A DNA stretch of 64,000 bases. Origin: Gemmatimonadota bacterium (GTDB lineage: Bacteria > Gemmatimonadota > Gemmatimonadetes > Gemmatimonadales > Gemmatimonadaceae). The DNA lies in assembly GCA_002737115.1 (NCBI GenBank), contig NSHR01000008.1, forward strand, positions 1-64,000. Reading direction: 5' to 3'. Made by a program: the position numbers and the translations under genes. Within the stretch, counting starts at the first letter, position 1, and every line of letters begins with the position of its first letter. This document shows positions 1 through 64,000 of this stretch, piece by piece. The notes under the pieces are model-generated. The model had not been told where the DNA came from. It did no database searches and saw nothing but the letters and a program-made list of their open reading frames with translations.

Positions 1-436
1 GCAGCATCCACGGCCAGTCCACCGACAGCTCGTGCTGAATCCACTGCTGCTCTTGCTGCGCACGCAGTGTACGGTCGAAGCGCCGCGACAGCTGCAGCAC
101 GCCACCCATCACATGCTCGGCAATCGGGATAGCCTGCACGCCGCGCGAATTCGTGAGCTGCACCCCCGCTTGGGCCAGCTCGGCGAGCGGAAGCAGTCCC
201 TGCACCGCCGACGCCGACGAATGCACCCAGCGCAGCCGTGGCGCGGTGGCGATCATCGCCGGGGCGAGCATGGCGGCGAAGCAGACGTCGACATCGACGA
301 TCGCGCGGCCGGCCTCGTCGAGCGTGCGGGCGCGCACGAACTCCACCTCGGGGAAGGCCGCCACGAGCGCGTCGGCCTGGGCGTCGGGAATGGACCACGC
401 CTGCACCGGCCACTGGATGAAGATCATGACTTTCAT
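1..436 (-). CDS. D-2-hydroxyacid dehydrogenase, N-terminal part (truncated by window start)
   Basis: Minus-strand frame from ATG at 436 reads MKVMIFIQWPVQAWSIPDAQADALVAAFPEVEFVRARTLDEAGRAIVDVDVCF...LRWVHSSASAVQGLLP...GVQLTNSRGVQAIPIAEHVMGGVLQLSRRF and stays open to base 1; typical N-terminus of 2-hydroxyacid dehydrogenases. Missing from the ORF track because it is incomplete. Confidence 0.8.
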   Translation of the reverse strand, partial: MKVMIFIQWPVQAWSIPDAQADALVAAFPEVEFVRARTLDEAGRAIVDVDVCFAAMLAPAMIATAPRLRWVHSSASAVQGLLPLAELAQAGVQLTNSRGVQAIPIAEHVMGGVLQLSRRFDRTLRAQQEQQWIQHELSVDWPWML

Positions 437-460
437 CCGGACCAACCTACACGGCACGAC

Positions 461-509
461 GGGTTCCGGTCGACGGGTTCCGGTCGACGGGGGCGATGTC
501 CGTCGACCG
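461..509. repeat. 14-bp tandem repeat (gggttccggtcgac x2, 461-488) followed by a 10-bp perfect stem-loop (cggtcgacgg 481-490 / ccgtcgaccg 500-509)
   Basis: Read directly; lies between the stop of the BNR gene (526) and the start of the dehydrogenase (436). Confidence 0.75.
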
Positions 510-525
510 GGTTGGTGCTCCGTGA

Positions 526-3500
526 CTACGGGACGATGCGTCCCGCGACCGGCGTGATGATATGCGGCGACCCCTTGAGCAGTTCGTTAATGCGGCCGAT
601 GCGTTCGCGGGTGAGCGCGTCGAGGCGCCCCTGGGCATCGGTCGTTTCCACACCCAGCTCACCGGCGCGCAGCTTCTCACCGGCCGTGACCGGCCACTGC
701 GGCCGCGCGATCATGCCACTCACCGTCTGGGCTTCTTCCCGCAGTCGCGGATACTGGCGGTACCCCAGCCCAGCCAGCGGCCGGGCGAGCACGGAGTCGC
801 GGAAGTGGCGGAGGTCGCGCAACGCGCCGCCGATTTCGGTGAGCGCCGCCGCGCCGTTGGTTACGCCGGGTGCCGCACGCAGGGCGCCCTGCACGGCGGT
901 GAGCTGCCGCGAGAGATCGTCCACGCCGGCAATCACGCGGGCGATGCGTGATTGCGTGGCCTCGACGCCCTTGGCCGCCTCGAACTGCTCGGCCACCTGC
1001 GTGGCGGTCATCTCGATGCGCGGATCGTTCTGCACCACGACCGGCTTGGCATACCGCTGACCGTTCACCACGAGCGTGACGGTGTAGGTGCCGGGGACGG
1101 CCCAGGCGGAGGCCGGCCCGAAGAAGTTTTCTTCGCCGCCACCGCCAGCTTCGCGGTTCTGCGCCGCCGCACGACGACGCTCGCGCAGTCCGGCCAGCGA
1201 CGTGTCCGTGGGCGCCGCGGCTTCCACGGCGCCGCGATTGCCGCGGCCACCACCGCCGGCACCCGGGGCCGCCTCTTCGCGCAGATCCCACACGATGCGC
1301 TGCACACCGGCCTCGTCGGGGACGCGGCGGAAGCGGCGCACCACGCGACCGGTCGCGTCGGCCACTTCCACGTTCACTTCACCGGCCGGCTGCGTTTTCA
1401 GGTAGTACGAGATCATCGCACCCGTGGGCGGGTTCTCGCCGGCGTACGTGCGCTGGCCGAGATTGCCGTCGCGGTTCCACGAGGTCCACTTGATGGCCGG
1501 GCGCAGGTCGAAGAGCGCCGCGTCGGCGGTGAGTACTTGTCCGAGCTGCTGGAACGGGGCGAGGTCGTCGAGGATATAGAGCCCGCGGCCGTGCGTGGCG
1601 ACGATGAGATCGTTGTCGCGCGGATGGATCTGGATATCGCGCACGGGGGTGACGGGGAGGCGTCCACGCAGCGAATGCCAGTGTGCACCGCGATCCCAGC
1701 TGGCCCACACGCCGGCCTCGGTGCCGAGGTAGAGCAGGTTGCGGTTTTTGGGATCCTCGCGAATCACGTGCGTCCACCAGGCGCGGTCGGGGAGATCGCC
1801 GCGGATGCTGGTCCACGTCTTCCCGAAGTCGGTGGTCATGTAGACGTACGGCGCGTAATCGTCGTCCTGATGATGATCGGCCGTGACGTACGCGGTGCCG
1901 GCATCCACGTGTGAGGCTTCGATCGTGGCCAGCCACGCGTTCGGTGCGAGCCCCGGCACGGTCGTGAAGGTCTTCGTCCACGTCTTGCCGCCGTCACGCG
2001 TGACGTGCACGAGGCCGTCGTCAGAGCTGGTCCAGATGACGTTCGAATCAAGCGGTGACGGCGCCACGCTGAGCAGCGTGGCGTGGAATTCGGCGGCGGT
2101 GTTGTCCACGACGATCTCGCCGCCCGACGACTGCTGCTTGGCCGGGTCGTTGGTGGTGAGGTCGGGCGAGATCACGTCCCAGCTCTGGCCGTAGGTGCGC
2201 GAGCGGAAGAGCACGTTGCCGCCGAAGTACACCACGCCCGGATTCTGCGGCGAGAGCACGATCGGGGAATTCCAGTTGAAGCGGTACTTGTGGCCGATCA
2301 TCGCGTCGCCCACTGATCCCACGCGGTTGGGGTACGGGTAGATCGTTTTCTGCACACCGCTGCGCATGTCGGTGATGTTCAGCATCCCGCCCTGCGAATC
2401 ACTGAAGATCAGCCACGGCTTGTCGAGCACGGGCACGGTGAAGAACCCGTCGCCGCCGGATACCGTGACCCAGTCCGCGGCGCGGATGCCCTGACCGGAG
2501 AGCGAGTTGCTGGGGCCGCACCAGTTGCCGTTGTCCTGCAGACCGCCGCACACGCGGTAGGGCGTTTGCATGTCGTAGTTGATGTGGTAGAACTGTGTGA
2601 ACGCGAAGGTGTTCACCACGTCCCAGTTCTTGCCGCCGTCGCGGCTCACCTGCCAGCCACCGTCGCTGCCGCTCAGGATGTAGCGTGGGTCGACGGGATC
2701 GATCCACATCGCCTGATGATCGCCGTGCACGTCGCGTGCGATCGTGCGGAACGTGGTGCCGCCGTCTTCGGAGAAATAGAGTCCGCCGGAGAGCGTGAAC
2801 ACGCGGTTCGGATTTTTCGGATCGACGCGGAGGTCGGCGTAGTAGAACGGGCGGAAGTTGATGTTGGGATCGCGGTTCACGGTGCGCCACGACTTGCCGG
2901 CATCATCGCTGCGCCACAGCTCCCCTTCGGTTTTCGTTTCGCTGAGCACGTACACGATGTTCGGATCACTGGGGGCGACGGCCACGCCGATGCGATCCAT
3001 CGCGGTGCGCGGCAGCCCGTTCACCTTGTCGGGTCCCGAGAGACGCTCCCACGATGCGCCTCCGTTTACCGACTTGTACACGGCGGTATTGCCGGCGCCC
3101 GACTCGAGGTGCCAGGCCCACCGGCGATAGGTGTACATGCCGGCGTACAGGATGTTGCTGTTGTCCGGATCGGCGGAGATATCGGAGCAGGCGGTGTTCG
3201 GATCGACGTAGAGCACCTTCTTCCACGTGGCGCCACCGTCGGTGGTCTTGAACACGCCGCGGTCTTCGTTGGGGCCCCATTCGCGTCCGAGCACACAGGC
3301 GTACACCACATCGGCGTTGCGACCGTCGATGATGAGACGGGCGATCTTGTCGGACTTGGCCAGTCCGATGTGCGTCCAGTGCTCGCCGCCGTCGATGGAC
3401 TTGTACATACCGTCGCCCACCGACGCGTTGTTGCGCGGATTCCCTTCGCCGGTGCCCACGTACACCACGTTGGGATCGGAGGGCGCCACGGCGATCGCGC

Positions 3501-3828
3501 CGATCGAGCCCGCGCTCTCGCGGTCGAAGATGGACGTAAACGTGGTGCCGCCGTTGATCGTCTTGATGATGCCGCCGTTGGCGCCCGCCACGTAGTACGT
3601 GAGCGGATCACCCGGCACGCCGGTCACGACCGAGATGCGTCCGGCGTTGTTGGCCGGGCCCACCGACCGCCACGCGAGCGTCTGCAGCAGCGCGGCAGGG
3701 TTGGCAGTGGCAGGAGCGGCGGGCGGCGCGGTTTTTCCGGCCGGTGTGGGTTTCTGCGCGACGGCCGCGGCGGTGGCGGCAACGGACAGCAGGATCAGCG
3801 GGGCAACGTGCACGGCACGAGGCAGCAT
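526..3828 (-). CDS. BNR/VPS10 (sortilin-like) beta-propeller exported protein, paralog 1
   Basis: 1100 aa, signal peptide, repeated S.DGG..W / DP.N....YVG.. Asp-box motifs, 'LAWRSVGPANNAGRISVVTG' start of propeller, C-terminal FlgD-like Ig segment ('VVRRFRRVPDEAGVQRIVWDLR'). Confidence 0.88.
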   Translation of the reverse strand: MLPRAVHVAPLILLSVAATAAAVAQKPTPAGKTAPPAAPATANPAALLQTLAWRSVGPANNAGRISVVTGVPGDPLTYYVAGANGGIIKTINGGTTFTSIFDRESAGSIGAIAVAPSDPNVVYVGTGEGNPRNNASVGDGMYKSIDGGEHWTHIGLAKSDKIARLIIDGRNADVVYACVLGREWGPNEDRGVFKTTDGGATWKKVLYVDPNTACSDISADPDNSNILYAGMYTYRRWAWHLESGAGNTAVYKSVNGGASWERLSGPDKVNGLPRTAMDRIGVAVAPSDPNIVYVLSETKTEGELWRSDDAGKSWRTVNRDPNINFRPFYYADLRVDPKNPNRVFTLSGGLYFSEDGGTTFRTIARDVHGDHQAMWIDPVDPRYILSGSDGGWQVSRDGGKNWDVVNTFAFTQFYHINYDMQTPYRVCGGLQDNGNWCGPSNSLSGQGIRAADWVTVSGGDGFFTVPVLDKPWLIFSDSQGGMLNITDMRSGVQKTIYPYPNRVGSVGDAMIGHKYRFNWNSPIVLSPQNPGVVYFGGNVLFRSRTYGQSWDVISPDLTTNDPAKQQSSGGEIVVDNTAAEFHATLLSVAPSPLDSNVIWTSSDDGLVHVTRDGGKTWTKTFTTVPGLAPNAWLATIEASHVDAGTAYVTADHHQDDDYAPYVYMTTDFGKTWTSIRGDLPDRAWWTHVIREDPKNRNLLYLGTEAGVWASWDRGAHWHSLRGRLPVTPVRDIQIHPRDNDLIVATHGRGLYILDDLAPFQQLGQVLTADAALFDLRPAIKWTSWNRDGNLGQRTYAGENPPTGAMISYYLKTQPAGEVNVEVADATGRVVRRFRRVPDEAGVQRIVWDLREEAAPGAGGGGRGNRGAVEAAAPTDTSLAGLRERRRAAAQNREAGGGGEENFFGPASAWAVPGTYTVTLVVNGQRYAKPVVVQNDPRIEMTATQVAEQFEAAKGVEATQSRIARVIAGVDDLSRQLTAVQGALRAAPGVTNGAAALTEIGGALRDLRHFRDSVLARPLAGLGYRQYPRLREEAQTVSGMIARPQWPVTAGEKLRAGELGVETTDAQGRLDALTRERIGRINELLKGSPHIITPVAGRIVP

Positions 3829-3873
3829 GACGGATTCCGGCGGGGCAGAGGTGAACGAGGAAGCGGTGGACGG

Positions 3874-6177
3874 TTACCAGCGGAGCAGCTTGGTGAGCTT
3901 CACGACAATCGAACGGTTCTCGAGTTCGGGATAATTCGGGCCAACGGTGGTGCGTCCGTCGCTGTACACCAGAAAGAACTCGCTGCCCGGCTGATACTCC
4001 CAGCGCATACGCAGGTTGGTGGACATCGACGAGGTGCGCGACTGATACTGCACGAGTGCCGCCATGAACATGCGCGGCGTCACGGTATACGTGAAGCGCG
4101 TGCTCACGAGGTTGGCATCACCGCTGCCGTACGGGCCTTCTACGTGATTGCGCGACAGCGTGGGTTCGATATAGAACTGTGGCGACAGCTCCACGCGGCC
4201 GCGCCAGCTCGTTTCGGTGAGCGTGCCGCCGTAGAAGCCGCCGTAGGTCATGGTGATGCCGCCGCTCACGCGATGCTGCGGCCCGAGGTTGTATGACGCC
4301 TTGGCCTGATTGAAGCGGTAGCCACCCACCGGCACGGTGACCCCCTTCGCCACCCCGAAGGGCACCACGAGTTGCTCGAACACCTGCGCTACTTCGGCGG
4401 AGAGGATGTTGCCGTTGGCGAACTCGGTGCCGACGTACGAGCGGAAATCCTCGGACTGCAGTGTGCCGGTCATCGAGGTGATGTGATCGGCGCTGCCTTG
4501 CATCGTGAACTTCCGCACGTGCGGGACGTGCGCCGGGCGGGGGCTGAACCGCGCCAGGGCGTACGAGCGCTGAAAGCCCGAACGGCGCAGGAAGCCGACC
4601 TGTGGGTCGAAGCCGTCGCCGACCGACATCTGTTCAAGATTGACCCCGTAGCGGTCACCGTTCCAGTCGAGGCGTGCGCGGTAGCTGGTTGGGTCGCGCT
4701 GGAGCGAGTCGCGCGTGGTGCGCGCCACGTACCCGGTGATCGCGAGATCGGTACGGAGGTTCAACTGCGCATCGGCGCCGACGGCGAGGTGGTTGCCGAT
4801 CGCGCCCGCCGGATCACGCCGCGTCGCGATGAGCCCGAGTCTGCTCCGACTGAGGATGTCGCGGTTGACGCGTACGACCGAGAAGTTCGTGGATGGCGCA
4901 TTGGCCGTGAGGACGTTATCGGTCTGCATGCTGAGGGCACCGACCTGCCATGGGCCAGATCGTCCGAGCACGCGCCCACCGCCAATGATCGGTGCGGGAC
5001 CGCTGTTGGTGAGACCGATGCGACGACTGTAAAACAGCGTGGGGGTGAGGTTGTCGTTCGGGCTGGCGCCGGGCGTTCCGAAGCCGCCACCACCACCCCC
5101 ACCGCCGCCGCCACCTCCTCCGCCACCACCGCCTCCCACGCCGGCAAAGGCGAAGGCGTCCTGCCCTTCCAGGAAGAACTCGCGCTTTTCCGGGAAGAAC
5201 AGGGAGAAGCGCGTGAGATTCACCTGCGCCTCGTCGTCCTCGACTTGCGCGAAGTCGGTGTTGTACGTGAGGTCCGCCACGATTTGCGGCGTGATGCCCC
5301 ATTTCGCGTCGAGGCCGACATTGCCGTCGCGCGCATTCCGCACGGGCGGCGTGGCGATGGTGTTGGTGAGCATCGAGCCGAGTGCGTACGGCTTGACGTC
5401 GATGTTGAGGCCGCCCTTCGGGGTTTCGATGCCGGTCATCACGGCGGCGTCGGACACCTTGTTCAACGCCCGTCGGCCCCACGCGCGCGGCACGCCGCTC
5501 AGGAAGGAGGTCTCATTTTTCCAGCGCACCATGCGCCGCATATTCACGCCCCACGCTCCACCGCCCTCGGCGAAGCGGATGGAGCGGAAGGGAATCTGGA
5601 TCTCCACGGTCCAGCCGCCGTCGAAGTCCTGCGCCTTGGCCGTCCACAGGGCGTTCCAGTTGGAGCTTGGTTGTTCGTTCGTGGCGGAAAAATCGAACAA
5701 CCCGCCGATACGGTTCGTAGAAAAGCCGAAGCCGTTCCGATGATCGTTGAACGTGTCGAAAATCACCGCGAGGTGATCGTTGTTGTACATGTTCGAGGCG
5801 TCGCGGCGCATGTCGCTCATCACGCGGCGCGAGGGCTCGCTCTCATAGAGGCGGGCCGCGACGTAGATGTTTTCGTCGTCGTATAGGATCCAGGCTTCGG
5901 TCCGCTCCGTGGCCGGTGCGCCCTCATTGGGTTCCTGCTGCACGAACCCCGACATGGGGGTGACGCGGCGATACACGGCGTCGGACAGTGCGCCGTCGAG
6001 CGAGAGGCGCTCGTTGATCCGGCTGGCGCGGACGCTGACACGTCCGTCGGGCTTACGCGCCGCGGTGGCGCTGTCGCCGGTCCCCACGCCAGATGCCGTT
6101 GGTTGGGCGGATAGCGGGCCGGCCGCCAGACCGAGACACAGGAGGGCGGCAAAGAACCGCTGAGATCGCTGACGCAT
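3874..6177 (-). CDS. DUF5916-type outer-membrane protein with N-terminal CBM9-like domain and an internal poly-Gly run
   Basis: 767 aa; signal peptide; 'RINERLSLDGALSDAVYRRVTPMSGFVQQEPNEGAPATERTEAWILYDDENIYVAARLYES' is typical of the CBM9-like/DUF5916 family; 'FFPEKREFFLEGQDAFAFAG' motif. Confidence 0.85.
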   Translation of the reverse strand: MRQRSQRFFAALLCLGLAAGPLSAQPTASGVGTGDSATAARKPDGRVSVRASRINERLSLDGALSDAVYRRVTPMSGFVQQEPNEGAPATERTEAWILYDDENIYVAARLYESEPSRRVMSDMRRDASNMYNNDHLAVIFDTFNDHRNGFGFSTNRIGGLFDFSATNEQPSSNWNALWTAKAQDFDGGWTVEIQIPFRSIRFAEGGGAWGVNMRRMVRWKNETSFLSGVPRAWGRRALNKVSDAAVMTGIETPKGGLNIDVKPYALGSMLTNTIATPPVRNARDGNVGLDAKWGITPQIVADLTYNTDFAQVEDDEAQVNLTRFSLFFPEKREFFLEGQDAFAFAGVGGGGGGGGGGGGGGGGGGFGTPGASPNDNLTPTLFYSRRIGLTNSGPAPIIGGGRVLGRSGPWQVGALSMQTDNVLTANAPSTNFSVVRVNRDILSRSRLGLIATRRDPAGAIGNHLAVGADAQLNLRTDLAITGYVARTTRDSLQRDPTSYRARLDWNGDRYGVNLEQMSVGDGFDPQVGFLRRSGFQRSYALARFSPRPAHVPHVRKFTMQGSADHITSMTGTLQSEDFRSYVGTEFANGNILSAEVAQVFEQLVVPFGVAKGVTVPVGGYRFNQAKASYNLGPQHRVSGGITMTYGGFYGGTLTETSWRGRVELSPQFYIEPTLSRNHVEGPYGSGDANLVSTRFTYTVTPRMFMAALVQYQSRTSSMSTNLRMRWEYQPGSEFFLVYSDGRTTVGPNYPELENRSIVVKLTKLLRW
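5088..5144. repeat. Low-complexity GGN-codon tract encoding a ~18-residue poly-glycine run
   Basis: + strand ccaccaccaccccc... tract; minus frame reads VGGGGGGGGGGGGGGGGGGFG inside the DUF5916 protein. Confidence 0.85.
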
Positions 6178-6262
6178 GATTCCTATACGGTGCGCTCAGC
6201 GCTGCGTTGACGCCAGTGCGTAACGACCGGCCCGCCGGGCGTCCCGGTTCGAGCCGGTCGCG

Positions 6263-7642
6263 CTATGCCGAGGGGGTCTCGTCGTCGCGGGCGTCGGCCC
6301 GGGCCCGTGCCCGATCGCCGCTCGTTTTCAGCAACCGGTGCGTGGTGGCGCCGGTGATCAGTCGCACGCCACGCTGGTAGGTGAGAAGCTGATACGCCCA
6401 CTGCACGAAGACGGTGATGCGATTGCGAAAGCCGGCCAGATACAGAATGTGGATGAACAGCCAGGCCAGCCACGCGATGTTGCCCTGCAGTTTGAGCGAT
6501 CCGATGGCAGCGACGGCGCGGTGCCGACCGATGGTGGCCAGATCACCCTTGTTGAAGTAGCGGAACGGCGTGCGCGGCGTGCCGTGGAGATCGTGGAGAA
6601 TGGCCTGCGCCGCATGCGCGCCCATCTGATTGGCGGCTGGCGCGACCGCAGGCACCGGCGTTCCAGCGGGGGTGAGCACGGACACGATGTCGCCGACCGC
6701 GAAGACGTACGGGTCGTTGGGGAGCGAGAGATCGGGGGCGACGACCACGCGCCCGGCGCGATCGAGCGGGGCCCCGAGCTGTTTGCCGAGTGGTGAGGCC
6801 TGGTTGCCGGCGCCCCAGAACACGGTGTGGGCGTCGATGCGTTCGCCCGATGCTACGGTTACGCCCGCGTCATCGACGCTGGTGACGGCGGTGTGGGTGC
6901 GCACCTCGACGCCGAGTTCTAACAGATCGCGTTCAGCCCGCGCACTGAGGGACTCAGGGAACTGTGGCAGCAGCCGCGGGCCCGCTTCCAGCAGCACGAC
7001 GCGCGCGGACGCCGGGTCGATGCGTCGGAAGTCGCGCTTCATGGCTTTGCGCGTGATCTCGGGGATCATGCCGGCCAGTTCCACGCCGGTGGGGCCGCCG
7101 CCTACGATCACGAAGGTCAGCAGGGCCTCGCGCTGCCCTTCAGCGCTGGCGCGTTCCGCCGCTTCGAAGCTGAGCAGGAAACGGCGTCGCATTTCGAGCG
7201 CGTCTTCGATGCTCTTAAGACCCGGGGCGTTCGCTTCCCACTCCGGGTTGCCGAAGTAGGCGTGCCGCGCGCCGCTGGCCACGATGAGGTAGTCCCACGC
7301 GACGGTACTGCTGCCGCCGTCGAGGGTGAGCGTGTGCTGCGGCACATCGATGCCGTCCACCTCGGCCATGATCACCGTCGCGTTGGCCTGGTCGCGCAAC
7401 ATCCAGCGAATCGGCACGGTGATGTCGGCGGGATTGAGCACCGCCGTGGCCACCTGATACAACAGGGGCTGGAACAGATGGTGATTCGTGCGGTCGATGA
7501 GCGTGATGCGCACATCGGCTTTGGCCAGCGTGCGCGCGGCCGTGAGTCCGGCAAAACCACCACCGATGATGACCACATGGGGTCGAGGGTCGGTGGCGTG
7601 CATGCTGGTGACGCGCGTGCTGGTGTTCGGTTCAGCCTTCAC
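6263..7642 (-). CDS. ndh: NAD(P)/FAD-dependent oxidoreductase, type II NADH dehydrogenase-like
   Basis: 459 aa; 'HVVIIGGGFAGLTAARTL' FAD-binding motif, 'DRTNHHLFQPLLYQVATAVLNPADITVPIR', 'VGGGPTGVELAG' and 'VFAVGDIVSV' motifs of NDH-2. Confidence 0.9.
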   Translation of the reverse strand: MKAEPNTSTRVTSMHATDPRPHVVIIGGGFAGLTAARTLAKADVRITLIDRTNHHLFQPLLYQVATAVLNPADITVPIRWMLRDQANATVIMAEVDGIDVPQHTLTLDGGSSTVAWDYLIVASGARHAYFGNPEWEANAPGLKSIEDALEMRRRFLLSFEAAERASAEGQREALLTFVIVGGGPTGVELAGMIPEITRKAMKRDFRRIDPASARVVLLEAGPRLLPQFPESLSARAERDLLELGVEVRTHTAVTSVDDAGVTVASGERIDAHTVFWGAGNQASPLGKQLGAPLDRAGRVVVAPDLSLPNDPYVFAVGDIVSVLTPAGTPVPAVAPAANQMGAHAAQAILHDLHGTPRTPFRYFNKGDLATIGRHRAVAAIGSLKLQGNIAWLAWLFIHILYLAGFRNRITVFVQWAYQLLTYQRGVRLITGATTHRLLKTSGDRARARADARDDETPSA

Positions 7643-7681
7643 CTGAGTTCCATTGAGAGGGCGTGAGATTCCGCGTCGCGC

Positions 7682-9229
7682 TTATTTCGTCCAGAATACG
7701 AGACTGCCGCAGCCGCCAAGCCCGGGCTGGAATTGCGTCGGGACCTGACCCGCCATGTACACCTCGATGCCGGCGATCTCGGTCGGTCGGATAAACCCGT
7801 CCAGGTCGCCCGATGTGAGGCCATTCATCCACTGGCCATTAATATAAATCGCCGGCTCACAGCGATCCTCGAACAGGCCCCGCATCATGACCTTTTCCTC
7901 GGCGTCCATCGTGCGATCGAGGAACAGGCCGGGTACGGAGCGGAAGATTTCCGACGTGACGAACGGCTGCCGGACGGCGATGTCGCGGGGGGTGAGGAAT
8001 CGACCCATGCTCGAGCGGCGGCGCTCCTGAAAGCCCAACAGGTTCATGTCGACGGTGCGGGTCGCGCTGATTTTCATGGTGTCGAGCACCGACTTAAAGG
8101 TCGCGAGGGCGATGCGTAGGGGGGCGACGCTGTCGACGATGTCCACCGCGCGTCGCTCGGGGTAGTAGCCGACGGCCCGCACTTCCAGCAGCCGGGTTCC
8201 TGGCGGCGCGTCGGTGAGCGTCCACTCCCCGCGGGCGTTGGTGCGGGTTTGCGGTCCCTCGAGGATGCTGATCTGCGCGCCAGCCAGTGGGCGGCCATCG
8301 GTGGTGGCCCGCACGCTGCCGGTGAGGCGACCCTCGCCCACATGCACGCGGCGCACCTGGAGGGCGGTCGAGTCCTGCCGGGCGCTGTCGCGAGGTGGCG
8401 GGACAGCAGCCACGACGCGGGCGGCACCGAGATACAGTTCGCGGCGCAGCAAGCCGCTGCTCGAGACCTCGATTTGAATGGTCGCCGTGCTATCCGCGCC
8501 GCGCGTTGCCATGAGGGTCATCGATCCCGGACTCGGGACATGGCAGATCGCAAACCATCCTGTTTCGCGTGTGGTGGCTAACCGTCTGGGCATGCGACGA
8601 TTCATGCCGCCGGTGCCGAACGACAGTTCAAGCCACTCGGCGATCACGGTGACGCCCGACGCCGGCGCGCGGGCGGTAGCGTCGCGCACAATGCCCATGA
8701 CCACGGCACCGGAATTCTGTGGCGTAGGGGCCCCGCAAATCGCCATGCGCAATCGCGCGGCAGATGGGGTGGCCAGGTCGGCGCGAACGGACCCGCCGTC
8801 GGCCACGGTGATCGTGCGCAGCAGCGGCTCGAGGCCGAGCGAATCGAGCACCGCGTGATAGAAGCCCAGGGTGAAGCGGCCGCTTGGTGCGTCGGCGAAG
8901 CGGAACGCGCCGAGCGAGTCTGACACCGCCGTGCGTCCGTACGTGCTCCCCGAGTCGGCCGCAACGAGCTGGACCAGCGCGCCAACGAGTGGCCGACCAG
9001 CGATGCTGTCGTAGACCGCGCCATGCACCTCGGCGCGTTGAAGTCCGCCGCGCGGTGCTGGTGCTTGCGCGCGTGCCGCTACCGGTGCGGCAAGCGCGGG
9101 CATCACGAACACGCCGAGGAGCAGGAGGTAGAAAAGCCGCACGGGATCATTGGCTGAACGTTGGGACGACGACAGAACGTTCGCGTAACGCGTGGGGAAG
9201 TGGAAGGGTAGGCGTCTGTCATGCTGCAT
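7682..9229 (-). CDS. Carboxypeptidase-regulatory-like domain protein with C-terminal TonB-plug-like domain, no beta-barrel
   Basis: 515 aa; repeated 'VHGAVYDSIAGRPLVGALVQL' / 'GRLTGSVRATTDGRPLAGAQISI' domains, then 'FRSVPGLFLDRTMDAEEKVMMRGLFEDRCEPAIYINGQWMNGLTSGDLDGFIRPTEIAGIEVY...GCGSLVFWTK-stop'. Likely start is internal to the ORF, near the 'FYLLLLGVFVMPALAAPVAARAQA' signal peptide. Confidence 0.75.
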   Translation of the reverse strand: MQHDRRLPFHFPTRYANVLSSSQRSANDPVRLFYLLLLGVFVMPALAAPVAARAQAPAPRGGLQRAEVHGAVYDSIAGRPLVGALVQLVAADSGSTYGRTAVSDSLGAFRFADAPSGRFTLGFYHAVLDSLGLEPLLRTITVADGGSVRADLATPSAARLRMAICGAPTPQNSGAVVMGIVRDATARAPASGVTVIAEWLELSFGTGGMNRRMPRRLATTRETGWFAICHVPSPGSMTLMATRGADSTATIQIEVSSSGLLRRELYLGAARVVAAVPPPRDSARQDSTALQVRRVHVGEGRLTGSVRATTDGRPLAGAQISILEGPQTRTNARGEWTLTDAPPGTRLLEVRAVGYYPERRAVDIVDSVAPLRIALATFKSVLDTMKISATRTVDMNLLGFQERRRSSMGRFLTPRDIAVRQPFVTSEIFRSVPGLFLDRTMDAEEKVMMRGLFEDRCEPAIYINGQWMNGLTSGDLDGFIRPTEIAGIEVYMAGQVPTQFQPGLGGCGSLVFWTK

Positions 9230-9252
9230 GGTCCAACGACGGCGGGCGTACG

Positions 9253-10008
9253 TTAGCTCAGCAGCTCGCGCGTGGCATCATGGGTTGGATGCGTGAGCAC
9301 CTGGTTGGCTGGCCCTTCCTCGGCGATGGCGCCATGCGACAGCACCACCACGCGGTCGGCGTAACTACGCGCGAACGCAGCATCGTGGGTGACGATCAGC
9401 AGGCCGCGGCCTTGGGCGGCCAGGGCGCGAACCGACTCGCCGAGGGCGGCACGACGTGCGGGATCGAGCGCCGACGTGGGCTCGTCCATCAGCAGCAGCT
9501 GTGGGTCGGGGGCGAGGGCACGTGCGATCGCCACGCGTTGCGCTTCGCCGCCGGAGAGTTGCCGCGGATAGGCCTGCGCGCGGGCCGATACGCCCAGTGA
9601 ATCGAGCAGGCGCATGGCCGTGGCCTCCGCGCTGGCGCGCGATTGCCCAAGCGCGTGAACCGGCGCCAGCATGACGTTCTCGATCGCGGTGAGATGCTCG
9701 AACAACGCGTGACTCTGGAAGACCACGCCGACACGCCGCCGCAGCGCGCGAAGCTGTGACTCGGGGGGCAAGGCACCGGGCTGGAGTGCCACGTCGCCGA
9801 TCTCGACGGTACCCGATGAAAACGGTTGGAGGGCGGCCACGACCCGCAGCACCGTGGTCTTGCCGGCCCCGGACACCCCCATCACCGCGCACACTTCGCC
9901 TTCGGCGACATCGAGGTCGAGTCCACGCAGGATGGCCCGATCACCATGACCCGCGTGCAGCGCACGCACCCGCAACGCGATTCCGCGCAACGCGATCTCG
10001 TGACTCAT
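9253..10008 (-). CDS. Polar amino-acid ABC transporter ATP-binding protein
   Basis: Walker A 'GVSGAGKTTV', signature 'LSGGEAQRVAIARAL', Walker B 'LLLMDEPTSALDP'; start MSHEIALRG overlaps the upstream stop (ATGA, 10005-10008). Confidence 0.9.
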   Translation of the reverse strand: MSHEIALRGIALRVRALHAGHGDRAILRGLDLDVAEGEVCAVMGVSGAGKTTVLRVVAALQPFSSGTVEIGDVALQPGALPPESQLRALRRRVGVVFQSHALFEHLTAIENVMLAPVHALGQSRASAEATAMRLLDSLGVSARAQAYPRQLSGGEAQRVAIARALAPDPQLLLMDEPTSALDPARRAALGESVRALAAQGRGLLIVTHDAAFARSYADRVVVLSHGAIAEEGPANQVLTHPTHDATRELLS

Positions 10009-11513
10009 ACGATTTTCCATCGCTGCTCGAGCCGACGGGCCATGCGCGACAAGGGTAGCGACATCGACAGATACACGATGGCGCACAGGGCGCCCGGAAT
10101 GGCCCAGCTACCGGCGTTGGTGGCGTAGATCGCGGTCTGTTTGGTGAGCTCTACCACGGTAATCACCGACACGAGCGAGGAATCCTTGAGCAGCGCCACG
10201 AAATCATTCGTCATGGGCGCGAGTGCGAGTCGCAGGGCCTGCGGTCCGCGCACCAGTCGCAGGATCTGCCCTTCGGAGAGGCCGAGCGTGCGCGCGGCTT
10301 CGAGCTGCAGCGTGGGAATGGCTTCGAGCGCTGCGCGATAGATCTCGGATTCGTAGGCGGCGTAGTTGAGACCGAGGCCGATCACGGCGGCGGCGAAGGC
10401 CGGGAGTCGCACCACGTCCGACAAGCCGTAGTACAGCACGAACAGCTGCAGCAGCACCGGCGTGCCGCGGATGATCTCCACGTACGCCGTGAGCAGAATG
10501 CGCAGCGGCCGCGCGCCATACACGCGTCCGGCGGCGAGGCCGATGCCGATGGTGATGGCGAGCACCATCGCGAGTACCGACAACAGCAGCGTGATCACGG
10601 CCGCGCGCAACAGCGCCGGGAGATACGTCGTGATCGATGTAGCGGTGTTGCGGTCGACGGTGCGGGTCTCACTGCGCGGCACGGAGTCGCGCAGCACCTG
10701 TTGCTGAAACGCGGCTTGTTGGGCATCCCACACATTCCACGAGCGGAAGACGCGCTCGAGGGAGCCGTCGCGCATGCGTGCGCGCAGCGTGGCGTTCACC
10801 GCGTCGCGCAGCGCGCTGTCCCCGGCGGCGAGCACGGCAACGTAGTGGCCGCGGGCCAGCGCGTCGGGTTGAATGACGAAGCCGCCGATGCGGCGCAGCG
10901 AGCGTTCAGCCAGCACATGGTCGAGCAAGACGGCATCGACGCGACCGCTCACGAGATCGCTGTACGGATGCACGTCATCATCGTACGACACCGGCAGCAC
11001 GCCGTGTGCGCTCTTGGCGGCGAGCACCATGTCCCAGGCCATCGTGGCGCCCAGCGTGGCGACGCGGCGGCCTCGCAGGTCGGCCAGCGTATGAACGCGG
11101 GCACTGTCGGCGGCTCTTACGGCAAGGACTTCACGGAATTCGTAGTACGGCAACGACACGGCAAAGCGCTCGTGCAGCGCCGGCCGATCCTCGAGGCCGG
11201 ACATGCCGATCGTGAAGTCACCGCGGGCCACGGACTGTTCGATGGATGCCCAAGCGACCTGCACAAACTGTGGTTCGCGCCCGAGGCCCTGCGCGAGCAT
11301 TGTCGCGATCTCGACGTCGAAGCCGCGTACGCGCGTGGGGTCGACCACATCGGCTTCCACGAAGGGCGCCCCCCCTTCGGCATCACCCCCCCACCGGAGG
11401 GGTGGCGCGTCCGCCCGAACGGCTGGCGGCTCCGCGGCAGGTGGCTCCGCGCAGGCCCACGTCGCCATGAGCAACGCGGCCATCGACAGCATTCGCGTGG
11501 CGGTGGGGATCAT
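10005..11513 (-). CDS. Amino-acid ABC transporter: fused substrate-binding protein + permease
   Basis: From ATG at 11513 (MIPTATRMLSMAALLMATWACAEPP lipoprotein signal), SBP_bac_3-like domain 'VRGFDVEIATMLAQGLGREPQFVQVAWASIEQSVARGDFTIGMSGL', then permease domain 'LRAAVITLLLSVLAMVLAITIG...YVEIIRGTPVLLQLFVLYYGL...AAYESEIYRAALEAIP'. The 728-aa ORF over-extends upstream. Confidence 0.88.
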   Translation of the reverse strand: MIPTATRMLSMAALLMATWACAEPPAAEPPAVRADAPPLRWGGDAEGGAPFVEADVVDPTRVRGFDVEIATMLAQGLGREPQFVQVAWASIEQSVARGDFTIGMSGLEDRPALHERFAVSLPYYEFREVLAVRAADSARVHTLADLRGRRVATLGATMAWDMVLAAKSAHGVLPVSYDDDVHPYSDLVSGRVDAVLLDHVLAERSLRRIGGFVIQPDALARGHYVAVLAAGDSALRDAVNATLRARMRDGSLERVFRSWNVWDAQQAAFQQQVLRDSVPRSETRTVDRNTATSITTYLPALLRAAVITLLLSVLAMVLAITIGIGLAAGRVYGARPLRILLTAYVEIIRGTPVLLQLFVLYYGLSDVVRLPAFAAAVIGLGLNYAAYESEIYRAALEAIPTLQLEAARTLGLSEGQILRLVRGPQALRLALAPMTNDFVALLKDSSLVSVITVVELTKQTAIYATNAGSWAIPGALCAIVYLSMSLPLSRMARRLEQRWKIV

Positions 11514-11592
11514 GGAGCGGGGCGGTGGGGGAACGTCAGCGAGCTTTGGCAAATTATCACCTGCGACGGTCTGCGGTCGAGTAGCTTTCAGG

Positions 11593-12210
11593 GTGAACCA
11601 GATTCCGATTACGCGACCGGTGCGTCTTGATGTGCAGATCACCGTCCTGCGTCCCGATAAGTCGTTCGCGGTTGGCGTGCCGTTGCGCGTCATCCTTGGT
11701 ACGGCGTCCGACTGGCAATCGCCGTCGGCTGGCGAGGAGATGGTGACCGGCGGCGATGGCACGGTGCAGCGCACCATACCGGTCTTACTCGCGTCAAAGC
11801 GTCGCGAGGTGCCTTCGAGCTTCTGGGCGCGCCTCTTGGCATCGCGCGAGTCCACGAGGCAGGTGCAGGTGGCCGTCGTCATGGAGTATGCCGGACGCTT
11901 GTGGCTGTCGGCGATCACGGTAGACCGTCGCGCCAGTGGGGCCAGCCTGCGATTCGATCCGATGCGGGTGTATGGTCGCGCGTCCGATGGCCGGTTCACC
12001 GACGATGTGCCGTTGCACGACGGATCGTGGCATAAGCGACTCCCCAGCGGCGTGATGGCGTCGCTGCCGGGCTTTGTGATCACGCAGGCGACGCTCGATC
12101 CGGAGTCGCCAGCCGTTGACAACGCGGCCTGGCGCTTGCGGGTCACGTTGCAGCAATGGGAACCGCATGCGCTAAGTGGAGTCAGCGCCACGGCAGGTCG
12201 TGGCGCGTGA
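11593..12210 (+). CDS. Hypothetical protein
   Basis: GTG at 11593 (VNQIPITRPVRLDVQITVLRPDKSFAVG...), 205 aa; chosen over the longer ORF start at 11203, which is antisense to the ABC gene. Confidence 0.5.
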   Translation: MNQIPITRPVRLDVQITVLRPDKSFAVGVPLRVILGTASDWQSPSAGEEMVTGGDGTVQRTIPVLLASKRREVPSSFWARLLASRESTRQVQVAVVMEYAGRLWLSAITVDRRASGASLRFDPMRVYGRASDGRFTDDVPLHDGSWHKRLPSGVMASLPGFVITQATLDPESPAVDNAAWRLRVTLQQWEPHALSGVSATAGRGA

Positions 12211-12310
12211 GTGGTTCGCTTGCCAAGCGTCCGACGGCGGACAATACTCCGTGATGCGCTACGCGCCGCCCGCGCGCGTTGGCTGATTTCTCCCGTTCGC
12301 CGAGCAGACT

Positions 12311-12763
12311 GTGCCCCTCAAGGAATACCCCGACCATCACGACGCTGAGCTCGTGCTCAAGCTGTACGAGCTCCGTCGCGAAGACGTCATGCGCGAATCG
12401 CGCACGTTGGTCATCAGCAAGTTTTTGCCGACGAGCCTCGAAGACGTGATGGCGGTCACGAAGGGCGATCATCCGCTCAACGCGGCGTTTCGTCAGTGCA
12501 CGTCATACTGGGAGATGACGTACGCGATGGCGCGTCACGGCGTGATGCATGCCGACTTCATGCTCGAGAGCAACGGCGAAGGATTGCTGGTCTTCTCACG
12601 CGTCGAGCCGTGGCTCGCGGAGTATCGCGCGGCGGTGAACCCGATTGCGTTCCGCAACGCCGAATGGGTGGCAAAGGAAACGGAGATGGGGCGGATGATC
12701 GCCGATCGGTTCCGCAAGCGCATGCAGGCACAGCGCGACGCTGCGAAGGCCGCGAAGGCGTAA
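12311..12763 (+). CDS. Conserved hypothetical protein
   Basis: 150 aa, coherent acidic/basic composition (VPLKEYPDHHDAELVLKLYELRREDVMRESRTLVISKFLP...), no competing ORF with protein-like content. Confidence 0.65.
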   Translation: MPLKEYPDHHDAELVLKLYELRREDVMRESRTLVISKFLPTSLEDVMAVTKGDHPLNAAFRQCTSYWEMTYAMARHGVMHADFMLESNGEGLLVFSRVEPWLAEYRAAVNPIAFRNAEWVAKETEMGRMIADRFRKRMQAQRDAAKAAKA

Positions 12764-12794
12764 GGCGCCGCTCCCGCTCCCGCGTTGGGCGCGT

Positions 12795-13067
12795 TTAGGC
12801 CAGAAAACGCCGAGCCAACTGTTCGAGCCGGTCGTCGCCCTGCTGCTCTGCTTCCACGCGTAGCTCTTCCACAAACGGCTTGAGCAGCGATTCGCCCCAG
12901 TAGTAGCCGGTCGCTCGCTCGGCCAGCTGCGTTTCATTCACCCGCGCCGCTTCCAGCAACGCCCGCGCGCAGGCGCGATCGTAGCCCACGTCGGTGCGCT
13001 CCGGCAGGTGGTAATTGCGGCGCGGCATCTCGCCTTCCGCATCATCTCGTAGAAACGCCCGCGACAT
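12795..13067 (-). CDS. Small hypothetical protein with 'MSRAFLRDD...LPER' N-terminus
   Basis: 90 aa; N-terminus resembles that of some GreA/GreB-family proteins but no Gre domains follow. Confidence 0.55.
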   Translation of the reverse strand: MSRAFLRDDAEGEMPRRNYHLPERTDVGYDRACARALLEAARVNETQLAERATGYYWGESLLKPFVEELRVEAEQQGDDRLEQLARRFLA

Positions 13068-13162
13068 ACCTGCCTCGTCCGATCACTGTGGTTCTGCCCG
13101 GGCGCGTCCCGAGCCTCCCGAAAGCTAACGGGTCACGACGGAGGCGCCGGTCATCGCGATCG

Positions 13163-14800
13163 CTATCGCTTGCGGCGCAGGTCGGTCACGACGATGAGGT
13201 GATCGGACGTGCGTTCTGAGGTCTCTGGTGTCACGCCGAGCGACGCCGCCAACGCGGGCGCGAGTTCGGCGGTGGTGAAGGTAAAGCCGCCGGTGCGTTC
13301 GAACGCAGCGTCGGAGAACAGCGTGAGATCGAGACGCCCCGGGAGAAACTGCCCGACCTTGGGGTCGGTCCAGGTCACGAGCGACCGCTCGCCTAATCGC
13401 CATGCATCGCTGAGCGCTAGGTCGGAGCCGTCAAGGTCGAGCCCGTGTTGCAGCGTGGAAATCGACTCGTACGATCCGATCGCGTTGAAGTCGCCGGCAA
13501 TCACCAGTGCGCCTCGCGTGGCGCGGGAGGCGAGTTCGCGCTGCACCGCCGTGCGGATGGCGCGACTCTGCAGCACGCGCAGCTGATCCTGCGGGTTGCG
13601 AAAGAACCCACCGCTCTGCAAGTCGAGCGGCACAAACAACGTTTCGATGCCGTCGATGCTGATCCACGCGCCCGTGCTCGAGAGTTGTGCCGTCGCTTCG
13701 ATGTCGAACAGCCGCTGGGCGGCCGTCGGCACCATCGCCCGCACACTGTCGAGCACTCCCGCCGGATATTCCATGCGCACCATCGACGCGGCCTGGCGGA
13801 TGTCGCGATCGCGGGTAGCCACCACCGTGCGTTGACGGCCGCCGCTGCGCGAGTACACGAAGCGCCAGCGACCCAGTGCCGCCAGCTCTTGGCGCGCGAA
13901 GAATTCGGCGAGTGTGGCGTCTGACGTTTCGGCATACGCTTCGTCCAGCAGGATCACATCGGGTTGCACCGCCGCCAACAGCTTGGCGTGGTTGGCGGGC
14001 GACCGGAACGATCCTTCAGACACATTCCACTGTACGACGCGTACCGAGCCGTTGGCTTTTGACGGCATGGCCGATACGCGTTGCGTTCTGGCTCGCGGCT
14101 CGAGTGGCGTGGCGAACGTATAGCGTGCGGCGGGGAGCGCCGTGACGGCCCCACTGGTAGATGCAAAGACAAGTCGGGCACGAACGGCGCGCCCCAGTGG
14201 CGCGAAGCCATCGAGGGTGCCGCCGCGGGCGATCCGGAGTTCGAAGCGGGTGGCGCTCCACGAGGGCAGGGCGACCACCTCGAGATCGTAGGCACTGCGG
14301 TAGGCGCCGAGCCCGGTCGGGCCGACCGTGCGCACGGCGGCACCGGCGCCGACGCCATTGCCCTGTGTCTTGTCGGAACGCGACAGGTCGAGCGCCACAT
14401 CAACACCGGCCAGGCCTACCGCGGCGTCGAACACCGTGCCGCCCGTGTTCGTGCGGTCGTCGGCGTCGATGAGGAGATGCAGCGTGCCCGGCATGCCCGA
14501 CTGGCTCACGCTGTCGCCTACCGAGAAGGACAGGTACCACCAGTGCGCGTCATCGGTGGCCCACGCGGCCTCGAGCGGTCCGGACGATGCGGCGGCCTGT
14601 GACCACACGGGCACCCTCGTCCAATCATCGAAGTGCCCGTCGAGGTGTATCGGAACGCGCGCGGCGGTGGGGCGTGTACCGGTGGTGGCGCGCTCTCCGC
14701 GCCCCGAGCTGCAGGCGGCAAGCACGGCCAGCACGGCCAAAGCACCGAGCCGTGCCGGGCGGCCGTTCCGGCCGCGTCGAAGCGATGAGAGAAGGCGCAT
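13163..14800 (-). CDS. Lipoprotein: N-terminal CBM9-like domain fused to endonuclease/exonuclease/phosphatase (EEP) domain
   Basis: 545 aa; 'LAVLAACSSG' lipobox; 'VPIHLDGHFDDWTRVPVWSQ'; EEP signatures 'VVQWNVSEGSF', 'DVILLDEAY', 'VIAGDFNAIGS', 'SDHLIVVTDLR'. Confidence 0.85.
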   Translation of the reverse strand: MRLLSSLRRGRNGRPARLGALAVLAVLAACSSGRGERATTGTRPTAARVPIHLDGHFDDWTRVPVWSQAAASSGPLEAAWATDDAHWWYLSFSVGDSVSQSGMPGTLHLLIDADDRTNTGGTVFDAAVGLAGVDVALDLSRSDKTQGNGVGAGAAVRTVGPTGLGAYRSAYDLEVVALPSWSATRFELRIARGGTLDGFAPLGRAVRARLVFASTSGAVTALPAARYTFATPLEPRARTQRVSAMPSKANGSVRVVQWNVSEGSFRSPANHAKLLAAVQPDVILLDEAYAETSDATLAEFFARQELAALGRWRFVYSRSGGRQRTVVATRDRDIRQAASMVRMEYPAGVLDSVRAMVPTAAQRLFDIEATAQLSSTGAWISIDGIETLFVPLDLQSGGFFRNPQDQLRVLQSRAIRTAVQRELASRATRGALVIAGDFNAIGSYESISTLQHGLDLDGSDLALSDAWRLGERSLVTWTDPKVGQFLPGRLDLTLFSDAAFERTGGFTFTTAELAPALAASLGVTPETSERTSDHLIVVTDLRRKR

Positions 14801-14824
14801 TCTGGAAATTACCGACTAATCACG

Positions 14825-16723
14825 ATGGCCGGCGCGTACGGGCGTATCCAGATTCACTCCATGGCCCGACCGAGACAGTCCCCACCACCAATCAAGTCAT
14901 TCCGCGAACGACTCGGCGCGCTCCGGCACGTCGGGCCGCTGTTTCTGCTGGTGTGGGGCACCAGCGCGCCGCTCACGATCGCCACGATCGGCATCCGGCT
15001 TATCCGCTCGCTGCTGCCGGTGAGCACGCTGTACGTGGGTAAGCTGATCATCGACGAAGTGATCCGCACGGCGGCGCTGCCGGGGCACCCCGACACGTGG
15101 AACGGCTGGGTAGCCAGCGGCCTGCTGGATCGCACGATGCAGCTTATTGTGCTCGAGTTCGCGCTGGCGATCGGTGCGGACATGCTCTCCCGCGGCGGAT
15201 TGCTGGTGGATCGCATTCTCGGGATGAAGTTCTCGATCAGCACGACCATCCGCCTCATGGAGCACTCGGCCACGCTCGATCTCGAACAGTTCGAGGACAG
15301 CGAGGTGCAGGACCGCTTAGAACGCGCGCGCACGCAGACGTATCAGGGACTCGGGGTGATGGGGCAGGTGTTCGGACAGGTCCAGACGCTGATCACGATC
15401 ATCAGCTTCGCGGCCGGGCTGGTGGCGTACGCGCCGTCGCTGATCGTGCTGCTGTTGGTGGCGCTCGTGCCGGCGTTCGTGGGGGAAGCGCACTTCAACG
15501 CGCGGGAGTACGCCCTGCAGTGGTCGCGTACGCAGCAGCGCCGGTTGTTGGAGTACTTGCGGCAGACGGGTACAAGCGTCGAAACCGCGAAGGAAGTGAA
15601 GATTTTTGGATTACACCGCTTTTTGATCGACCGATTCCGCGAGATCTCACTCGACACGTACCGCGCCAATCGCACCCTCGCGATTACGCGCGAAAGCACG
15701 ATGGGACTGCTTACCGCGATCGGCACGGCCGGCTACTACACCGCGTACGGGTACATCGCGTGGCGCACGCTCACCGGGCAGTTCAGTATCGGTGATCTCA
15801 CATTCCTCGCGGGGTCATTCCGTCGGTTGGGCGACCTCCTCGCGAGTGTGTTGGTGGGGTTCTCGAATACGGCCAGTCAGGCGCTGTATCTCGACGATCT
15901 GTTCTCGTTCTTTACCATCACGTCGCGCATTCATTCGCCCGAGCATCCACGCGATGTGCCGAAACCGATTGCCATCGGTTTTGAGTTTCAAGACGTCGGC
16001 TTTCAATATCCCGGGACCGAGCGATGGGCGGTGCGCCATTTGTCCTTCACGCTGCACGCCGGTGAAACGCTGGCGCTGGTGGGTGAAAACGGTGCCGGGA
16101 AGACGACGGTCGTGAAGTTGCTGGCGCGGCTGTACGAGCCCACCGAAGGACGCATTTTGTTGGACGGGCACGACCTGCGCGAGTATGACCTCGATGCGTT
16201 GCGCGCCAACGTGGGTGTGATCTTTCAGGATTTCGTGCGCTACAGTCTCACGGCGGGCGAGAACATCGCGGTGGGGCGGATCGACGCCCGCGAAGACACG
16301 GCGCGTGTTGTGCGGTCGGCCGAGCAGAGCCTGGCATCGGAGATGATTGCGCGGCTGCCGGCCACGTACGATCAGCCCATCGGCAAGCGCTTCGCCACGG
16401 GCGTGGAGCTGTCAGGCGGAGAATGGCAGAAATTGGCCATCGCGCGCGCGTACATGCGCAACGCGCAGCTATTGGTCCTCGACGAACCCACGGCGGCGCT
16501 CGATGCGCGGGCGGAGTTCGAAGTGTTTCAGCGCTTCAAGGCGTTGAGCGCGGGGCGCACCAGCATGCTGATTTCGCATCGGTTCTCGAGTGTGCGCATG
16601 GCCGATCGCATTCTCGTGCTGAACGAGGGCACGGTGGACTCGATGGGCACGCACGAGGCGCTGCTGGCGCGGAAGGGGCGCTATGCGGAGCTGTTCGAGT
16701 TGCAGGCACAGGGGTACCGGTAG
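14825..16723 (+). CDS. ABC transporter, fused TMD + ATP-binding domain (exporter type)
   Basis: 632 aa; six-TM N-terminal half; Walker A 'GENGAGKTTVVKLL', signature 'LSGGEWQKLAIARAY', Walker B 'LLVLDEPTAALD'. Confidence 0.9.
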   Translation: MAGAYGRIQIHSMARPRQSPPPIKSFRERLGALRHVGPLFLLVWGTSAPLTIATIGIRLIRSLLPVSTLYVGKLIIDEVIRTAALPGHPDTWNGWVASGLLDRTMQLIVLEFALAIGADMLSRGGLLVDRILGMKFSISTTIRLMEHSATLDLEQFEDSEVQDRLERARTQTYQGLGVMGQVFGQVQTLITIISFAAGLVAYAPSLIVLLLVALVPAFVGEAHFNAREYALQWSRTQQRRLLEYLRQTGTSVETAKEVKIFGLHRFLIDRFREISLDTYRANRTLAITRESTMGLLTAIGTAGYYTAYGYIAWRTLTGQFSIGDLTFLAGSFRRLGDLLASVLVGFSNTASQALYLDDLFSFFTITSRIHSPEHPRDVPKPIAIGFEFQDVGFQYPGTERWAVRHLSFTLHAGETLALVGENGAGKTTVVKLLARLYEPTEGRILLDGHDLREYDLDALRANVGVIFQDFVRYSLTAGENIAVGRIDAREDTARVVRSAEQSLASEMIARLPATYDQPIGKRFATGVELSGGEWQKLAIARAYMRNAQLLVLDEPTAALDARAEFEVFQRFKALSAGRTSMLISHRFSSVRMADRILVLNEGTVDSMGTHEALLARKGRYAELFELQAQGYR

Positions 16724-16733
16724 CACGCGGTCC

Positions 16734-17297
16734 TTACTCCGCCAGTGCTCTCCGAATCGCCGGCTCCAGCGACAGCGGGCCGATCGGCCCCATCACGCGA
16801 TGTCGCACCCGGCCATCGCGTCCGATGAGCACCGAGGTGGGATAGCCGACCACGCCGCCCAGTGCGCGAATGACATCTGAGCCTACGATGGCGATGGGAT
16901 AGCTGATGCCGCGCTCCGTGATGAAATCGCGCACGGTCTGCGGATCGCCGGTGTCGACGGAGGCGCCGAGTAGCACGAGGCCGGCCGCTTTATGCCGGTT
17001 CCACGTGGCCTCAAGCAGTGGCATTTCCGCACGGCACGGCAAGCACCAGGTGGCCCACACGTTCACGAGGACCACGCGTCCGCGGAGCGACTGCGATGTG
17101 ATCGACGAGTCGGCCAGCGTGCGCACCGTGTACACGGGTGTGCTGCGATCGCGGGCGGTGACGTTCACGAGCGCGCCCACGTGCGGCAGGAGACGTGGCA
17201 CGGCCCAGATGCCGAGGGCCAGCATGAGCAGCGTGGTCCAGTGGAACCGGACGAGACTCGATTTGAGCCCCCGGGGGTAGGAAAAGCGGAACGCCAT
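16734..17297 (-). CDS. TlpA/ResA-type thioredoxin-fold protein
   Basis: Start at MAFRFSYPRG (17297); membrane anchor then 'GRVVLVNVWATWCLPCRAEMPLLEATW' with CxxC and 'GVVGYPTSVLIGRDGRV'. Confidence 0.88.
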   Translation of the reverse strand: MAFRFSYPRGLKSSLVRFHWTTLLMLALGIWAVPRLLPHVGALVNVTARDRSTPVYTVRTLADSSITSQSLRGRVVLVNVWATWCLPCRAEMPLLEATWNRHKAAGLVLLGASVDTGDPQTVRDFITERGISYPIAIVGSDVIRALGGVVGYPTSVLIGRDGRVRHRVMGPIGPLSLEPAIRRALAE

Positions 17298-17470
17298 GGC
17301 GTGGAACGTAGCGCTTTCGGGCGTTGGTATCTCTGCGTGATCAGTACCTCCCAACGGCAGATCAGCTGAGCCCCTTCGCCAGCGTCCGTTACGCGGAAAG
17401 CCCGCTCCGGAAAGCATGGGCCGGTGATAGCTTACTTGGTCCCTCTTCCACCCCTGCCAGGCGTCTTCCC

Positions 17471-20400
17471 ATGCGTTTCTCCGCCCTTCTGACGCCGCTC
17501 GCCTGCGGTGTCCTTTTCCAGACCGTAGTGGCCCCGTCGGTTGCGAGCGCCCAGGCCCCGCGCGCCGCGGCCGGGCTCCCGGCACTCGACTCGACCACGT
17601 TCACGGCGTTGTCGTGGCGCAACATCGGCCCGTTCCGCGGCGGCCGATCGGTGGCGGCGGTGGGATTGCCGTCGCAGCCGCTCACGTACGTGGCCGGCTA
17701 TACCGGCGGCGGCTTGTGGCGCACCGACGACGCCGGCAACAGCTGGCGCAATATCTCCGACGGCTTCTTCAAGACGGGGTCGGTGGGCGCGATCGCGGTG
17801 GCGCCCAGCGACGAGAACGTGATCTACGTGGGCATGGGAGAGCATGCGATCCGAGGCCAGTCGTCGACGTATGGCGACGGCATGTACAAGAGCACCGATC
17901 AGGGGCGCACCTGGACCCACATCGGCCTCGCCACCTCGCGGCAGATCTCGGCCGTGCGCGTGCACCCGAGCAACCCCGAGGTGGTGTATGTCGCGGTGCA
18001 GGGTGATCGCTGGAAGGGCACGAGTGATCGCGGCATTTACCGCACGACGGATGGCGGCAAGACGTGGACGCAGCTGCTGAAGGGCGAGAACGCGTTCAGC
18101 GGCGCGAGCGACCTGTCGATGGACGCCACGAACCCGCGCATCTTATACGCGGCGATGTGGGATCATCAGCGCACGCCGTGGATGGTGCGCAGCGGCGGCG
18201 CCGGCAGCGGGATTTGGAAGTCGGTGGACGGCGGTGATACGTGGAAGCGCAGTCAGGAAGGGTTGCCGAAGCTGGTGGGCAAGATCGGTGTGTCGGTGTC
18301 GCCGGCCAATCCCGATCGCGTGTACGCGATGGTGGAAGCGGAGAACGGTGGTCTGTTTCGCAGTGACGATGCCGGTAAGACGTGGCGGCAGATGTCGGGC
18401 GACCGGCTGATTCAGACGCGCTCGTGGTATTACATGAACATCACGGCCGATCCGAAGAACGCCGAGGTGGTGTGGGTGAGCAACGCGCCATTGCTCAAGA
18501 GCATCGACGGCGGGCGCACGTTCGCCAATGTGCCCGCCACGCATGGCGACAATCACGGCCTCTGGATCAACCCGACCAACCCGAATTACCTGATCAATGC
18601 GAACGATGGCGGCGCGTCGATCTCGCTGGATGGTGGCAAGAGTTGGAGCACGCAGGACAATCAGCCCACGTCGCAGTTTTATCACGTGGCGGTGGATGAC
18701 GGCTTTCCGTACAAGCTGTACGGCGGCCAGCAGGACAACAGTTCGGTGATCATCCAGTCGAAGAGCGACGGTGGTAGCATCGGCATTCGCGAGTGGACCG
18801 AAGGCCCTGGCTGCGAAAGCGCGAACATGGGTGTGAGCGCCAAGAACCCGCGCTACGTGTACGGCGGCTGCTATCAGGGGCTGATTGACGAGCTGGATGC
18901 GACCAACGGTCTGGGACGCACGATCATGCCGTGGCCGGAGATGAACCTCACCGAGCCCACGGACAAAACGAAGTACCGCTTCAACTGGACAGCGCCGATC
19001 GAAGTGTCGATGCACGACGACAAGGTCGTGTATCACGGCGGCAACGTGCTGTTCAAGACGACCACGCGCGGACAGAGCTGGACGCCGATCTCGGGCGACC
19101 TCACGCGCAACGACAAGACGCGTCAGGGGTGGGGTGGTGGTCCGATCACCAACGAAGGCGCCGGCGGCGAAGTGTACGCCACGATTGTGGTGATCGAAGA
19201 GTCACCGCACGATGCCAACACGATGTACGTGGGCACCGACGACGGGCTCATTCAGCGCACACTCGATGGAGCCAAGACGTGGACGAATGTCACGCCGGCC
19301 GCGTGGGGCGATGGCCTGGTGAACGAGATCGCGATTTCGCCGCACGATGCGGGCACGATCTATGTGTCGTTCCGGAAGGATCGCCTGGGCGACCCGACGC
19401 CGCACATTTTCATGTCGAAGGATTACGGTGCCACGTTCACGCGCATTGTGAACGGCCTGCGCGACGGGGAGCCGGTACGTGTGGTGCGTGAAGACACCGA
19501 GCGCAAAGGCTTGCTGTACGCCGGCACGGAAACGGGCGTGTATGTGTCGTATGATGCCGGGGCGCAGTGGCTGCCGTTCCGCGGCAACTTCCCGGTGGTG
19601 CCGGTGACGGACTTGCAGGTGAAGCACGGCGACTTGATCGCGGCCACCGAAGGGCGCGCCTTCTGGATTCTCGACGATCTCACGGTGCTGCGTCAGCGCG
19701 CCGATGCCATCGAGAAGGCGGCGATGCACCTGTACGCGCCGCGCGCCGCGGTACTGGCCGGCAGCGGCGGCGGCTTCGGGTCGCCGCGCAATGCCGGCAA
19801 GAATCCGCCGTACGGCGCGGTGATCAACTTCCGCCTGGCGGCGGCGCCCGATACGGCCACGACGTTGCTGCTCGAGTTCCTCGACGTGAAGAACAGCGTG
19901 GTGCGCTCCTTCGCCACAAAGGGCGACACGGTGAACAAGCTCACCGTGAAGACGGGATTGAACGCCTTCAACTGGAACCTGCGCCGTGCGGCGCCGGCGC
20001 GGTTGGCAGGCGTGCTGCTGTTTGGTGCGCCGAGTGACGGTGGTGCGCGCGTGGTGCCCGGTACGTACACGGTGCGTCTCACCATGGGCAGCACGGTGCT
20101 CACGCAGAAGCTCGAGGTGAAGCAGGACCCGCGTCTCGACGTGCCGGCGCGTGTGGTGGCCGAACGGGATTCGGTGGCGAACCTGCTGTCGAACCGCATC
20201 AATGAAATTCACGAGGCGGTGTTGCGCGTGCGTGATCTGAAAACGCAGGTGCAGGGCTACGTGACGCGCGCCAAGGAAACGAGTGCGCCGGATACGATCG
20301 CCAAGGCGGGTCGCACGCTCACGACCAAGCTGGGTGCGCTCGATCCGAAGATGACCACCAAGGCCGGCAATGGGCAGGACATCATCAACTACGCCAACGG

Positions 20401-20626
20401 CATCAACGGTCAGTACGGCTTCCTGCTGGGGCAGGTGGAAGGCAACAGCGAACTCACGCAGCCGGTGAAGGATCGGTTGATGGAGCTCGAGAAGCTGTGG
20501 CAGACGCTCAAGGCTGACGTGGAGCAGGTGGAAACGGTGGACGTGAATGCGTTCAACGCGCTGCTGCAGAAACACAACGTGCCGGGTGTGATCAGTGGCG
20601 CGAAAAAGAAGGGGCCGATTGCATGA
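17471..20626 (+). CDS. BNR/VPS10 (sortilin-like) beta-propeller exported protein, paralog 2
   Basis: From MRFSALLTPLACGVLFQ signal peptide; 'LSWRNIGPFRGGRSVAAVGLPSQPLTYVAGYTGGGLWRTDDAGNSW' and many Asp-box repeats. Confidence 0.9.
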   Translation: MRFSALLTPLACGVLFQTVVAPSVASAQAPRAAAGLPALDSTTFTALSWRNIGPFRGGRSVAAVGLPSQPLTYVAGYTGGGLWRTDDAGNSWRNISDGFFKTGSVGAIAVAPSDENVIYVGMGEHAIRGQSSTYGDGMYKSTDQGRTWTHIGLATSRQISAVRVHPSNPEVVYVAVQGDRWKGTSDRGIYRTTDGGKTWTQLLKGENAFSGASDLSMDATNPRILYAAMWDHQRTPWMVRSGGAGSGIWKSVDGGDTWKRSQEGLPKLVGKIGVSVSPANPDRVYAMVEAENGGLFRSDDAGKTWRQMSGDRLIQTRSWYYMNITADPKNAEVVWVSNAPLLKSIDGGRTFANVPATHGDNHGLWINPTNPNYLINANDGGASISLDGGKSWSTQDNQPTSQFYHVAVDDGFPYKLYGGQQDNSSVIIQSKSDGGSIGIREWTEGPGCESANMGVSAKNPRYVYGGCYQGLIDELDATNGLGRTIMPWPEMNLTEPTDKTKYRFNWTAPIEVSMHDDKVVYHGGNVLFKTTTRGQSWTPISGDLTRNDKTRQGWGGGPITNEGAGGEVYATIVVIEESPHDANTMYVGTDDGLIQRTLDGAKTWTNVTPAAWGDGLVNEIAISPHDAGTIYVSFRKDRLGDPTPHIFMSKDYGATFTRIVNGLRDGEPVRVVREDTERKGLLYAGTETGVYVSYDAGAQWLPFRGNFPVVPVTDLQVKHGDLIAATEGRAFWILDDLTVLRQRADAIEKAAMHLYAPRAAVLAGSGGGFGSPRNAGKNPPYGAVINFRLAAAPDTATTLLLEFLDVKNSVVRSFATKGDTVNKLTVKTGLNAFNWNLRRAAPARLAGVLLFGAPSDGGARVVPGTYTVRLTMGSTVLTQKLEVKQDPRLDVPARVVAERDSVANLLSNRINEIHEAVLRVRDLKTQVQGYVTRAKETSAPDTIAKAGRTLTTKLGALDPKMTTKAGNGQDIINYANGINGQYGFLLGQVEGNSELTQPVKDRLMELEKLWQTLKADVEQVETVDVNAFNALLQKHNVPGVISGAKKKGPIA

Positions 20627-21885
20627 CAGCAGTGATGAGTTTTGGGTTTCGGGTGGTGCGTGTGACGGCGCTGGCGGTCGGGTTGGCCACGCCCGCGCTG
20701 GCGCAGAAGAAGAGCGTGATGGTCGCGCCGTACGTGCCGCCGACGGGGGCGTGGGAACGTCGCTCGCCCTCGGCGATGGGAATGGATTCGGTGAAGCTGG
20801 CCGACGCCATCGCCTACGCCGTCGAGAAGGAGAGCAAGACACCGCGCGATCTCGAGCTCAATCACTACCAGACGTTCGGTCGTGAGCCCTTCGGGGCCGC
20901 GATCGGACCGCTGGCACCGCGTGGTGGCGCCACGGGTGTGATCGTGCGCAAAGGCTACGTGGTGGCCACGTGGGGTGATCCCACCGCGGTCGAGATCGTG
21001 AACAGCGTGACCAAGAGTTTTCTGAGCACGGTGGTGGGGCTGGCCGTCGATGCGGGTCGCATTCGCAGTGTGGATGACACGGTGTCGCAGGTGATGCCAC
21101 CGATTCTGCGGGCGTATCCGAACAGCACAGGACTCGGTGCCGATTGGCCAGGCGATGCCAAGTGGTTACGCCCGTTCGACAGTCCGCACAACAAACGGCT
21201 CACGTGGGATCACCTGCTGCGTCAGGTGAGCGACTGGGAAGGCACGCTGTGGGGCAAGCCCGAGTGGGCCGATCGTCCGGCACAGCAGGTGAACACGTGG
21301 ACCACACGCCCACGCGTGGAGCCGGGTTCGGCGTACGAGTACAACGACACGCGCGTGAACGTGCTGGCGCTGGCGGCGTTGCAGGTATGGCGTCAGCCGC
21401 TGCCGGACATTCTGCGTGACAAAATCATGGAGCCGATTGGCGCGTCGAACACGTGGCGCTGGTACGGTTACGACAACTCGTGGATCGTGCTCGACGGCAA
21501 GTTGGTGCAGTCGGTGAGCGGTGGCGGCCACTGGGGCGGCGGCATGATGATCAACGCCTGGGACATGGCGCGCTTCGGATTGCTCACGCAACGTCGCGGC
21601 GTGTGGGGCGGCAAGCAGCTGCTCTCCGAGGCATGGGTGACCAAGGCCCTCACGCCCACGCCGGCGCAGCCGACGTACGGCTACATGAACTGGTTCGTGA
21701 ACACCGACCGCAAGTACGTGCCGGCGGCACCGCCGCAGGCCTTCGTGCACGTTGGCGCCGGCAACAACATCATTTACGTGGACCCGGTAAACGATGTGGT
21801 TGCGGTGGTGCGCTGGATCGACAGCAATGCGTCGGTGAACGGATTCGTGGAACGGCTGCTGGCGGCGTTGCCGCCCGCCAAGTAA
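20623..21885 (+). CDS. Serine hydrolase, beta-lactamase/transpeptidase-like (class C-type fold)
   Basis: 420 aa; SxxK 'SVTKSFLS', YxN 'YEYNDTRVN', 'GGHWGGGMMINAWDMARFG'; overlaps the upstream stop by ATGA (20623-20626). Confidence 0.87.
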   Translation: MTAVMSFGFRVVRVTALAVGLATPALAQKKSVMVAPYVPPTGAWERRSPSAMGMDSVKLADAIAYAVEKESKTPRDLELNHYQTFGREPFGAAIGPLAPRGGATGVIVRKGYVVATWGDPTAVEIVNSVTKSFLSTVVGLAVDAGRIRSVDDTVSQVMPPILRAYPNSTGLGADWPGDAKWLRPFDSPHNKRLTWDHLLRQVSDWEGTLWGKPEWADRPAQQVNTWTTRPRVEPGSAYEYNDTRVNVLALAALQVWRQPLPDILRDKIMEPIGASNTWRWYGYDNSWIVLDGKLVQSVSGGGHWGGGMMINAWDMARFGLLTQRRGVWGGKQLLSEAWVTKALTPTPAQPTYGYMNWFVNTDRKYVPAAPPQAFVHVGAGNNIIYVDPVNDVVAVVRWIDSNASVNGFVERLLAALPPAK

Positions 21886-21908
21886 CGCACGCGGTGTCGC
21901 AGCCCGGC

Positions 21909-22280
21909 ATGTCGCGCACCACCGTCAGGGCGCCGGCGCTGCTCTTCCTGGCGGCCGGCGTGCTGCATTTCGTGATGCCGGTGTTCTTCGACCGCATCGT
22001 GCCGCCGTGGGTACCGAATGCGCGCATGGCCACGTACGTGAGTGGCGTCTTTGAAATTGTGGGCGCGATCGGATTGCTCATTCCCGCAACGCGTGTTGCG
22101 GCCGCGTGGGGACTGATCGCGTTACTCGTGGCGGTGCTCCCAGCCAACATCCACATGCTGAATCAGGCGCGGGCGGCTGGCGAATCGGCGTGGTTCATCA
22201 TCGGCTTGTGGGTGCGACTACCGGTGCAGCCGCTGCTGATGTGGTGGGTGTGGCGCGTCGCGATTCGTCGTCTGCCGTAA
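21909..22280 (+). CDS. DoxX-like integral membrane protein
   Basis: MSRTTVRAPALLFLAAGVLHFVMPVFFDRIVPPWVP... four TM helices. Confidence 0.75.
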   Translation: MSRTTVRAPALLFLAAGVLHFVMPVFFDRIVPPWVPNARMATYVSGVFEIVGAIGLLIPATRVAAAWGLIALLVAVLPANIHMLNQARAAGESAWFIIGLWVRLPVQPLLMWWVWRVAIRRLP

Positions 22281-22386
22281 TCGAGCGGCGCGTCGGCGCT
22301 GGCGAGGCAGGGTAGGGGGAGTCATGAGGCGCGTGTTGGACTGGCATGGGCGGCGGCGCTATCTCTGCGTTACCTACGAGGTACCG

Positions 22387-23367
22387 ATGCGATCGATCCG
22401 ATGTGTACGGCTTTCCGTTCTCGCGCTCGTGTGGCTCCCCGCCTGCAAAAGCACCGTCTCCGATCCCCCGCCGGTAACACCGGTAACACCGCCAGTGACA
22501 CCGGTGGCAGACTCCTGGACCGTCAGTGGCGGCACCGCGGCGCTCAACATGCAGTCGGCATGGAGTCGTGGCGCGGTCACCTATGTGGGCGGTGCCACCG
22601 GCGTGTACCGCTCGGACGATGCCGGCGCGACGTTTCGCCCGTCGAACACCGGCAACGACGCCGTTGGACCCACGCGTGGCTTCGCGGATGACGCGACGTA
22701 TCTCTACTCGGCCACCAGCCAAGGTGTCTTTCGCAGCAGTGATGCGGGTGCCACATGGGGCGCGCGTAGCATCGGCATGACCGAGACGCGTACCAGCGGG
22801 ATCGTGAAGGCTGGCACGCGACTGTACGTGGTGGGGCCGAGCGGTGTCTTCCGCTCCGACAATCAGGGCGACAGCTGGGCGGCGGCCGGGCTGGCCGGGG
22901 TGGACGTGCGCAGCATCGCTGCCCTCGGCGATGTGGTGTTCGTGGGCACGGTCGGATCCGGGGTCATGAAGAGCGTCGATGGCGGGACCACCTGGGTACC
23001 CAGCAACACCGGACTGACGGCCACCACCTTTCGCGCCATCGAGGCGAAGGGCACCAGCCTTTTTCTCGGCGGTGAGATCGGGACGGGGGTCTTCCGGTCC
23101 AATGACGGCGGCGCGACCTGGTCCCCGCTGGCGGGAGGGCTCCCCTCCTCCACGTATCGCGGCTTCGCCAGCAACGCGCAGTTGATCGTGGCCGGCGCGT
23201 TCGGGTTAGGCGTGTTCTACTCGAAGACCAACGGCGACACATGGGCCGAGCTGAACACCGGTCTCGGTGACAAGACCATTTTTGATCTGGTTATTAGCAA
23301 CGGATTTCTCGTGGCGGCCACGAACACGGGCGGGGCGTTCCGCATTCCGCTGTCGGCCCTGAAATAG
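22387..23367 (+). CDS. BNR-repeat (exo-sialidase-like fold) lipoprotein
   Basis: MRSIRCVRLSVLALVWLPACKSTV lipobox; Pro/Thr/Val linker 'DPPPVTPVTPPVTPV'; repeated 'VYRSDDAGATF', 'VFRSSDAGATW', 'VFRSDNQGDSW', 'MKSVDGGTTW', 'VFRSNDGGATW'. Confidence 0.85.
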   Translation: MRSIRCVRLSVLALVWLPACKSTVSDPPPVTPVTPPVTPVADSWTVSGGTAALNMQSAWSRGAVTYVGGATGVYRSDDAGATFRPSNTGNDAVGPTRGFADDATYLYSATSQGVFRSSDAGATWGARSIGMTETRTSGIVKAGTRLYVVGPSGVFRSDNQGDSWAAAGLAGVDVRSIAALGDVVFVGTVGSGVMKSVDGGTTWVPSNTGLTATTFRAIEAKGTSLFLGGEIGTGVFRSNDGGATWSPLAGGLPSSTYRGFASNAQLIVAGAFGLGVFYSKTNGDTWAELNTGLGDKTIFDLVISNGFLVAATNTGGAFRIPLSALK

Positions 23368-23531
23368 GCACGGCGAATACGATAAGACGGTCGGCATTTA
23401 CGCGCCCATTCGGCAGTCGCGCGAGACCACTCGTCGGGCTCCTCTCATCTCGCCGCGGTGTAGCTTGCGGATGATCTTGGTTTGCTGCACCATGATGGCA
23501 GCCATGTACCGCGCATGCGGAGGGAGTCAGA

Positions 23532-25181
23532 TTGAACCATGATGGAGGCCGCATGGTTGAACAGGGACGCGGGGGCGAAATGCCCGCTCACGCCGCGGAG
23601 ACCGTCCAGGAAGCGACCGCAGACTTTTCTCCGTCGAGCGACGGGGTCGATGCGTCGATGCTGACTCGTCGGGCCTGGCTCCGGAGTGGGATTGCGGTGG
23701 CAGCCGGCGCGGCCGCGGTTGGCGCGGTCCCGGAGCGGAGTGAGGCACAAGCGTCCTCCAATCGCTACGGCTCCGTCTTCAGCCAGCTTGGTCAGCAGGT
23801 GACATGGCAGTCACCGGAACTGCGGTTGCTTCGCCGCATTTCGCTGGGCATCACGGCGGCCGAGGTGTCGCGCGTTCAGCGGTTGGGGTACGGGGCGTAT
23901 CTCGAGGAGCAGTTGGCCTGGGAAGCGATCGATGACCGCGCCTGCGAGGAGCACTTGGCGCGTGGGTTTTCCGATTTTGAAGCGCTGACGCCCCGGGACA
24001 CGCTGGTTCACCAGGCAGCCAACACGCTGGGGCCGTACGTCCTGGATCCCTACCAGCGTCACGTGGCCGAGCGCGCAATTCTGGGCAAGCGGCAGCTTCA
24101 GGAGCGCATGGTGGAGTTCTGGACCGACCACTTTCACGTGAATCTGTGGGTGTTTGGCGGTCTCAAGCCGTTTCATGATCTGGTGGCGATTCGTCCGTTG
24201 TCCCTCGCGTCTGTCGGCGCCTTGGTCCGTGCCACCATGCGCAGTCCCGCCATGCTGCACTACCTGGACCAGGTGTGGAGTACGAAGTGGGGGGTGAACG
24301 AGAACTATGCCCGCGAGCTGATGGAGCTGCACACGGTGGGCGTCGAAGGCGGATACACGCAGCAGGATGTGCATGGGCTGGCGCGCATCCTCACCGGATG
24401 GTCGGTGGACGAGCGAGGCGAGTTCGAGTACAAAGCGTACAACCATGACTTCGGCGCCAAGTCGTGCTTCGGCATGACCTTTCCTGAGACGCCGCCGGGC
24501 CCTCGCACGGCGGGCATGGAGGAGGGCGTCGCCTTCGGCGAACACCTCATCCGTCATCCGAAGACCAAACGGTATATCGCCACCAAGTTGCTGAAATGGT
24601 TTGTGTCGCCCACGCCCAGTGCGACACAGGTGCAAGCTGTCGTGAACGCCTACGGTGAGGAGGGCGACATCAAGGCCATGTTACGCGTGGTCTTGTCACC
24701 GGCGAATGTCCAGCGGGCACCAGCCAAGCTGAAACGGCCGTTTCATTTTGTCGTGTCCGCCATACGGGGGACCGGCGCCGAGGTCCGGTCGCGTGTGAAC
24801 TACCGCACGGACAACGACGGCATCGGGGGGATTCTGGGGTCACTTGGGCATGCCGTCGGCAACTGGCAGACGCCGGATGGCTACCCTGACCGCGCGGATT
24901 TCTGGGCGGGCATGATCGTGGATCGATGGAATGCGACAGAGCAACTCGCGCAGAACGGGAACACGAGCCGCGGCAGCGTCATCACCGACTTCGCGGGGTT
25001 TGTCGAGGATGGCACGGTGGACGGCGTGGTCGCTGGCATGAATAGGCGCCTGTTCGGTGGCGAGATGTCCGCGCCGCTGGCCACCGAGATCCGCAATACG
25101 CTCCGCTCCGGGGTGACGACGAGTCGGCTGCAGAACGCGGTCCGTCTCGCGCTCATCTCCCCCGAATTTCAGTTCTACTGA
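23532..25181 (+). CDS. DUF1800 domain-containing protein, Tat-type signal
   Basis: 549 aa; 'LTRRAWLRSGIAVAAGAAAVGA'; 'LLRRISLGITAAEVSRVQRLGYGAYLEEQL', 'ERMVEFWTDHFHVN', 'NENYARELMELHTVGVEGGYTQQDVHGLARILTGWSVD' are DUF1800 signatures. Confidence 0.92.
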   Translation: MNHDGGRMVEQGRGGEMPAHAAETVQEATADFSPSSDGVDASMLTRRAWLRSGIAVAAGAAAVGAVPERSEAQASSNRYGSVFSQLGQQVTWQSPELRLLRRISLGITAAEVSRVQRLGYGAYLEEQLAWEAIDDRACEEHLARGFSDFEALTPRDTLVHQAANTLGPYVLDPYQRHVAERAILGKRQLQERMVEFWTDHFHVNLWVFGGLKPFHDLVAIRPLSLASVGALVRATMRSPAMLHYLDQVWSTKWGVNENYARELMELHTVGVEGGYTQQDVHGLARILTGWSVDERGEFEYKAYNHDFGAKSCFGMTFPETPPGPRTAGMEEGVAFGEHLIRHPKTKRYIATKLLKWFVSPTPSATQVQAVVNAYGEEGDIKAMLRVVLSPANVQRAPAKLKRPFHFVVSAIRGTGAEVRSRVNYRTDNDGIGGILGSLGHAVGNWQTPDGYPDRADFWAGMIVDRWNATEQLAQNGNTSRGSVITDFAGFVEDGTVDGVVAGMNRRLFGGEMSAPLATEIRNTLRSGVTTSRLQNAVRLALISPEFQFY

Positions 25182-25191
25182 GGAGCCACGC

Positions 25192-26469
25192 ATGTCCGAC
25201 CGTCACCAGCGCCCCGTGGGGTGCAACGAGTATGAGCAAGTGCATCGTCGCCGGTTCCTTCAGTGGGCGGGCGCCGGTGCCGCGGCGACGGTGGTTCCGG
25301 CGTGGATGCCGGAGATGCGCTTCGCCGAGTCGGCGGACACCGCCCGCGACATCATCGTGTCGATCTTCCTGCGTGGCGGCGCCGATGGCCTCTCGATGGT
25401 GGTCCCGTTCGCCGATGCGGCGTATTATCGCGGCCGACCCACCATTTCCGTGCCGCGGCCGGATTCGACATCCCCCAATCGGGGCAGTGCGCTCGACGAT
25501 CACTTCATGCTGCCACCCGCGATGCGGGCCTTGCTGGCGCCGTACCGGGCGGGCGACCTGCTGTTCGTCCAAGCGGCGGGGCAGCGGTACACGAAATCAC
25601 GATCGCACTTCGAGGCGGAGCGGTACCTCGAACAGGGGAAACCGGATGATTATCTCATCCAGAGCGGATGGCTCGCTCGGCATCTGGCGATGGTCCCCCC
25701 ATTGAATGCGGACGCCTCTCTTCGGGCGATCTCGGTCACGTATGGCGTCCCCCACACCCTGACGGGGGCGCCCCGCACGCTGTCGATCCCCAGACCCGAC
25801 CAGTTTCAGGTTAACACGCCGTCGGAGCTGGCGCTCCAGCGACTGTACAGCACCGCGTGGGCGCCGCTCCGTGACAGCGCCATGGACGCGCTTGGCACCG
25901 CCAACATGCTGCGCATGCTGGACTTCGACGGCTACCGTTCCTCGAATGGGGCGACGTATGGCACCGACAATTTCGGACAGGCGCTCAAGTCGATCGCCGT
26001 GCTGATCAGGGGTGACGTTGGGCTCGAGGCGGCCCACGTGGATCTCGGCGCCTGGGATACACATGCCAATCAGGGCACCGTCGGTGGTTCGATGGCCGGC
26101 GTCATGGAGGAGCTGGCCGCGGGGCTCGGCGCGTTCTGGCAGGACGTGATGCAAGGCGCCCGGTCCACCCGAGTGACGCTGGTGGTCACCACGGAGTTCG
26201 GGCGCAACGCGCGCGAGAATGGCTCGATGGGGACAGACCATGGCCGGGCCAGCGTGATGTTCGTGATGGGTCCCGCGATCGCTGGCGGGCGGGTCCTCAC
26301 CGACTGGCCGGGGCTCGAGCGGGAAGAGCTCGAAGACGGTCAAGACCTTCGGGTGACCATCGATACGCGCGACGTGCTTGCCGAGATCGTCCAACGCCGT
26401 CTGAGCAACTCGAACCTGTCGGTGGTGTTCCCCGATTATCTCCCGCGTTTCCGTGGAGTCACGAGATGA
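25192..26469 (+). CDS. DUF1501 domain-containing protein, Tat-type signal
   Basis: 425 aa; 'HRRRFLQWAGAGAAATVVP', 'IVSIFLRGGADGLSMVVPF', 'HVDLGAWDTHANQG', 'VVTTEFGRNARENGSMGTDHGRASVMFVMG'. Confidence 0.93.
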   Translation: MSDRHQRPVGCNEYEQVHRRRFLQWAGAGAAATVVPAWMPEMRFAESADTARDIIVSIFLRGGADGLSMVVPFADAAYYRGRPTISVPRPDSTSPNRGSALDDHFMLPPAMRALLAPYRAGDLLFVQAAGQRYTKSRSHFEAERYLEQGKPDDYLIQSGWLARHLAMVPPLNADASLRAISVTYGVPHTLTGAPRTLSIPRPDQFQVNTPSELALQRLYSTAWAPLRDSAMDALGTANMLRMLDFDGYRSSNGATYGTDNFGQALKSIAVLIRGDVGLEAAHVDLGAWDTHANQGTVGGSMAGVMEELAAGLGAFWQDVMQGARSTRVTLVVTTEFGRNARENGSMGTDHGRASVMFVMGPAIAGGRVLTDWPGLEREELEDGQDLRVTIDTRDVLAEIVQRRLSNSNLSVVFPDYLPRFRGVTR

Positions 26470-26921
26470 AGGTGATGCGCGTGGTGTGGTTCGCGGCGAG
26501 CCTGTTGGGCGCGACGGCCTGTGAGGGGGCGATGGGCCCGGCTGGCCCGCAGGGTCCGGCCGGTCCGGCTGGTCCACAGGGGGTGCCGGGGGGTCAGGGG
26601 CAGACCGGTCCCACTGGTCCTGCCGGTCCTGCCGGTCCGCAGGGGCCGTCCGGTCTGGTGAACCGATCCGAGGCCACCGGCCTGTTTGACGCATCGGGTT
26701 CGTACACGATGACCTTGCCGTCCGCCTCGGTGGCCAACAACAAGCTGCCCTTTGTGGCATGCTGGATGTCCATCGACGGAAAGACCTGGATTTCCGTGAG
26801 CCAAGCCCCGGCGATTGCGGGTGATGTCTTCTGCGGCCTGACAGGTATTGGTACGGCTCCCGGCGTGACCATCGTGAATGGCGTGGCGGGTTGGCGGTAC
26901 TATTTGCTTGCCATGTGGTAA
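26466..26921 (+). CDS. Collagen-like repeat protein, probable lipoprotein
   Basis: 151 aa; signal then Cys at codon 19 and 15 consecutive G-x-y triplets (GAM GPA GPQ GPA GPA GPQ GVP GGQ GQT GPT GPA GPA GPQ GPS GLV); ATGA overlap with the DUF1501 stop (26466-26469). Confidence 0.88.
   Translation: MKVMRVVWFAASLLGATACEGAMGPAGPQGPAGPAGPQGVPGGQGQTGPTGPAGPAGPQGPSGLVNRSEATGLFDASGSYTMTLPSASVANNKLPFVACWMSIDGKTWISVSQAPAIAGDVFCGLTGIGTAPGVTIVNGVAGWRYYLLAMW
26526..26660 (+). repeat. 9-bp-periodic collagen-like G-x-y coding repeat (15 triplets)
   Basis: Direct translation of 26526-26660. Confidence 0.9.
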
Positions 26922-29551
26922 TGCCACGCCCCCGCTTGCCCGCCCGCGTCGTGCGCCGGTGGTCCCTCGGTGTGCTGATCGGCGGTGTGGCCTGCACCGC
27001 GGTCACGGACACGCCCTCGCCGGCGCTCCAGGCCAGCGCGGAGGTCACGGTCACGCTGCCGGCGGTCCATCTCGGCCCCGATGCGATTCAGGCCGCGAGT
27101 GCGGACATCCAGCTGATTCCGGCCAATCGTGCTCAGGCCGTGTTGGGCAGGCAGACGCGAGCCGCCGACCAGTTTACGCAGGCGGTCACGGTACCGGTCA
27201 ACATCGCGCCGTGCAGCGGCGCGACCACCAGTTGCAGTGCGGTCGTGGTGGTCCGCTTCCTGAATGCCGCGGGGGTCATGATCGACTCCACGGAGGCCGG
27301 TCCGTTCACGATCATCGGCGGCGGCCGCACCGCCGCACCCAGTGTGCAGCCCAGGGTCACCGCGCGGCTGGCCAGTCGGGACACCGTGCTGCGGGCGTCG
27401 TTCAGGAGTGCCGTGCGGGCCTCGATCGAGGCCTTCGACGCCACTGGGGCCGTGCTGCCGGGCCGGATCTTTCAGTGGCGATCGGCCGACGCCGCGATCG
27501 CCACCGTCGACTCCACCGGGGCGGTCACGGCGCGCGCGGTCGGGCGCACGGTGGTCACGGCGACGCGGGAGGGCAACACCATGTCACTCCCCGTGGAATC
27601 GCCCGCGGTCGAGCTCTTTTCGGTGTCGGCTCCGAGCGCCCCCGTGATGGCGCAAGGTTCCGCCAAGTTGTTGATCACCTTGCTCACCGCGCCCGGGCAG
27701 TCCCAACGCCTTCGAATCGAAAGCAGTGATTCCAGCGTGGCCACGGCGGATGCCGCTGGGGTCATCACCCCGTTGCGGGAAGGGGTGGTGCAGTTCACCG
27801 TGCGCCCCGAGGCCGACTCTACGCGCCGTGCGTCGGCGACGCTTATCGTGGATCCCTTTCGCGCCGCCGTCTCCTGGCGCGCGATGGCATCCGGACCGCT
27901 TGGGAACGTTCCCAGCACGGTGCAAGGCGTGTGGGGCGCCGATGATCAGGCGGTGTGGGCGGCCACGTGCGGCGCCATTTCGTTCTACGACGGCAACAGC
28001 TGGCGGGCCGACTTCTACCGCACAGTGCAGGGGTTTTGTGCGAATGGCATGACCGGTACATCGCGCACCGACGTGTACGCGGTGGGAAACCAGATCTGGC
28101 GCTATGACGGCGCCGGCTGGGTGCGCCAACCCGTCACCTTTAGTGGGAATCTGCTGGCGGCGGTGATGGTCGACGGGGAGGTCGTTGCGGTGGGTGACAA
28201 CGGCTTGATCGTTCGAGGTCGCGGATCCAGCTGGCGTACCATGCCCTCGGGAACGAACCGGACGCTGCGCCGCATCGCGAGTGACGGCCGCACCGCGTAC
28301 ATCGCGGGGGACAACGGCACCCTGCTGCGTCTCGAGAACGACCAGTGGGTGCGTGTCTCGTTTCCGAATGCCCCCGATTGGTACGACGTGCTCGTGAAGA
28401 GTGCCACGGAGGTGTATGTGGCTGGCGCCGACCACTCCCTTGCCTTGCACTACCTCGTGCAGCGCTATGACGGGCGCACGTGGACGACGATCCCGGTTGA
28501 TCGTCCTGCGGCGTGCTGCAACATGCGGTTGCTCTTCAACACCGGTGGCAGCATTCGGGCCCTCGGTGATGGGGATTGGATCTTCCGTCTCGAGGACGGT
28601 CGTCTGGTGCAGGAATTCCGAGGCCAGTTCGGCGGGATCTTCACCAGCTGGGCGAATGGGAACACCGTCATGCTGGGCGGCCACAACTCCTCCACGATCG
28701 TGCGGCGCAATGGGACGTGGACCCGACTGTCCTCCAACACGAGCTTCAACGCCATGTGGGCGACGTCCCCCAGCTTCATCGTGGGCGGCGGCGACGGTGG
28801 CATCGACCTGTTCAACGGCACGTCTTGGTCGTTGATGCGCGGGGACGTCTACCGATCGATCAGCACGATCTGGGGGAGTGGTCCGACTGATATCTGGGCC
28901 GTCGGGTCACCCAACACGTTCTTGCGCTTTCGCGGTGCGGCGTGGGAGCAATGGCCATCCGTCAGTACCGCCACCGCCACCGGTATCTGGGGTGTTGCCC
29001 GGGACACCGCGTGGGCCGTGTTCAACAATGGCGACATCATGCGGTTCAACGGCACCGCATGGCAAACCATTTTCCGCACGCGCACGCCGCTCAACGCCAT
29101 CCACGGCAGCGGCGCTCGGCATCTCATTGCGGTCGGGACCGAGGGTCGTGTCTGGGTCTACGGGGGCCGCCTCTGGCAGCAGGAAGACAGCGGCATTGAC
29201 GAGCAGATCCAGAAGGTGTGGGTGTTCGACAGCCTGACCGCCTTTGCCACGGCCGGCAACAAGCTGTTGGAGCGCCGGAACGGCGTATGGCGCTCCTGGA
29301 CGTTCCCGTCGAACATCAACTTCCAATGGGTGATGGGAACGGGACCGCGGGATGTGTATGCCGGCGGTTGTGGCTCACCGATCGTGCGGTACGACGGTAC
29401 CGCGTGGAGTCCCGTGGAGTCACAGAACGTCACCAACTGTGCCTTCGGTGCACACGTGTTCCCAACCGGTGGACTGATCGCTGGGAACTGGAACCGCACC
29501 ATCATTATCGGCACGAGCCCGTTCGGTGTGTCGCCCGGGCTTCCGCGGTAG
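26921..29551 (+). CDS. Large surface protein: two Big_2-like Ig domains + multi-blade beta-propeller
   Basis: 877 aa from ATG in TAATG overlap; 'IATVDSTGAVTARAVGRTVVTATREG' and 'SVATADAAGVITPLREGVVQFTV' Big_2 signatures; at least nine repeats of the form x-A-V-G-x-x-G-x-[IV]-x-R-[FY]-[DN]-G-x-x-W (e.g. VYAVGNQIWRYDGAGW, IWAVGSPNTFLRFRGAAW, TAWAVFNNGDIMRFNGTAW). Confidence 0.85.
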   Translation: MPRPRLPARVVRRWSLGVLIGGVACTAVTDTPSPALQASAEVTVTLPAVHLGPDAIQAASADIQLIPANRAQAVLGRQTRAADQFTQAVTVPVNIAPCSGATTSCSAVVVVRFLNAAGVMIDSTEAGPFTIIGGGRTAAPSVQPRVTARLASRDTVLRASFRSAVRASIEAFDATGAVLPGRIFQWRSADAAIATVDSTGAVTARAVGRTVVTATREGNTMSLPVESPAVELFSVSAPSAPVMAQGSAKLLITLLTAPGQSQRLRIESSDSSVATADAAGVITPLREGVVQFTVRPEADSTRRASATLIVDPFRAAVSWRAMASGPLGNVPSTVQGVWGADDQAVWAATCGAISFYDGNSWRADFYRTVQGFCANGMTGTSRTDVYAVGNQIWRYDGAGWVRQPVTFSGNLLAAVMVDGEVVAVGDNGLIVRGRGSSWRTMPSGTNRTLRRIASDGRTAYIAGDNGTLLRLENDQWVRVSFPNAPDWYDVLVKSATEVYVAGADHSLALHYLVQRYDGRTWTTIPVDRPAACCNMRLLFNTGGSIRALGDGDWIFRLEDGRLVQEFRGQFGGIFTSWANGNTVMLGGHNSSTIVRRNGTWTRLSSNTSFNAMWATSPSFIVGGGDGGIDLFNGTSWSLMRGDVYRSISTIWGSGPTDIWAVGSPNTFLRFRGAAWEQWPSVSTATATGIWGVARDTAWAVFNNGDIMRFNGTAWQTIFRTRTPLNAIHGSGARHLIAVGTEGRVWVYGGRLWQQEDSGIDEQIQKVWVFDSLTAFATAGNKLLERRNGVWRSWTFPSNINFQWVMGTGPRDVYAGGCGSPIVRYDGTAWSPVESQNVTNCAFGAHVFPTGGLIAGNWNRTIIIGTSPFGVSPGLPR

Positions 29552-29584
29552 GATTGCAACGGCGCGCGTCGCGGTGCCGCGCCG

Positions 29585-30490
29585 TCAGTGCTTGATAAAC
29601 GTCCCCGCCTGCAGTTCGCGCATCGCGACCTGCAACTCGGCCTGCGTGTTCATCACGATCGGTCCATACCACGCCACCGGTTCCTTGATCGGCGCACCGG
29701 ACACCAGCAGAAAACGAATACCCTGCTCGCCGGCCCGCACCACGACTTCGTCGCCGCTGTCGAAGAGCACCAGCGAACGGTTGCCCGACATGTCGCGCAC
29801 GAGATCGTCGTCGTTGCCCGCGGTGCGTTCTGTCAGGATGCCCATGGGGTCGGAGGCATGACGGAACGTGCCGGTGCCCTCGAAGATGTAGGCGAAGGTG
29901 CTGCGGTAGGCGTCGACGGGAAGCGACTTGGTGCGACCGGCCGGGACGAACACATCGAGGTAGCACGGATCGGCGGCGATGCCGTCTACGGGACCGCGCT
30001 TGCCCCAGAACTCGCCGCAGATCACGCGCACGGTGGTGCCGTCGTCGTCCACGATTTCGGCGATCTCTTTCGACTGCACGTCCTGATACCGCGGCGCGGT
30101 CATCTTGAGCGACGAGGGCAGGTTGGCCCACAGTTGGAAACCATGCATGCGTCCCTGTGCATCACCCTGCGGCATTTCATGGTGCACGATGCCGCTGCCG
30201 GCGGTCATCCACTGCACGTCACCGGCTCCCAGCATGCCGCGATTACCCAGCGAGTCGGCGTGTTCGACGTTGCCGGCCAGCACGTAGGTGATCGTCTCGA
30301 TGCCACGATGCGGATGCCACGGGAAGCCCGCCTGATACTGGCGAGGGACGTCGTTCCGGAAATCGTCGAACAGGAGGAACGGGTCCGTCTCGGATGTTTC
30401 CGTGAACCCGAAGGCGCGGTGCAGATGCACGCCGGCGCCCTCCATGGTGGGCTGGGCTTGGACGATGCGCTTGACGGGACGGATGGACAT
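29585..30490 (-). CDS. Pirin family protein
   Basis: 301 aa; 'DPFLLFDDFRNDVPRQYQAGFPWHPHRGIETITYVLAGNVEHADSLGN', 'DVQWMTAGSGIVHHEMP' pirin signatures. Confidence 0.93.
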   Translation of the reverse strand: MSIRPVKRIVQAQPTMEGAGVHLHRAFGFTETSETDPFLLFDDFRNDVPRQYQAGFPWHPHRGIETITYVLAGNVEHADSLGNRGMLGAGDVQWMTAGSGIVHHEMPQGDAQGRMHGFQLWANLPSSLKMTAPRYQDVQSKEIAEIVDDDGTTVRVICGEFWGKRGPVDGIAADPCYLDVFVPAGRTKSLPVDAYRSTFAYIFEGTGTFRHASDPMGILTERTAGNDDDLVRDMSGNRSLVLFDSGDEVVVRAGEQGIRFLLVSGAPIKEPVAWYGPIVMNTQAELQVAMRELQAGTFIKH

Positions 30491-30559
30491 CAGATCGGCT
30501 CGGCGTTGGGATACTGGTAATCTATCTCAGTAATAAGACAATGCAAGCGATCGGCGTGC

Positions 30560-30598
30560 AAACGGGGTGGCCGCGCTGCCTGCGCGACCACCCCGTTT
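30560..30598 (-). terminator. Strong stem-loop terminator downstream of metalloprotease gene
   Basis: AAACGGGGTGG-c-CGCGC-tgcct-GCGCG-a-CCACCCCGTTT: 11+5 bp stem, 26 nt past the stop at 30624. Confidence 0.7.
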
Positions 30599-30623
30599 CC
30601 GTACCGACGCTTCAGATGCTGGA

Positions 30624-33239
30624 CTACTTGTCCGTATCCAGCATCGTCTTGATCTGATCGCGTGCGTCCATCAGGTGCGCGCGGGTCGTGCGATCACTGG
30701 CGCGACCGACGGCCGCCGCCAGCTCACGGTCGAGCGAGCGCATTTCATCCTTGAGTAACGGACGGAAATCGCGCGTGTTCACCACCGCTTGACCGAACAA
30801 GGCGGCCAGCGCCGCGTCCTGTGCGTTCGGGGCGGGCGGCTTGATCTTGCTCGCCATCGCCTCGAGGTAGGTGGTCTGCAAGCGACGACGATACGCGTCG
30901 ATCGGCTTGCCCGCGTAGATCTCGCTCCAGAGGCCCTTCCGCAGGTCGGTGAGCATTTCGCCCAGCGAGTAGACCTCGCTCTTGTTCGTGGCCATTGCCT
31001 CGAACTCCACCATGCGCTGCAGCTTGGCGTTCTGCACCAGCGACGACAGGGTGCGCGCCTGCGCACCGCTCACGCGGTTGATGTTGCCGTCCGACTCGAT
31101 CTTGCGGAGGATGTCCGGCTTGATCATCGCGGTGGGCGTGGTGAACACCTCGTCGTTCAGGAACTTCACGGCGTCCTTCTGACGGGCGCGCGGCACCATC
31201 GTCCACACCGGTCCGCTCTGGCTGACGGCCTTTTCCTGCTTGTCGAGGCCACCGACCACACGTGTGACGTGCTGCGCTTCGGTGGCCCACTGACCGAGCA
31301 CGCCGGAGTACGTGGCGCGCAGCAGCGAGTAGTCGGCCGTCTTGTCGGTGGTCGACGCGGGCACGACGAGATCCACGATGCGACGCAGGTTCTTGAAGCC
31401 AAGGCGCGTGGACTTCACGGCATCGGCATCACCGATCGCTTCCGACTGCTCGCCGGGATCGACCTGACCACCACCGTAGCGGTACCACGGTACGGTGTCC
31501 TGCATGCGGGCCCACGAATCGAGCGTCGTCTTCTCGTCTTCCGGACGCTTCGCGTTCGGGATGGGCGTGTAGCCCCACTTCACCGCGAACGTGTCGTAGG
31601 TGCCGACCTTCGGCACGAGATCGCCGAGCGCGATACCGTCTTCGGGCTGCGCGACGTAGTTGAAGCGCGCGTAGTCCATGATCGACGGCGAATGCCCCAT
31701 CTTCGCGACCCACGTCTTACTGCGGACCGAGTCGACCGGGTACATCGAGCTGCTCTTGAAGTTGTGCGGGAAGCCGAGGGTGTGGCCGACTTCGTGCGCG
31801 GCGACGAACTGCACGAGGCGTCCCATGAGAGAATCGGGGAACGGGAACGTCTGCGCGCGCTTGTCGAGATGGCCGACCTGCGAGAAGTACCACTCGCGCT
31901 GGAGGTCCATGATGTTGTGATACATCTGCACGTCGGCGTCGATGATCTCGCCGGTGCGCGGATCCACGGTGCTGGGTCCCACGGCATTCGCGACCGGCGA
32001 CGGCAGCCAGCGCACCATCGCGACGGATGCATCTTCACCCGAGAAGTCGGGATCGTTCGGTACGACGCCGGCCACGATGCCCTTGGCGAAGCCGGCCTGT
32101 TCGAAGGCGCCCTGCCACTCTTCGATACCGGCCTTGATCCACGGCTTGAGCCAATCGGGCGTGGCTGGATCCACGTAGTACGTGATCGGCTTCTTGGGCA
32201 CGCACAGATTGCCGACCTTCTGATCGGAGCATTCGAGGCGCCAGCGCGAGATGTATCGACGCGGCAGCACGCGCTGCTCGGCTGACCCGAAATCGGTTTT
32301 GTTCGGGCCGAAGAAGCCAACGCGCGCGTCATTGAACCGCGGCATCATCGGCACGTCGGGAAGACGCACGATGGAGAAGGTGAACGCTTCGGTCGTGGCC
32401 TGGGCACCGCCGGCATTGAGCCCCGGAATGGCGGGGAGTCCACCGCCGCCACCGATCGGCGTAAAGGTTTGGGTCGCGGTCACGTTCACGTTGCGCGCGA
32501 ACGCGGCGAACTTCTCGATGAACGATCGCGAGGCGTCGACGGTAGCGCGGCGGCCACCGGCGGTGAACTCCTGGATGCCACCGGTGAACATGCGCGTCAC
32601 TTCGACCACGGCCGCGCTGTCCTTGCCGTAGGCTTCGACGTTGAGCGCCGCGATGATCGGATAGACTTCGATCAACGACATCGCGAGTCGCGTGGACAGC
32701 GTGCTGTCGGTGGCGACGTTGTTGTAGTTGATGTCGCGCACGAGAATGCGATTGTCGCGGCGCTCGAAGCGGATCACGCGGTCGGGACCGAGCGTGCCGT
32801 TGATGCCGATGCCCGCGGGCGTACCAGCGAGGACGGTGGTGACGACGAAGTCCTTACCGATTTCGCTCTTGGGAAGCTCGAAGTAGAGGCGCGACCCCAC
32901 CTGGTGCACGCCGAAGACACCGGTCTTCGTCTTGGCGCGCGGCGTGATCACCGTGGCGTACGGGCGCGGGGCGGGGTCAGCGCCGCCGCCGCCGAGGCCG
33001 GCGAGTCCTGCGGCGAGTCCAGCAGGCAGGCCACCGGCGGGCGGCTGGCCGGGCGTGGGCTGGCCGGGCGTGGGCTGACCCGGCGTGGGCTGACCCGGCG
33101 TGGGCTGACCGGGTGTGGGCGTGCCATTCTGGGCGGTCGGGCGAGCGGCAGGCGTCGGAGCGGTTGTCGGCTTTTTGGCCGGCTGACACGCGGCGAGCGC
33201 GAGCCCTGCCGCGGCCAGCGGGAGGGAGCGAAAGCGCAT
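30624..33239 (-). CDS. Zinc-dependent metalloprotease lipoprotein (DUF5117/DUF5118-type), paralog A
   Basis: 871 aa; 'GLALAACQPAKKPTT' lipobox; (PTPGQ)n linker; 'HEVGHTLGFPHNFKSSSMYPVDSVRSKTWVAKMGHSPSIMDYARFNYVAQPED' metzincin-like HExxHxxGxxH. Confidence 0.92.
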   Translation of the reverse strand: MRFRSLPLAAAGLALAACQPAKKPTTAPTPAARPTAQNGTPTPGQPTPGQPTPGQPTPGQPTPGQPPAGGLPAGLAAGLAGLGGGGADPAPRPYATVITPRAKTKTGVFGVHQVGSRLYFELPKSEIGKDFVVTTVLAGTPAGIGINGTLGPDRVIRFERRDNRILVRDINYNNVATDSTLSTRLAMSLIEVYPIIAALNVEAYGKDSAAVVEVTRMFTGGIQEFTAGGRRATVDASRSFIEKFAAFARNVNVTATQTFTPIGGGGGLPAIPGLNAGGAQATTEAFTFSIVRLPDVPMMPRFNDARVGFFGPNKTDFGSAEQRVLPRRYISRWRLECSDQKVGNLCVPKKPITYYVDPATPDWLKPWIKAGIEEWQGAFEQAGFAKGIVAGVVPNDPDFSGEDASVAMVRWLPSPVANAVGPSTVDPRTGEIIDADVQMYHNIMDLQREWYFSQVGHLDKRAQTFPFPDSLMGRLVQFVAAHEVGHTLGFPHNFKSSSMYPVDSVRSKTWVAKMGHSPSIMDYARFNYVAQPEDGIALGDLVPKVGTYDTFAVKWGYTPIPNAKRPEDEKTTLDSWARMQDTVPWYRYGGGQVDPGEQSEAIGDADAVKSTRLGFKNLRRIVDLVVPASTTDKTADYSLLRATYSGVLGQWATEAQHVTRVVGGLDKQEKAVSQSGPVWTMVPRARQKDAVKFLNDEVFTTPTAMIKPDILRKIESDGNINRVSGAQARTLSSLVQNAKLQRMVEFEAMATNKSEVYSLGEMLTDLRKGLWSEIYAGKPIDAYRRRLQTTYLEAMASKIKPPAPNAQDAALAALFGQAVVNTRDFRPLLKDEMRSLDRELAAAVGRASDRTTRAHLMDARDQIKTMLDTDK
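33046..33125 (-). repeat. 15-bp tandem repeat encoding the (PTPGQ)n linker
   Basis: ggcgtgggctgacccg-type unit repeated ~5 times with a few substitutions. Confidence 0.85.
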
Positions 33240-33258
33240 TGGACCTGATCGGAAAAGG

Positions 33259-33292
33259 AAGGAGAGGCCCGCCAGTCGGCAGGCCTCTCCTT
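33259..33292 (-). terminator. Stem-loop terminator between the tandem metalloprotease paralogs
   Basis: AAGGAGAGGCC-c-GCC-agtc-GGC-a-GGCCTCTCCTT; on the minus strand followed by CCTTTTCC. Confidence 0.7.
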
Positions 33293-33337
33293 CAGTTTAC
33301 GATGCTCCCCGCTCCGAGGCGAGGTGCCGCGCCAAGC

Positions 33338-35947
33338 TTAGTTCTTCGGGTCGAGCATCATGGCGATCTGATCGCGCGCATCCTCGAGATGCGCCTTGCT
33401 CATGCGATCGCTGGTTTTGGCAATCGCGACCACCAGATCGGCGTCGAGGGCGCGCATTTCACTCTTGAGGATCGGGCGGAAGTCGGCGGTGGAAACCGGA
33501 GCGGCGCCGCCACGACCACCACCGGGGGCCTGCGGGGCCGCCGCCGCGGCGGGCGGGTTGATCTTGCTCGCCATCGCTTCGAGGTACACGCGTTGCAGAC
33601 GACGACGGAAGGCATCGATCGGCGCGCCGGTTTCGATTTCCTTCCACAGGCCGCGGCGGAGATCGGTGAGCATGTCGGCCACCGGATACACCTCGCTCTT
33701 CGACTTGGCCATTGCTTCCAGCTCGACCATGCGAGCGAGGCGGTCGTTGCTGACCACCGACGCCAGTGAGCGTGCTTGCGCGCTGCCCACGCGATTCAAG
33801 CTGCCGCTCGACTCGATCTTGCGCAGAATGCTCTCGTCGAGCAGCCACGTCGGCGTAGCGTACGCGTTGTCGAGCAGGAACTGGACGGCGTCTTTCTGGC
33901 GCTTGGGCTCTACGTTCTGCCACACGACGCCTTTCTGGCCCACCAGCTTCTCCTGCTTGTATTCGCCGCCGATGATACGCGACACGTGGCCCATTTCGGT
34001 GGCCCACTGTCCCACGGTGCGGCCGTACATCTCTTCGAGGTCGTCGTACGTGCTGCCGTCCTTCCACGCGGTGGCCGCCTCCAGCATGGCCATGGTGCGC
34101 TTGAGGTTCTTCACACCGAGCGTGGTGGCCTTCACGGCATCAGCATCGCCCACGGCTTCCGACTGCTCGCCGGGATCGGCACCCTGCGCGCCGCCGTCGC
34201 TGGCGAAGCGGTACCACGGGATGGTGTCCTGCATCTTTGACCACTTGTCGAGCGTGGCCTTCTCCGCTTCCGGCGTCTTGGCGTTGGGAATTGGCGAATA
34301 GCCCCACATCACCGCGTACTTGTCATACGGACCGACCTTCGGGATCAAGTCGTCGAGTGCGATGCCGTCTTCCGGCTGCGCCACGTAGTTGAAGCGCGAG
34401 TAGTCCATGAGGGTGGGCGTGTGGCCATTCTTGGCGACCCATGTCTTCGAGCGGACCGAGTCCACGGGATACATGGAGCTCGCTTTGAAGTTGTGCGGGA
34501 AGCCGAGCGTGTGTCCTACTTCGTGCGCGGTCACGTACTCGAGCAAGCGGCCGGCGAGTGTGTCGGGGAACGGGAACTTCTGCGCACGCTTGTCGAGATG
34601 GCCGGCCTGCGTGAAGTACCACGAGCGCCCGAGGTTCATGACGTTGAGATACGTCTGCACGTCGGCGTCGATGATTTCACCAGTACGCGGATCCTTGAGG
34701 CTCGGACCGACGGCGTTTTCGGTGGACGACGGGAGCCAGCGCACCATGGCGACGGTGGCGTCTTCACCGGAGAAGTCGGGATCATTGGTCGGTGCGTCGG
34801 CGGCGATGATGCCCTTGTAGAAGCCGGCGGCTTCGAACGCCACCTGCCAGTCTTCGATGCCCTTCTTGATCCACGGCTTGATCCACGCCGGTGTGGCGGG
34901 GTCGAGGTAATACGTGATCGGCTTCTTGGGCACGCAGAGATTGCCGACCTTTTTGTCGGAGCACTCGAGGCGCCAGCGCGAGATGTAGCGCTTGGTTTCC
35001 ACGCGCTGGGTGGCACCGGAGAAATCGCGCTGACTGACGCCGAAGTACCCCACGCGTTCATCGAGCAGGCGCGGCTGCATGGGGACGTCGGGCAATTTGG
35101 CGATCGAGAAGGTGTACTTCTCGGTCGTGGGTGCCGTCGCGGCCGCTGCGGCACCGCCACCGCCGCCACCACCACCACCACCGGGCGCACCGCCCTGCGG
35201 CGTAAAGCTCTGCACGGCGGTGACGTTCACGTTGCGCGCGTAGGCGGCGAAGCGATCGATGTACGAACGCGCGGCATCGACGGTGGCGCGGCGACCGAGC
35301 GCGGTGTATTCGGCCACGCCGCCGGTGAACATGCGCGTGACTTCCACCACGGCCGAGCTGTCGGGGCCGAACGCTTCGATGTTGAGCGCGGCGAGAATCT
35401 TGGTAACGCCGATGAGTTCAGCGGCCATGCGCTGTGAGGCGGCGCTGTCGGCGATGATGTCGCCGTAATCGGCGAGGCGCACGAAGATGCGATTCTCGCG
35501 ACGTTCGAAGCGCACGAGGTTGTTGCCACCCTGCGTACCACGAATGCCGATTTCATCCGGCGTGCCGGCGAGCGTGGTGACGATGACGTAGTCCTTGCCG
35601 AGTTCCGCACGCGGGATTTCGAAGTACAAGCGGCTGCCGACCGAGTGGACCTTGAACACGCCGCTCTTGGTAATGGCGCGCGGCGTGATGACGGTGCCGT
35701 AGGGGCGCGGCTGCGGGTCCTGCGCGGCGTTGGCACCGCCCTGGGCGCCGCCTTGGCCACCGCCTTGACCACCGCCTTGACCACCGCCTTGATTCGGCGC
35801 ACCGGCGGGACGTCCGGCCGGTGCCGTGGTGGGGACGGCCGTGGGGGCGGCCGTGGGGGTCGGGGCAGGAGCTGGCGTCGAGATTTTTTGGACGCAGGCG
35901 CCGAGCACGAGGCCGGCGGCGGCGATCGACAGTGAAGTGTGTCGCAT
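33338..35947 (-). CDS. Zinc-dependent metalloprotease lipoprotein (DUF5117/DUF5118-type), paralog B
   Basis: From MRHTSLSIAAAGLVLGACVQKIS lipobox; linker NQGGGQGGGQGGGQGGAQGG; same HEVGHTLGFPHNFKASSMYPVDSVRSKTWVAK core as paralog A. Confidence 0.92.
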   Translation of the reverse strand: MRHTSLSIAAAGLVLGACVQKISTPAPAPTPTAAPTAVPTTAPAGRPAGAPNQGGGQGGGQGGGQGGAQGGANAAQDPQPRPYGTVITPRAITKSGVFKVHSVGSRLYFEIPRAELGKDYVIVTTLAGTPDEIGIRGTQGGNNLVRFERRENRIFVRLADYGDIIADSAASQRMAAELIGVTKILAALNIEAFGPDSSAVVEVTRMFTGGVAEYTALGRRATVDAARSYIDRFAAYARNVNVTAVQSFTPQGGAPGGGGGGGGGGAAAAATAPTTEKYTFSIAKLPDVPMQPRLLDERVGYFGVSQRDFSGATQRVETKRYISRWRLECSDKKVGNLCVPKKPITYYLDPATPAWIKPWIKKGIEDWQVAFEAAGFYKGIIAADAPTNDPDFSGEDATVAMVRWLPSSTENAVGPSLKDPRTGEIIDADVQTYLNVMNLGRSWYFTQAGHLDKRAQKFPFPDTLAGRLLEYVTAHEVGHTLGFPHNFKASSMYPVDSVRSKTWVAKNGHTPTLMDYSRFNYVAQPEDGIALDDLIPKVGPYDKYAVMWGYSPIPNAKTPEAEKATLDKWSKMQDTIPWYRFASDGGAQGADPGEQSEAVGDADAVKATTLGVKNLKRTMAMLEAATAWKDGSTYDDLEEMYGRTVGQWATEMGHVSRIIGGEYKQEKLVGQKGVVWQNVEPKRQKDAVQFLLDNAYATPTWLLDESILRKIESSGSLNRVGSAQARSLASVVSNDRLARMVELEAMAKSKSEVYPVADMLTDLRRGLWKEIETGAPIDAFRRRLQRVYLEAMASKINPPAAAAAPQAPGGGRGGAAPVSTADFRPILKSEMRALDADLVVAIAKTSDRMSKAHLEDARDQIAMMLDPKN
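35750..35795 (-). repeat. 12-bp tandem repeat encoding the (GQGG)n linker
   Basis: ccaccgccttga unit repeated 3-4 times. Confidence 0.8.
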
Positions 35948-36260
35948 GCGGTTCTGTCTCTGGGAGGGGACGTGGCCCGGGCGCGCGTTGTGGCGCACCA
36001 GTTGCCACAAAATTACGCGCTGTGGTGCTGGGGTGCTGGCGGGTGGTTCCTGAGCCTACTTCAGCTCACGGCCGCGGCACCCGCCGCATCAGCTCCTCGC
36101 GACCGCCGCGCGTGCGTCCGGTCTGGTTGGCGGTAGCGTCAACCCGATGGCGCTGCCGCAATGTTGCACCGCTGGCGCATTTCTGGTGACGAGCCCGGAA
36201 GGTGTCACCAGTATTCTGCGCGATGCCTGCTTGCCTTCCCTGCGCCGAGTGGAATAACCT

Positions 36261-36827
36261 ATGGGTATGCCCGCCATCACTCAGGAATGGACTGTCGACA
36301 CGCTCGATGCGCTGCCCGACGACGGGCAGCGCTATGAGATCATCGACGGGGTGCTGTTCGTGACTCCCGGCCCGGGAGAAATGCATCAGGATGTCGTCGG
36401 CGAACTGTATGGGTTGCTGCGCGACTACCTGATGGGCAGCGATATCGGGAAGGTGATGGTCTCGCCGTCGGATGTGCGACGTGGCGATCGCCGTCGGAAT
36501 CGTGTGCAGCCCGACGTGTTCGTGATTCAAAAGATCGATGGCAAGCGCCCACCGTATCCCTACGAGTTGCGCGACCTGCTGCTGGCCGTCGAAGTGGTGT
36601 CGCCCGGCAATCCGCTGCTGGACTACCAGGTCAAGCGCGACCTGTACCTGCGGGAGGGCGTTCGGGAGTACTGGGTGATTAATCCCGGCGCGCGCAACGT
36701 GTCCCGGTGGCGTGGTCAGGACGATCCCGGCGAGGTGCTGAGCAAGACCGTCACGTGGCAGCCGGACGGTATGTCGGCGCCATTCGTTGTTGATTTGGTG
36801 GGGTTTTTTGAGGCGGCGGGGAAGTGA
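36261..36827 (+). CDS. Uma2 family (DUF820) endonuclease-like protein
   Basis: 188 aa; 'YEIIDGVLFVTPGPGEMHQDVVGELYGLLRDYL', 'QPDVFVIQK', 'LAVEVVSPGNPLLDYQVKRDLYLREGVREYWVINP'. Confidence 0.92.
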   Translation: MGMPAITQEWTVDTLDALPDDGQRYEIIDGVLFVTPGPGEMHQDVVGELYGLLRDYLMGSDIGKVMVSPSDVRRGDRRRNRVQPDVFVIQKIDGKRPPYPYELRDLLLAVEVVSPGNPLLDYQVKRDLYLREGVREYWVINPGARNVSRWRGQDDPGEVLSKTVTWQPDGMSAPFVVDLVGFFEAAGK

Positions 36828-36948
36828 ACGGCCAACTGCTTAGGGGGCAGGGAGGAGGGTGTCAGGGAGGAGGGGGCAGGTGACTGCGCGCCGTTACTGC
36901 TTCCTCCTCCCTGACACCCTCCTCCCTGCCCCCAAGCCGTTGGCCGTT
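36827..36948. terminator. Long G-rich inverted repeat, probable bidirectional terminator between convergent genes
   Basis: Left arm 36827-36873, right arm 36903-36948; 31-nt identical core (gggggcagggaggagggtgtcagggaggagg at 36843-36873 and its complement at 36903-36933) plus aacggccaac ends; one mismatch and one 1-nt bulge. Confidence 0.85.
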
Positions 36949-38564
36949 TATTTCATCACCCGCACCACCCAATCCGCCAATGCGCCCAACACCTCACGCC
37001 GCAGCTTCGTGTCCTTGAGCGCGGTGTAGCCGCCGGGCGCGCCGGAGGGATCAACTAGGAACAGATGGTTGGTGGCGGGGAAGTGGCGCACCGTCACGCG
37101 TGTGTTGCCGCTGCCCTTGAGGATGGTGGCGATCGAGTCGGCTTGCTCGGGGGTGACCTGTTGGTCGGTGTCGCCTTGAAGCACCAGCGTGGGCTGCTTG
37201 ACGCGGCGGAGCGCGGCGGAGGGCTCGGTTTTCATGAAGAAGCCCATCCACGTGTTCGCGGCGGAAAGGGAATCGAGGCCCTTCGGGACGGTGCGACGAA
37301 TGGAATCGCGCTGCGTTTCGGTGAGCTGTGTGGCGGCCTTGATGGCGTTCTCGTTCTGGAATTCAAGGATGCGACGACCGTTGTACGCGGGGCCGGCCAG
37401 CAGGGCGATGGCGCGCACGGTGGGGTCCTTGGCCGCGACCAAGGGCGCAATCAGGCCGCCTTCGCTGTGGCCGGCAAGGGCGATGCGCGTGCCGTCGATG
37501 TCGCGGCGCGCGCGCAGATACGCGACGGCCGATGCGACGTCATCGGCGAAGTCGGCGCTGGTGGCGTTCGCGCGTGACGCTGCACCGCCGCTGGCGCCCA
37601 CGCCGCGATCGTCGACGCGCAGCACGGCGATGCCGCGGCGGCCCAGCGTGTCGGCGATGTCGCGGAACGGCGCGTAGTTGGGCACGATACTGATGCGCGA
37701 GTCCCGGTCCTGCGGGCCACTGCCGCTGATGGTGACGACGGCGGGCATTTTCGCCGCCCCCTTCGGCCGTGTGAGCGTGCCGGCCAACGTGTAGCCGCGC
37801 GACGTGGGAATGACTACGTCTTCGGCCGTATAGGGCGCATTCGCCGGGGCGCCGTAGTCAATCGGTGCGGGCGCGCTCGACATACTCGCCGCGCCGGTGG
37901 TGCGCACCACGCGCAGGTTCTGTGCGGGAATGCTCATTTCAAGCGGGCCGCCGTTGGGGTCCCACAAAATGCGCGCATCCATGCCGCCAATGGAGAACAC
38001 CGTCGTATCGCCCTGCTGCGTGACCGTCGCGGGAATGGTGCGACCGCCGTTGGTGAGAAACACCGGCAGTGAGGCCTTCATGGCGATGCGCGCGTGATCG
38101 GCCATGAGTGCGGTGTGCAACACGGAGTTGCCGACTAGCGCCACCGCACCAGCGGCGCTGTGCAGCGCTTGTTCACTGGTGGTGCCATTCGCCGAGATGG
38201 TGAGTTTTGCGCTATCGCCGACCATGTGCACCACGATGTTCTGGGTCGGGAGGCCGGTGGTCGGTGCGCCGGGCGCGAAGATGGAGAGCGTGAGGCGACC
38301 GGGCACGCTGTTCACATGTTGCTGCTCCCAACGCATGACGGGTGCCCCGCGCATGCTGAGCAGCCCCACGATCGACGATGGCCCTGGTGTGACGACTTCG
38401 GTGCCCAGCGTATCGATGCTGCGCAAATAGACGAAGTGGTAGGTGGGGGCGGGTTGTGCGCGTGCGGTCGTGGCGAGCAGTGCGCCGAGGACGAGCAAGA
38501 CGACGGCGAGGACCAGCCCGATGATGCCGGCTCGACGCGAACGCTTCATGAGGAGGTGCAGCAT
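36948..38564 (-). CDS. Exported alpha/beta hydrolase
   Basis: 538 aa; signal anchor; 'PAVVTISGSGPQDRD', 'RGIAVLRVDDRGVGASGG', nucleophile 'LAGHSEGGLIAPLVA', late 'TNHLFLVD' His. Confidence 0.88.
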   Translation of the reverse strand: MLHLLMKRSRRAGIIGLVLAVVLLVLGALLATTARAQPAPTYHFVYLRSIDTLGTEVVTPGPSSIVGLLSMRGAPVMRWEQQHVNSVPGRLTLSIFAPGAPTTGLPTQNIVVHMVGDSAKLTISANGTTSEQALHSAAGAVALVGNSVLHTALMADHARIAMKASLPVFLTNGGRTIPATVTQQGDTTVFSIGGMDARILWDPNGGPLEMSIPAQNLRVVRTTGAASMSSAPAPIDYGAPANAPYTAEDVVIPTSRGYTLAGTLTRPKGAAKMPAVVTISGSGPQDRDSRISIVPNYAPFRDIADTLGRRGIAVLRVDDRGVGASGGAASRANATSADFADDVASAVAYLRARRDIDGTRIALAGHSEGGLIAPLVAAKDPTVRAIALLAGPAYNGRRILEFQNENAIKAATQLTETQRDSIRRTVPKGLDSLSAANTWMGFFMKTEPSAALRRVKQPTLVLQGDTDQQVTPEQADSIATILKGSGNTRVTVRHFPATNHLFLVDPSGAPGGYTALKDTKLRREVLGALADWVVRVMK

Positions 38565-38591
38565 GGACAGCTCTCTGCGGAGAAAGACGGA

Positions 38592-38798
38592 CTACGTCGA
38601 CTCGTGGTCGACATCGTGGACCGGGGTGGTGTGATCCGACGGCACTGGCGGCGACACGCGCCCGGTGTCCCGGAGCGCGCGCCGCAGCAGAAACTCGATC
38701 TGCCCATTCAGACTGCGCAGGTCATCGTTGGCCCACCGCTGGACCGCGTCGAGCACCTCGCGGTCCACGCGAATGAGGAATGACTTGCGTTCAGCCAT
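38592..38798 (-). CDS. Arc-like ribbon-helix-helix DNA-binding protein
   Basis: 68 aa; 'KSFLIRVDREVLDAVQRWANDDLRSLNGQIEFLLRRALRD' is a typical RHH fold pattern. Confidence 0.85.
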   Translation of the reverse strand: MAERKSFLIRVDREVLDAVQRWANDDLRSLNGQIEFLLRRALRDTGRVSPPVPSDHTTPVHDVDHEST

Positions 38799-38816
38799 GA
38801 GACGCCGCTCGCATGA

Positions 38817-39686
38817 TCAGGAGTAGAGCGTGCCGGTGTTGACCACCGGTTGGGCGGCGCGGTCGGAGCAGAGCACGACCAACAGATTGCTCACCATCGA
38901 TGCTTTGCGCTCGTCGTCGAGCGTCACGATCTTCCGCGCGGACAACGCGTCGAGCGCCATTTCTACCATACCGACGGCGCCTTCCACAATCGTCTGACGG
39001 GCGGCCACAATGGCGCTCGCCTGCTGTCGCTGCAGCATCGCCGCGGCGATTTCCTGGGCGTACGCCAAGTGACTGATGCGCGCTTCAAGCACTTCGACGC
39101 CGGCTTTGCCAAGGCGGTCGTGCAGCGCTTCGAGCAGGCCTTTGGAAATCTCGGCGGGATGCGTGCTAAGGGCGATCGCGTCGTCGCCGTGGTGATCGTA
39201 CGGATACGACGAGGCCAACGCACGCACCGCCGACTCGCTTTGCACGGCCACATACTGCACGTAGTCGTTCACTTCAAAACTGGCTTCGGCGGTGTCGATG
39301 ACCTTCCAGACCACGATGGCCCCGATCTCGACGGGGTTTGAGCGCGCGTCGTTCACCTTGAGCTTGTTGGTCTCGAAGTTCCGGATGCGCAGCGAGACGG
39401 CCTTCTTGGTCATGAACGGATTCGTGAACCAGAGTCCGGGCGTTTTGGCGGTGCCTTTGTAGGTGCCGAACAGCGTGAGGACTTTGCCTTCGTTGGGCGA
39501 GACGGTGAACAACCCCGGCATGCACAGGAAGGCGAGCGTCATGAGCAGCGCGCCGCCGCCGACCACGAGCTCGTTTTCGGTGCGGGCGCCCGTGTAGACG
39601 ACGAATCCGCCGATCAGGACGACGACACCGATCAGGACGGCCATCAGGATGCCCGGGGAGGGCCGGGCCTCGATTTCGCGGAACAT
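38817..39686 (-). CDS. SPFH / band 7 (stomatin-like) membrane protein
   Basis: 289 aa; two N-terminal TM segments, '[28 protein letters not shown]', '[37 protein letters not shown]'. Confidence 0.9.
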
Positions 39687-39713
39687 GGGGTGAACCTCGG
39701 AGAAGGGGGTGGT

Positions 39714-39749
39714 ACTGAAATGATATCACTTCAGTATCACCCTACGCAA
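39714..39749 (-). promoter_or_regulatory. Predicted promoter with overlapping palindromic operator upstream of SPFH-RHH operon
   Basis: Palindrome ACTGAAaTGATATCAcTTCAGT (39714-39735); minus strand TTGCGT (39744-39749) - 18 nt - TATCAT (39720-39725). Confidence 0.5.
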
Positions 39750-39915
39750 GGATCGTCCGTGTGATTTCTGCGGGCGCTGCGGGCAGGACCTCAAGCCGAT
39801 CGCCCACCGCGGCGTCTGTGCCACCGCAGTCCGAAAAACCAGTCTTGCAAGGGAGTGAACGCGGGGCCATAGTCGCTTGCGTGAGCCCCGTCCCCTGTTG
39901 CCCGGAGAGTCTGTC

Positions 39916-42900
39916 GTGACACGATTACCCCTACGGTTGGCATTCGCTGCCGCCGTTCTTCTTCCTTATGTGTCGGCCAGTGCGCAGCCGGCGCGCCCCG
40001 CCGCCCGCGTGGCGGCACGTCCGGCGTCGATGGCGCCACTGGCGGCCCCGTTTGACACTGGTGCCCTGTCGGCCATGAAGTGGCGCGAGATCGGCCCGTT
40101 CCGCGGTGGCCGTTCGGCGGCGGCGGCCGGCAGCGTGGCCCGTCCCCAGGAATATTGGATGGGGACCGTCGGCGGTGGCGTCTTCAAGTCGGTGGACGGC
40201 GGCGACACGTGGGTGCCGATGACCGACAAATATTTTGGCGGCACCATCGGCAGCATCGGTGTCGCCCCCAGCAACCCCGACGTCGTGTACGTGGGCGGCG
40301 GTGAGTTCACGATTCGCGGCAACGTGTCGCACGGTGACGGCGTCTGGAAGACGACCGACGGCGGCAAGACGTGGACGAACCTGGGCTTGAACGACACTCG
40401 GCAGATTTCCCGCCTGCTGGTGCATCCCACCAATCCCGACGTCGCCTACGTGGCGGCACAGGGGCATGCGTGGGGGCCGAACGCCGAACGCGGCGTGTTC
40501 CGCACGAAGGACGGCGGTAAGAGCTGGGCAAAGGTGCTGTTCCGCGACGACTCCACCGGTGCGGCGGACCTGGCCATGGATCCGAGCAACCCGAACGTCC
40601 TGTACGCCGGCTTCTGGCAGATGCATCGCAAGCCGTGGATGCTGGTGTCGGGCGGCAAGGGCTCCGGCATGTTCAAGAGCACTGATGGCGGCGATACGTG
40701 GACCGAGATCACCAAGCACAAGGGTTTGCCCGCCGGCCTGTGGGGCAACATCGGCATCACGGTGAGCGGCGCCAATACGCAGCGTATCTATGCGCTGATC
40801 GAGGCCGACGAGGGCGGTGTGTTCCGCAGCGACGATGGCGGCGCCACGTGGGCGCGGGTGAACGACGAACGCAAGCTGCGTCAGCGCGCGTGGTACTACT
40901 CGAAGATCTACGCCGACCCGAAGAACCCCGATCTCGTGTACGCCAGCAACGTGCAATTCCAGGTGTCGCGCGATGCGGGCAAGACGTGGAGCAACATCAA
41001 CACGCCGCACGGCGACTCGCACAATCTCTGGATCGCCAGCGACAACGGCGATCGCATGATCGAAGCGAACGACGGCGGCGCCAACGTGAGCACCGACGCG
41101 GCGAAGACGTGGTCGGCGCAGGACTTCGCCACCGCGCAGTTCTACCATGTGACTACCACCAATCACTTCCCGTACAAGATCTGCGGCGCGCAGCAGGACA
41201 ACAGCACGCTCTGCGGTCCGTCGCGCGCGGCGGGTGGTATCACGATGGACATGTGGCAGGACGCCGGCGGCGGTGAGTCGGGTTTCATCGCGGCGCTGCC
41301 GAACAATCCGGACATCGTGTTCGCTGGGAGCTACGGCGGTTTTCTCACGCGCAAGGACATGCGCACCGGACTGGCGCGCGACATCAATCCGTGGCCGCTC
41401 AATCCGATGGGACACTCGGCCATCGATTCGAAGTACCGCATGCAGTGGACCTTCCCGATCGCGGTCAGCCCGCACGATGCGAAGACGATCTACGTAGGGT
41501 CGAACGTGCTCTTCAAGACCACGAATGAAGGCGACAGCTATACCGCCATCAGCCCCGATCTGTCGCGCAACGATCCGCGCACGCTCGGGCCGTCGGGCGG
41601 CCAGATCACGAAGGACCAGACCGGTGTGGAAACGTATGGCACCGTGTTCGCGATGGCGGAGTCGCCGGTCACGAAGGGCGTGATCTGGGCGGGTACCGAC
41701 GACGGCACGGTGCATGTCACGCGCAACGGTGGCGTGTCGTGGACGAACGTCACGCCGGCGTTGCTCAAAGAGCGTGAGTGGGCGCGCATCTCGATCATCG
41801 AGGCCTCGCACTTCAACACCGGTACGGCGTATGTGGCCGCGAACCGCTTTCAGATGGACGACAACCAGCCGTATCTGTTCAAGACGAACGACTTCGGCAA
41901 GACGTGGTCGCGCATCGACCACAGCGGCACGGCCACTGGCCTTCCGGCCACCGAGTTTACGCGCGTGATCCGGGAAGATGACGTGCGTCCGGGGCTGCTG
42001 TTCGCGGGCACGGAGCGTGGCGTCTATGGGTCGCTCGATGATGGCGCGACGTGGTTTTCGATGCGTCGGAATCTGCCGATCGTGCCGGTGCATGACCTGG
42101 CGATCAAGGACGGCGATCTCATTGCCGCCACGCACGCCCGCTCGTTCTGGGTGATCGACGACATCTCTCTGCTGCGTCAGCTCACCGCCAGCGCGATGAC
42201 CGAGCGGGCGCATTTGTTCTCGCCGCGCGCAGCGTACCGCATCAACTGGGGCGGTGGCTTCAACCCGGGTGGTGGCAATGGCGCACCGGTGGGGGCCAAT
42301 CCACCCAACGGCGCGATCGTGTACTACTGGCTCAAGTCGCCGGCCAACAAGGTGACCATCGAGTTCAAGGATTCCACCGGCCGCACCGTGCGCACCTTCT
42401 CGAGCGACACGGCGGGTGCCGGCGCCGCGGGTGCACCAGCCGGTGGTCGGCGCAGTGTGGCCGCCGATGCCGCACCCACGAACACGGTGGGCATGAACAC
42501 GTTTTCGTGGAATTTGCGCGAGAGCGATGCGACCACGTTCAACGGCATGATCATGTGGGCTGGTGTGCTCACGGGTCCGCTGGTGCTGCCGGGCAACTAC
42601 TCGGTGCGTTTGCTGGTGGATGGTGCACCGGTATCCGACGCGAAGCTGCTGGTGAAGAAGGACCCGCGCAGCGATGCGACGCCCGCTGATCTGGTGGCGC
42701 AGTACAAGATGCTGATGCAGATCCGCGATCGCACCACCGATGCGAACGACGCCGTGCGCACCGTGCGGTACGTGCGGAGCCAAGCCGTGTCACGCTCGAA
42801 AGAAGTGGGCGCTGATTCGGCGCAGTATGCGCAGTTGGTGAAGACGCTCGATGCCAAGATCAGCGAGATGGAAGCGCAGATCTATCAGGTGAAGAACCAG

Positions 42901-43194
42901 AGCGGTCAGGATCCGCTCAACTACCCGATCAAGGTGAACAACCAGATCGCGGCGTTGGCGGGCGTGGTGGGCAGCACCGAAGCACGTCCCACGAAGCAGT
43001 CGGTCGTGGTGTACGACACGCTGTCGAAGGAGCTCGAGGTGTCGCTGGTGGAGCTCCGCAAAGCGTACAAGGAGCTGCTGCCCCCCATCGACGCGATCCT
43101 CAAGAAGCACGGCCTGCCGGCGATCGAAGTGAAGGCCGGCGACGTGCAGACGCCGCGTCGTATTGGCGCTGAGGAAGAAACGACGGGGATGTAA
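39916..43194 (+). CDS. BNR/VPS10 (sortilin-like) beta-propeller exported protein, paralog 3
   Basis: GTG start VTRLPLRLAFAAAVLLPYVSASAQP; 'MKWREIGPFRGGRSAAAAGSV' and Asp-box repeats collinear with paralog 2. Confidence 0.9.
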   Translation: MTRLPLRLAFAAAVLLPYVSASAQPARPAARVAARPASMAPLAAPFDTGALSAMKWREIGPFRGGRSAAAAGSVARPQEYWMGTVGGGVFKSVDGGDTWVPMTDKYFGGTIGSIGVAPSNPDVVYVGGGEFTIRGNVSHGDGVWKTTDGGKTWTNLGLNDTRQISRLLVHPTNPDVAYVAAQGHAWGPNAERGVFRTKDGGKSWAKVLFRDDSTGAADLAMDPSNPNVLYAGFWQMHRKPWMLVSGGKGSGMFKSTDGGDTWTEITKHKGLPAGLWGNIGITVSGANTQRIYALIEADEGGVFRSDDGGATWARVNDERKLRQRAWYYSKIYADPKNPDLVYASNVQFQVSRDAGKTWSNINTPHGDSHNLWIASDNGDRMIEANDGGANVSTDAAKTWSAQDFATAQFYHVTTTNHFPYKICGAQQDNSTLCGPSRAAGGITMDMWQDAGGGESGFIAALPNNPDIVFAGSYGGFLTRKDMRTGLARDINPWPLNPMGHSAIDSKYRMQWTFPIAVSPHDAKTIYVGSNVLFKTTNEGDSYTAISPDLSRNDPRTLGPSGGQITKDQTGVETYGTVFAMAESPVTKGVIWAGTDDGTVHVTRNGGVSWTNVTPALLKEREWARISIIEASHFNTGTAYVAANRFQMDDNQPYLFKTNDFGKTWSRIDHSGTATGLPATEFTRVIREDDVRPGLLFAGTERGVYGSLDDGATWFSMRRNLPIVPVHDLAIKDGDLIAATHARSFWVIDDISLLRQLTASAMTERAHLFSPRAAYRINWGGGFNPGGGNGAPVGANPPNGAIVYYWLKSPANKVTIEFKDSTGRTVRTFSSDTAGAGAAGAPAGGRRSVAADAAPTNTVGMNTFSWNLRESDATTFNGMIMWAGVLTGPLVLPGNYSVRLLVDGAPVSDAKLLVKKDPRSDATPADLVAQYKMLMQIRDRTTDANDAVRTVRYVRSQAVSRSKEVGADSAQYAQLVKTLDAKISEMEAQIYQVKNQSGQDPLNYPIKVNNQIAALAGVVGSTEARPTKQSVVVYDTLSKELEVSLVELRKAYKELLPPIDAILKKHGLPAIEVKAGDVQTPRRIGAEEETTGM

Positions 43195-43256
43195 GCGCGA
43201 CGGCGATGGCCGATGCAGCGCACAGCACGGCGGGTCGTTGCGGGAACCTCGGGTTC

Positions 43257-44504
43257 CTAGCGGCGGCCCGCCGTACTGCGTACCAACCGCGCGATACTCG
43301 CGATGCCGAACACGGGTCCCAGCGACAACAGCACAAACGCCCACTGCCACCCCACGCGAGCGGCGAGCGGTGGTACGAGTTGAATCACCGCCGCTGTCAG
43401 CAGAAAACCGAGCGATGTTTGCAGTGTGAGCGCGGTGCCGACCGCGTGCGGGGGCACGCTCTCGGTCACCAGCACCGAGAACTGTGCGCTGTCGGCGATC
43501 ACGAAGAAGCCCCAGACCAGTGCAACCGGCACCAGCAGCCACAACGAGCGTCCGAAGGCGAAGCCGATCAGCACGGAACAGGCGCCGCTGATGGCCATGG
43601 CTCGTGTGACCAGCCAGGCGCGCCCACGACGGTCGGCCACGAGTCCGCCCCAGATGCACCCGGCGCCGCCAATCGCGAGGGCGGCGAAGGCGATGGCCGA
43701 CGCCATCGACACGCCGCGCGCGCCGGCGGTGGGATCGTGCGTGGCGATGCTGGCGGCGATGAACACCGGCAACCACGTCCACGCCGCATAGAGCTCAAAC
43801 ATGTGGCCGAGGTAGCCGCCCGTGGATAACCGCCACGCTGGCGTGCGCACCACCTCGCGCACCAGATGCCACGAGAACGGCCGAGCGGGAAAGGGATACG
43901 GCCCTTCACGATACCCCAACCACACCAGCAGCGCAGCGAGGCACGCGCCCACGGACGCACTCGCCACCACCGGGGTGATACCGGCGCCGGGGATGGCATG
44001 CACGAGATACGGCATCGCTTTGCCCACCGTGAGCGCGCCCACGATGGTGCCCACGGCCAGTCCGCGTCGCGCGCGAAACCAGGTGGCGATCATCTTCATG
44101 GCTGGTGGATACACGCCCGCCAGCGCGAGGCCGGTGATGAAGCGCCAGAGCAGTGCGCCCGACAGTTGCTCCGACTGCAACAGCATGGCGTTGGCGGCGG
44201 CACCGACCAGCGCGCACGCGGCAAATAGCGCTCGCGCCGGTACGATGTCGGCCACGTTGAGCACGGCCGAGATGGCGGTACCGGTGACAAAGCCAAGTTG
44301 TACGATCGTGGTGAGCCATGCCGCTTCACTGCTGCTCAGCGTCCACTGTGCGGTGTACTGCGCCGACACCGCACTCGCGGCGAACCACAGCGTCATCCCC
44401 AGCAGCTCGGCGACGGTGAGAAGGCCGAGCATGCGCCAGCGATCCGGATGCGAATCACCGGCGGGAGGCACGAGCGCGGGGTCACCAGTCGGCGCGCTCC
44501 TCAT
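43257..44504 (-). CDS. MFS transporter
   Basis: From MRSAPTGDPALVPPAG; 12 TM-like pattern, 'ATWFRARRGLAVGTIVGALTVGKAMPYLV'. Confidence 0.88.
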   Translation of the reverse strand: MRSAPTGDPALVPPAGDSHPDRWRMLGLLTVAELLGMTLWFAASAVSAQYTAQWTLSSSEAAWLTTIVQLGFVTGTAISAVLNVADIVPARALFAACALVGAAANAMLLQSEQLSGALLWRFITGLALAGVYPPAMKMIATWFRARRGLAVGTIVGALTVGKAMPYLVHAIPGAGITPVVASASVGACLAALLVWLGYREGPYPFPARPFSWHLVREVVRTPAWRLSTGGYLGHMFELYAAWTWLPVFIAASIATHDPTAGARGVSMASAIAFAALAIGGAGCIWGGLVADRRGRAWLVTRAMAISGACSVLIGFAFGRSLWLLVPVALVWGFFVIADSAQFSVLVTESVPPHAVGTALTLQTSLGFLLTAAVIQLVPPLAARVGWQWAFVLLSLGPVFGIASIARLVRSTAGRR

Positions 44505-44515
44505 TCGTGGCGCAC

Positions 44516-44968
44516 CTACAACTCTTCGATGGACACGCCAAACTCGTCGACATGCTCCGCCAGGGCGCGCAGGGTACGCTCCGCGCCGGCGCCGTGCCCA
44601 CGCAGCGCCGCGAAGAAACGAACGACGGGATTGCCCACGCGACCGGACTCGGTGAGCGTGATGACGCTGTGCGCGACATCGCCTTCGATGCGCCATTCCC
44701 AGTGGAGCTGTCCCTTCGTGTCGTCGTTGGTCACCTGCACGACGATCGTCTGCGCGTCGCCGGCATCCTGCCGTTGGATGGTGCACGGCGACGGCGCCCA
44801 CTGTTCGTAGGCGGAGAGGTCCGTGAGCAGGGCGCGGACGTCATCCGCACCGCGCGGCAGGCGCATGCGACGCACCACGCGATACTCGGCCGGCGTGACG
44901 AGTCCGCCAACGACCAGCGCGATCAGACTCGCCGCGATCGCGGCCATAATGGCCAGAATCCAGTACAT
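44516..44968 (-). CDS. SRPBCC (polyketide cyclase-like) family protein with N-terminal TM
   Basis: 150 aa; 'MRLPRGADDVRALLTDLSAYEQWAPS...WEWRIEGDVAHSVITLTESGRVGNPVVRFFAAL'. Confidence 0.85.
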   Translation of the reverse strand: MYWILAIMAAIAASLIALVVGGLVTPAEYRVVRRMRLPRGADDVRALLTDLSAYEQWAPSPCTIQRQDAGDAQTIVVQVTNDDTKGQLHWEWRIEGDVAHSVITLTESGRVGNPVVRFFAALRGHGAGAERTLRALAEHVDEFGVSIEEL

Positions 44969-45058
44969 GGCCGCCGGCGCTCAGCTCACACGCGGTGACT
45001 GATCGCGCACCACGTGGACGCGTCGTTTTGCTCAGGAGCCAACCGGTCGGGCAAGGGT

Positions 45059-45991
45059 TTACGCGCCGGTCGGTTCGGACAGGAGCGGCTCTGTGTCGGG
45101 CGGCATGGTGACGGCCATGCCCATCGCGTGATATCCCTTGTCGACATACACCGTGGATCCGGTGATCCCGCTGGCGAGCGTGCTGGAGAGAAACGCCGCG
45201 GTGTTGCCGACTTCGGTGGCGGTGAGCGTTTCGGCGAGCGGCGAGTTGGCGGCGCAGTACTTCACCATCTTGTCGATGATGCCGATCGCACTCGCCGCAC
45301 GCGACGCATACGGGCCGGCGCTGATCGTGTTCACCCGCAGGCCGTACTTGCGGCCCGCTTCGAACGACAGCACCCGCGTGTCGCTCTCGAGCGCGGCCTT
45401 CGCCGATGACATACCACCGCCGTAGCCGGGAATGGCGCGCTCACTGGCCATGTACGTGAGCGAGCAGACCGAGCCGCCCGGACGCATGAGCGGCGCGAGG
45501 CGCTGCACCATGGACACGAGTGAGTACGCGCTCGCGCTCGACGCCGCGAGATAGCCGGCGCGACTGACTTCGAGCAACGGCTTCTTCACTTCGGGGCCGT
45601 TGGCCAGTGAGTGGAAGACGATGTCGAGCGACTGGTCGCCGAAATCGGTGGCGATGCGTTGGGCGAGGCCGCCGATCGAGAAGTCGCCAACGTCCTTGTA
45701 GCGCTTCGATTCGCGCACGTCGGCGGGCGCATCGTCGAGGGCGTCGTAGACGGCGTCGAGGGGATAGATGCGCTCAAAGGTGAGCAACGAGCCATCGCTC
45801 AGGCGACGGGATTCATCCATCTTCCCGCGTTCGAGCAGGTTGAGGAAGATGTTGAGCGCCGGCGGCCACGTGGCGACACAGACCGAGGCACCGGCCTCAG
45901 CGAAGGCCTTTGCGACGGCGAACCCGAAGCCGCCGTCGTCGGCGACGCCAGCCACGAGGGCGCGCTTGCCGGAAAGATCGATGGGTAGCAT
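45059..45991 (-). CDS. fabI: Enoyl-[acyl-carrier-protein] reductase (NADH), plant/chlamydia-like FabI
   Basis: 310 aa; '[80 protein letters not shown]', '[32 protein letters not shown]'. Confidence 0.93.
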
Positions 45992-46030
45992 CTGGGCAAG
46001 ATAGCAGCGGGGGCGCTTGGCGAGGAGCGA

Positions 46031-47071
46031 CTACCGCGCCGCCCGGGTGAGGCGATCGCGGAGGCCGGCCCACTGGTCGTCGGCCGGAGGGCGTTCGATC
46101 ACGATGAGCGCCGCGCCGCCGGCGTCGGCGGCATGCAGTGCGGCGTACAGCGCGCGCGCGTAGGACGCTGGATCATCGGGCATGCGCACGATGGTTCCGT
46201 CCGGTACGGAAAGCGTGGTGGTTCGGAGGAGGGCCGTGACCGTGCCCGCGTGGTCGCCCCGTTCGGCCAGTGCGGCATCGATCTCCGGCTGCTGCGTGGC
46301 GTCGAAGAGCCAGACGTCGGCGCGAGGGGCGTAATGTCGATCGGTCATGCCGGGTGATCGCTGGGCCACCGCGCTCGCGTGGGGGGCGTCGTGAGACACG
46401 GTGGCGGTGGCCGTTCGCACGACCACGCCGGATCCACGCAGCGCGAGTTCAAGATCAGCGGCGGTAATCATGCCCGGCCGCAGGATCACCGCATCGGGGC
46501 CGCCGAGATCCACGACGGTGCTTTCAATGCCGACCGAACTGGGCCCGCCGTCGAGGATGAGCCCGACGCGGTCGCCGAGTGATGCCTGCACATGTTGGGC
46601 GGTGGTGGGACTGACCTGCGTGAAGCGGTTGGCACTGGGCGCCGCGATGGGCACGCCGGCGGCCCGGAGCAGGGCCAAGGCCACCGGATGGGCGGGTATG
46701 CGAACGGCGACGGCATCGAGCCCAGCGGTGGCCGCGTCGGGCACGTGCGCGGCCTTGGGGAGCACGAGGGTGAGCGGGCCCGGCCAGAAGGCGGTGGCGA
46801 GTCGGTCGGCGGCGGTCGGCCAGTGCCGGGTGAGCGCGCGGGCGGCGGCCACGTCGGGCACGTGCGCGATCACGGGATTCCAGGCGGGACGCCCCTTCGC
46901 CGCATAGATGGCGGCTACGGCGTCGGGGTCGAGCGCATTGGCCCCCAAACCGTACACGGTTTCCGTGGGAAACGCGACGAGGCCGCCGCGGCGCAGCAGG
47001 GCGGCGGCGTGCTCGACGACCACGGGATCGGGGTTGCTCGGGTCGAGCCTGAGAAGTGGAGCGTCGGCCAT
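46031..47071 (-). CDS. L-threonylcarbamoyladenylate synthase (Sua5/YrdC, long form)
   Basis: 346 aa; 'LLRRGGLVAFPTETVYGLGANALD', 'KGRPAWNPVIAHV', 'PSANRFTQVSPTTAQHV', 'ESTVVDLGGPDAVILRPG', plus C-terminal Sua5 domain 'SPGMTDRHYAPRADVWLFD'. Confidence 0.94.
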   Translation of the reverse strand: MADAPLLRLDPSNPDPVVVEHAAALLRRGGLVAFPTETVYGLGANALDPDAVAAIYAAKGRPAWNPVIAHVPDVAAARALTRHWPTAADRLATAFWPGPLTLVLPKAAHVPDAATAGLDAVAVRIPAHPVALALLRAAGVPIAAPSANRFTQVSPTTAQHVQASLGDRVGLILDGGPSSVGIESTVVDLGGPDAVILRPGMITAADLELALRGSGVVVRTATATVSHDAPHASAVAQRSPGMTDRHYAPRADVWLFDATQQPEIDAALAERGDHAGTVTALLRTTTLSVPDGTIVRMPDDPASYARALYAALHAADAGGAALIVIERPPADDQWAGLRDRLTRAAR

Positions 47072-47125
47072 GCCGGAATCTATCGAGGGGCCCGGCGCGG
47101 CTTGGGCGGTCGCGCTGGGCCAGCG

Positions 47126-47938
47126 CTACTGCCGCGACTCGATCACGCCCTTGGCAATCCGGTCCACCAGCGCGGGCGACATCAGTTTCAGCATGCGACC
47201 GATCTTGCCACGCCAGGTCATGACGAGATCCCGATTGCGGTTGGCGACGGCGGCGAGAATGAGGCGACCGCACTGATCGGTCTCCATGGTTTCACCCTTC
47301 CGGCGCGTGTAGCCACGGTCGCCGAACGGCGTGCCATCGGGGGAGAGCGCCCGCTGATTGATCTCCGAGAACACGAACCCGGGATAGATCATGGTGACGG
47401 TCACGCCGGTGCCATCGAGCTCGATGCGGAGCGAATCGAAAAATCCCGCCATGGCGTGCTTGGTGGCGGCGTAGGCGGTGCGCTTGGGCACGCCGGTGAG
47501 CCCGGTGAGACTCGAAATGGCGACGAGGCGGCCCTTCGACCGCTTGAGATGCGGCAACGCATGCGCGGTGCACCACACGCTGCCGAGATAGTTCACCCGC
47601 ATCAGCGTGTCGAAGATCGTGAGATCGGTGACGTCCTCGAACCGCCCGCTCGAACCCATGCCGGCGTTGTTCACCAGCACGTCGAGCTGACCATAGTGGG
47701 CCACGGTGCGGTCCACGATGTCGGCGCACGATGCCTCAACAGCGACATCGCCGACCACGACCAGCGCCTCGGCGCCCAACGCCCGGCACTCGCTGGCCAC
47801 GGATTCCAGTCGCGTGCCATCGCGCGCGGCGAGCGCCACCCGCGCGCCGTCGGCGGCGAACTGTCGTGCCAACTCGGCCCCGATCCCGCTCGAGGCGCCG
47901 GTGATCAGCACCACCTGCCCCGCAAAGCGAGTGTTCAT
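47126..47938 (-). CDS. SDR family oxidoreductase
   Basis: Start MNTRFAGQVVLITGASSGIGAELARQ; NAGMG, catalytic S..Y...K 'AISSLTGLTGVPKRTAYAATKHAM'. Confidence 0.92.
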   Translation of the reverse strand: MNTRFAGQVVLITGASSGIGAELARQFAADGARVALAARDGTRLESVASECRALGAEALVVVGDVAVEASCADIVDRTVAHYGQLDVLVNNAGMGSSGRFEDVTDLTIFDTLMRVNYLGSVWCTAHALPHLKRSKGRLVAISSLTGLTGVPKRTAYAATKHAMAGFFDSLRIELDGTGVTVTMIYPGFVFSEINQRALSPDGTPFGDRGYTRRKGETMETDQCGRLILAAVANRNRDLVMTWRGKIGRMLKLMSPALVDRIAKGVIESRQ

Positions 47939-47948
47939 GGAGGCGTGT

Positions 47949-48221
47949 TCACGCATGGCCGGCCGCGTCGTCGGGGCCGAGCAGCTCGTCGATGAACGCG
48001 TCGCCTTCGAAGGGGGCATCGAGGATGCGCAGCGCGTGCGTGGCATCGCCCACCCGCACGGCGAGGCGAACGGGATAGAGGAGGTGCATGGAGGGCAGCA
48101 TGCCGCCGGCATCGTCGCGCAGTACCACGGCCGGAATGTGATGCGCTTCCAGCACGCTCCGCGCGACGAGTGCTTCCATCTCGTTGACGTACTCCCGAAT
48201 GACCATCATGGCGGCTCCCAT
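47949..48221 (-). CDS. DUF2007-like small putative signal-transducing protein
   Basis: MGAAMMVIREYVNEMEALVARSVLEAHHIPAVVLRDDAGGM...LLYPVRLAVRVGDATHALRIL. Confidence 0.7.
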   Translation of the reverse strand: MGAAMMVIREYVNEMEALVARSVLEAHHIPAVVLRDDAGGMLPSMHLLYPVRLAVRVGDATHALRILDAPFEGDAFIDELLGPDDAAGHA

Positions 48222-48287
48222 AGGGCGAACATATCGTGCACAGCGCGCCACCGTGAGGGTGACGGGTATACCGACTAGATTTCTGAC

Positions 48288-48875
48288 ATGGCGGCGACCT
48301 TCGGCATTTTCGTACTGGCAGAGCTTCCTGGCGAAGCAGGTGCCCTGGTGCGAGAAATTCAACAGCGTTTCGATCCGAAGCTGGCCCGGCTCACGCCTCC
48401 ACACGTGACGCTGGTCGGCTCGTCAGGCGTGGGCGCCATGCCCACCGATACCCCGGTGGCGCGCATTCGGGAGGCACTCGAGCCGATCGCGGCCAGCACG
48501 GCCCCGATGGAACTCGCGCTGGGGCTGCCGCACCGATTCATGCAGACGGACATTGTGTCGTTACCGCTGGACCATAACGGGCCGCTCCGGGCATTGCACG
48601 AGCGGCTCGCACGGAGCGGCCTGCCGTTCAAGCAGGCACGGTTCCGGTTCACGCCGCATTGCACACTGAGCTTCTACCCCATGCTCACGCCGGCGCGCGA
48701 ACGCGAGCTGCTGGCGATGCGCGTGAATGCGCCGGCGATCATCGAGCGGCTCCAGGTTTATCTCACCCGTGACCCGCAGCCGTCCAAGTTGTTGTTCGAG
48801 ATCGCGCTGACCGGCCAGCGTACGGTCAGCGCGTCTCCGGGCGCAACTTCTGGTACGTCGACATCGCGTGCTTGA
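48288..48875 (+). CDS. 2'-5' RNA ligase family (LigT-like 2H phosphoesterase)
   Basis: Two HxT motifs: 'PPHVTLVGSSG' and 'FTPHCTLSFYP'. Confidence 0.85.
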   Translation: MAATFGIFVLAELPGEAGALVREIQQRFDPKLARLTPPHVTLVGSSGVGAMPTDTPVARIREALEPIAASTAPMELALGLPHRFMQTDIVSLPLDHNGPLRALHERLARSGLPFKQARFRFTPHCTLSFYPMLTPARERELLAMRVNAPAIIERLQVYLTRDPQPSKLLFEIALTGQRTVSASPGATSGTSTSRA

Positions 48876-49374
48876 GGCCCAGTAGCGCGGAGGCTTCGAG
48901 TTCGTACTCGAGCTGCAGGTCGCCGAGCTTCTCGACATCGTGCTGGGTGAGCTGACGCGAGGCCTTCTCGGCAATGCTGTGGCGGCGGAGGTACTCACGA
49001 GCCGCCAGCCACATCGCGTTAGCCGCCTGCCGGACGCCCGCGTCGTCGCTGATCGTGGCCTTGGCGCAGGTCTTCTCGAAGTCGCGCACGCATTCGGCGA
49101 GCGCGAGATCGATGTTATCCACCATGGCCTGGGCTGCTCCGAGCTCGGACTTCGCGACCGAGAGCGCGTTGAGGCGGGCGAGTCGCTCATGCTGACGACA
49201 GGTCTCCGAGGCGGTGCGCGCGAGGGCGTCGCAACAGTAGAGCGGCCCCTGCTGATCAGCGGTCGGATCGTCGAGCATCATCGAGGAAGCAACTGCGCGG
49301 GAGGGAGACATGGTGGGGGCAAGAGTGACGAGCGGGTCGATCTGCCTGATAACCGGTTCGAACAGGCGTACCAT
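48826..49374 (-). CDS. Hypothetical protein (helical, Ala/Glu-rich)
   Basis: From MVRLFEPVIRQIDPLVTLAP; 182 aa, coiled-coil-like composition; 50-nt tail-to-tail overlap with the RNA ligase gene. Confidence 0.6.
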   Translation of the reverse strand: MVRLFEPVIRQIDPLVTLAPTMSPSRAVASSMMLDDPTADQQGPLYCCDALARTASETCRQHERLARLNALSVAKSELGAAQAMVDNIDLALAECVRDFEKTCAKATISDDAGVRQAANAMWLAAREYLRRHSIAEKASRQLTQHDVEKLGDLQLEYELEASALLGLKHAMSTYQKLRPETR

Positions 49375-49511
49375 GTGATCTAGCGAACGCACCCATACGG
49401 GTGGTAGTGGGTGCGCGAAGGACGGCACGTGTATCGACACAAGTCCGACCCGATCGTTCGGCGCAGGCGGTGCGCTGCGGGCATGACAGCCCCTCGCGAT
49501 TCGCGCGCGCG

Positions 49512-50702
49512 TTAGCTGGTGGTGGGGCGCCCGGGAGTGGAGCGCAGGCTGCCGGGCAGCGCGTTGAGCAGCGGCGAGAGATCGCTGGCGCGCTCGAGTG
49601 TGGTCACGAACGTCAGTCCGTCGAGCGAGACGACCAGCATGCCGGAAATCCCGTAGGCGACCACACAGCCGCCGTCGGCGTGAATCACGTTGCCGGAGGC
49701 ATCGACGCAGTGCACCTGGCCCATCACGCCGTTGCCGGTGTCGTCGAGATCCCGCACGCGTCGTAACGAGGCCCAGGTCCCGACGTCGTCCCATGCACAC
49801 GCCGTGGGGAGGACGACCACGTTGCGACTCCGCTCGAGCAACCCGCGGTCGATCGACACCGACGTGACCAGTTCGGCGAAGGCGCTCAGGTCGCCGGCAG
49901 CCAGTTTGGGGAGGCCGTGCTGCAGCTCACCGGTGTGCGCATGGAGCTCGTCGAGCACGACGCGGGCGCGCCACACGAAGATGCCGGTGTTCCAGAGGGC
50001 GCCCTGGTCGATGAGCGTATCGGCGAGCGCCGCCGTGGGTTTCTCCACGAAGTGCTCCACGCGACAGGCGCCGCCTTCCGCTCGCGAGACAAACGGATCG
50101 AACGGCACCCCGGGCTGCAGGTAGCCGAAGCCTGTCTCGCAGCGCGTTGGGGTGGCACCGAGGGCCACCAGCACGGGCTCGGACGACGCGATCGTGGCGG
50201 CGCGACGGAGCGCTTCACGCAAGACGTCGGGAAACCCGACGGCGAGGTCGGCGTGCAGCGCGCAGAAGACGGTGTCGGGACCGGCGCGCTTGGCGACTTC
50301 CTGCGCGCCCCAGGCGAGCGCGGCCGCCGTCCCAAGCGGACGCGGCTCGATGAGCATGTTGGCGCGCGGCACTTCGGGAATCGCGTCGTGCAGCGCCTCG
50401 GCGATGTCGGCGCTGGTCACCACCAGCACGCGTTCGGCCGGCACCAGCGGCGAGAGGCGTGCGATGGTGTCGGCGATCAGCGGGCGCTCGTTCACGAGGG
50501 CAAGGAGCTGCTTGGGGCGCCTGGGCGTACTGAGCGGCCAGAAGCGGGTGCCGATGCCGCCGGCGAAGACGACGGCCCAAAGCGCCGTGCTCGTGTCACG
50601 CAGGGGCTCGAGTTCGAAGTCCTCCATCGTGCCGGCAATCGGCGAGGGCTCGACGAGCACGGGGGACGCGACATGGGGAGCGACAGCGCGGGGCTCAGGC
50701 AT
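49512..50702 (-). CDS. Mannose-1-phosphate guanylyltransferase
   Basis: 'LWAVVFAGGIGTRFWPLSTPRRPKQLLAL', 'NMLIEPRPLGTAAALAWGA', 'VEHFVEKPT', 'LWNTGIFVWRA', 'ACAWDDVGTWASL'. Confidence 0.93.
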   Translation of the reverse strand: MPEPRAVAPHVASPVLVEPSPIAGTMEDFELEPLRDTSTALWAVVFAGGIGTRFWPLSTPRRPKQLLALVNERPLIADTIARLSPLVPAERVLVVTSADIAEALHDAIPEVPRANMLIEPRPLGTAAALAWGAQEVAKRAGPDTVFCALHADLAVGFPDVLREALRRAATIASSEPVLVALGATPTRCETGFGYLQPGVPFDPFVSRAEGGACRVEHFVEKPTAALADTLIDQGALWNTGIFVWRARVVLDELHAHTGELQHGLPKLAAGDLSAFAELVTSVSIDRGLLERSRNVVVLPTACAWDDVGTWASLRRVRDLDDTGNGVMGQVHCVDASGNVIHADGGCVVAYGISGMLVVSLDGLTFVTTLERASDLSPLLNALPGSLRSTPGRPTTS

Positions 50703-50798
50703 CGTGGCAGCGGAATGAAGAACACGAAGGGCAGACCGCAATACAAACGCCCGTGGCAACTGGCGCATCTGCTCGGCTACGGACAACATACTTGGGCG

Positions 50799-51830
50799 AT
50801 GCTCACCCTGCACCTTACGAACGGCGACTCGGCCGCCAGCGCGCTCGCGCGATCCGGCCTTCCCGGGGACATTGTCTCCTGGCGCGACGTGCTACACGAC
50901 GGTCCCGTACCGCCGGACAACGACCTGCGCGTTTTTCACCGCGTCCGCGCCGAATTTCTGGCAGGCCGTGGCTGGTCGAATCTGCTGGCGGCGATCACCG
51001 ACTTCGAGCAACGCGACGCGCGACTGGACGATGTGGGTGCCGGCGATGAAGTGGTGCTGTGGTTTGAGCCCGATCTGTACGATCAGCTGCAATTGATCCA
51101 GATTCTGGCACGCTTCGAACGGCGGGCCCCGAGCGAACGCCCACGGCTCACGATCGTGCCGGCCGATTGCTATCTCGGACTGTTGCTGCCGGAGAAATTC
51201 GCCCCGTTGTATGCGGCGCGTCGTGAGATCACGCCGGAGGATCTGGTGCACGGCCGTGTAACGTGGCGTGCGTTTACGTCGAGCACGCCGGACGAGTTGC
51301 TTGCGGTGACCAACCGGCTCGATCGCGAGGTCACGGCGCGCACGTACACCTCGGATGACCTCGTACGGTTGCCGCATCTGGTGGCCGCGTTGCGTCGACA
51401 GCTCGAGGAATATCCGGATGTCGACGCCGGTTTATCGCGCAGCGAGCGTCAATTGTGTGAAGCGCTGTCGCCGGGGGCGATCACGCTGGGCAAGTTGTTC
51501 GCGGCGCATCAGGTCATGGAGTCATGGGTGTGGCTTGGCGACGTGAGCTTCGCGTGGTATGCCGAGCGACTGAGTGATTGTGCCCATCCGATCGTGGTGC
51601 ATACCAACGGCTCGCGGGTGATTGCGCCGTTGCGCGCGACCGATGGCCGGGCGTTCTGGGAGCGCACCGTGCAACTCACGTCGTTCGGACAGGATGTGGT
51701 TCGCGCGCGCGCCGATGCGGTTCAGGCCAACGGAATCGACCGCTGGATCGGCGGCACGCACTGCATGAAGGCGCAGTACTGGCGTTGGGACGCGCGTACC
51801 CAGCGCACCGAACTCGTTCCCGGCACCTGA
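50799..51830 (+). CDS. DUF1835-like domain protein
   Basis: 'MLTLHLTNGDSAASALARSGLPGDIVSWRDVLHDGPVP...DEVVLWFEPDLYDQLQLIQILARF'; 343 aa, start chosen inside the longer ORF. Confidence 0.75.
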   Translation: MLTLHLTNGDSAASALARSGLPGDIVSWRDVLHDGPVPPDNDLRVFHRVRAEFLAGRGWSNLLAAITDFEQRDARLDDVGAGDEVVLWFEPDLYDQLQLIQILARFERRAPSERPRLTIVPADCYLGLLLPEKFAPLYAARREITPEDLVHGRVTWRAFTSSTPDELLAVTNRLDREVTARTYTSDDLVRLPHLVAALRRQLEEYPDVDAGLSRSERQLCEALSPGAITLGKLFAAHQVMESWVWLGDVSFAWYAERLSDCAHPIVVHTNGSRVIAPLRATDGRAFWERTVQLTSFGQDVVRARADAVQANGIDRWIGGTHCMKAQYWRWDARTQRTELVPGT

Positions 51831-53311
51831 TGGGGGCGCCCCGCGACAGCGACGCCGAGTTGCTGGCGATGCTCGAGGCCGACATGACGCTCGACGCGGC
51901 GCGGCCGATTCTGGAACTGGCGGCCGGCTACTTCGCCGACACGCGTCGGGGCGAAGGGCCGGTGTCGACCTGGCACAGCGCGCACGTGATTGCCGATCGC
52001 CTCGCGGGCCCGATGCCACGTGGCGCGCGCTCTCTCTCGGATGTGGCGCATCGTTTGTCGTCCCTGTTGCTGGAGGATGTGAACCGTTTAGCGCATCCGA
52101 TGTACATCGGGCATCAGGTGTCGGCCCCGCTGCCGGCGGCGGTGTGGACCGAGGCGTTGATCAGTGCCCTCAATCAATCGCAGGCCGTGCGCGAGATGTC
52201 GCCGTCGTTCACGCCGCTGGAGCATCAGGTGATCCGGTGGATGACCGACCTGGTGGGGTGGGATGAGCAGGCCGGCGGCACGATAACGTCGGGTGGCACC
52301 GAAGCGACGTTCGCGGCGCTGTTGGCCGCACGCAGTCGTGCGGTGCCCGATGTCTGGACGAACGGCCTTGGGGCCAACCCGCCGGTGGTGGTCTGCGGCG
52401 AGCATGCGCACTACGCCGTGTCGCGCGCCGCCGGCGAAATGGGGCTTGGGCTTTCGCGCGTGATCACGATCCCGTCGCGCGCCTTGTGTCTGGATACCGA
52501 CGCGCTGCGCGAGCGATTGACGGCTCTGCGCGCCACCGGCACGCGCGTGATGGCCGTGGTGGCGACCGCCGGCTGTACGGCCACCGGCAGCTTCGATGAC
52601 CTGGAGGCGGTGGCCGATCTCTGCGATGCGTTCGCCGACGATCACGGGCCGTTGTGGCTGCATGTCGATGCGGCGCACGGTGGTGCGGCGATGCTGTCGC
52701 CCACGCATCGACATCGCGTACGAGGGCTGGTACGGGCGCGATCGATGGCGTGGGATCCGCACAAGACGCTGCTGTTGCCATTGTCGGCGGGGATGGTGCT
52801 GGTGCGCCATCAGGACGATCTCACGCGCGCCTTCGCGCAGGAGGCGCCGTACTTGTTCGGCTCCGGCTCCGCCGCACAGATGTGGGATATGGGACCACGT
52901 TCGTTTCAGTGTTCCCGTCGCGCCGACGTGCTCAAGTTGTGGGTGGCGATCGAGCGGTACGGCTCCGATAATCTGGCGCGACTCTACGATCGCCTTTGCC
53001 GCATGGCGCAGACGCTGCACGGCTTGCTCAGCGCCCGCAGCGACTTCACGCCGCTGCACGAGCCGATGTCAAATATCCTCTGCTTCGCGTGGACGCCGCC
53101 GGGCGTCGCGGCGGCCGATCTGGACACGTTGACCACGGCGCTGCGCGAGCGATACAACCGCTCGGGCCGCGGCTGGATCACGGCGACCACGCTGGACGGT
53201 CGTCGGGTGCTGCGCATTACGGTGATGAACGCGCGCACCGATGAGACACACCTCGCCAAGCTGGTGGACGGACTCGTGGCTGAAGCCGCGCAGCTCCTGC
53301 ACACGCACTAG
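51830..53311 (+). CDS. Pyridoxal-phosphate-dependent group II decarboxylase-like enzyme (1)
   Basis: 'GTITSGGTEATFAALLAARS', 'WLHVDAAHGGAAML', PLP lysine 'SMAWDPHKTLLLPLSAG'; TGATG overlap with upstream stop. Confidence 0.87.
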   Translation: MGAPRDSDAELLAMLEADMTLDAARPILELAAGYFADTRRGEGPVSTWHSAHVIADRLAGPMPRGARSLSDVAHRLSSLLLEDVNRLAHPMYIGHQVSAPLPAAVWTEALISALNQSQAVREMSPSFTPLEHQVIRWMTDLVGWDEQAGGTITSGGTEATFAALLAARSRAVPDVWTNGLGANPPVVVCGEHAHYAVSRAAGEMGLGLSRVITIPSRALCLDTDALRERLTALRATGTRVMAVVATAGCTATGSFDDLEAVADLCDAFADDHGPLWLHVDAAHGGAAMLSPTHRHRVRGLVRARSMAWDPHKTLLLPLSAGMVLVRHQDDLTRAFAQEAPYLFGSGSAAQMWDMGPRSFQCSRRADVLKLWVAIERYGSDNLARLYDRLCRMAQTLHGLLSARSDFTPLHEPMSNILCFAWTPPGVAAADLDTLTTALRERYNRSGRGWITATTLDGRRVLRITVMNARTDETHLAKLVDGLVAEAAQLLHTH

Positions 53312-53459
53312 CACAGGCCCTCGCGCGGCCCCTCGCGCGGCCCCTGTCGATGCAGTGGCGCGGAACCGTGTGTATATTGCGGACTTCCGCGTCGATCCCT
53401 TGGCGCGCACGATGCTAACCGTGATGGCCCGTCCACGCCCCGCTGCGCGTGGGGAGCCC

Positions 53460-55130
53460 ATGCCGCACATAGATTCGCTCTCTGGAGATGCCGTGACGAT
53501 CCCGCTCCAACCGAAACGTGGTTCCGATCTTCTGCACGACCCGGTTCTGAACAAAGGCACCGCCTTTTCGGATGCCGAGCGTGATGCCTTCGGATTGCGC
53601 GGTCTGTTGCCGCCGCGCGTGATGTCACAGGACGAGCAGCTCGCGCGCATTCTGCCCGGTGTGCGCTCGAAGCCGTCGCCCCTCGAGCAGTATGCGTATC
53701 TGGTCGCGCTGCACGATCGCAATGTGACGCTGTTCTATCGGCTGGTGATGGATCACCTCGAAGAGTTGATGCCGGTGTTGTACACGCCCACGGTTGGGCA
53801 GGCGTGCGAAGAGTTCGGCCGGATTTTTCGTCGCAGCCGCGGCATGTACATCAGCGCCGCCGATAAGGGACACGTGGCGGAGGTGCTGGCCAACTGGCCG
53901 CAAGAGGACGTGCGCATGATCGTCGTGACCGACGGTGAACGCATTCTCGGCCTGGGTGATCTGGGCGCGAACGGCATGGGCATTCCGATCGGGAAGCTCA
54001 CGCTCTACACGGCATGCGCCGGCGTGTCGCCCAATGAGTGCCTGCCGATCACGATCGACGTGGGCACGAACAACACGGCGCTGCGCGAAAGTCATTCCTA
54101 CCTGGGGCTGCGCCAGCCGCGGTTGCGCGGCGCCGAGTACGACGAATTGCTGGATGAATTCGTCGAGGCGGTGCAGGCGCGCTTCCCGCGGGCCTGTCTG
54201 CAGTTTGAAGACTTCGGCAATCACAACGCGTTCTCGCTGCTCGAGCGGTGGCGCGATCGGATCTGCACGTTCAACGACGACATCCAGGGCACAGCATCGG
54301 TCGCGCTGGCGGGGCTCTACTCGGCCGCCCGCATCAGCGGTACGCCGCTGCGTGATATGCGCCTGCTCTTTCTCGGCGCCGGCGAGGCCGGTATCGGCAT
54401 TGGCGACTTGGTGGTCGAAGCGCTCTGCTCGGAAGGGCTGTCGTTAGACGAGGCCCGCCAGCACTGCTGGTTTGTAGACTCGAAGGGATTGGTGGAGCAC
54501 TCGCGCACCGACTTGGCGGAGCACAAGAAGCCGTATGCCCATGCGCATGCGCCGGTGAGCACGCTGCTGGAGGCGGTGGAGTTGCTCAAGCCGCACGCGA
54601 TCATCGGCGTGTCGGGAACCCCCAACACGTTCACCAAGGACGTGCTCAAGGCGATGGCGCGGGAGCATGCGCGGCCGATCGTGCTGGCGCTGTCCAATCC
54701 CACGTCGAAGGCCGAGTGCACGGCGCTGCAAGCGTATGCGGGCACCGACGGACGCGCCATTTTTGCCAGCGGCAGTCCGTTCGCCCCCGTGACGTACCAG
54801 GGTAAGACCCACGTACCGGGGCAGGGCAATAACGCCTACATCTTCCCGGGCGTCGGACTCGGCGTCATCGTGAGTGCGTCGTCACGCGTGACGGAAGCGA
54901 TGTTCGCCACTGCCGCGCGCACCCTGGCCTCGCTGGTAACCGAGGACGATCTGGCGATGGGACGCATTTATCCCAGCCTGTCGCGCATTCGCGAAGTGTC
55001 ACGCGCCATCGCGATCGAAGTGGCGACCTTGGCCTTCGACCGCGGGCTGGCCCGCGTTGAGCGGCCAGCCGACATCGCGGCCGCTGTGACGGACGCCATG
55101 TTCCAGCCGCACTACGTGTCGCTGCTGTAG
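53460..55130 (+). CDS. NAD(P)-dependent malic enzyme
   Basis: 'FYRLVMDHLEELMPVLYTPTVGQACEEFGRIFRRSRGMYIS', 'DVGTNNTALRESHSYLGLRQPR', 'FEDFGNHNAFSLLERWRDRICTFNDDIQGTASVALAGL'. Confidence 0.94.
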   Translation: MPHIDSLSGDAVTIPLQPKRGSDLLHDPVLNKGTAFSDAERDAFGLRGLLPPRVMSQDEQLARILPGVRSKPSPLEQYAYLVALHDRNVTLFYRLVMDHLEELMPVLYTPTVGQACEEFGRIFRRSRGMYISAADKGHVAEVLANWPQEDVRMIVVTDGERILGLGDLGANGMGIPIGKLTLYTACAGVSPNECLPITIDVGTNNTALRESHSYLGLRQPRLRGAEYDELLDEFVEAVQARFPRACLQFEDFGNHNAFSLLERWRDRICTFNDDIQGTASVALAGLYSAARISGTPLRDMRLLFLGAGEAGIGIGDLVVEALCSEGLSLDEARQHCWFVDSKGLVEHSRTDLAEHKKPYAHAHAPVSTLLEAVELLKPHAIIGVSGTPNTFTKDVLKAMAREHARPIVLALSNPTSKAECTALQAYAGTDGRAIFASGSPFAPVTYQGKTHVPGQGNNAYIFPGVGLGVIVSASSRVTEAMFATAARTLASLVTEDDLAMGRIYPSLSRIREVSRAIAIEVATLAFDRGLARVERPADIAAAVTDAMFQPHYVSLL

Positions 55131-55197
55131 GTCAGCATCGCAGGGAGAGGCAACGGAGTCCGCCATTCATCTCGATCTCGAATTCACTGCGCATGCA

Positions 55198-56592
55198 ATG
55201 CGCGACATGGCCGATCAGGTCGTCGCGCGCTGCGTGGAGCACATCACCTCGCTGCCGAACCAGCCGCTGTATGGCGTGCATGGCGCGGAAGCGCTGTGCG
55301 AGCGCATGCGCGAGTCGTCGCCGGCATCGGGCACCCCGCTGCCGGCGCTGCTGGACGATCTGTTCACGACCTACATCCCACAATCGTTCAACACGCCGTC
55401 TCCGGGCTATCTCGCGTACATCCCGGGTGGCGGTCTGTTTCCGGCGGCGCTGGCGGATTTCATCGCCGCTACGACGAACCGGTACACGGGTATCTGGCAG
55501 GCCGCACCGGCGCTGGTGCAACTGGAAGCGAACGCGCTGGACTGGCTGCGCGAATGGATGGGATTTCCGGTCGGCACGCGGGGCGTGTTCACCACCGGCG
55601 GTTCGATGGCCACGTTCAATGCCGTGCTGTGCGCGCGTGAGCAGTATCTGGGCGTCGATATCCGACGCGGTGTGCTGTACACGTCGGACCAGGTGCACCA
55701 TTGCGTGAACAAGTCAGCAAAGCTGGCGGGCATCATGCCCGATCGCGTGCGCTCCATTCCCACGGATTTCCGGTTCCATCTGCGGGTCGATGCACTACGC
55801 GCCGCGATCGCGCAGGATCGTCGCGACGGGTTGCTGCCGTTCATGGTGGTATCGAACGCCGGCACCACGAACACTGGCGCCGTCGATCCGCTCGACGCCA
55901 TCGCCGATCTGTGCGCCGACGAACAGCTCTGGCATCACGTGGACGGGGCCTATGGCGCGTTCTTTCAGCTGTGCAGCGATACCCGCGATGTGCTGCGGGG
56001 TATCGAGCGCGCGGACTCGCTCACGCTCGATCCGCACAAGGGCATGTTCATGCCCTACGGCACCGGCGCGTTGCTGGTGCGCGATGGCGCCGCGCTGCGG
56101 GCGGCGCACGGGGCCACGGCCGACTATCTGCCGGACATGCCGAGCGCCGCGGAGTTCTACGATCCGAGTCAGCATGGACCTGATCTGTCGCGCGGCTTTC
56201 CGGGGCTGCGCATGTGGCTCACGATCAAGCTGTACGGCGCCGATGCGTTTCGGGCGGCGATCGACGAGAAGCGCGCGCTGGCCCTCGATGCGGCAGCGCG
56301 GGTTGCGCAGTTGCCGCATGTGGTGATGGACGCGCCGCCGGAGCTGTCGTTGTTTCCGTTTCACCTCACCTGGCCCGGTGCCACGTTGGCGCAGGAAGAC
56401 GCGGCCACCCGCGACCTGATGGCGGCCACGTCGCAGCGCGGGCGCGTGATGATCAGCGGCGCGGTGGCCGGCGGTCGCTATGTGGGTCGGGTGTGCGTGC
56501 TGAGCTTCCGGACGCACGCGGCGCAGATCGACCACCTCGTGGCGGACATGGCATCGGCCATCACTGAGGTGGTGGCGACGCACCGGGCGTAG
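55198..56592 (+). CDS. Pyridoxal-phosphate-dependent group II decarboxylase-like enzyme (2)
   Basis: 'YIPGGGLFPAALADFIAATTNRYTGIWQAAPALVQLE', 'GVFTTGGSMATFNAVLCARE', 'WHHVDGAYGAFFQL', 'SLTLDPHKGMFMPYGTG'. Confidence 0.88.
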   Translation: MRDMADQVVARCVEHITSLPNQPLYGVHGAEALCERMRESSPASGTPLPALLDDLFTTYIPQSFNTPSPGYLAYIPGGGLFPAALADFIAATTNRYTGIWQAAPALVQLEANALDWLREWMGFPVGTRGVFTTGGSMATFNAVLCAREQYLGVDIRRGVLYTSDQVHHCVNKSAKLAGIMPDRVRSIPTDFRFHLRVDALRAAIAQDRRDGLLPFMVVSNAGTTNTGAVDPLDAIADLCADEQLWHHVDGAYGAFFQLCSDTRDVLRGIERADSLTLDPHKGMFMPYGTGALLVRDGAALRAAHGATADYLPDMPSAAEFYDPSQHGPDLSRGFPGLRMWLTIKLYGADAFRAAIDEKRALALDAAARVAQLPHVVMDAPPELSLFPFHLTWPGATLAQEDAATRDLMAATSQRGRVMISGAVAGGRYVGRVCVLSFRTHAAQIDHLVADMASAITEVVATHRA

Positions 56593-56624
56593 GGTTTAGC
56601 GGTCGCCCAACGCCCGGGGCTCGA

Positions 56625-57707
56625 CTACTTCGTGAACGTGCCGCCGGCGACGTCGTTCATGAACGTGATCAGACCGCCAAAGTACGTGGGGCCGTCGTCG
56701 TACATCGCCATGTGCCCGGCGTTGGGGCAGAGCAGGTAGCGGCCCTTGGGGAACTGCGTCGACATCCACTCCATGTGTTTCGGATCCATGGTGTCGTAGG
56801 TGCCCGCGATGACGAGCGTCGGCACCGTGATGTTCTTGAGATCGGCGGTGCGATCCCAGTTCACGAGTTTACCGCTGGCCCCGAGCTCACTCGGCCCCTG
56901 CATCGGGATGTAGATGTCGGGGTTCATGTGCTTGAAGGCGCGGTTTACCGGCTCCGGCCACTGCGCAGCGGGTTTGCGCAAAATGTGCTGCTCGTAGTGA
57001 TTGGGAATGAGCAGCTCCATGTAGCGCGGATTGGTATAATCTTTTTTCGCTTCGATGGCCTTCACTTCGGCCAGCACCTGCTGATTCATGGCGGGCATGA
57101 GCACGCTGTCGGCATAGCGATTGTACGCCGGAATGCTCGCCATCATGTTCGAGATGATGAGGCCCTTGAGATTCTGGCCGTACTTGAGTGCGTACTCAGT
57201 GGCGAGAATGCCGCCCCACGAGTGGCCCAGCACATAGAAGTTGGTGCTGTCGAGTCCGAGGGCGATCCGCACCTGCTCGACTTCTTCCACGAAGCGCTCG
57301 GTATTCCAGAGCGATGAGTCCTTGGGCTGGTCGCTGTTGTACGAGCCGAGTTGGTCGTAGTAGTAGTACTCGACGCCGGCGGCGGGGAGATACGCGTCGG
57401 CGGCTTCGAAGTACTCGTGCGTGACGCCGGGCCCGCCGTGCAACAGCAACAATTTGATCGTGGGGTTATTGCCGACGCGCTTCGTCCACACGTTAAACGT
57501 GCCCTTGGGCGTCGTGATCGGAATCATCCGCACGCCGCCCGCATACGTGTCGGTGCGTCCGGTGGTATCGAAGTAGCTGGCGAGCGATGGGGTGGCCGAA
57601 TTGGCGGCGACCTGATCGGTGGACGGTGTCGCGCACCCCGCGATGATGGCCGGGGCCAGGACGCACGACGCCAGCACCGCGGCGCGTAGACGGGATGGCG
57701 TCTTCAT
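56625..57707 (-). CDS. Proline iminopeptidase-like alpha/beta hydrolase, lipoprotein signal
   Basis: MKTPSRLRAAVLASCVLAPAIIAGCATPS lipobox; 'LLLLHGGPGVTHEYFEAADAYLPAAGVEYYYYDQLGSYNSDQP', nucleophile 'VLGHSWGGILATEYAL'. Confidence 0.9.
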   Translation of the reverse strand: MKTPSRLRAAVLASCVLAPAIIAGCATPSTDQVAANSATPSLASYFDTTGRTDTYAGGVRMIPITTPKGTFNVWTKRVGNNPTIKLLLLHGGPGVTHEYFEAADAYLPAAGVEYYYYDQLGSYNSDQPKDSSLWNTERFVEEVEQVRIALGLDSTNFYVLGHSWGGILATEYALKYGQNLKGLIISNMMASIPAYNRYADSVLMPAMNQQVLAEVKAIEAKKDYTNPRYMELLIPNHYEQHILRKPAAQWPEPVNRAFKHMNPDIYIPMQGPSELGASGKLVNWDRTADLKNITVPTLVIAGTYDTMDPKHMEWMSTQFPKGRYLLCPNAGHMAMYDDGPTYFGGLITFMNDVAGGTFTK

Positions 57708-58201
57708 AGGACCTTCTTGATTGCCGCGTCGAGATTCTGCGTGCCGCCGACACCGGTGTAGACGATTTTCCCCGCCTTGTTCACGACCACGACGTAGCTG
57801 GTGGCCGGCACGTCGTAGGCGCCGCTCACGGTCCCCTGTTTGTCGTACAACAACTCGCCGCCGAGCTTGTTGGCTTTCTGCCAGCCCTTTACGCGATCGA
57901 TGGACTGGTTCACCGACACGGCGACGGTCACGAACTTCACCTGCGCTCCATGCTTGGTCATGGCGGCGCGCATGGCGGGCTCGAGCTGCTTGCAGTTGCC
58001 GCACCAGGTCGCCCAGAACTCGAGTACGACCGGGGTCTTGCCGAGGTAGGCGGAGAGATCGACGGTTTTGCCGTCGAGCGTTTGGAGGGGGCCGGCCGGG
58101 GCCATTTCACCGACCGCGATGCCCAGCTCCTGGGCCATCGCGGGGGTGGCGGTGAGGGCGAGGGCGGTGAGGGCGAGGCGGAGGGCGCGGAAGGATCTCA
58201 T
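57704..58201 (-). CDS. TlpA-like thioredoxin-fold protein
   Basis: Signal peptide; 'GKTPVVLEFWATWCGNCKQLEPAMRAAM' CxxC; ATGA overlap (57704-57707) with the downstream hydrolase. Confidence 0.88.
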   Translation of the reverse strand: MRSFRALRLALTALALTATPAMAQELGIAVGEMAPAGPLQTLDGKTVDLSAYLGKTPVVLEFWATWCGNCKQLEPAMRAAMTKHGAQVKFVTVAVSVNQSIDRVKGWQKANKLGGELLYDKQGTVSGAYDVPATSYVVVVNKAGKIVYTGVGGTQNLDAAIKKVL

Positions 58202-58300
58202 AACGGCCAAGTGTGGAGTATGGAGTAAGGGGTAGGGTGTACGAGGCGACGCGGGGCGTTTGTCCTCCCGACCCCGTACCCCGAAGCCCCTACGTCGCTG

Positions 58301-59041
58301 TTAAAAAAAGACCTGCCCCATCTTCACCAAGTAGTACTCCGCCATGCCGAGCATGACGAAGGCGAAGACCTTTTTGATCGTGAGCATCCATGCACCGGCG
58401 CGCGGCAATCGCGATAGCGAGCCCGCCGAGAGGCCGACGACGACCAGCAGCGTGCACATGCCCAGCGAGAAGGTGAACAGGTAGAGAAAGCCGAGCAGGG
58501 CGGAGCCGGTGGTGGAGACCCAGGTGAGGACGGCGGCCATGACCGGGGCGGAGCAGGGGGCGGCCACGAGGCCGGAGGCGGCGCCCATGATGAACGCACC
58601 GGCGACGCGTCCACCGGTTCCGGCGTTGGCGGCGCGCTGCAGGATGGCGGCGGGGACGCGGACGGGGATGACGTCGAACATGGACAGGGCGGCCAGCATG
58701 AGCAGGTTCGCCATGGCGAAGTAGGCCCAGGGGTTGGCCGAGACCGTGCCGAACATGGTGCCGGTGAGACCGGCGAGGAGACCGAGCCCGGCGTAGACGG
58801 TGGCCAGTCCGAACACGTAGGTGAGCGAAAGGCCGAGTGGGCGCCACTTTGACGCTATTGTGGCGCCCGACTGTTCCGATGATGACTGGCCGCCCACGAT
58901 CGCGGCCGTGATCGGGATCATCGGGTACACACAGGGGGTCAGCGACGTCAGGACTCCGGCTGCGAAGAGCAGGGGGAGCGCGGCGGCGGGGTTGCCGGAG
59001 AGCTGCGCGGTGACGTCGGCGATTTGCGTGAGAGCCATCAT
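58301..59041 (-). CDS. Cytochrome c biogenesis protein CcdA / DsbD-type transmembrane domain
   Basis: 'LPLLFAAGVLTSLTPCVYPMIPITAAIVGG', 'GLVAAPCSAPVMAAVLTWVSTTGSALLGFLYLFTFSLGM' with the paired TM cysteines. Confidence 0.93.
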   Translation of the reverse strand: MMALTQIADVTAQLSGNPAAALPLLFAAGVLTSLTPCVYPMIPITAAIVGGQSSSEQSGATIASKWRPLGLSLTYVFGLATVYAGLGLLAGLTGTMFGTVSANPWAYFAMANLLMLAALSMFDVIPVRVPAAILQRAANAGTGGRVAGAFIMGAASGLVAAPCSAPVMAAVLTWVSTTGSALLGFLYLFTFSLGMCTLLVVVGLSAGSLSRLPRAGAWMLTIKKVFAFVMLGMAEYYLVKMGQVFF

Positions 59042-59114
59042 GTGGGGAAGATACGGCAGAATGGACGGGGGTGTTCCCTCCCCCGCGAAGGTGGGAGGCC
59101 TTCTTCATCGGCCG

Positions 59115-60053
59115 TTACGGTGGCCCGTCGGATAGTATCGAGAGCGCCTGCAGTGCGCAGCGAGTGACCGCGAGCCGCTGCGCGTTGAAACCCGCCGTCG
59201 GCGCGGCCGCTTCGAGGGCGGTCGCGAACACGTGCACGGCTGGGCCGCGTTCCACCCACCCCACCCACCATCCCACCGTCTCCGACCCGGGAGGCGTGGT
59301 CAGTCCCGTCTTGGCCCGGATGGTGTAGGTGGCGGTGACTTCGTTCACCATCATCGCCCGGACGATCGCCATGCTGCGGCGCGAGACGGGGAGGTCGTCG
59401 TGCAGCAGACGCGTAAGTACCGCCACCTGCCCGCGGGGCGAGATACGCAGCGCGCCGGTGAGCCAGAACTGATCGATGCCGCCACCGATGTTCCGGTTGC
59501 CGTACCCGATCGTATCGAGCGCCTGCTGCATCCGCACCGACCCGATGCGCCGCACCAGCGACTGAAAATGCGGCACGGCCGACAGGCGGAACGCGGTCTG
59601 GAGATCGAGATCGCGGTTGATCTCCGGGCGGTCGCGGACCACGCTGTCCCAGGGAATGACCGTCTGCGCATCGGCGATCACGCCCGTTTCGAGCGCGACC
59701 AGAGCGCTGATGATCTTGAAGGTCGAGGCCGGGATCAGTGGACGGTCCACGCGTTCCGCGTGGCCGGCCACGAGGGCGCCGGTGCGGGCGTCGGCGATCA
59801 GCGTCGATCCAGCCACGTCGCCGGCGCCTGTCCCTGCCGCACCGACACAAGCGCGGACGGCGGGTGATTCCGTCACCGACGTGCGCGGCGCCGGTAACGG
59901 CGAGGCGGTGGCCGTCGACTGGGCTCGCAGGGGGGACGCCGATGTGACGCCGAGGAGCAGGGCCATCGCCAGCAGGGCCATCGCCAGCACAGTCCGTCGC
60001 AGCGGGTGGTCCGCGGCGTGACGGACGGCCACCAACGGGGCGCAGCGAGGCAT
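59115..60053 (-). CDS. Class D (OXA-type) beta-lactamase
   Basis: 'PASTFKIISALVALETG' (STFK), 'SAVPHFQSLVRRIG' (SxV), 'YGNRNIGGGIDQFWLTG' (YGN), 'AKTGLTTPPGSETVGWWVGWVE' (KTG); start MPRCAPLVAV at 60053. Confidence 0.92.
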   Translation of the reverse strand: MPRCAPLVAVRHAADHPLRRTVLAMALLAMALLLGVTSASPLRAQSTATASPLPAPRTSVTESPAVRACVGAAGTGAGDVAGSTLIADARTGALVAGHAERVDRPLIPASTFKIISALVALETGVIADAQTVIPWDSVVRDRPEINRDLDLQTAFRLSAVPHFQSLVRRIGSVRMQQALDTIGYGNRNIGGGIDQFWLTGALRISPRGQVAVLTRLLHDDLPVSRRSMAIVRAMMVNEVTATYTIRAKTGLTTPPGSETVGWWVGWVERGPAVHVFATALEAAAPTAGFNAQRLAVTRCALQALSILSDGPP

Positions 60054-60175
60054 GGCGGAGCAGTTTGAGGTGGCGGAGACGTGCCCGAACGGCGTGCGGA
60101 CAGCATACTGTAGCAGTCCTGCGTTGTCGACACACATTCCCGCGTTCCTCGTCCCTTCCCGTCGCTCCGGATCCC

Positions 60176-61576
60176 ATGCGCCTGACCCGCCGGCTTGTAT
60201 TGCCCGTTCTGCTGTCCGTCGCCACCACGGCCGCGTTTCCGGTCCCGGCTGCACTGGGGGCGCAGGGCATGATTCGCCCCGATGCCGACCCGCGCATCGA
60301 GAAACTGGTGGCGTCGGTGTCGCAGCCGCGGCTGCAGGCTACCGCGACCACACTGGCCGGCTTCGGCACGCGTTCCACGCTGTCCGACACCGTGTCGACC
60401 ACGCGCGGTATCGGCGCGGCGCGGCGCTGGATTTACGGCGAGTTCACGCGCATGAGCCCCAAGCTGCAGGTGTCGTACGACCGGCACATGCTGGCCCAGC
60501 AAGGGCGCATTTCGCGCGAGGTGGAGTTGGTGAACGTGGTGGCGGTGCTGCCGGGCAAGAGTGCGCGTCGGGTGTACATCACCGGTCACTACGACACCGT
60601 GAACTCGCGTCGTCCGGCGGGCGCCGATACCACGGCGACCGCGGCCGGTGCGGCACCGAATGCGCCGTTGGTGCGTCCCACGATCAACGACAACGCTGAT
60701 GCGCCCGGTGCGAATGACGATGGCAGCGGCACGTCGCTCACGATGGAGCTGGCGCGGGTGTTCGCCGAGAGTGGGATCGAGTTTGATGCGACGCTGGTGT
60801 TCGTGACGTGGGCGGGTGAAGAGCAGGGGCTGATCGGCTCGATGGCGCATGCCACGGCGCTGCGTAACGCGAAGGGCGTGGTGGAAGCGAATTTCAACAA
60901 CGACATCGTGGGCAGCAGCCTGGGTGGCAACGGCATCATCGACGGCGAGAGCGTGAAGATCTACTCGCTCGGTCCGGAAGACTCACCCAACCGGTCGCTG
61001 GCGCGCTACGTGCAGCGCGTGGCGGGCACCTATGTGCCGTCGCACACGATTCGCTTGATGGCGCGCGAAGATCGCTTCGGTCGTGGCAGCGATCACTCGT
61101 CGTTCACGGCCAACGACTTTCCGTCGATCGTGTTTCGTGAAGCGAACGAGAACTACGAGCGGCAGCATTCGCCCGACGACAAGCTCGAAGGGATGGACTT
61201 CCGTTATCTCGCGCAGAACGCCCGCGTGAACGCGGCATCGGCGGCCTCGGTGGCGCTGGCGCCGCCGGCTCCGCGCGTGACGACGAATGGCGGCTCGGCC
61301 ACGATCGGCCGCGGCACGTCGGGCTATGAAGCCAGCCTGCAGTGGCAGCCGTCGGCGGGCGCGGTGGCGTATCGCGTATACTGGCGCGAGGCGTGGACCA
61401 ACGACTGGCAGAAGTCGCAGGTGGTGGGCAACGTGACGAAGATGCTCCTGCCGAATGTGTCGATCGACGACTACGTGTTCGGCGTGGCGGCGATCGGCGC
61501 CGATGGGAACGAGAGCGTGGTGAGCGCGTACGTGAGCCCGGTGCGCAAGATGACCGACGTGCTGATCAAGAAGTAG
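60176..61576 (+). CDS. M28 family metallopeptidase with C-terminal fibronectin-III-like domain
   Basis: 'VYITGHYDTVNSR', 'DAPGANDDGSGTSLTMELARVF', 'VTWAGEEQGLIGS', 'GRGSDHSSF'; C-term 'SLQWQPSAGAVAYRVYWREAWTNDWQKSQVVG'. Confidence 0.9.
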   Translation: MRLTRRLVLPVLLSVATTAAFPVPAALGAQGMIRPDADPRIEKLVASVSQPRLQATATTLAGFGTRSTLSDTVSTTRGIGAARRWIYGEFTRMSPKLQVSYDRHMLAQQGRISREVELVNVVAVLPGKSARRVYITGHYDTVNSRRPAGADTTATAAGAAPNAPLVRPTINDNADAPGANDDGSGTSLTMELARVFAESGIEFDATLVFVTWAGEEQGLIGSMAHATALRNAKGVVEANFNNDIVGSSLGGNGIIDGESVKIYSLGPEDSPNRSLARYVQRVAGTYVPSHTIRLMAREDRFGRGSDHSSFTANDFPSIVFREANENYERQHSPDDKLEGMDFRYLAQNARVNAASAASVALAPPAPRVTTNGGSATIGRGTSGYEASLQWQPSAGAVAYRVYWREAWTNDWQKSQVVGNVTKMLLPNVSIDDYVFGVAAIGADGNESVVSAYVSPVRKMTDVLIKK

Positions 61577-61615
61577 CAACCACTGCAGCGGCTCACATCC
61601 ATAACGGAGCACAAC

Positions 61616-62446
61616 ATGATTCGACGGGAGTTTCTGGTGACGACAGCGTTAGGTACGGCGGGTGCGTTGGCGACCTCGATGAGCGGCGGCGAGCCCTCGG
61701 ATCAGGATATGTCGACCTACGTGGATGGCATGCCGGTGGCGCCGATGCGCACCGAGCGCGCCACGCGCAAGATCCTGATCGCGGGCGGTGGTTTCGGCAC
61801 GGCGTTCATCCGCTACATGGCGCAGCTCACCGGCAAGCCGCGTCCGCGCTTGTTGTACCTGCCCACCGCGTCGGCCGATCGCGACGCGTCGGCGCTGAAC
61901 TGGTATAAGGCCTGCGCGCCGCTCAACGTCGAGCCGCACGTGCAGAACATGTTCATCGCCAGCACCGCGCAGTCGTTGGGCTGGGATGAGGTGCTGCTCT
62001 CCATGGACGGGATCGTGGCGTCGGGCGGCAATACGCTCAATCAGCAGGCCATCTGGAAGGCCCAGGGAATCGATGTGCTCCTGCGGCAGGCGTGGGATCG
62101 GGGGATCGTGCTGGGCGGGGCGAGCGCCGGCTCACTCTGTTGGTTCGAGGAGGGCACGACGGATTCGCGTCCCAAAGCGCTCTCCACGGTGCAGTGCCTG
62201 GGCTTCATTCCGGGCAGTCATTCGCCCCACTATGACGCGGAGCCGGGACGTCGGCCGCTGTACCAGAAGCTGATCGGCTCCGGCGAGATGAAGCCGGGCT
62301 ATGCCTGTGACAACGACGCCGGCATCTACTTCGAGGAGACGGCGGTGAAGCGCGTGGTGCACACGCGACCGGCGGCCAAGTGCTACTACGTGAGCCGCGT
62401 GGACGGGAAGGCGGTGGAGCGCACTCTGGAACCCGAGGCCATCTAA
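61616..62446 (+). CDS. Peptidase E (S51 family dipeptidase)
   Basis: 'ILIAGGGFGTAFIRYMAQLTGKPRPRLLYLPTAS', 'SGGNTLNQQAIWKAQGID', nucleophile 'GIVLGGASAGSLCWFEEGTTDS'; Tat-like N-terminus. Confidence 0.88.
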   Translation: MIRREFLVTTALGTAGALATSMSGGEPSDQDMSTYVDGMPVAPMRTERATRKILIAGGGFGTAFIRYMAQLTGKPRPRLLYLPTASADRDASALNWYKACAPLNVEPHVQNMFIASTAQSLGWDEVLLSMDGIVASGGNTLNQQAIWKAQGIDVLLRQAWDRGIVLGGASAGSLCWFEEGTTDSRPKALSTVQCLGFIPGSHSPHYDAEPGRRPLYQKLIGSGEMKPGYACDNDAGIYFEETAVKRVVHTRPAAKCYYVSRVDGKAVERTLEPEAI

Positions 62447-62522
62447 CTAGTTTTCGGCATCCGTCCGGGTCCGGCGTTTCACGTCGCTCGTTCTCTCCCG
62501 CTTTTCAGTTTCGGCACAACAT

Positions 62523-64000
<1,478 letters not shown>

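Follow-up and report, generated by a model that had tools for sequence, protein, structure and literature searches.

A lineage-specific DUF1800-DUF1501-collagen gene unit in Gemmatimonadaceae and the type II secretion linkage of its nearest paralogue

Proteins with DUF1800 and DUF1501 domains are found in many phyla, and the literature examined gives no biochemical function for them. DUF1501 appears in PMC4452313 as a domain without biochemical or other characterization, and PMC5122149 presents the DUF1800/DUF1501 pair as a known operon tied to bacterial chitin synthases in Proteobacteria. In the 64,000-nucleotide stretch of a Gemmatimonadota metagenome-assembled genome (MAG, 57% complete) analysed here, hereafter the window, such a pair is tightly followed by genes for a collagen-like lipoprotein and a Big2/propeller lipoprotein. 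This locus raises the question of whether the four genes form a fixed unit, and of what the pair might do together with such companions. The features concerned are as follows:

22384..23367, + strand: BNR/Ycf48-like propeller lipoprotein gene, 164 nt upstream of the DUF1800 gene
23532..25181, + strand: DUF1800 gene (PF08811), 549 aa; TTG start with GGAGG upstream, Tat-type signal, all-helical predicted fold
25192..26469, + strand: DUF1501 gene (PF07394), 425 aa; Tat signal RRRFLQW, predicted alkaline-phosphatase-superfamily fold
26466..26921, + strand: collagen-like lipoprotein gene, 151 aa; lipobox C19, 15 Gly-X-Y triplets, 88-aa C-terminal head
26526..26660, + strand: Gly-X-Y stretch of the collagen-like gene, 15 triplets
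26655..26918, + strand: head domain of the collagen-like gene, 88 aa; two invariant Cys, Trp at the end, no Pfam family
26921..29551, + strand: Big2 plus beta-propeller lipoprotein gene, 876 aa plus stop; lipobox C25

The order and spacing of the four genes given in the initial annotation were confirmed on the plus strand: DUF1800 and DUF1501 are separated by 10 nt, DUF1501 and the collagen-like gene overlap by 4 nt (ATGA), and the collagen-like and propeller genes overlap by 1 nt (TAATG). The propeller protein, given there as 877 aa, actually comprises 876 aa plus the stop. The Shine-Dalgarno-like GAGGAG of DUF1501 overlaps the stop codon of DUF1800. Co-transcription of the four genes as one unit, as originally proposed, is likely in view of this tight packing; terminator-like sites across the region were fewer than expected by chance, and the promoter and terminator scans of the region yielded nothing convincing beyond chance. 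Relative to the orthologues in G025, the dN/dS values were 0.20 for DUF1800, 0.19 for DUF1501, 0.22 for the collagen-like gene and 0.21 for the propeller gene, which marks each of the four as a genuine gene subject to purifying selection. In-frame ATG codons at 23553, 23580 and 23658 are possible alternatives to the TTG start of DUF1800. The upstream BNR/Ycf48-like propeller gene is present in G017 and missing from the corresponding place in G025, and it probably lies outside the conserved unit. Upstream ORFs of 211-243 aa, common to several loci of clade A (see below), were dropped because they belong to no family and have a composition typical of antisense ORFs.

Three types of DUF1800/DUF1501 pair were distinguished in the genus: clade A, to which the window pair belongs, clade B and clade C, with DUF1501 proteins approximately 53% (clade B) and 37% (clade C) identical to that of clade A. 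Clade C pairs occur in most of the family and across much of the order, and G000:C22 is one of them. Clade A has a support of 100/100 in the tree and takes in a locus of another genus (G121:C43). It was counted as 11 loci in three genera of one family, including two genomes of the third genus (G185 and G282) that were found via the collagen head and added outside the tree, as their DUF1501 proteins are nearer to that of G121 (65-71%) than to clade B (51-55%). The collagen-like lipoprotein gene lies directly 3' of DUF1501 in all 11 clade A loci, and its 4-nt start/stop overlap with DUF1501 is identical in 10 of them, the remaining locus (G121) having a gap of about 68 nt. The fourth slot is occupied by a Big2/propeller homologue in six loci (G000, G017, G025, G006, G018 and G013) and by an Ig-cupredoxin lipoprotein gene in four (G003, G121, G185 and G282), in one of which, G003, a Big2/RCC1 propeller gene stands behind the Ig-cupredoxin gene; nothing comparable was observed at this position in G029. 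No collagen equivalent was found after the pair in the other clades, which were sampled from Gemmatimonadota, Planctomycetota, Hydrogenedentota, Chloroflexota, Acidobacteriota and others. Thus, with the collagen-like gene constant and the fourth gene unfixed, the core is DUF1800-DUF1501-collagen plus a variable fourth module. The initial annotation had described a fixed four-gene cassette with the pair hard-wired to both companions; neighbour conservation upholds this for the collagen-like gene within clade A, and only in part for the propeller gene, which is exchanged in four loci and absent in one. The recurrence of the gene order in relatives, the conserved overlap and the dN/dS values of 0.19-0.22 indicate that the unit is not a product of chance.

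Both proteins of the pair match their Pfam families over nearly the full length (DUF1800: 332.8 bits, cut-off 26.1, E 5e-99, positions 1-418 of 419; DUF1501: 97.5 bits, cut-off 27, E 1e-27, positions 4-370 of 390). The Tat export claimed for the pair at the outset is consistent with the signals observed: the Pfam TAT_signal model scores above its cut-off in the DUF1501 product, and DUF1800 carries a Tat-type signal, TRRAWLRSGIAVAAGAAA, at residues ~45-75, with RR and a hydrophobic stretch judged by eye and with R47 invariant in alignment A2. A relationship of DUF1501 to the alkaline-phosphatase-like superfamily had also been put forward, and the PDB fold matches agree with it. The structure model of DUF1501 (pLDDT 88.5) gave nine matches with E<0.001, all in this superfamily, and the proteins matched include SPAP, BcsG, phosphonoacetate hydrolase, YejM, MCR-1 and LtaP. 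The best matches had E values of 2e-4 to 1e-3 at approximately 10% identity and low TM-scores of 0.24-0.47, so the fold assignment, which the model supports, applies at the superfamily level. Among 63 sequences, D65, S138, H139, D289, H291, E335 and D349 of DUF1501 are invariant and H350 is kept in 62, as would be expected of a metal-dependent active site; the usual alkaline-phosphatase nucleophile was not located in DUF1501. The DUF1800 model (pLDDT 84.6) is nearly all helical, many polar residues are invariant in the alignment, and its fold search against solved structures gave no match below E 0.8. Sequence searches of the PDB with DUF1800 and with DUF1501 returned no match for either.

The nearest paralogue of the window pair is the clade B pair, which is encoded outside the window, at the tail end of a type II secretion operon. 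Each of the 11 clade B loci mapped in the genus (L061-L071) has GspD-GspE-GspF immediately upstream of DUF1800-DUF1501; GspM is also within view in most of them, and a Big2/propeller gene lies within ~3 kb downstream in 10 of the 11. The operon encodes, according to Pfam, a secretin with GspD N0, T2SSE, T2SSF, T2SSM, a PilN-type GspL-like protein and N-methylated pseudopilin-like proteins, i.e., components of a type II secretion system (T2SS). The pair directly follows GspF in other genera as well (G125, G157, G111, G121 and G076), and the Gsp-linked arrangement was also seen, within the limits of the contigs, on L094-L098 and L100 from Gemmatimonadaceae/Gemmatimonadetes MAGs; it is missing in the wider-lineage members L072, L074, L081, L082, L084 and L085. 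Upstream of the clade A loci, the window cassette included, no Gsp genes were matched, and the genome that contains the window, 57% complete, yielded no secretin. The parts of the open literature naming either domain that were searched contained no mention of a T2SS link, and no useful literature on the T2SS in Gemmatimonas was found. Because the pair follows GspF in every clade B locus mapped in the genus, and likewise in five genomes from other genera, it might serve the T2SS/pseudopilus machinery as an accessory component instead of being a secreted enzyme; the window cassette would then be a paralogue that has been adapted to a different machine of the envelope. This is very improbable in our estimation, as T2SS genes are absent from the vicinity of most DUF1800/DUF1501 pairs in other phyla, and the Tat signals and enzyme-like fold would better suit a substrate of the system.

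Concerning the substrate of the pair itself, clade C pairs are located near a polysaccharide deacetylase gene in seven Gemmatimonadota loci, which, together with the chitin-synthase link given in PMC5122149, points to a glycan. The same two observations, and the presence of the cellulose phosphoethanolamine transferase BcsG among the best DUF1501 fold matches, would also suit a pair with a periplasmic role in the synthesis or modification of an exopolysaccharide, by transfer or removal of an ester or phospho-substituent, the T2SS neighbourhood of the paralogue being historical. As no glycosyltransferase or polymerase gene lies beside the window cassette and the companions are stalk and propeller lipoproteins typical of surfaces, we consider such a role quite unlikely.

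Lipobox signals in both the third and the fourth product predict that these are lipoproteins: ATAC19 in the collagen-like product, where the Cys at the signal end is kept in the relatives, and the lipobox-like LIGGVAC25 at the start of the propeller product (both motifs identified by eye). The Collagen Pfam match scored 29.3 bits against a cut-off of 27.2; the stretch comprises 15-19 Gly-X-Y triplets in the relatives, and the 15 triplets of the window protein, if they form a triple helix, would give a stalk of ~13 nm (computed as 45 residues x 0.286 nm). In the propeller protein, Big_2 matched above its cut-off with 42 bits, best at residues 184-216, and at least 12 propeller-type repeats (V-[WY]-A-V-G ... 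W) occupy residues 345-830, leaving room for more than one propeller. The NCBIfam search of both proteins gave sub-cut-off matches only, and no useful literature on collagen lipoproteins in Gemmatimonadetes was found. The 88-aa collagen head was present in 15 of 179 family genomes, within the cassette in 11 and standing alone, without a DUF1800/DUF1501 pair, in 4 (G262, G329, G015 and G375). Adhesins are numerous among the known collagen-like proteins of bacteria, and the collagen-like and propeller proteins might likewise be surface adhesins that merely share a promoter with the pair, all products being required in the same situation, on a surface or in a biofilm, without forming a physical complex. 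The stand-alone heads and a fourth gene that is exchangeable or absent speak for such transcriptional companionship, which we nevertheless rate as rather unlikely: the constancy of the collagen-like gene in clade A and of its overlap in 10 of 11 loci fits stoichiometric coupling better, and the cassette accounts for 11 of the 15 head genes.

The explanation that we tentatively prefer, with somewhat less than even confidence, is that the window encodes a Tat-exported hydrolase or transferase pair that a T2SS brings to the outside and a trimeric collagen lipoprotein tethers or organises there, an exchangeable fourth module serving for recognition; the unit would then represent the widespread DUF1800/DUF1501 pair in a form adapted to display at the surface. 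The enzyme pair, trimeric stalk and ligand-binding propeller put forward in the initial annotation are so far inferences. Secretion of folded proteins by Tat and then by a T2SS is an established route. The two proteins would fold in the cytoplasm and cross the inner membrane via Tat, and a T2SS, as suggested by the paralogue, may carry them to the outside. DUF1501 would be the metal-dependent catalytic subunit and DUF1800 its helical partner, the putative substrate being an ester (phosphate, sulfate or phospho-substituent) on a glycan that is extracellular or lies at the surface. As a trimer, the collagen lipoprotein could stand off the outer membrane, its head holding the pair or the substrate, and the fourth protein (Big2-propeller or Ig-cupredoxin) might give specificity in binding or electron transfer.

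This surface-display explanation is favoured by the junction geometry, the collagen-like gene in 11 of 11 loci, the dN/dS values, the distribution of the head, the clade support, the DUF1501 fold with its invariant residues and the T2SS linkage of clade B, and, as regards a glycan substrate, by the deacetylase and chitin-synthase links. It is weakened by the lack of a T2SS gene beside the cassette and of a secretin in the incomplete genome, by the low TM-scores, the unlocated nucleophile and the DUF1800 model without a fold match, and by the head without the pair in four genomes and the propeller absent in 5 of 11 loci. The wider proposal that Gemmatimonadaceae possess a dedicated Tat-then-T2SS route to a surface DUF1501/DUF1800 enzyme, to which one lineage has added a self-encoded trimeric collagen tether and exchangeable recognition modules, appears unlikely at present. 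If true, it would constitute a previously undescribed system that displays an extracellular enzyme on a stalk. The clade B linkage hints that the widespread DUF1800/DUF1501 proteins act outside the cell, and the T2SS link of one paralogue together with the collagen link of another makes surface or extracellular, T2SS-dependent placement a testable prediction, for which the collagen lipoprotein offers a defined partner for pull-downs.

Compared to known systems, DUF1501 resembles the alkaline phosphatase superfamily (SPAP, BcsG, YejM, MCR-1 and LtaP) in its fold match and perhaps in its invariant Asp/His/Glu set, and differs in the low structural and sequence similarity (TM-scores 0.24-0.47, ~10% identity) and in being a predicted soluble, Tat-exported protein. 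The collagen-like protein shares the Gly-X-Y stalk with Scl1/Scl2 and Lcl, the NCBIfam stalk matches being far below the family cut-offs; however, its stalk is very short (15 triplets), its anchor is that of a lipoprotein rather than LPXTG, and its 88-aa head is its own, without a Pfam match. The T2SS-linked clade B pair (DUF1501 ~53% and DUF1800 ~39% identical) is often followed by a Big2/propeller gene, as in the window, whereas it directly follows GspF and has no collagen gene, and the window cassette has no adjoining Gsp genes. As in the known DUF1800/DUF1501 pair, both domains in the window are full length, adjacent and equipped with Tat-type signals; the differences are the absence of a chitin synthase nearby, the gene overlap to a collagen lipoprotein and the variable fourth gene. 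Taken together, the DUF1800-DUF1501-collagen unit represents a known gene pair in a lineage-specific form, and the genomic context that it adds is new and useful.

The genes flanking the DUF1800-DUF1501-collagen-Big2/propeller cassette include the following:

17324-21885, BNR-repeat-like exported protein of 1100 aa, with an overlapping beta-lactamase-family gene
22384-23367, same strand as the cassette and just upstream of it, BNR/Ycf48-like propeller lipoprotein
30624-33239 and 33338-36010, minus strand, putative zinc metallopeptidases, tandem paralogues HEVGHTLGFPHNF

The propeller lipoprotein directly 5' of the cassette, which bears a PVTPPVTPV linker behind its lipobox, is retained in genome G017 and is not found at that place in genome G025. 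Further upstream, the start of a beta-lactamase-family gene overlaps the stop of the BNR-repeat-like protein gene by 4 nt. The N-termini of the two metallopeptidases are set apart by low-complexity repeats (PTPGQ versus GGGQ).

In genome G262 (locus L193, 8382-16000), a stand-alone collagen-head lipoprotein adjoins, in opposite orientation, a GspE/GspE/GspF-type pilus or T2SS cluster. Among the paralogous DUF1800-DUF1501 pairs, clade C pairs at several loci are followed by, or lie near, a polysaccharide deacetylase gene (L060 7298-11735, G000:C22; L087-L089, L157, L158 and L165). Another pair is carried at the tail of a T2SS operon (L062 4829-15999; relatives L061-L071, L073-L080 and L094-L100), where a Big2/propeller gene often comes after it in those relatives.
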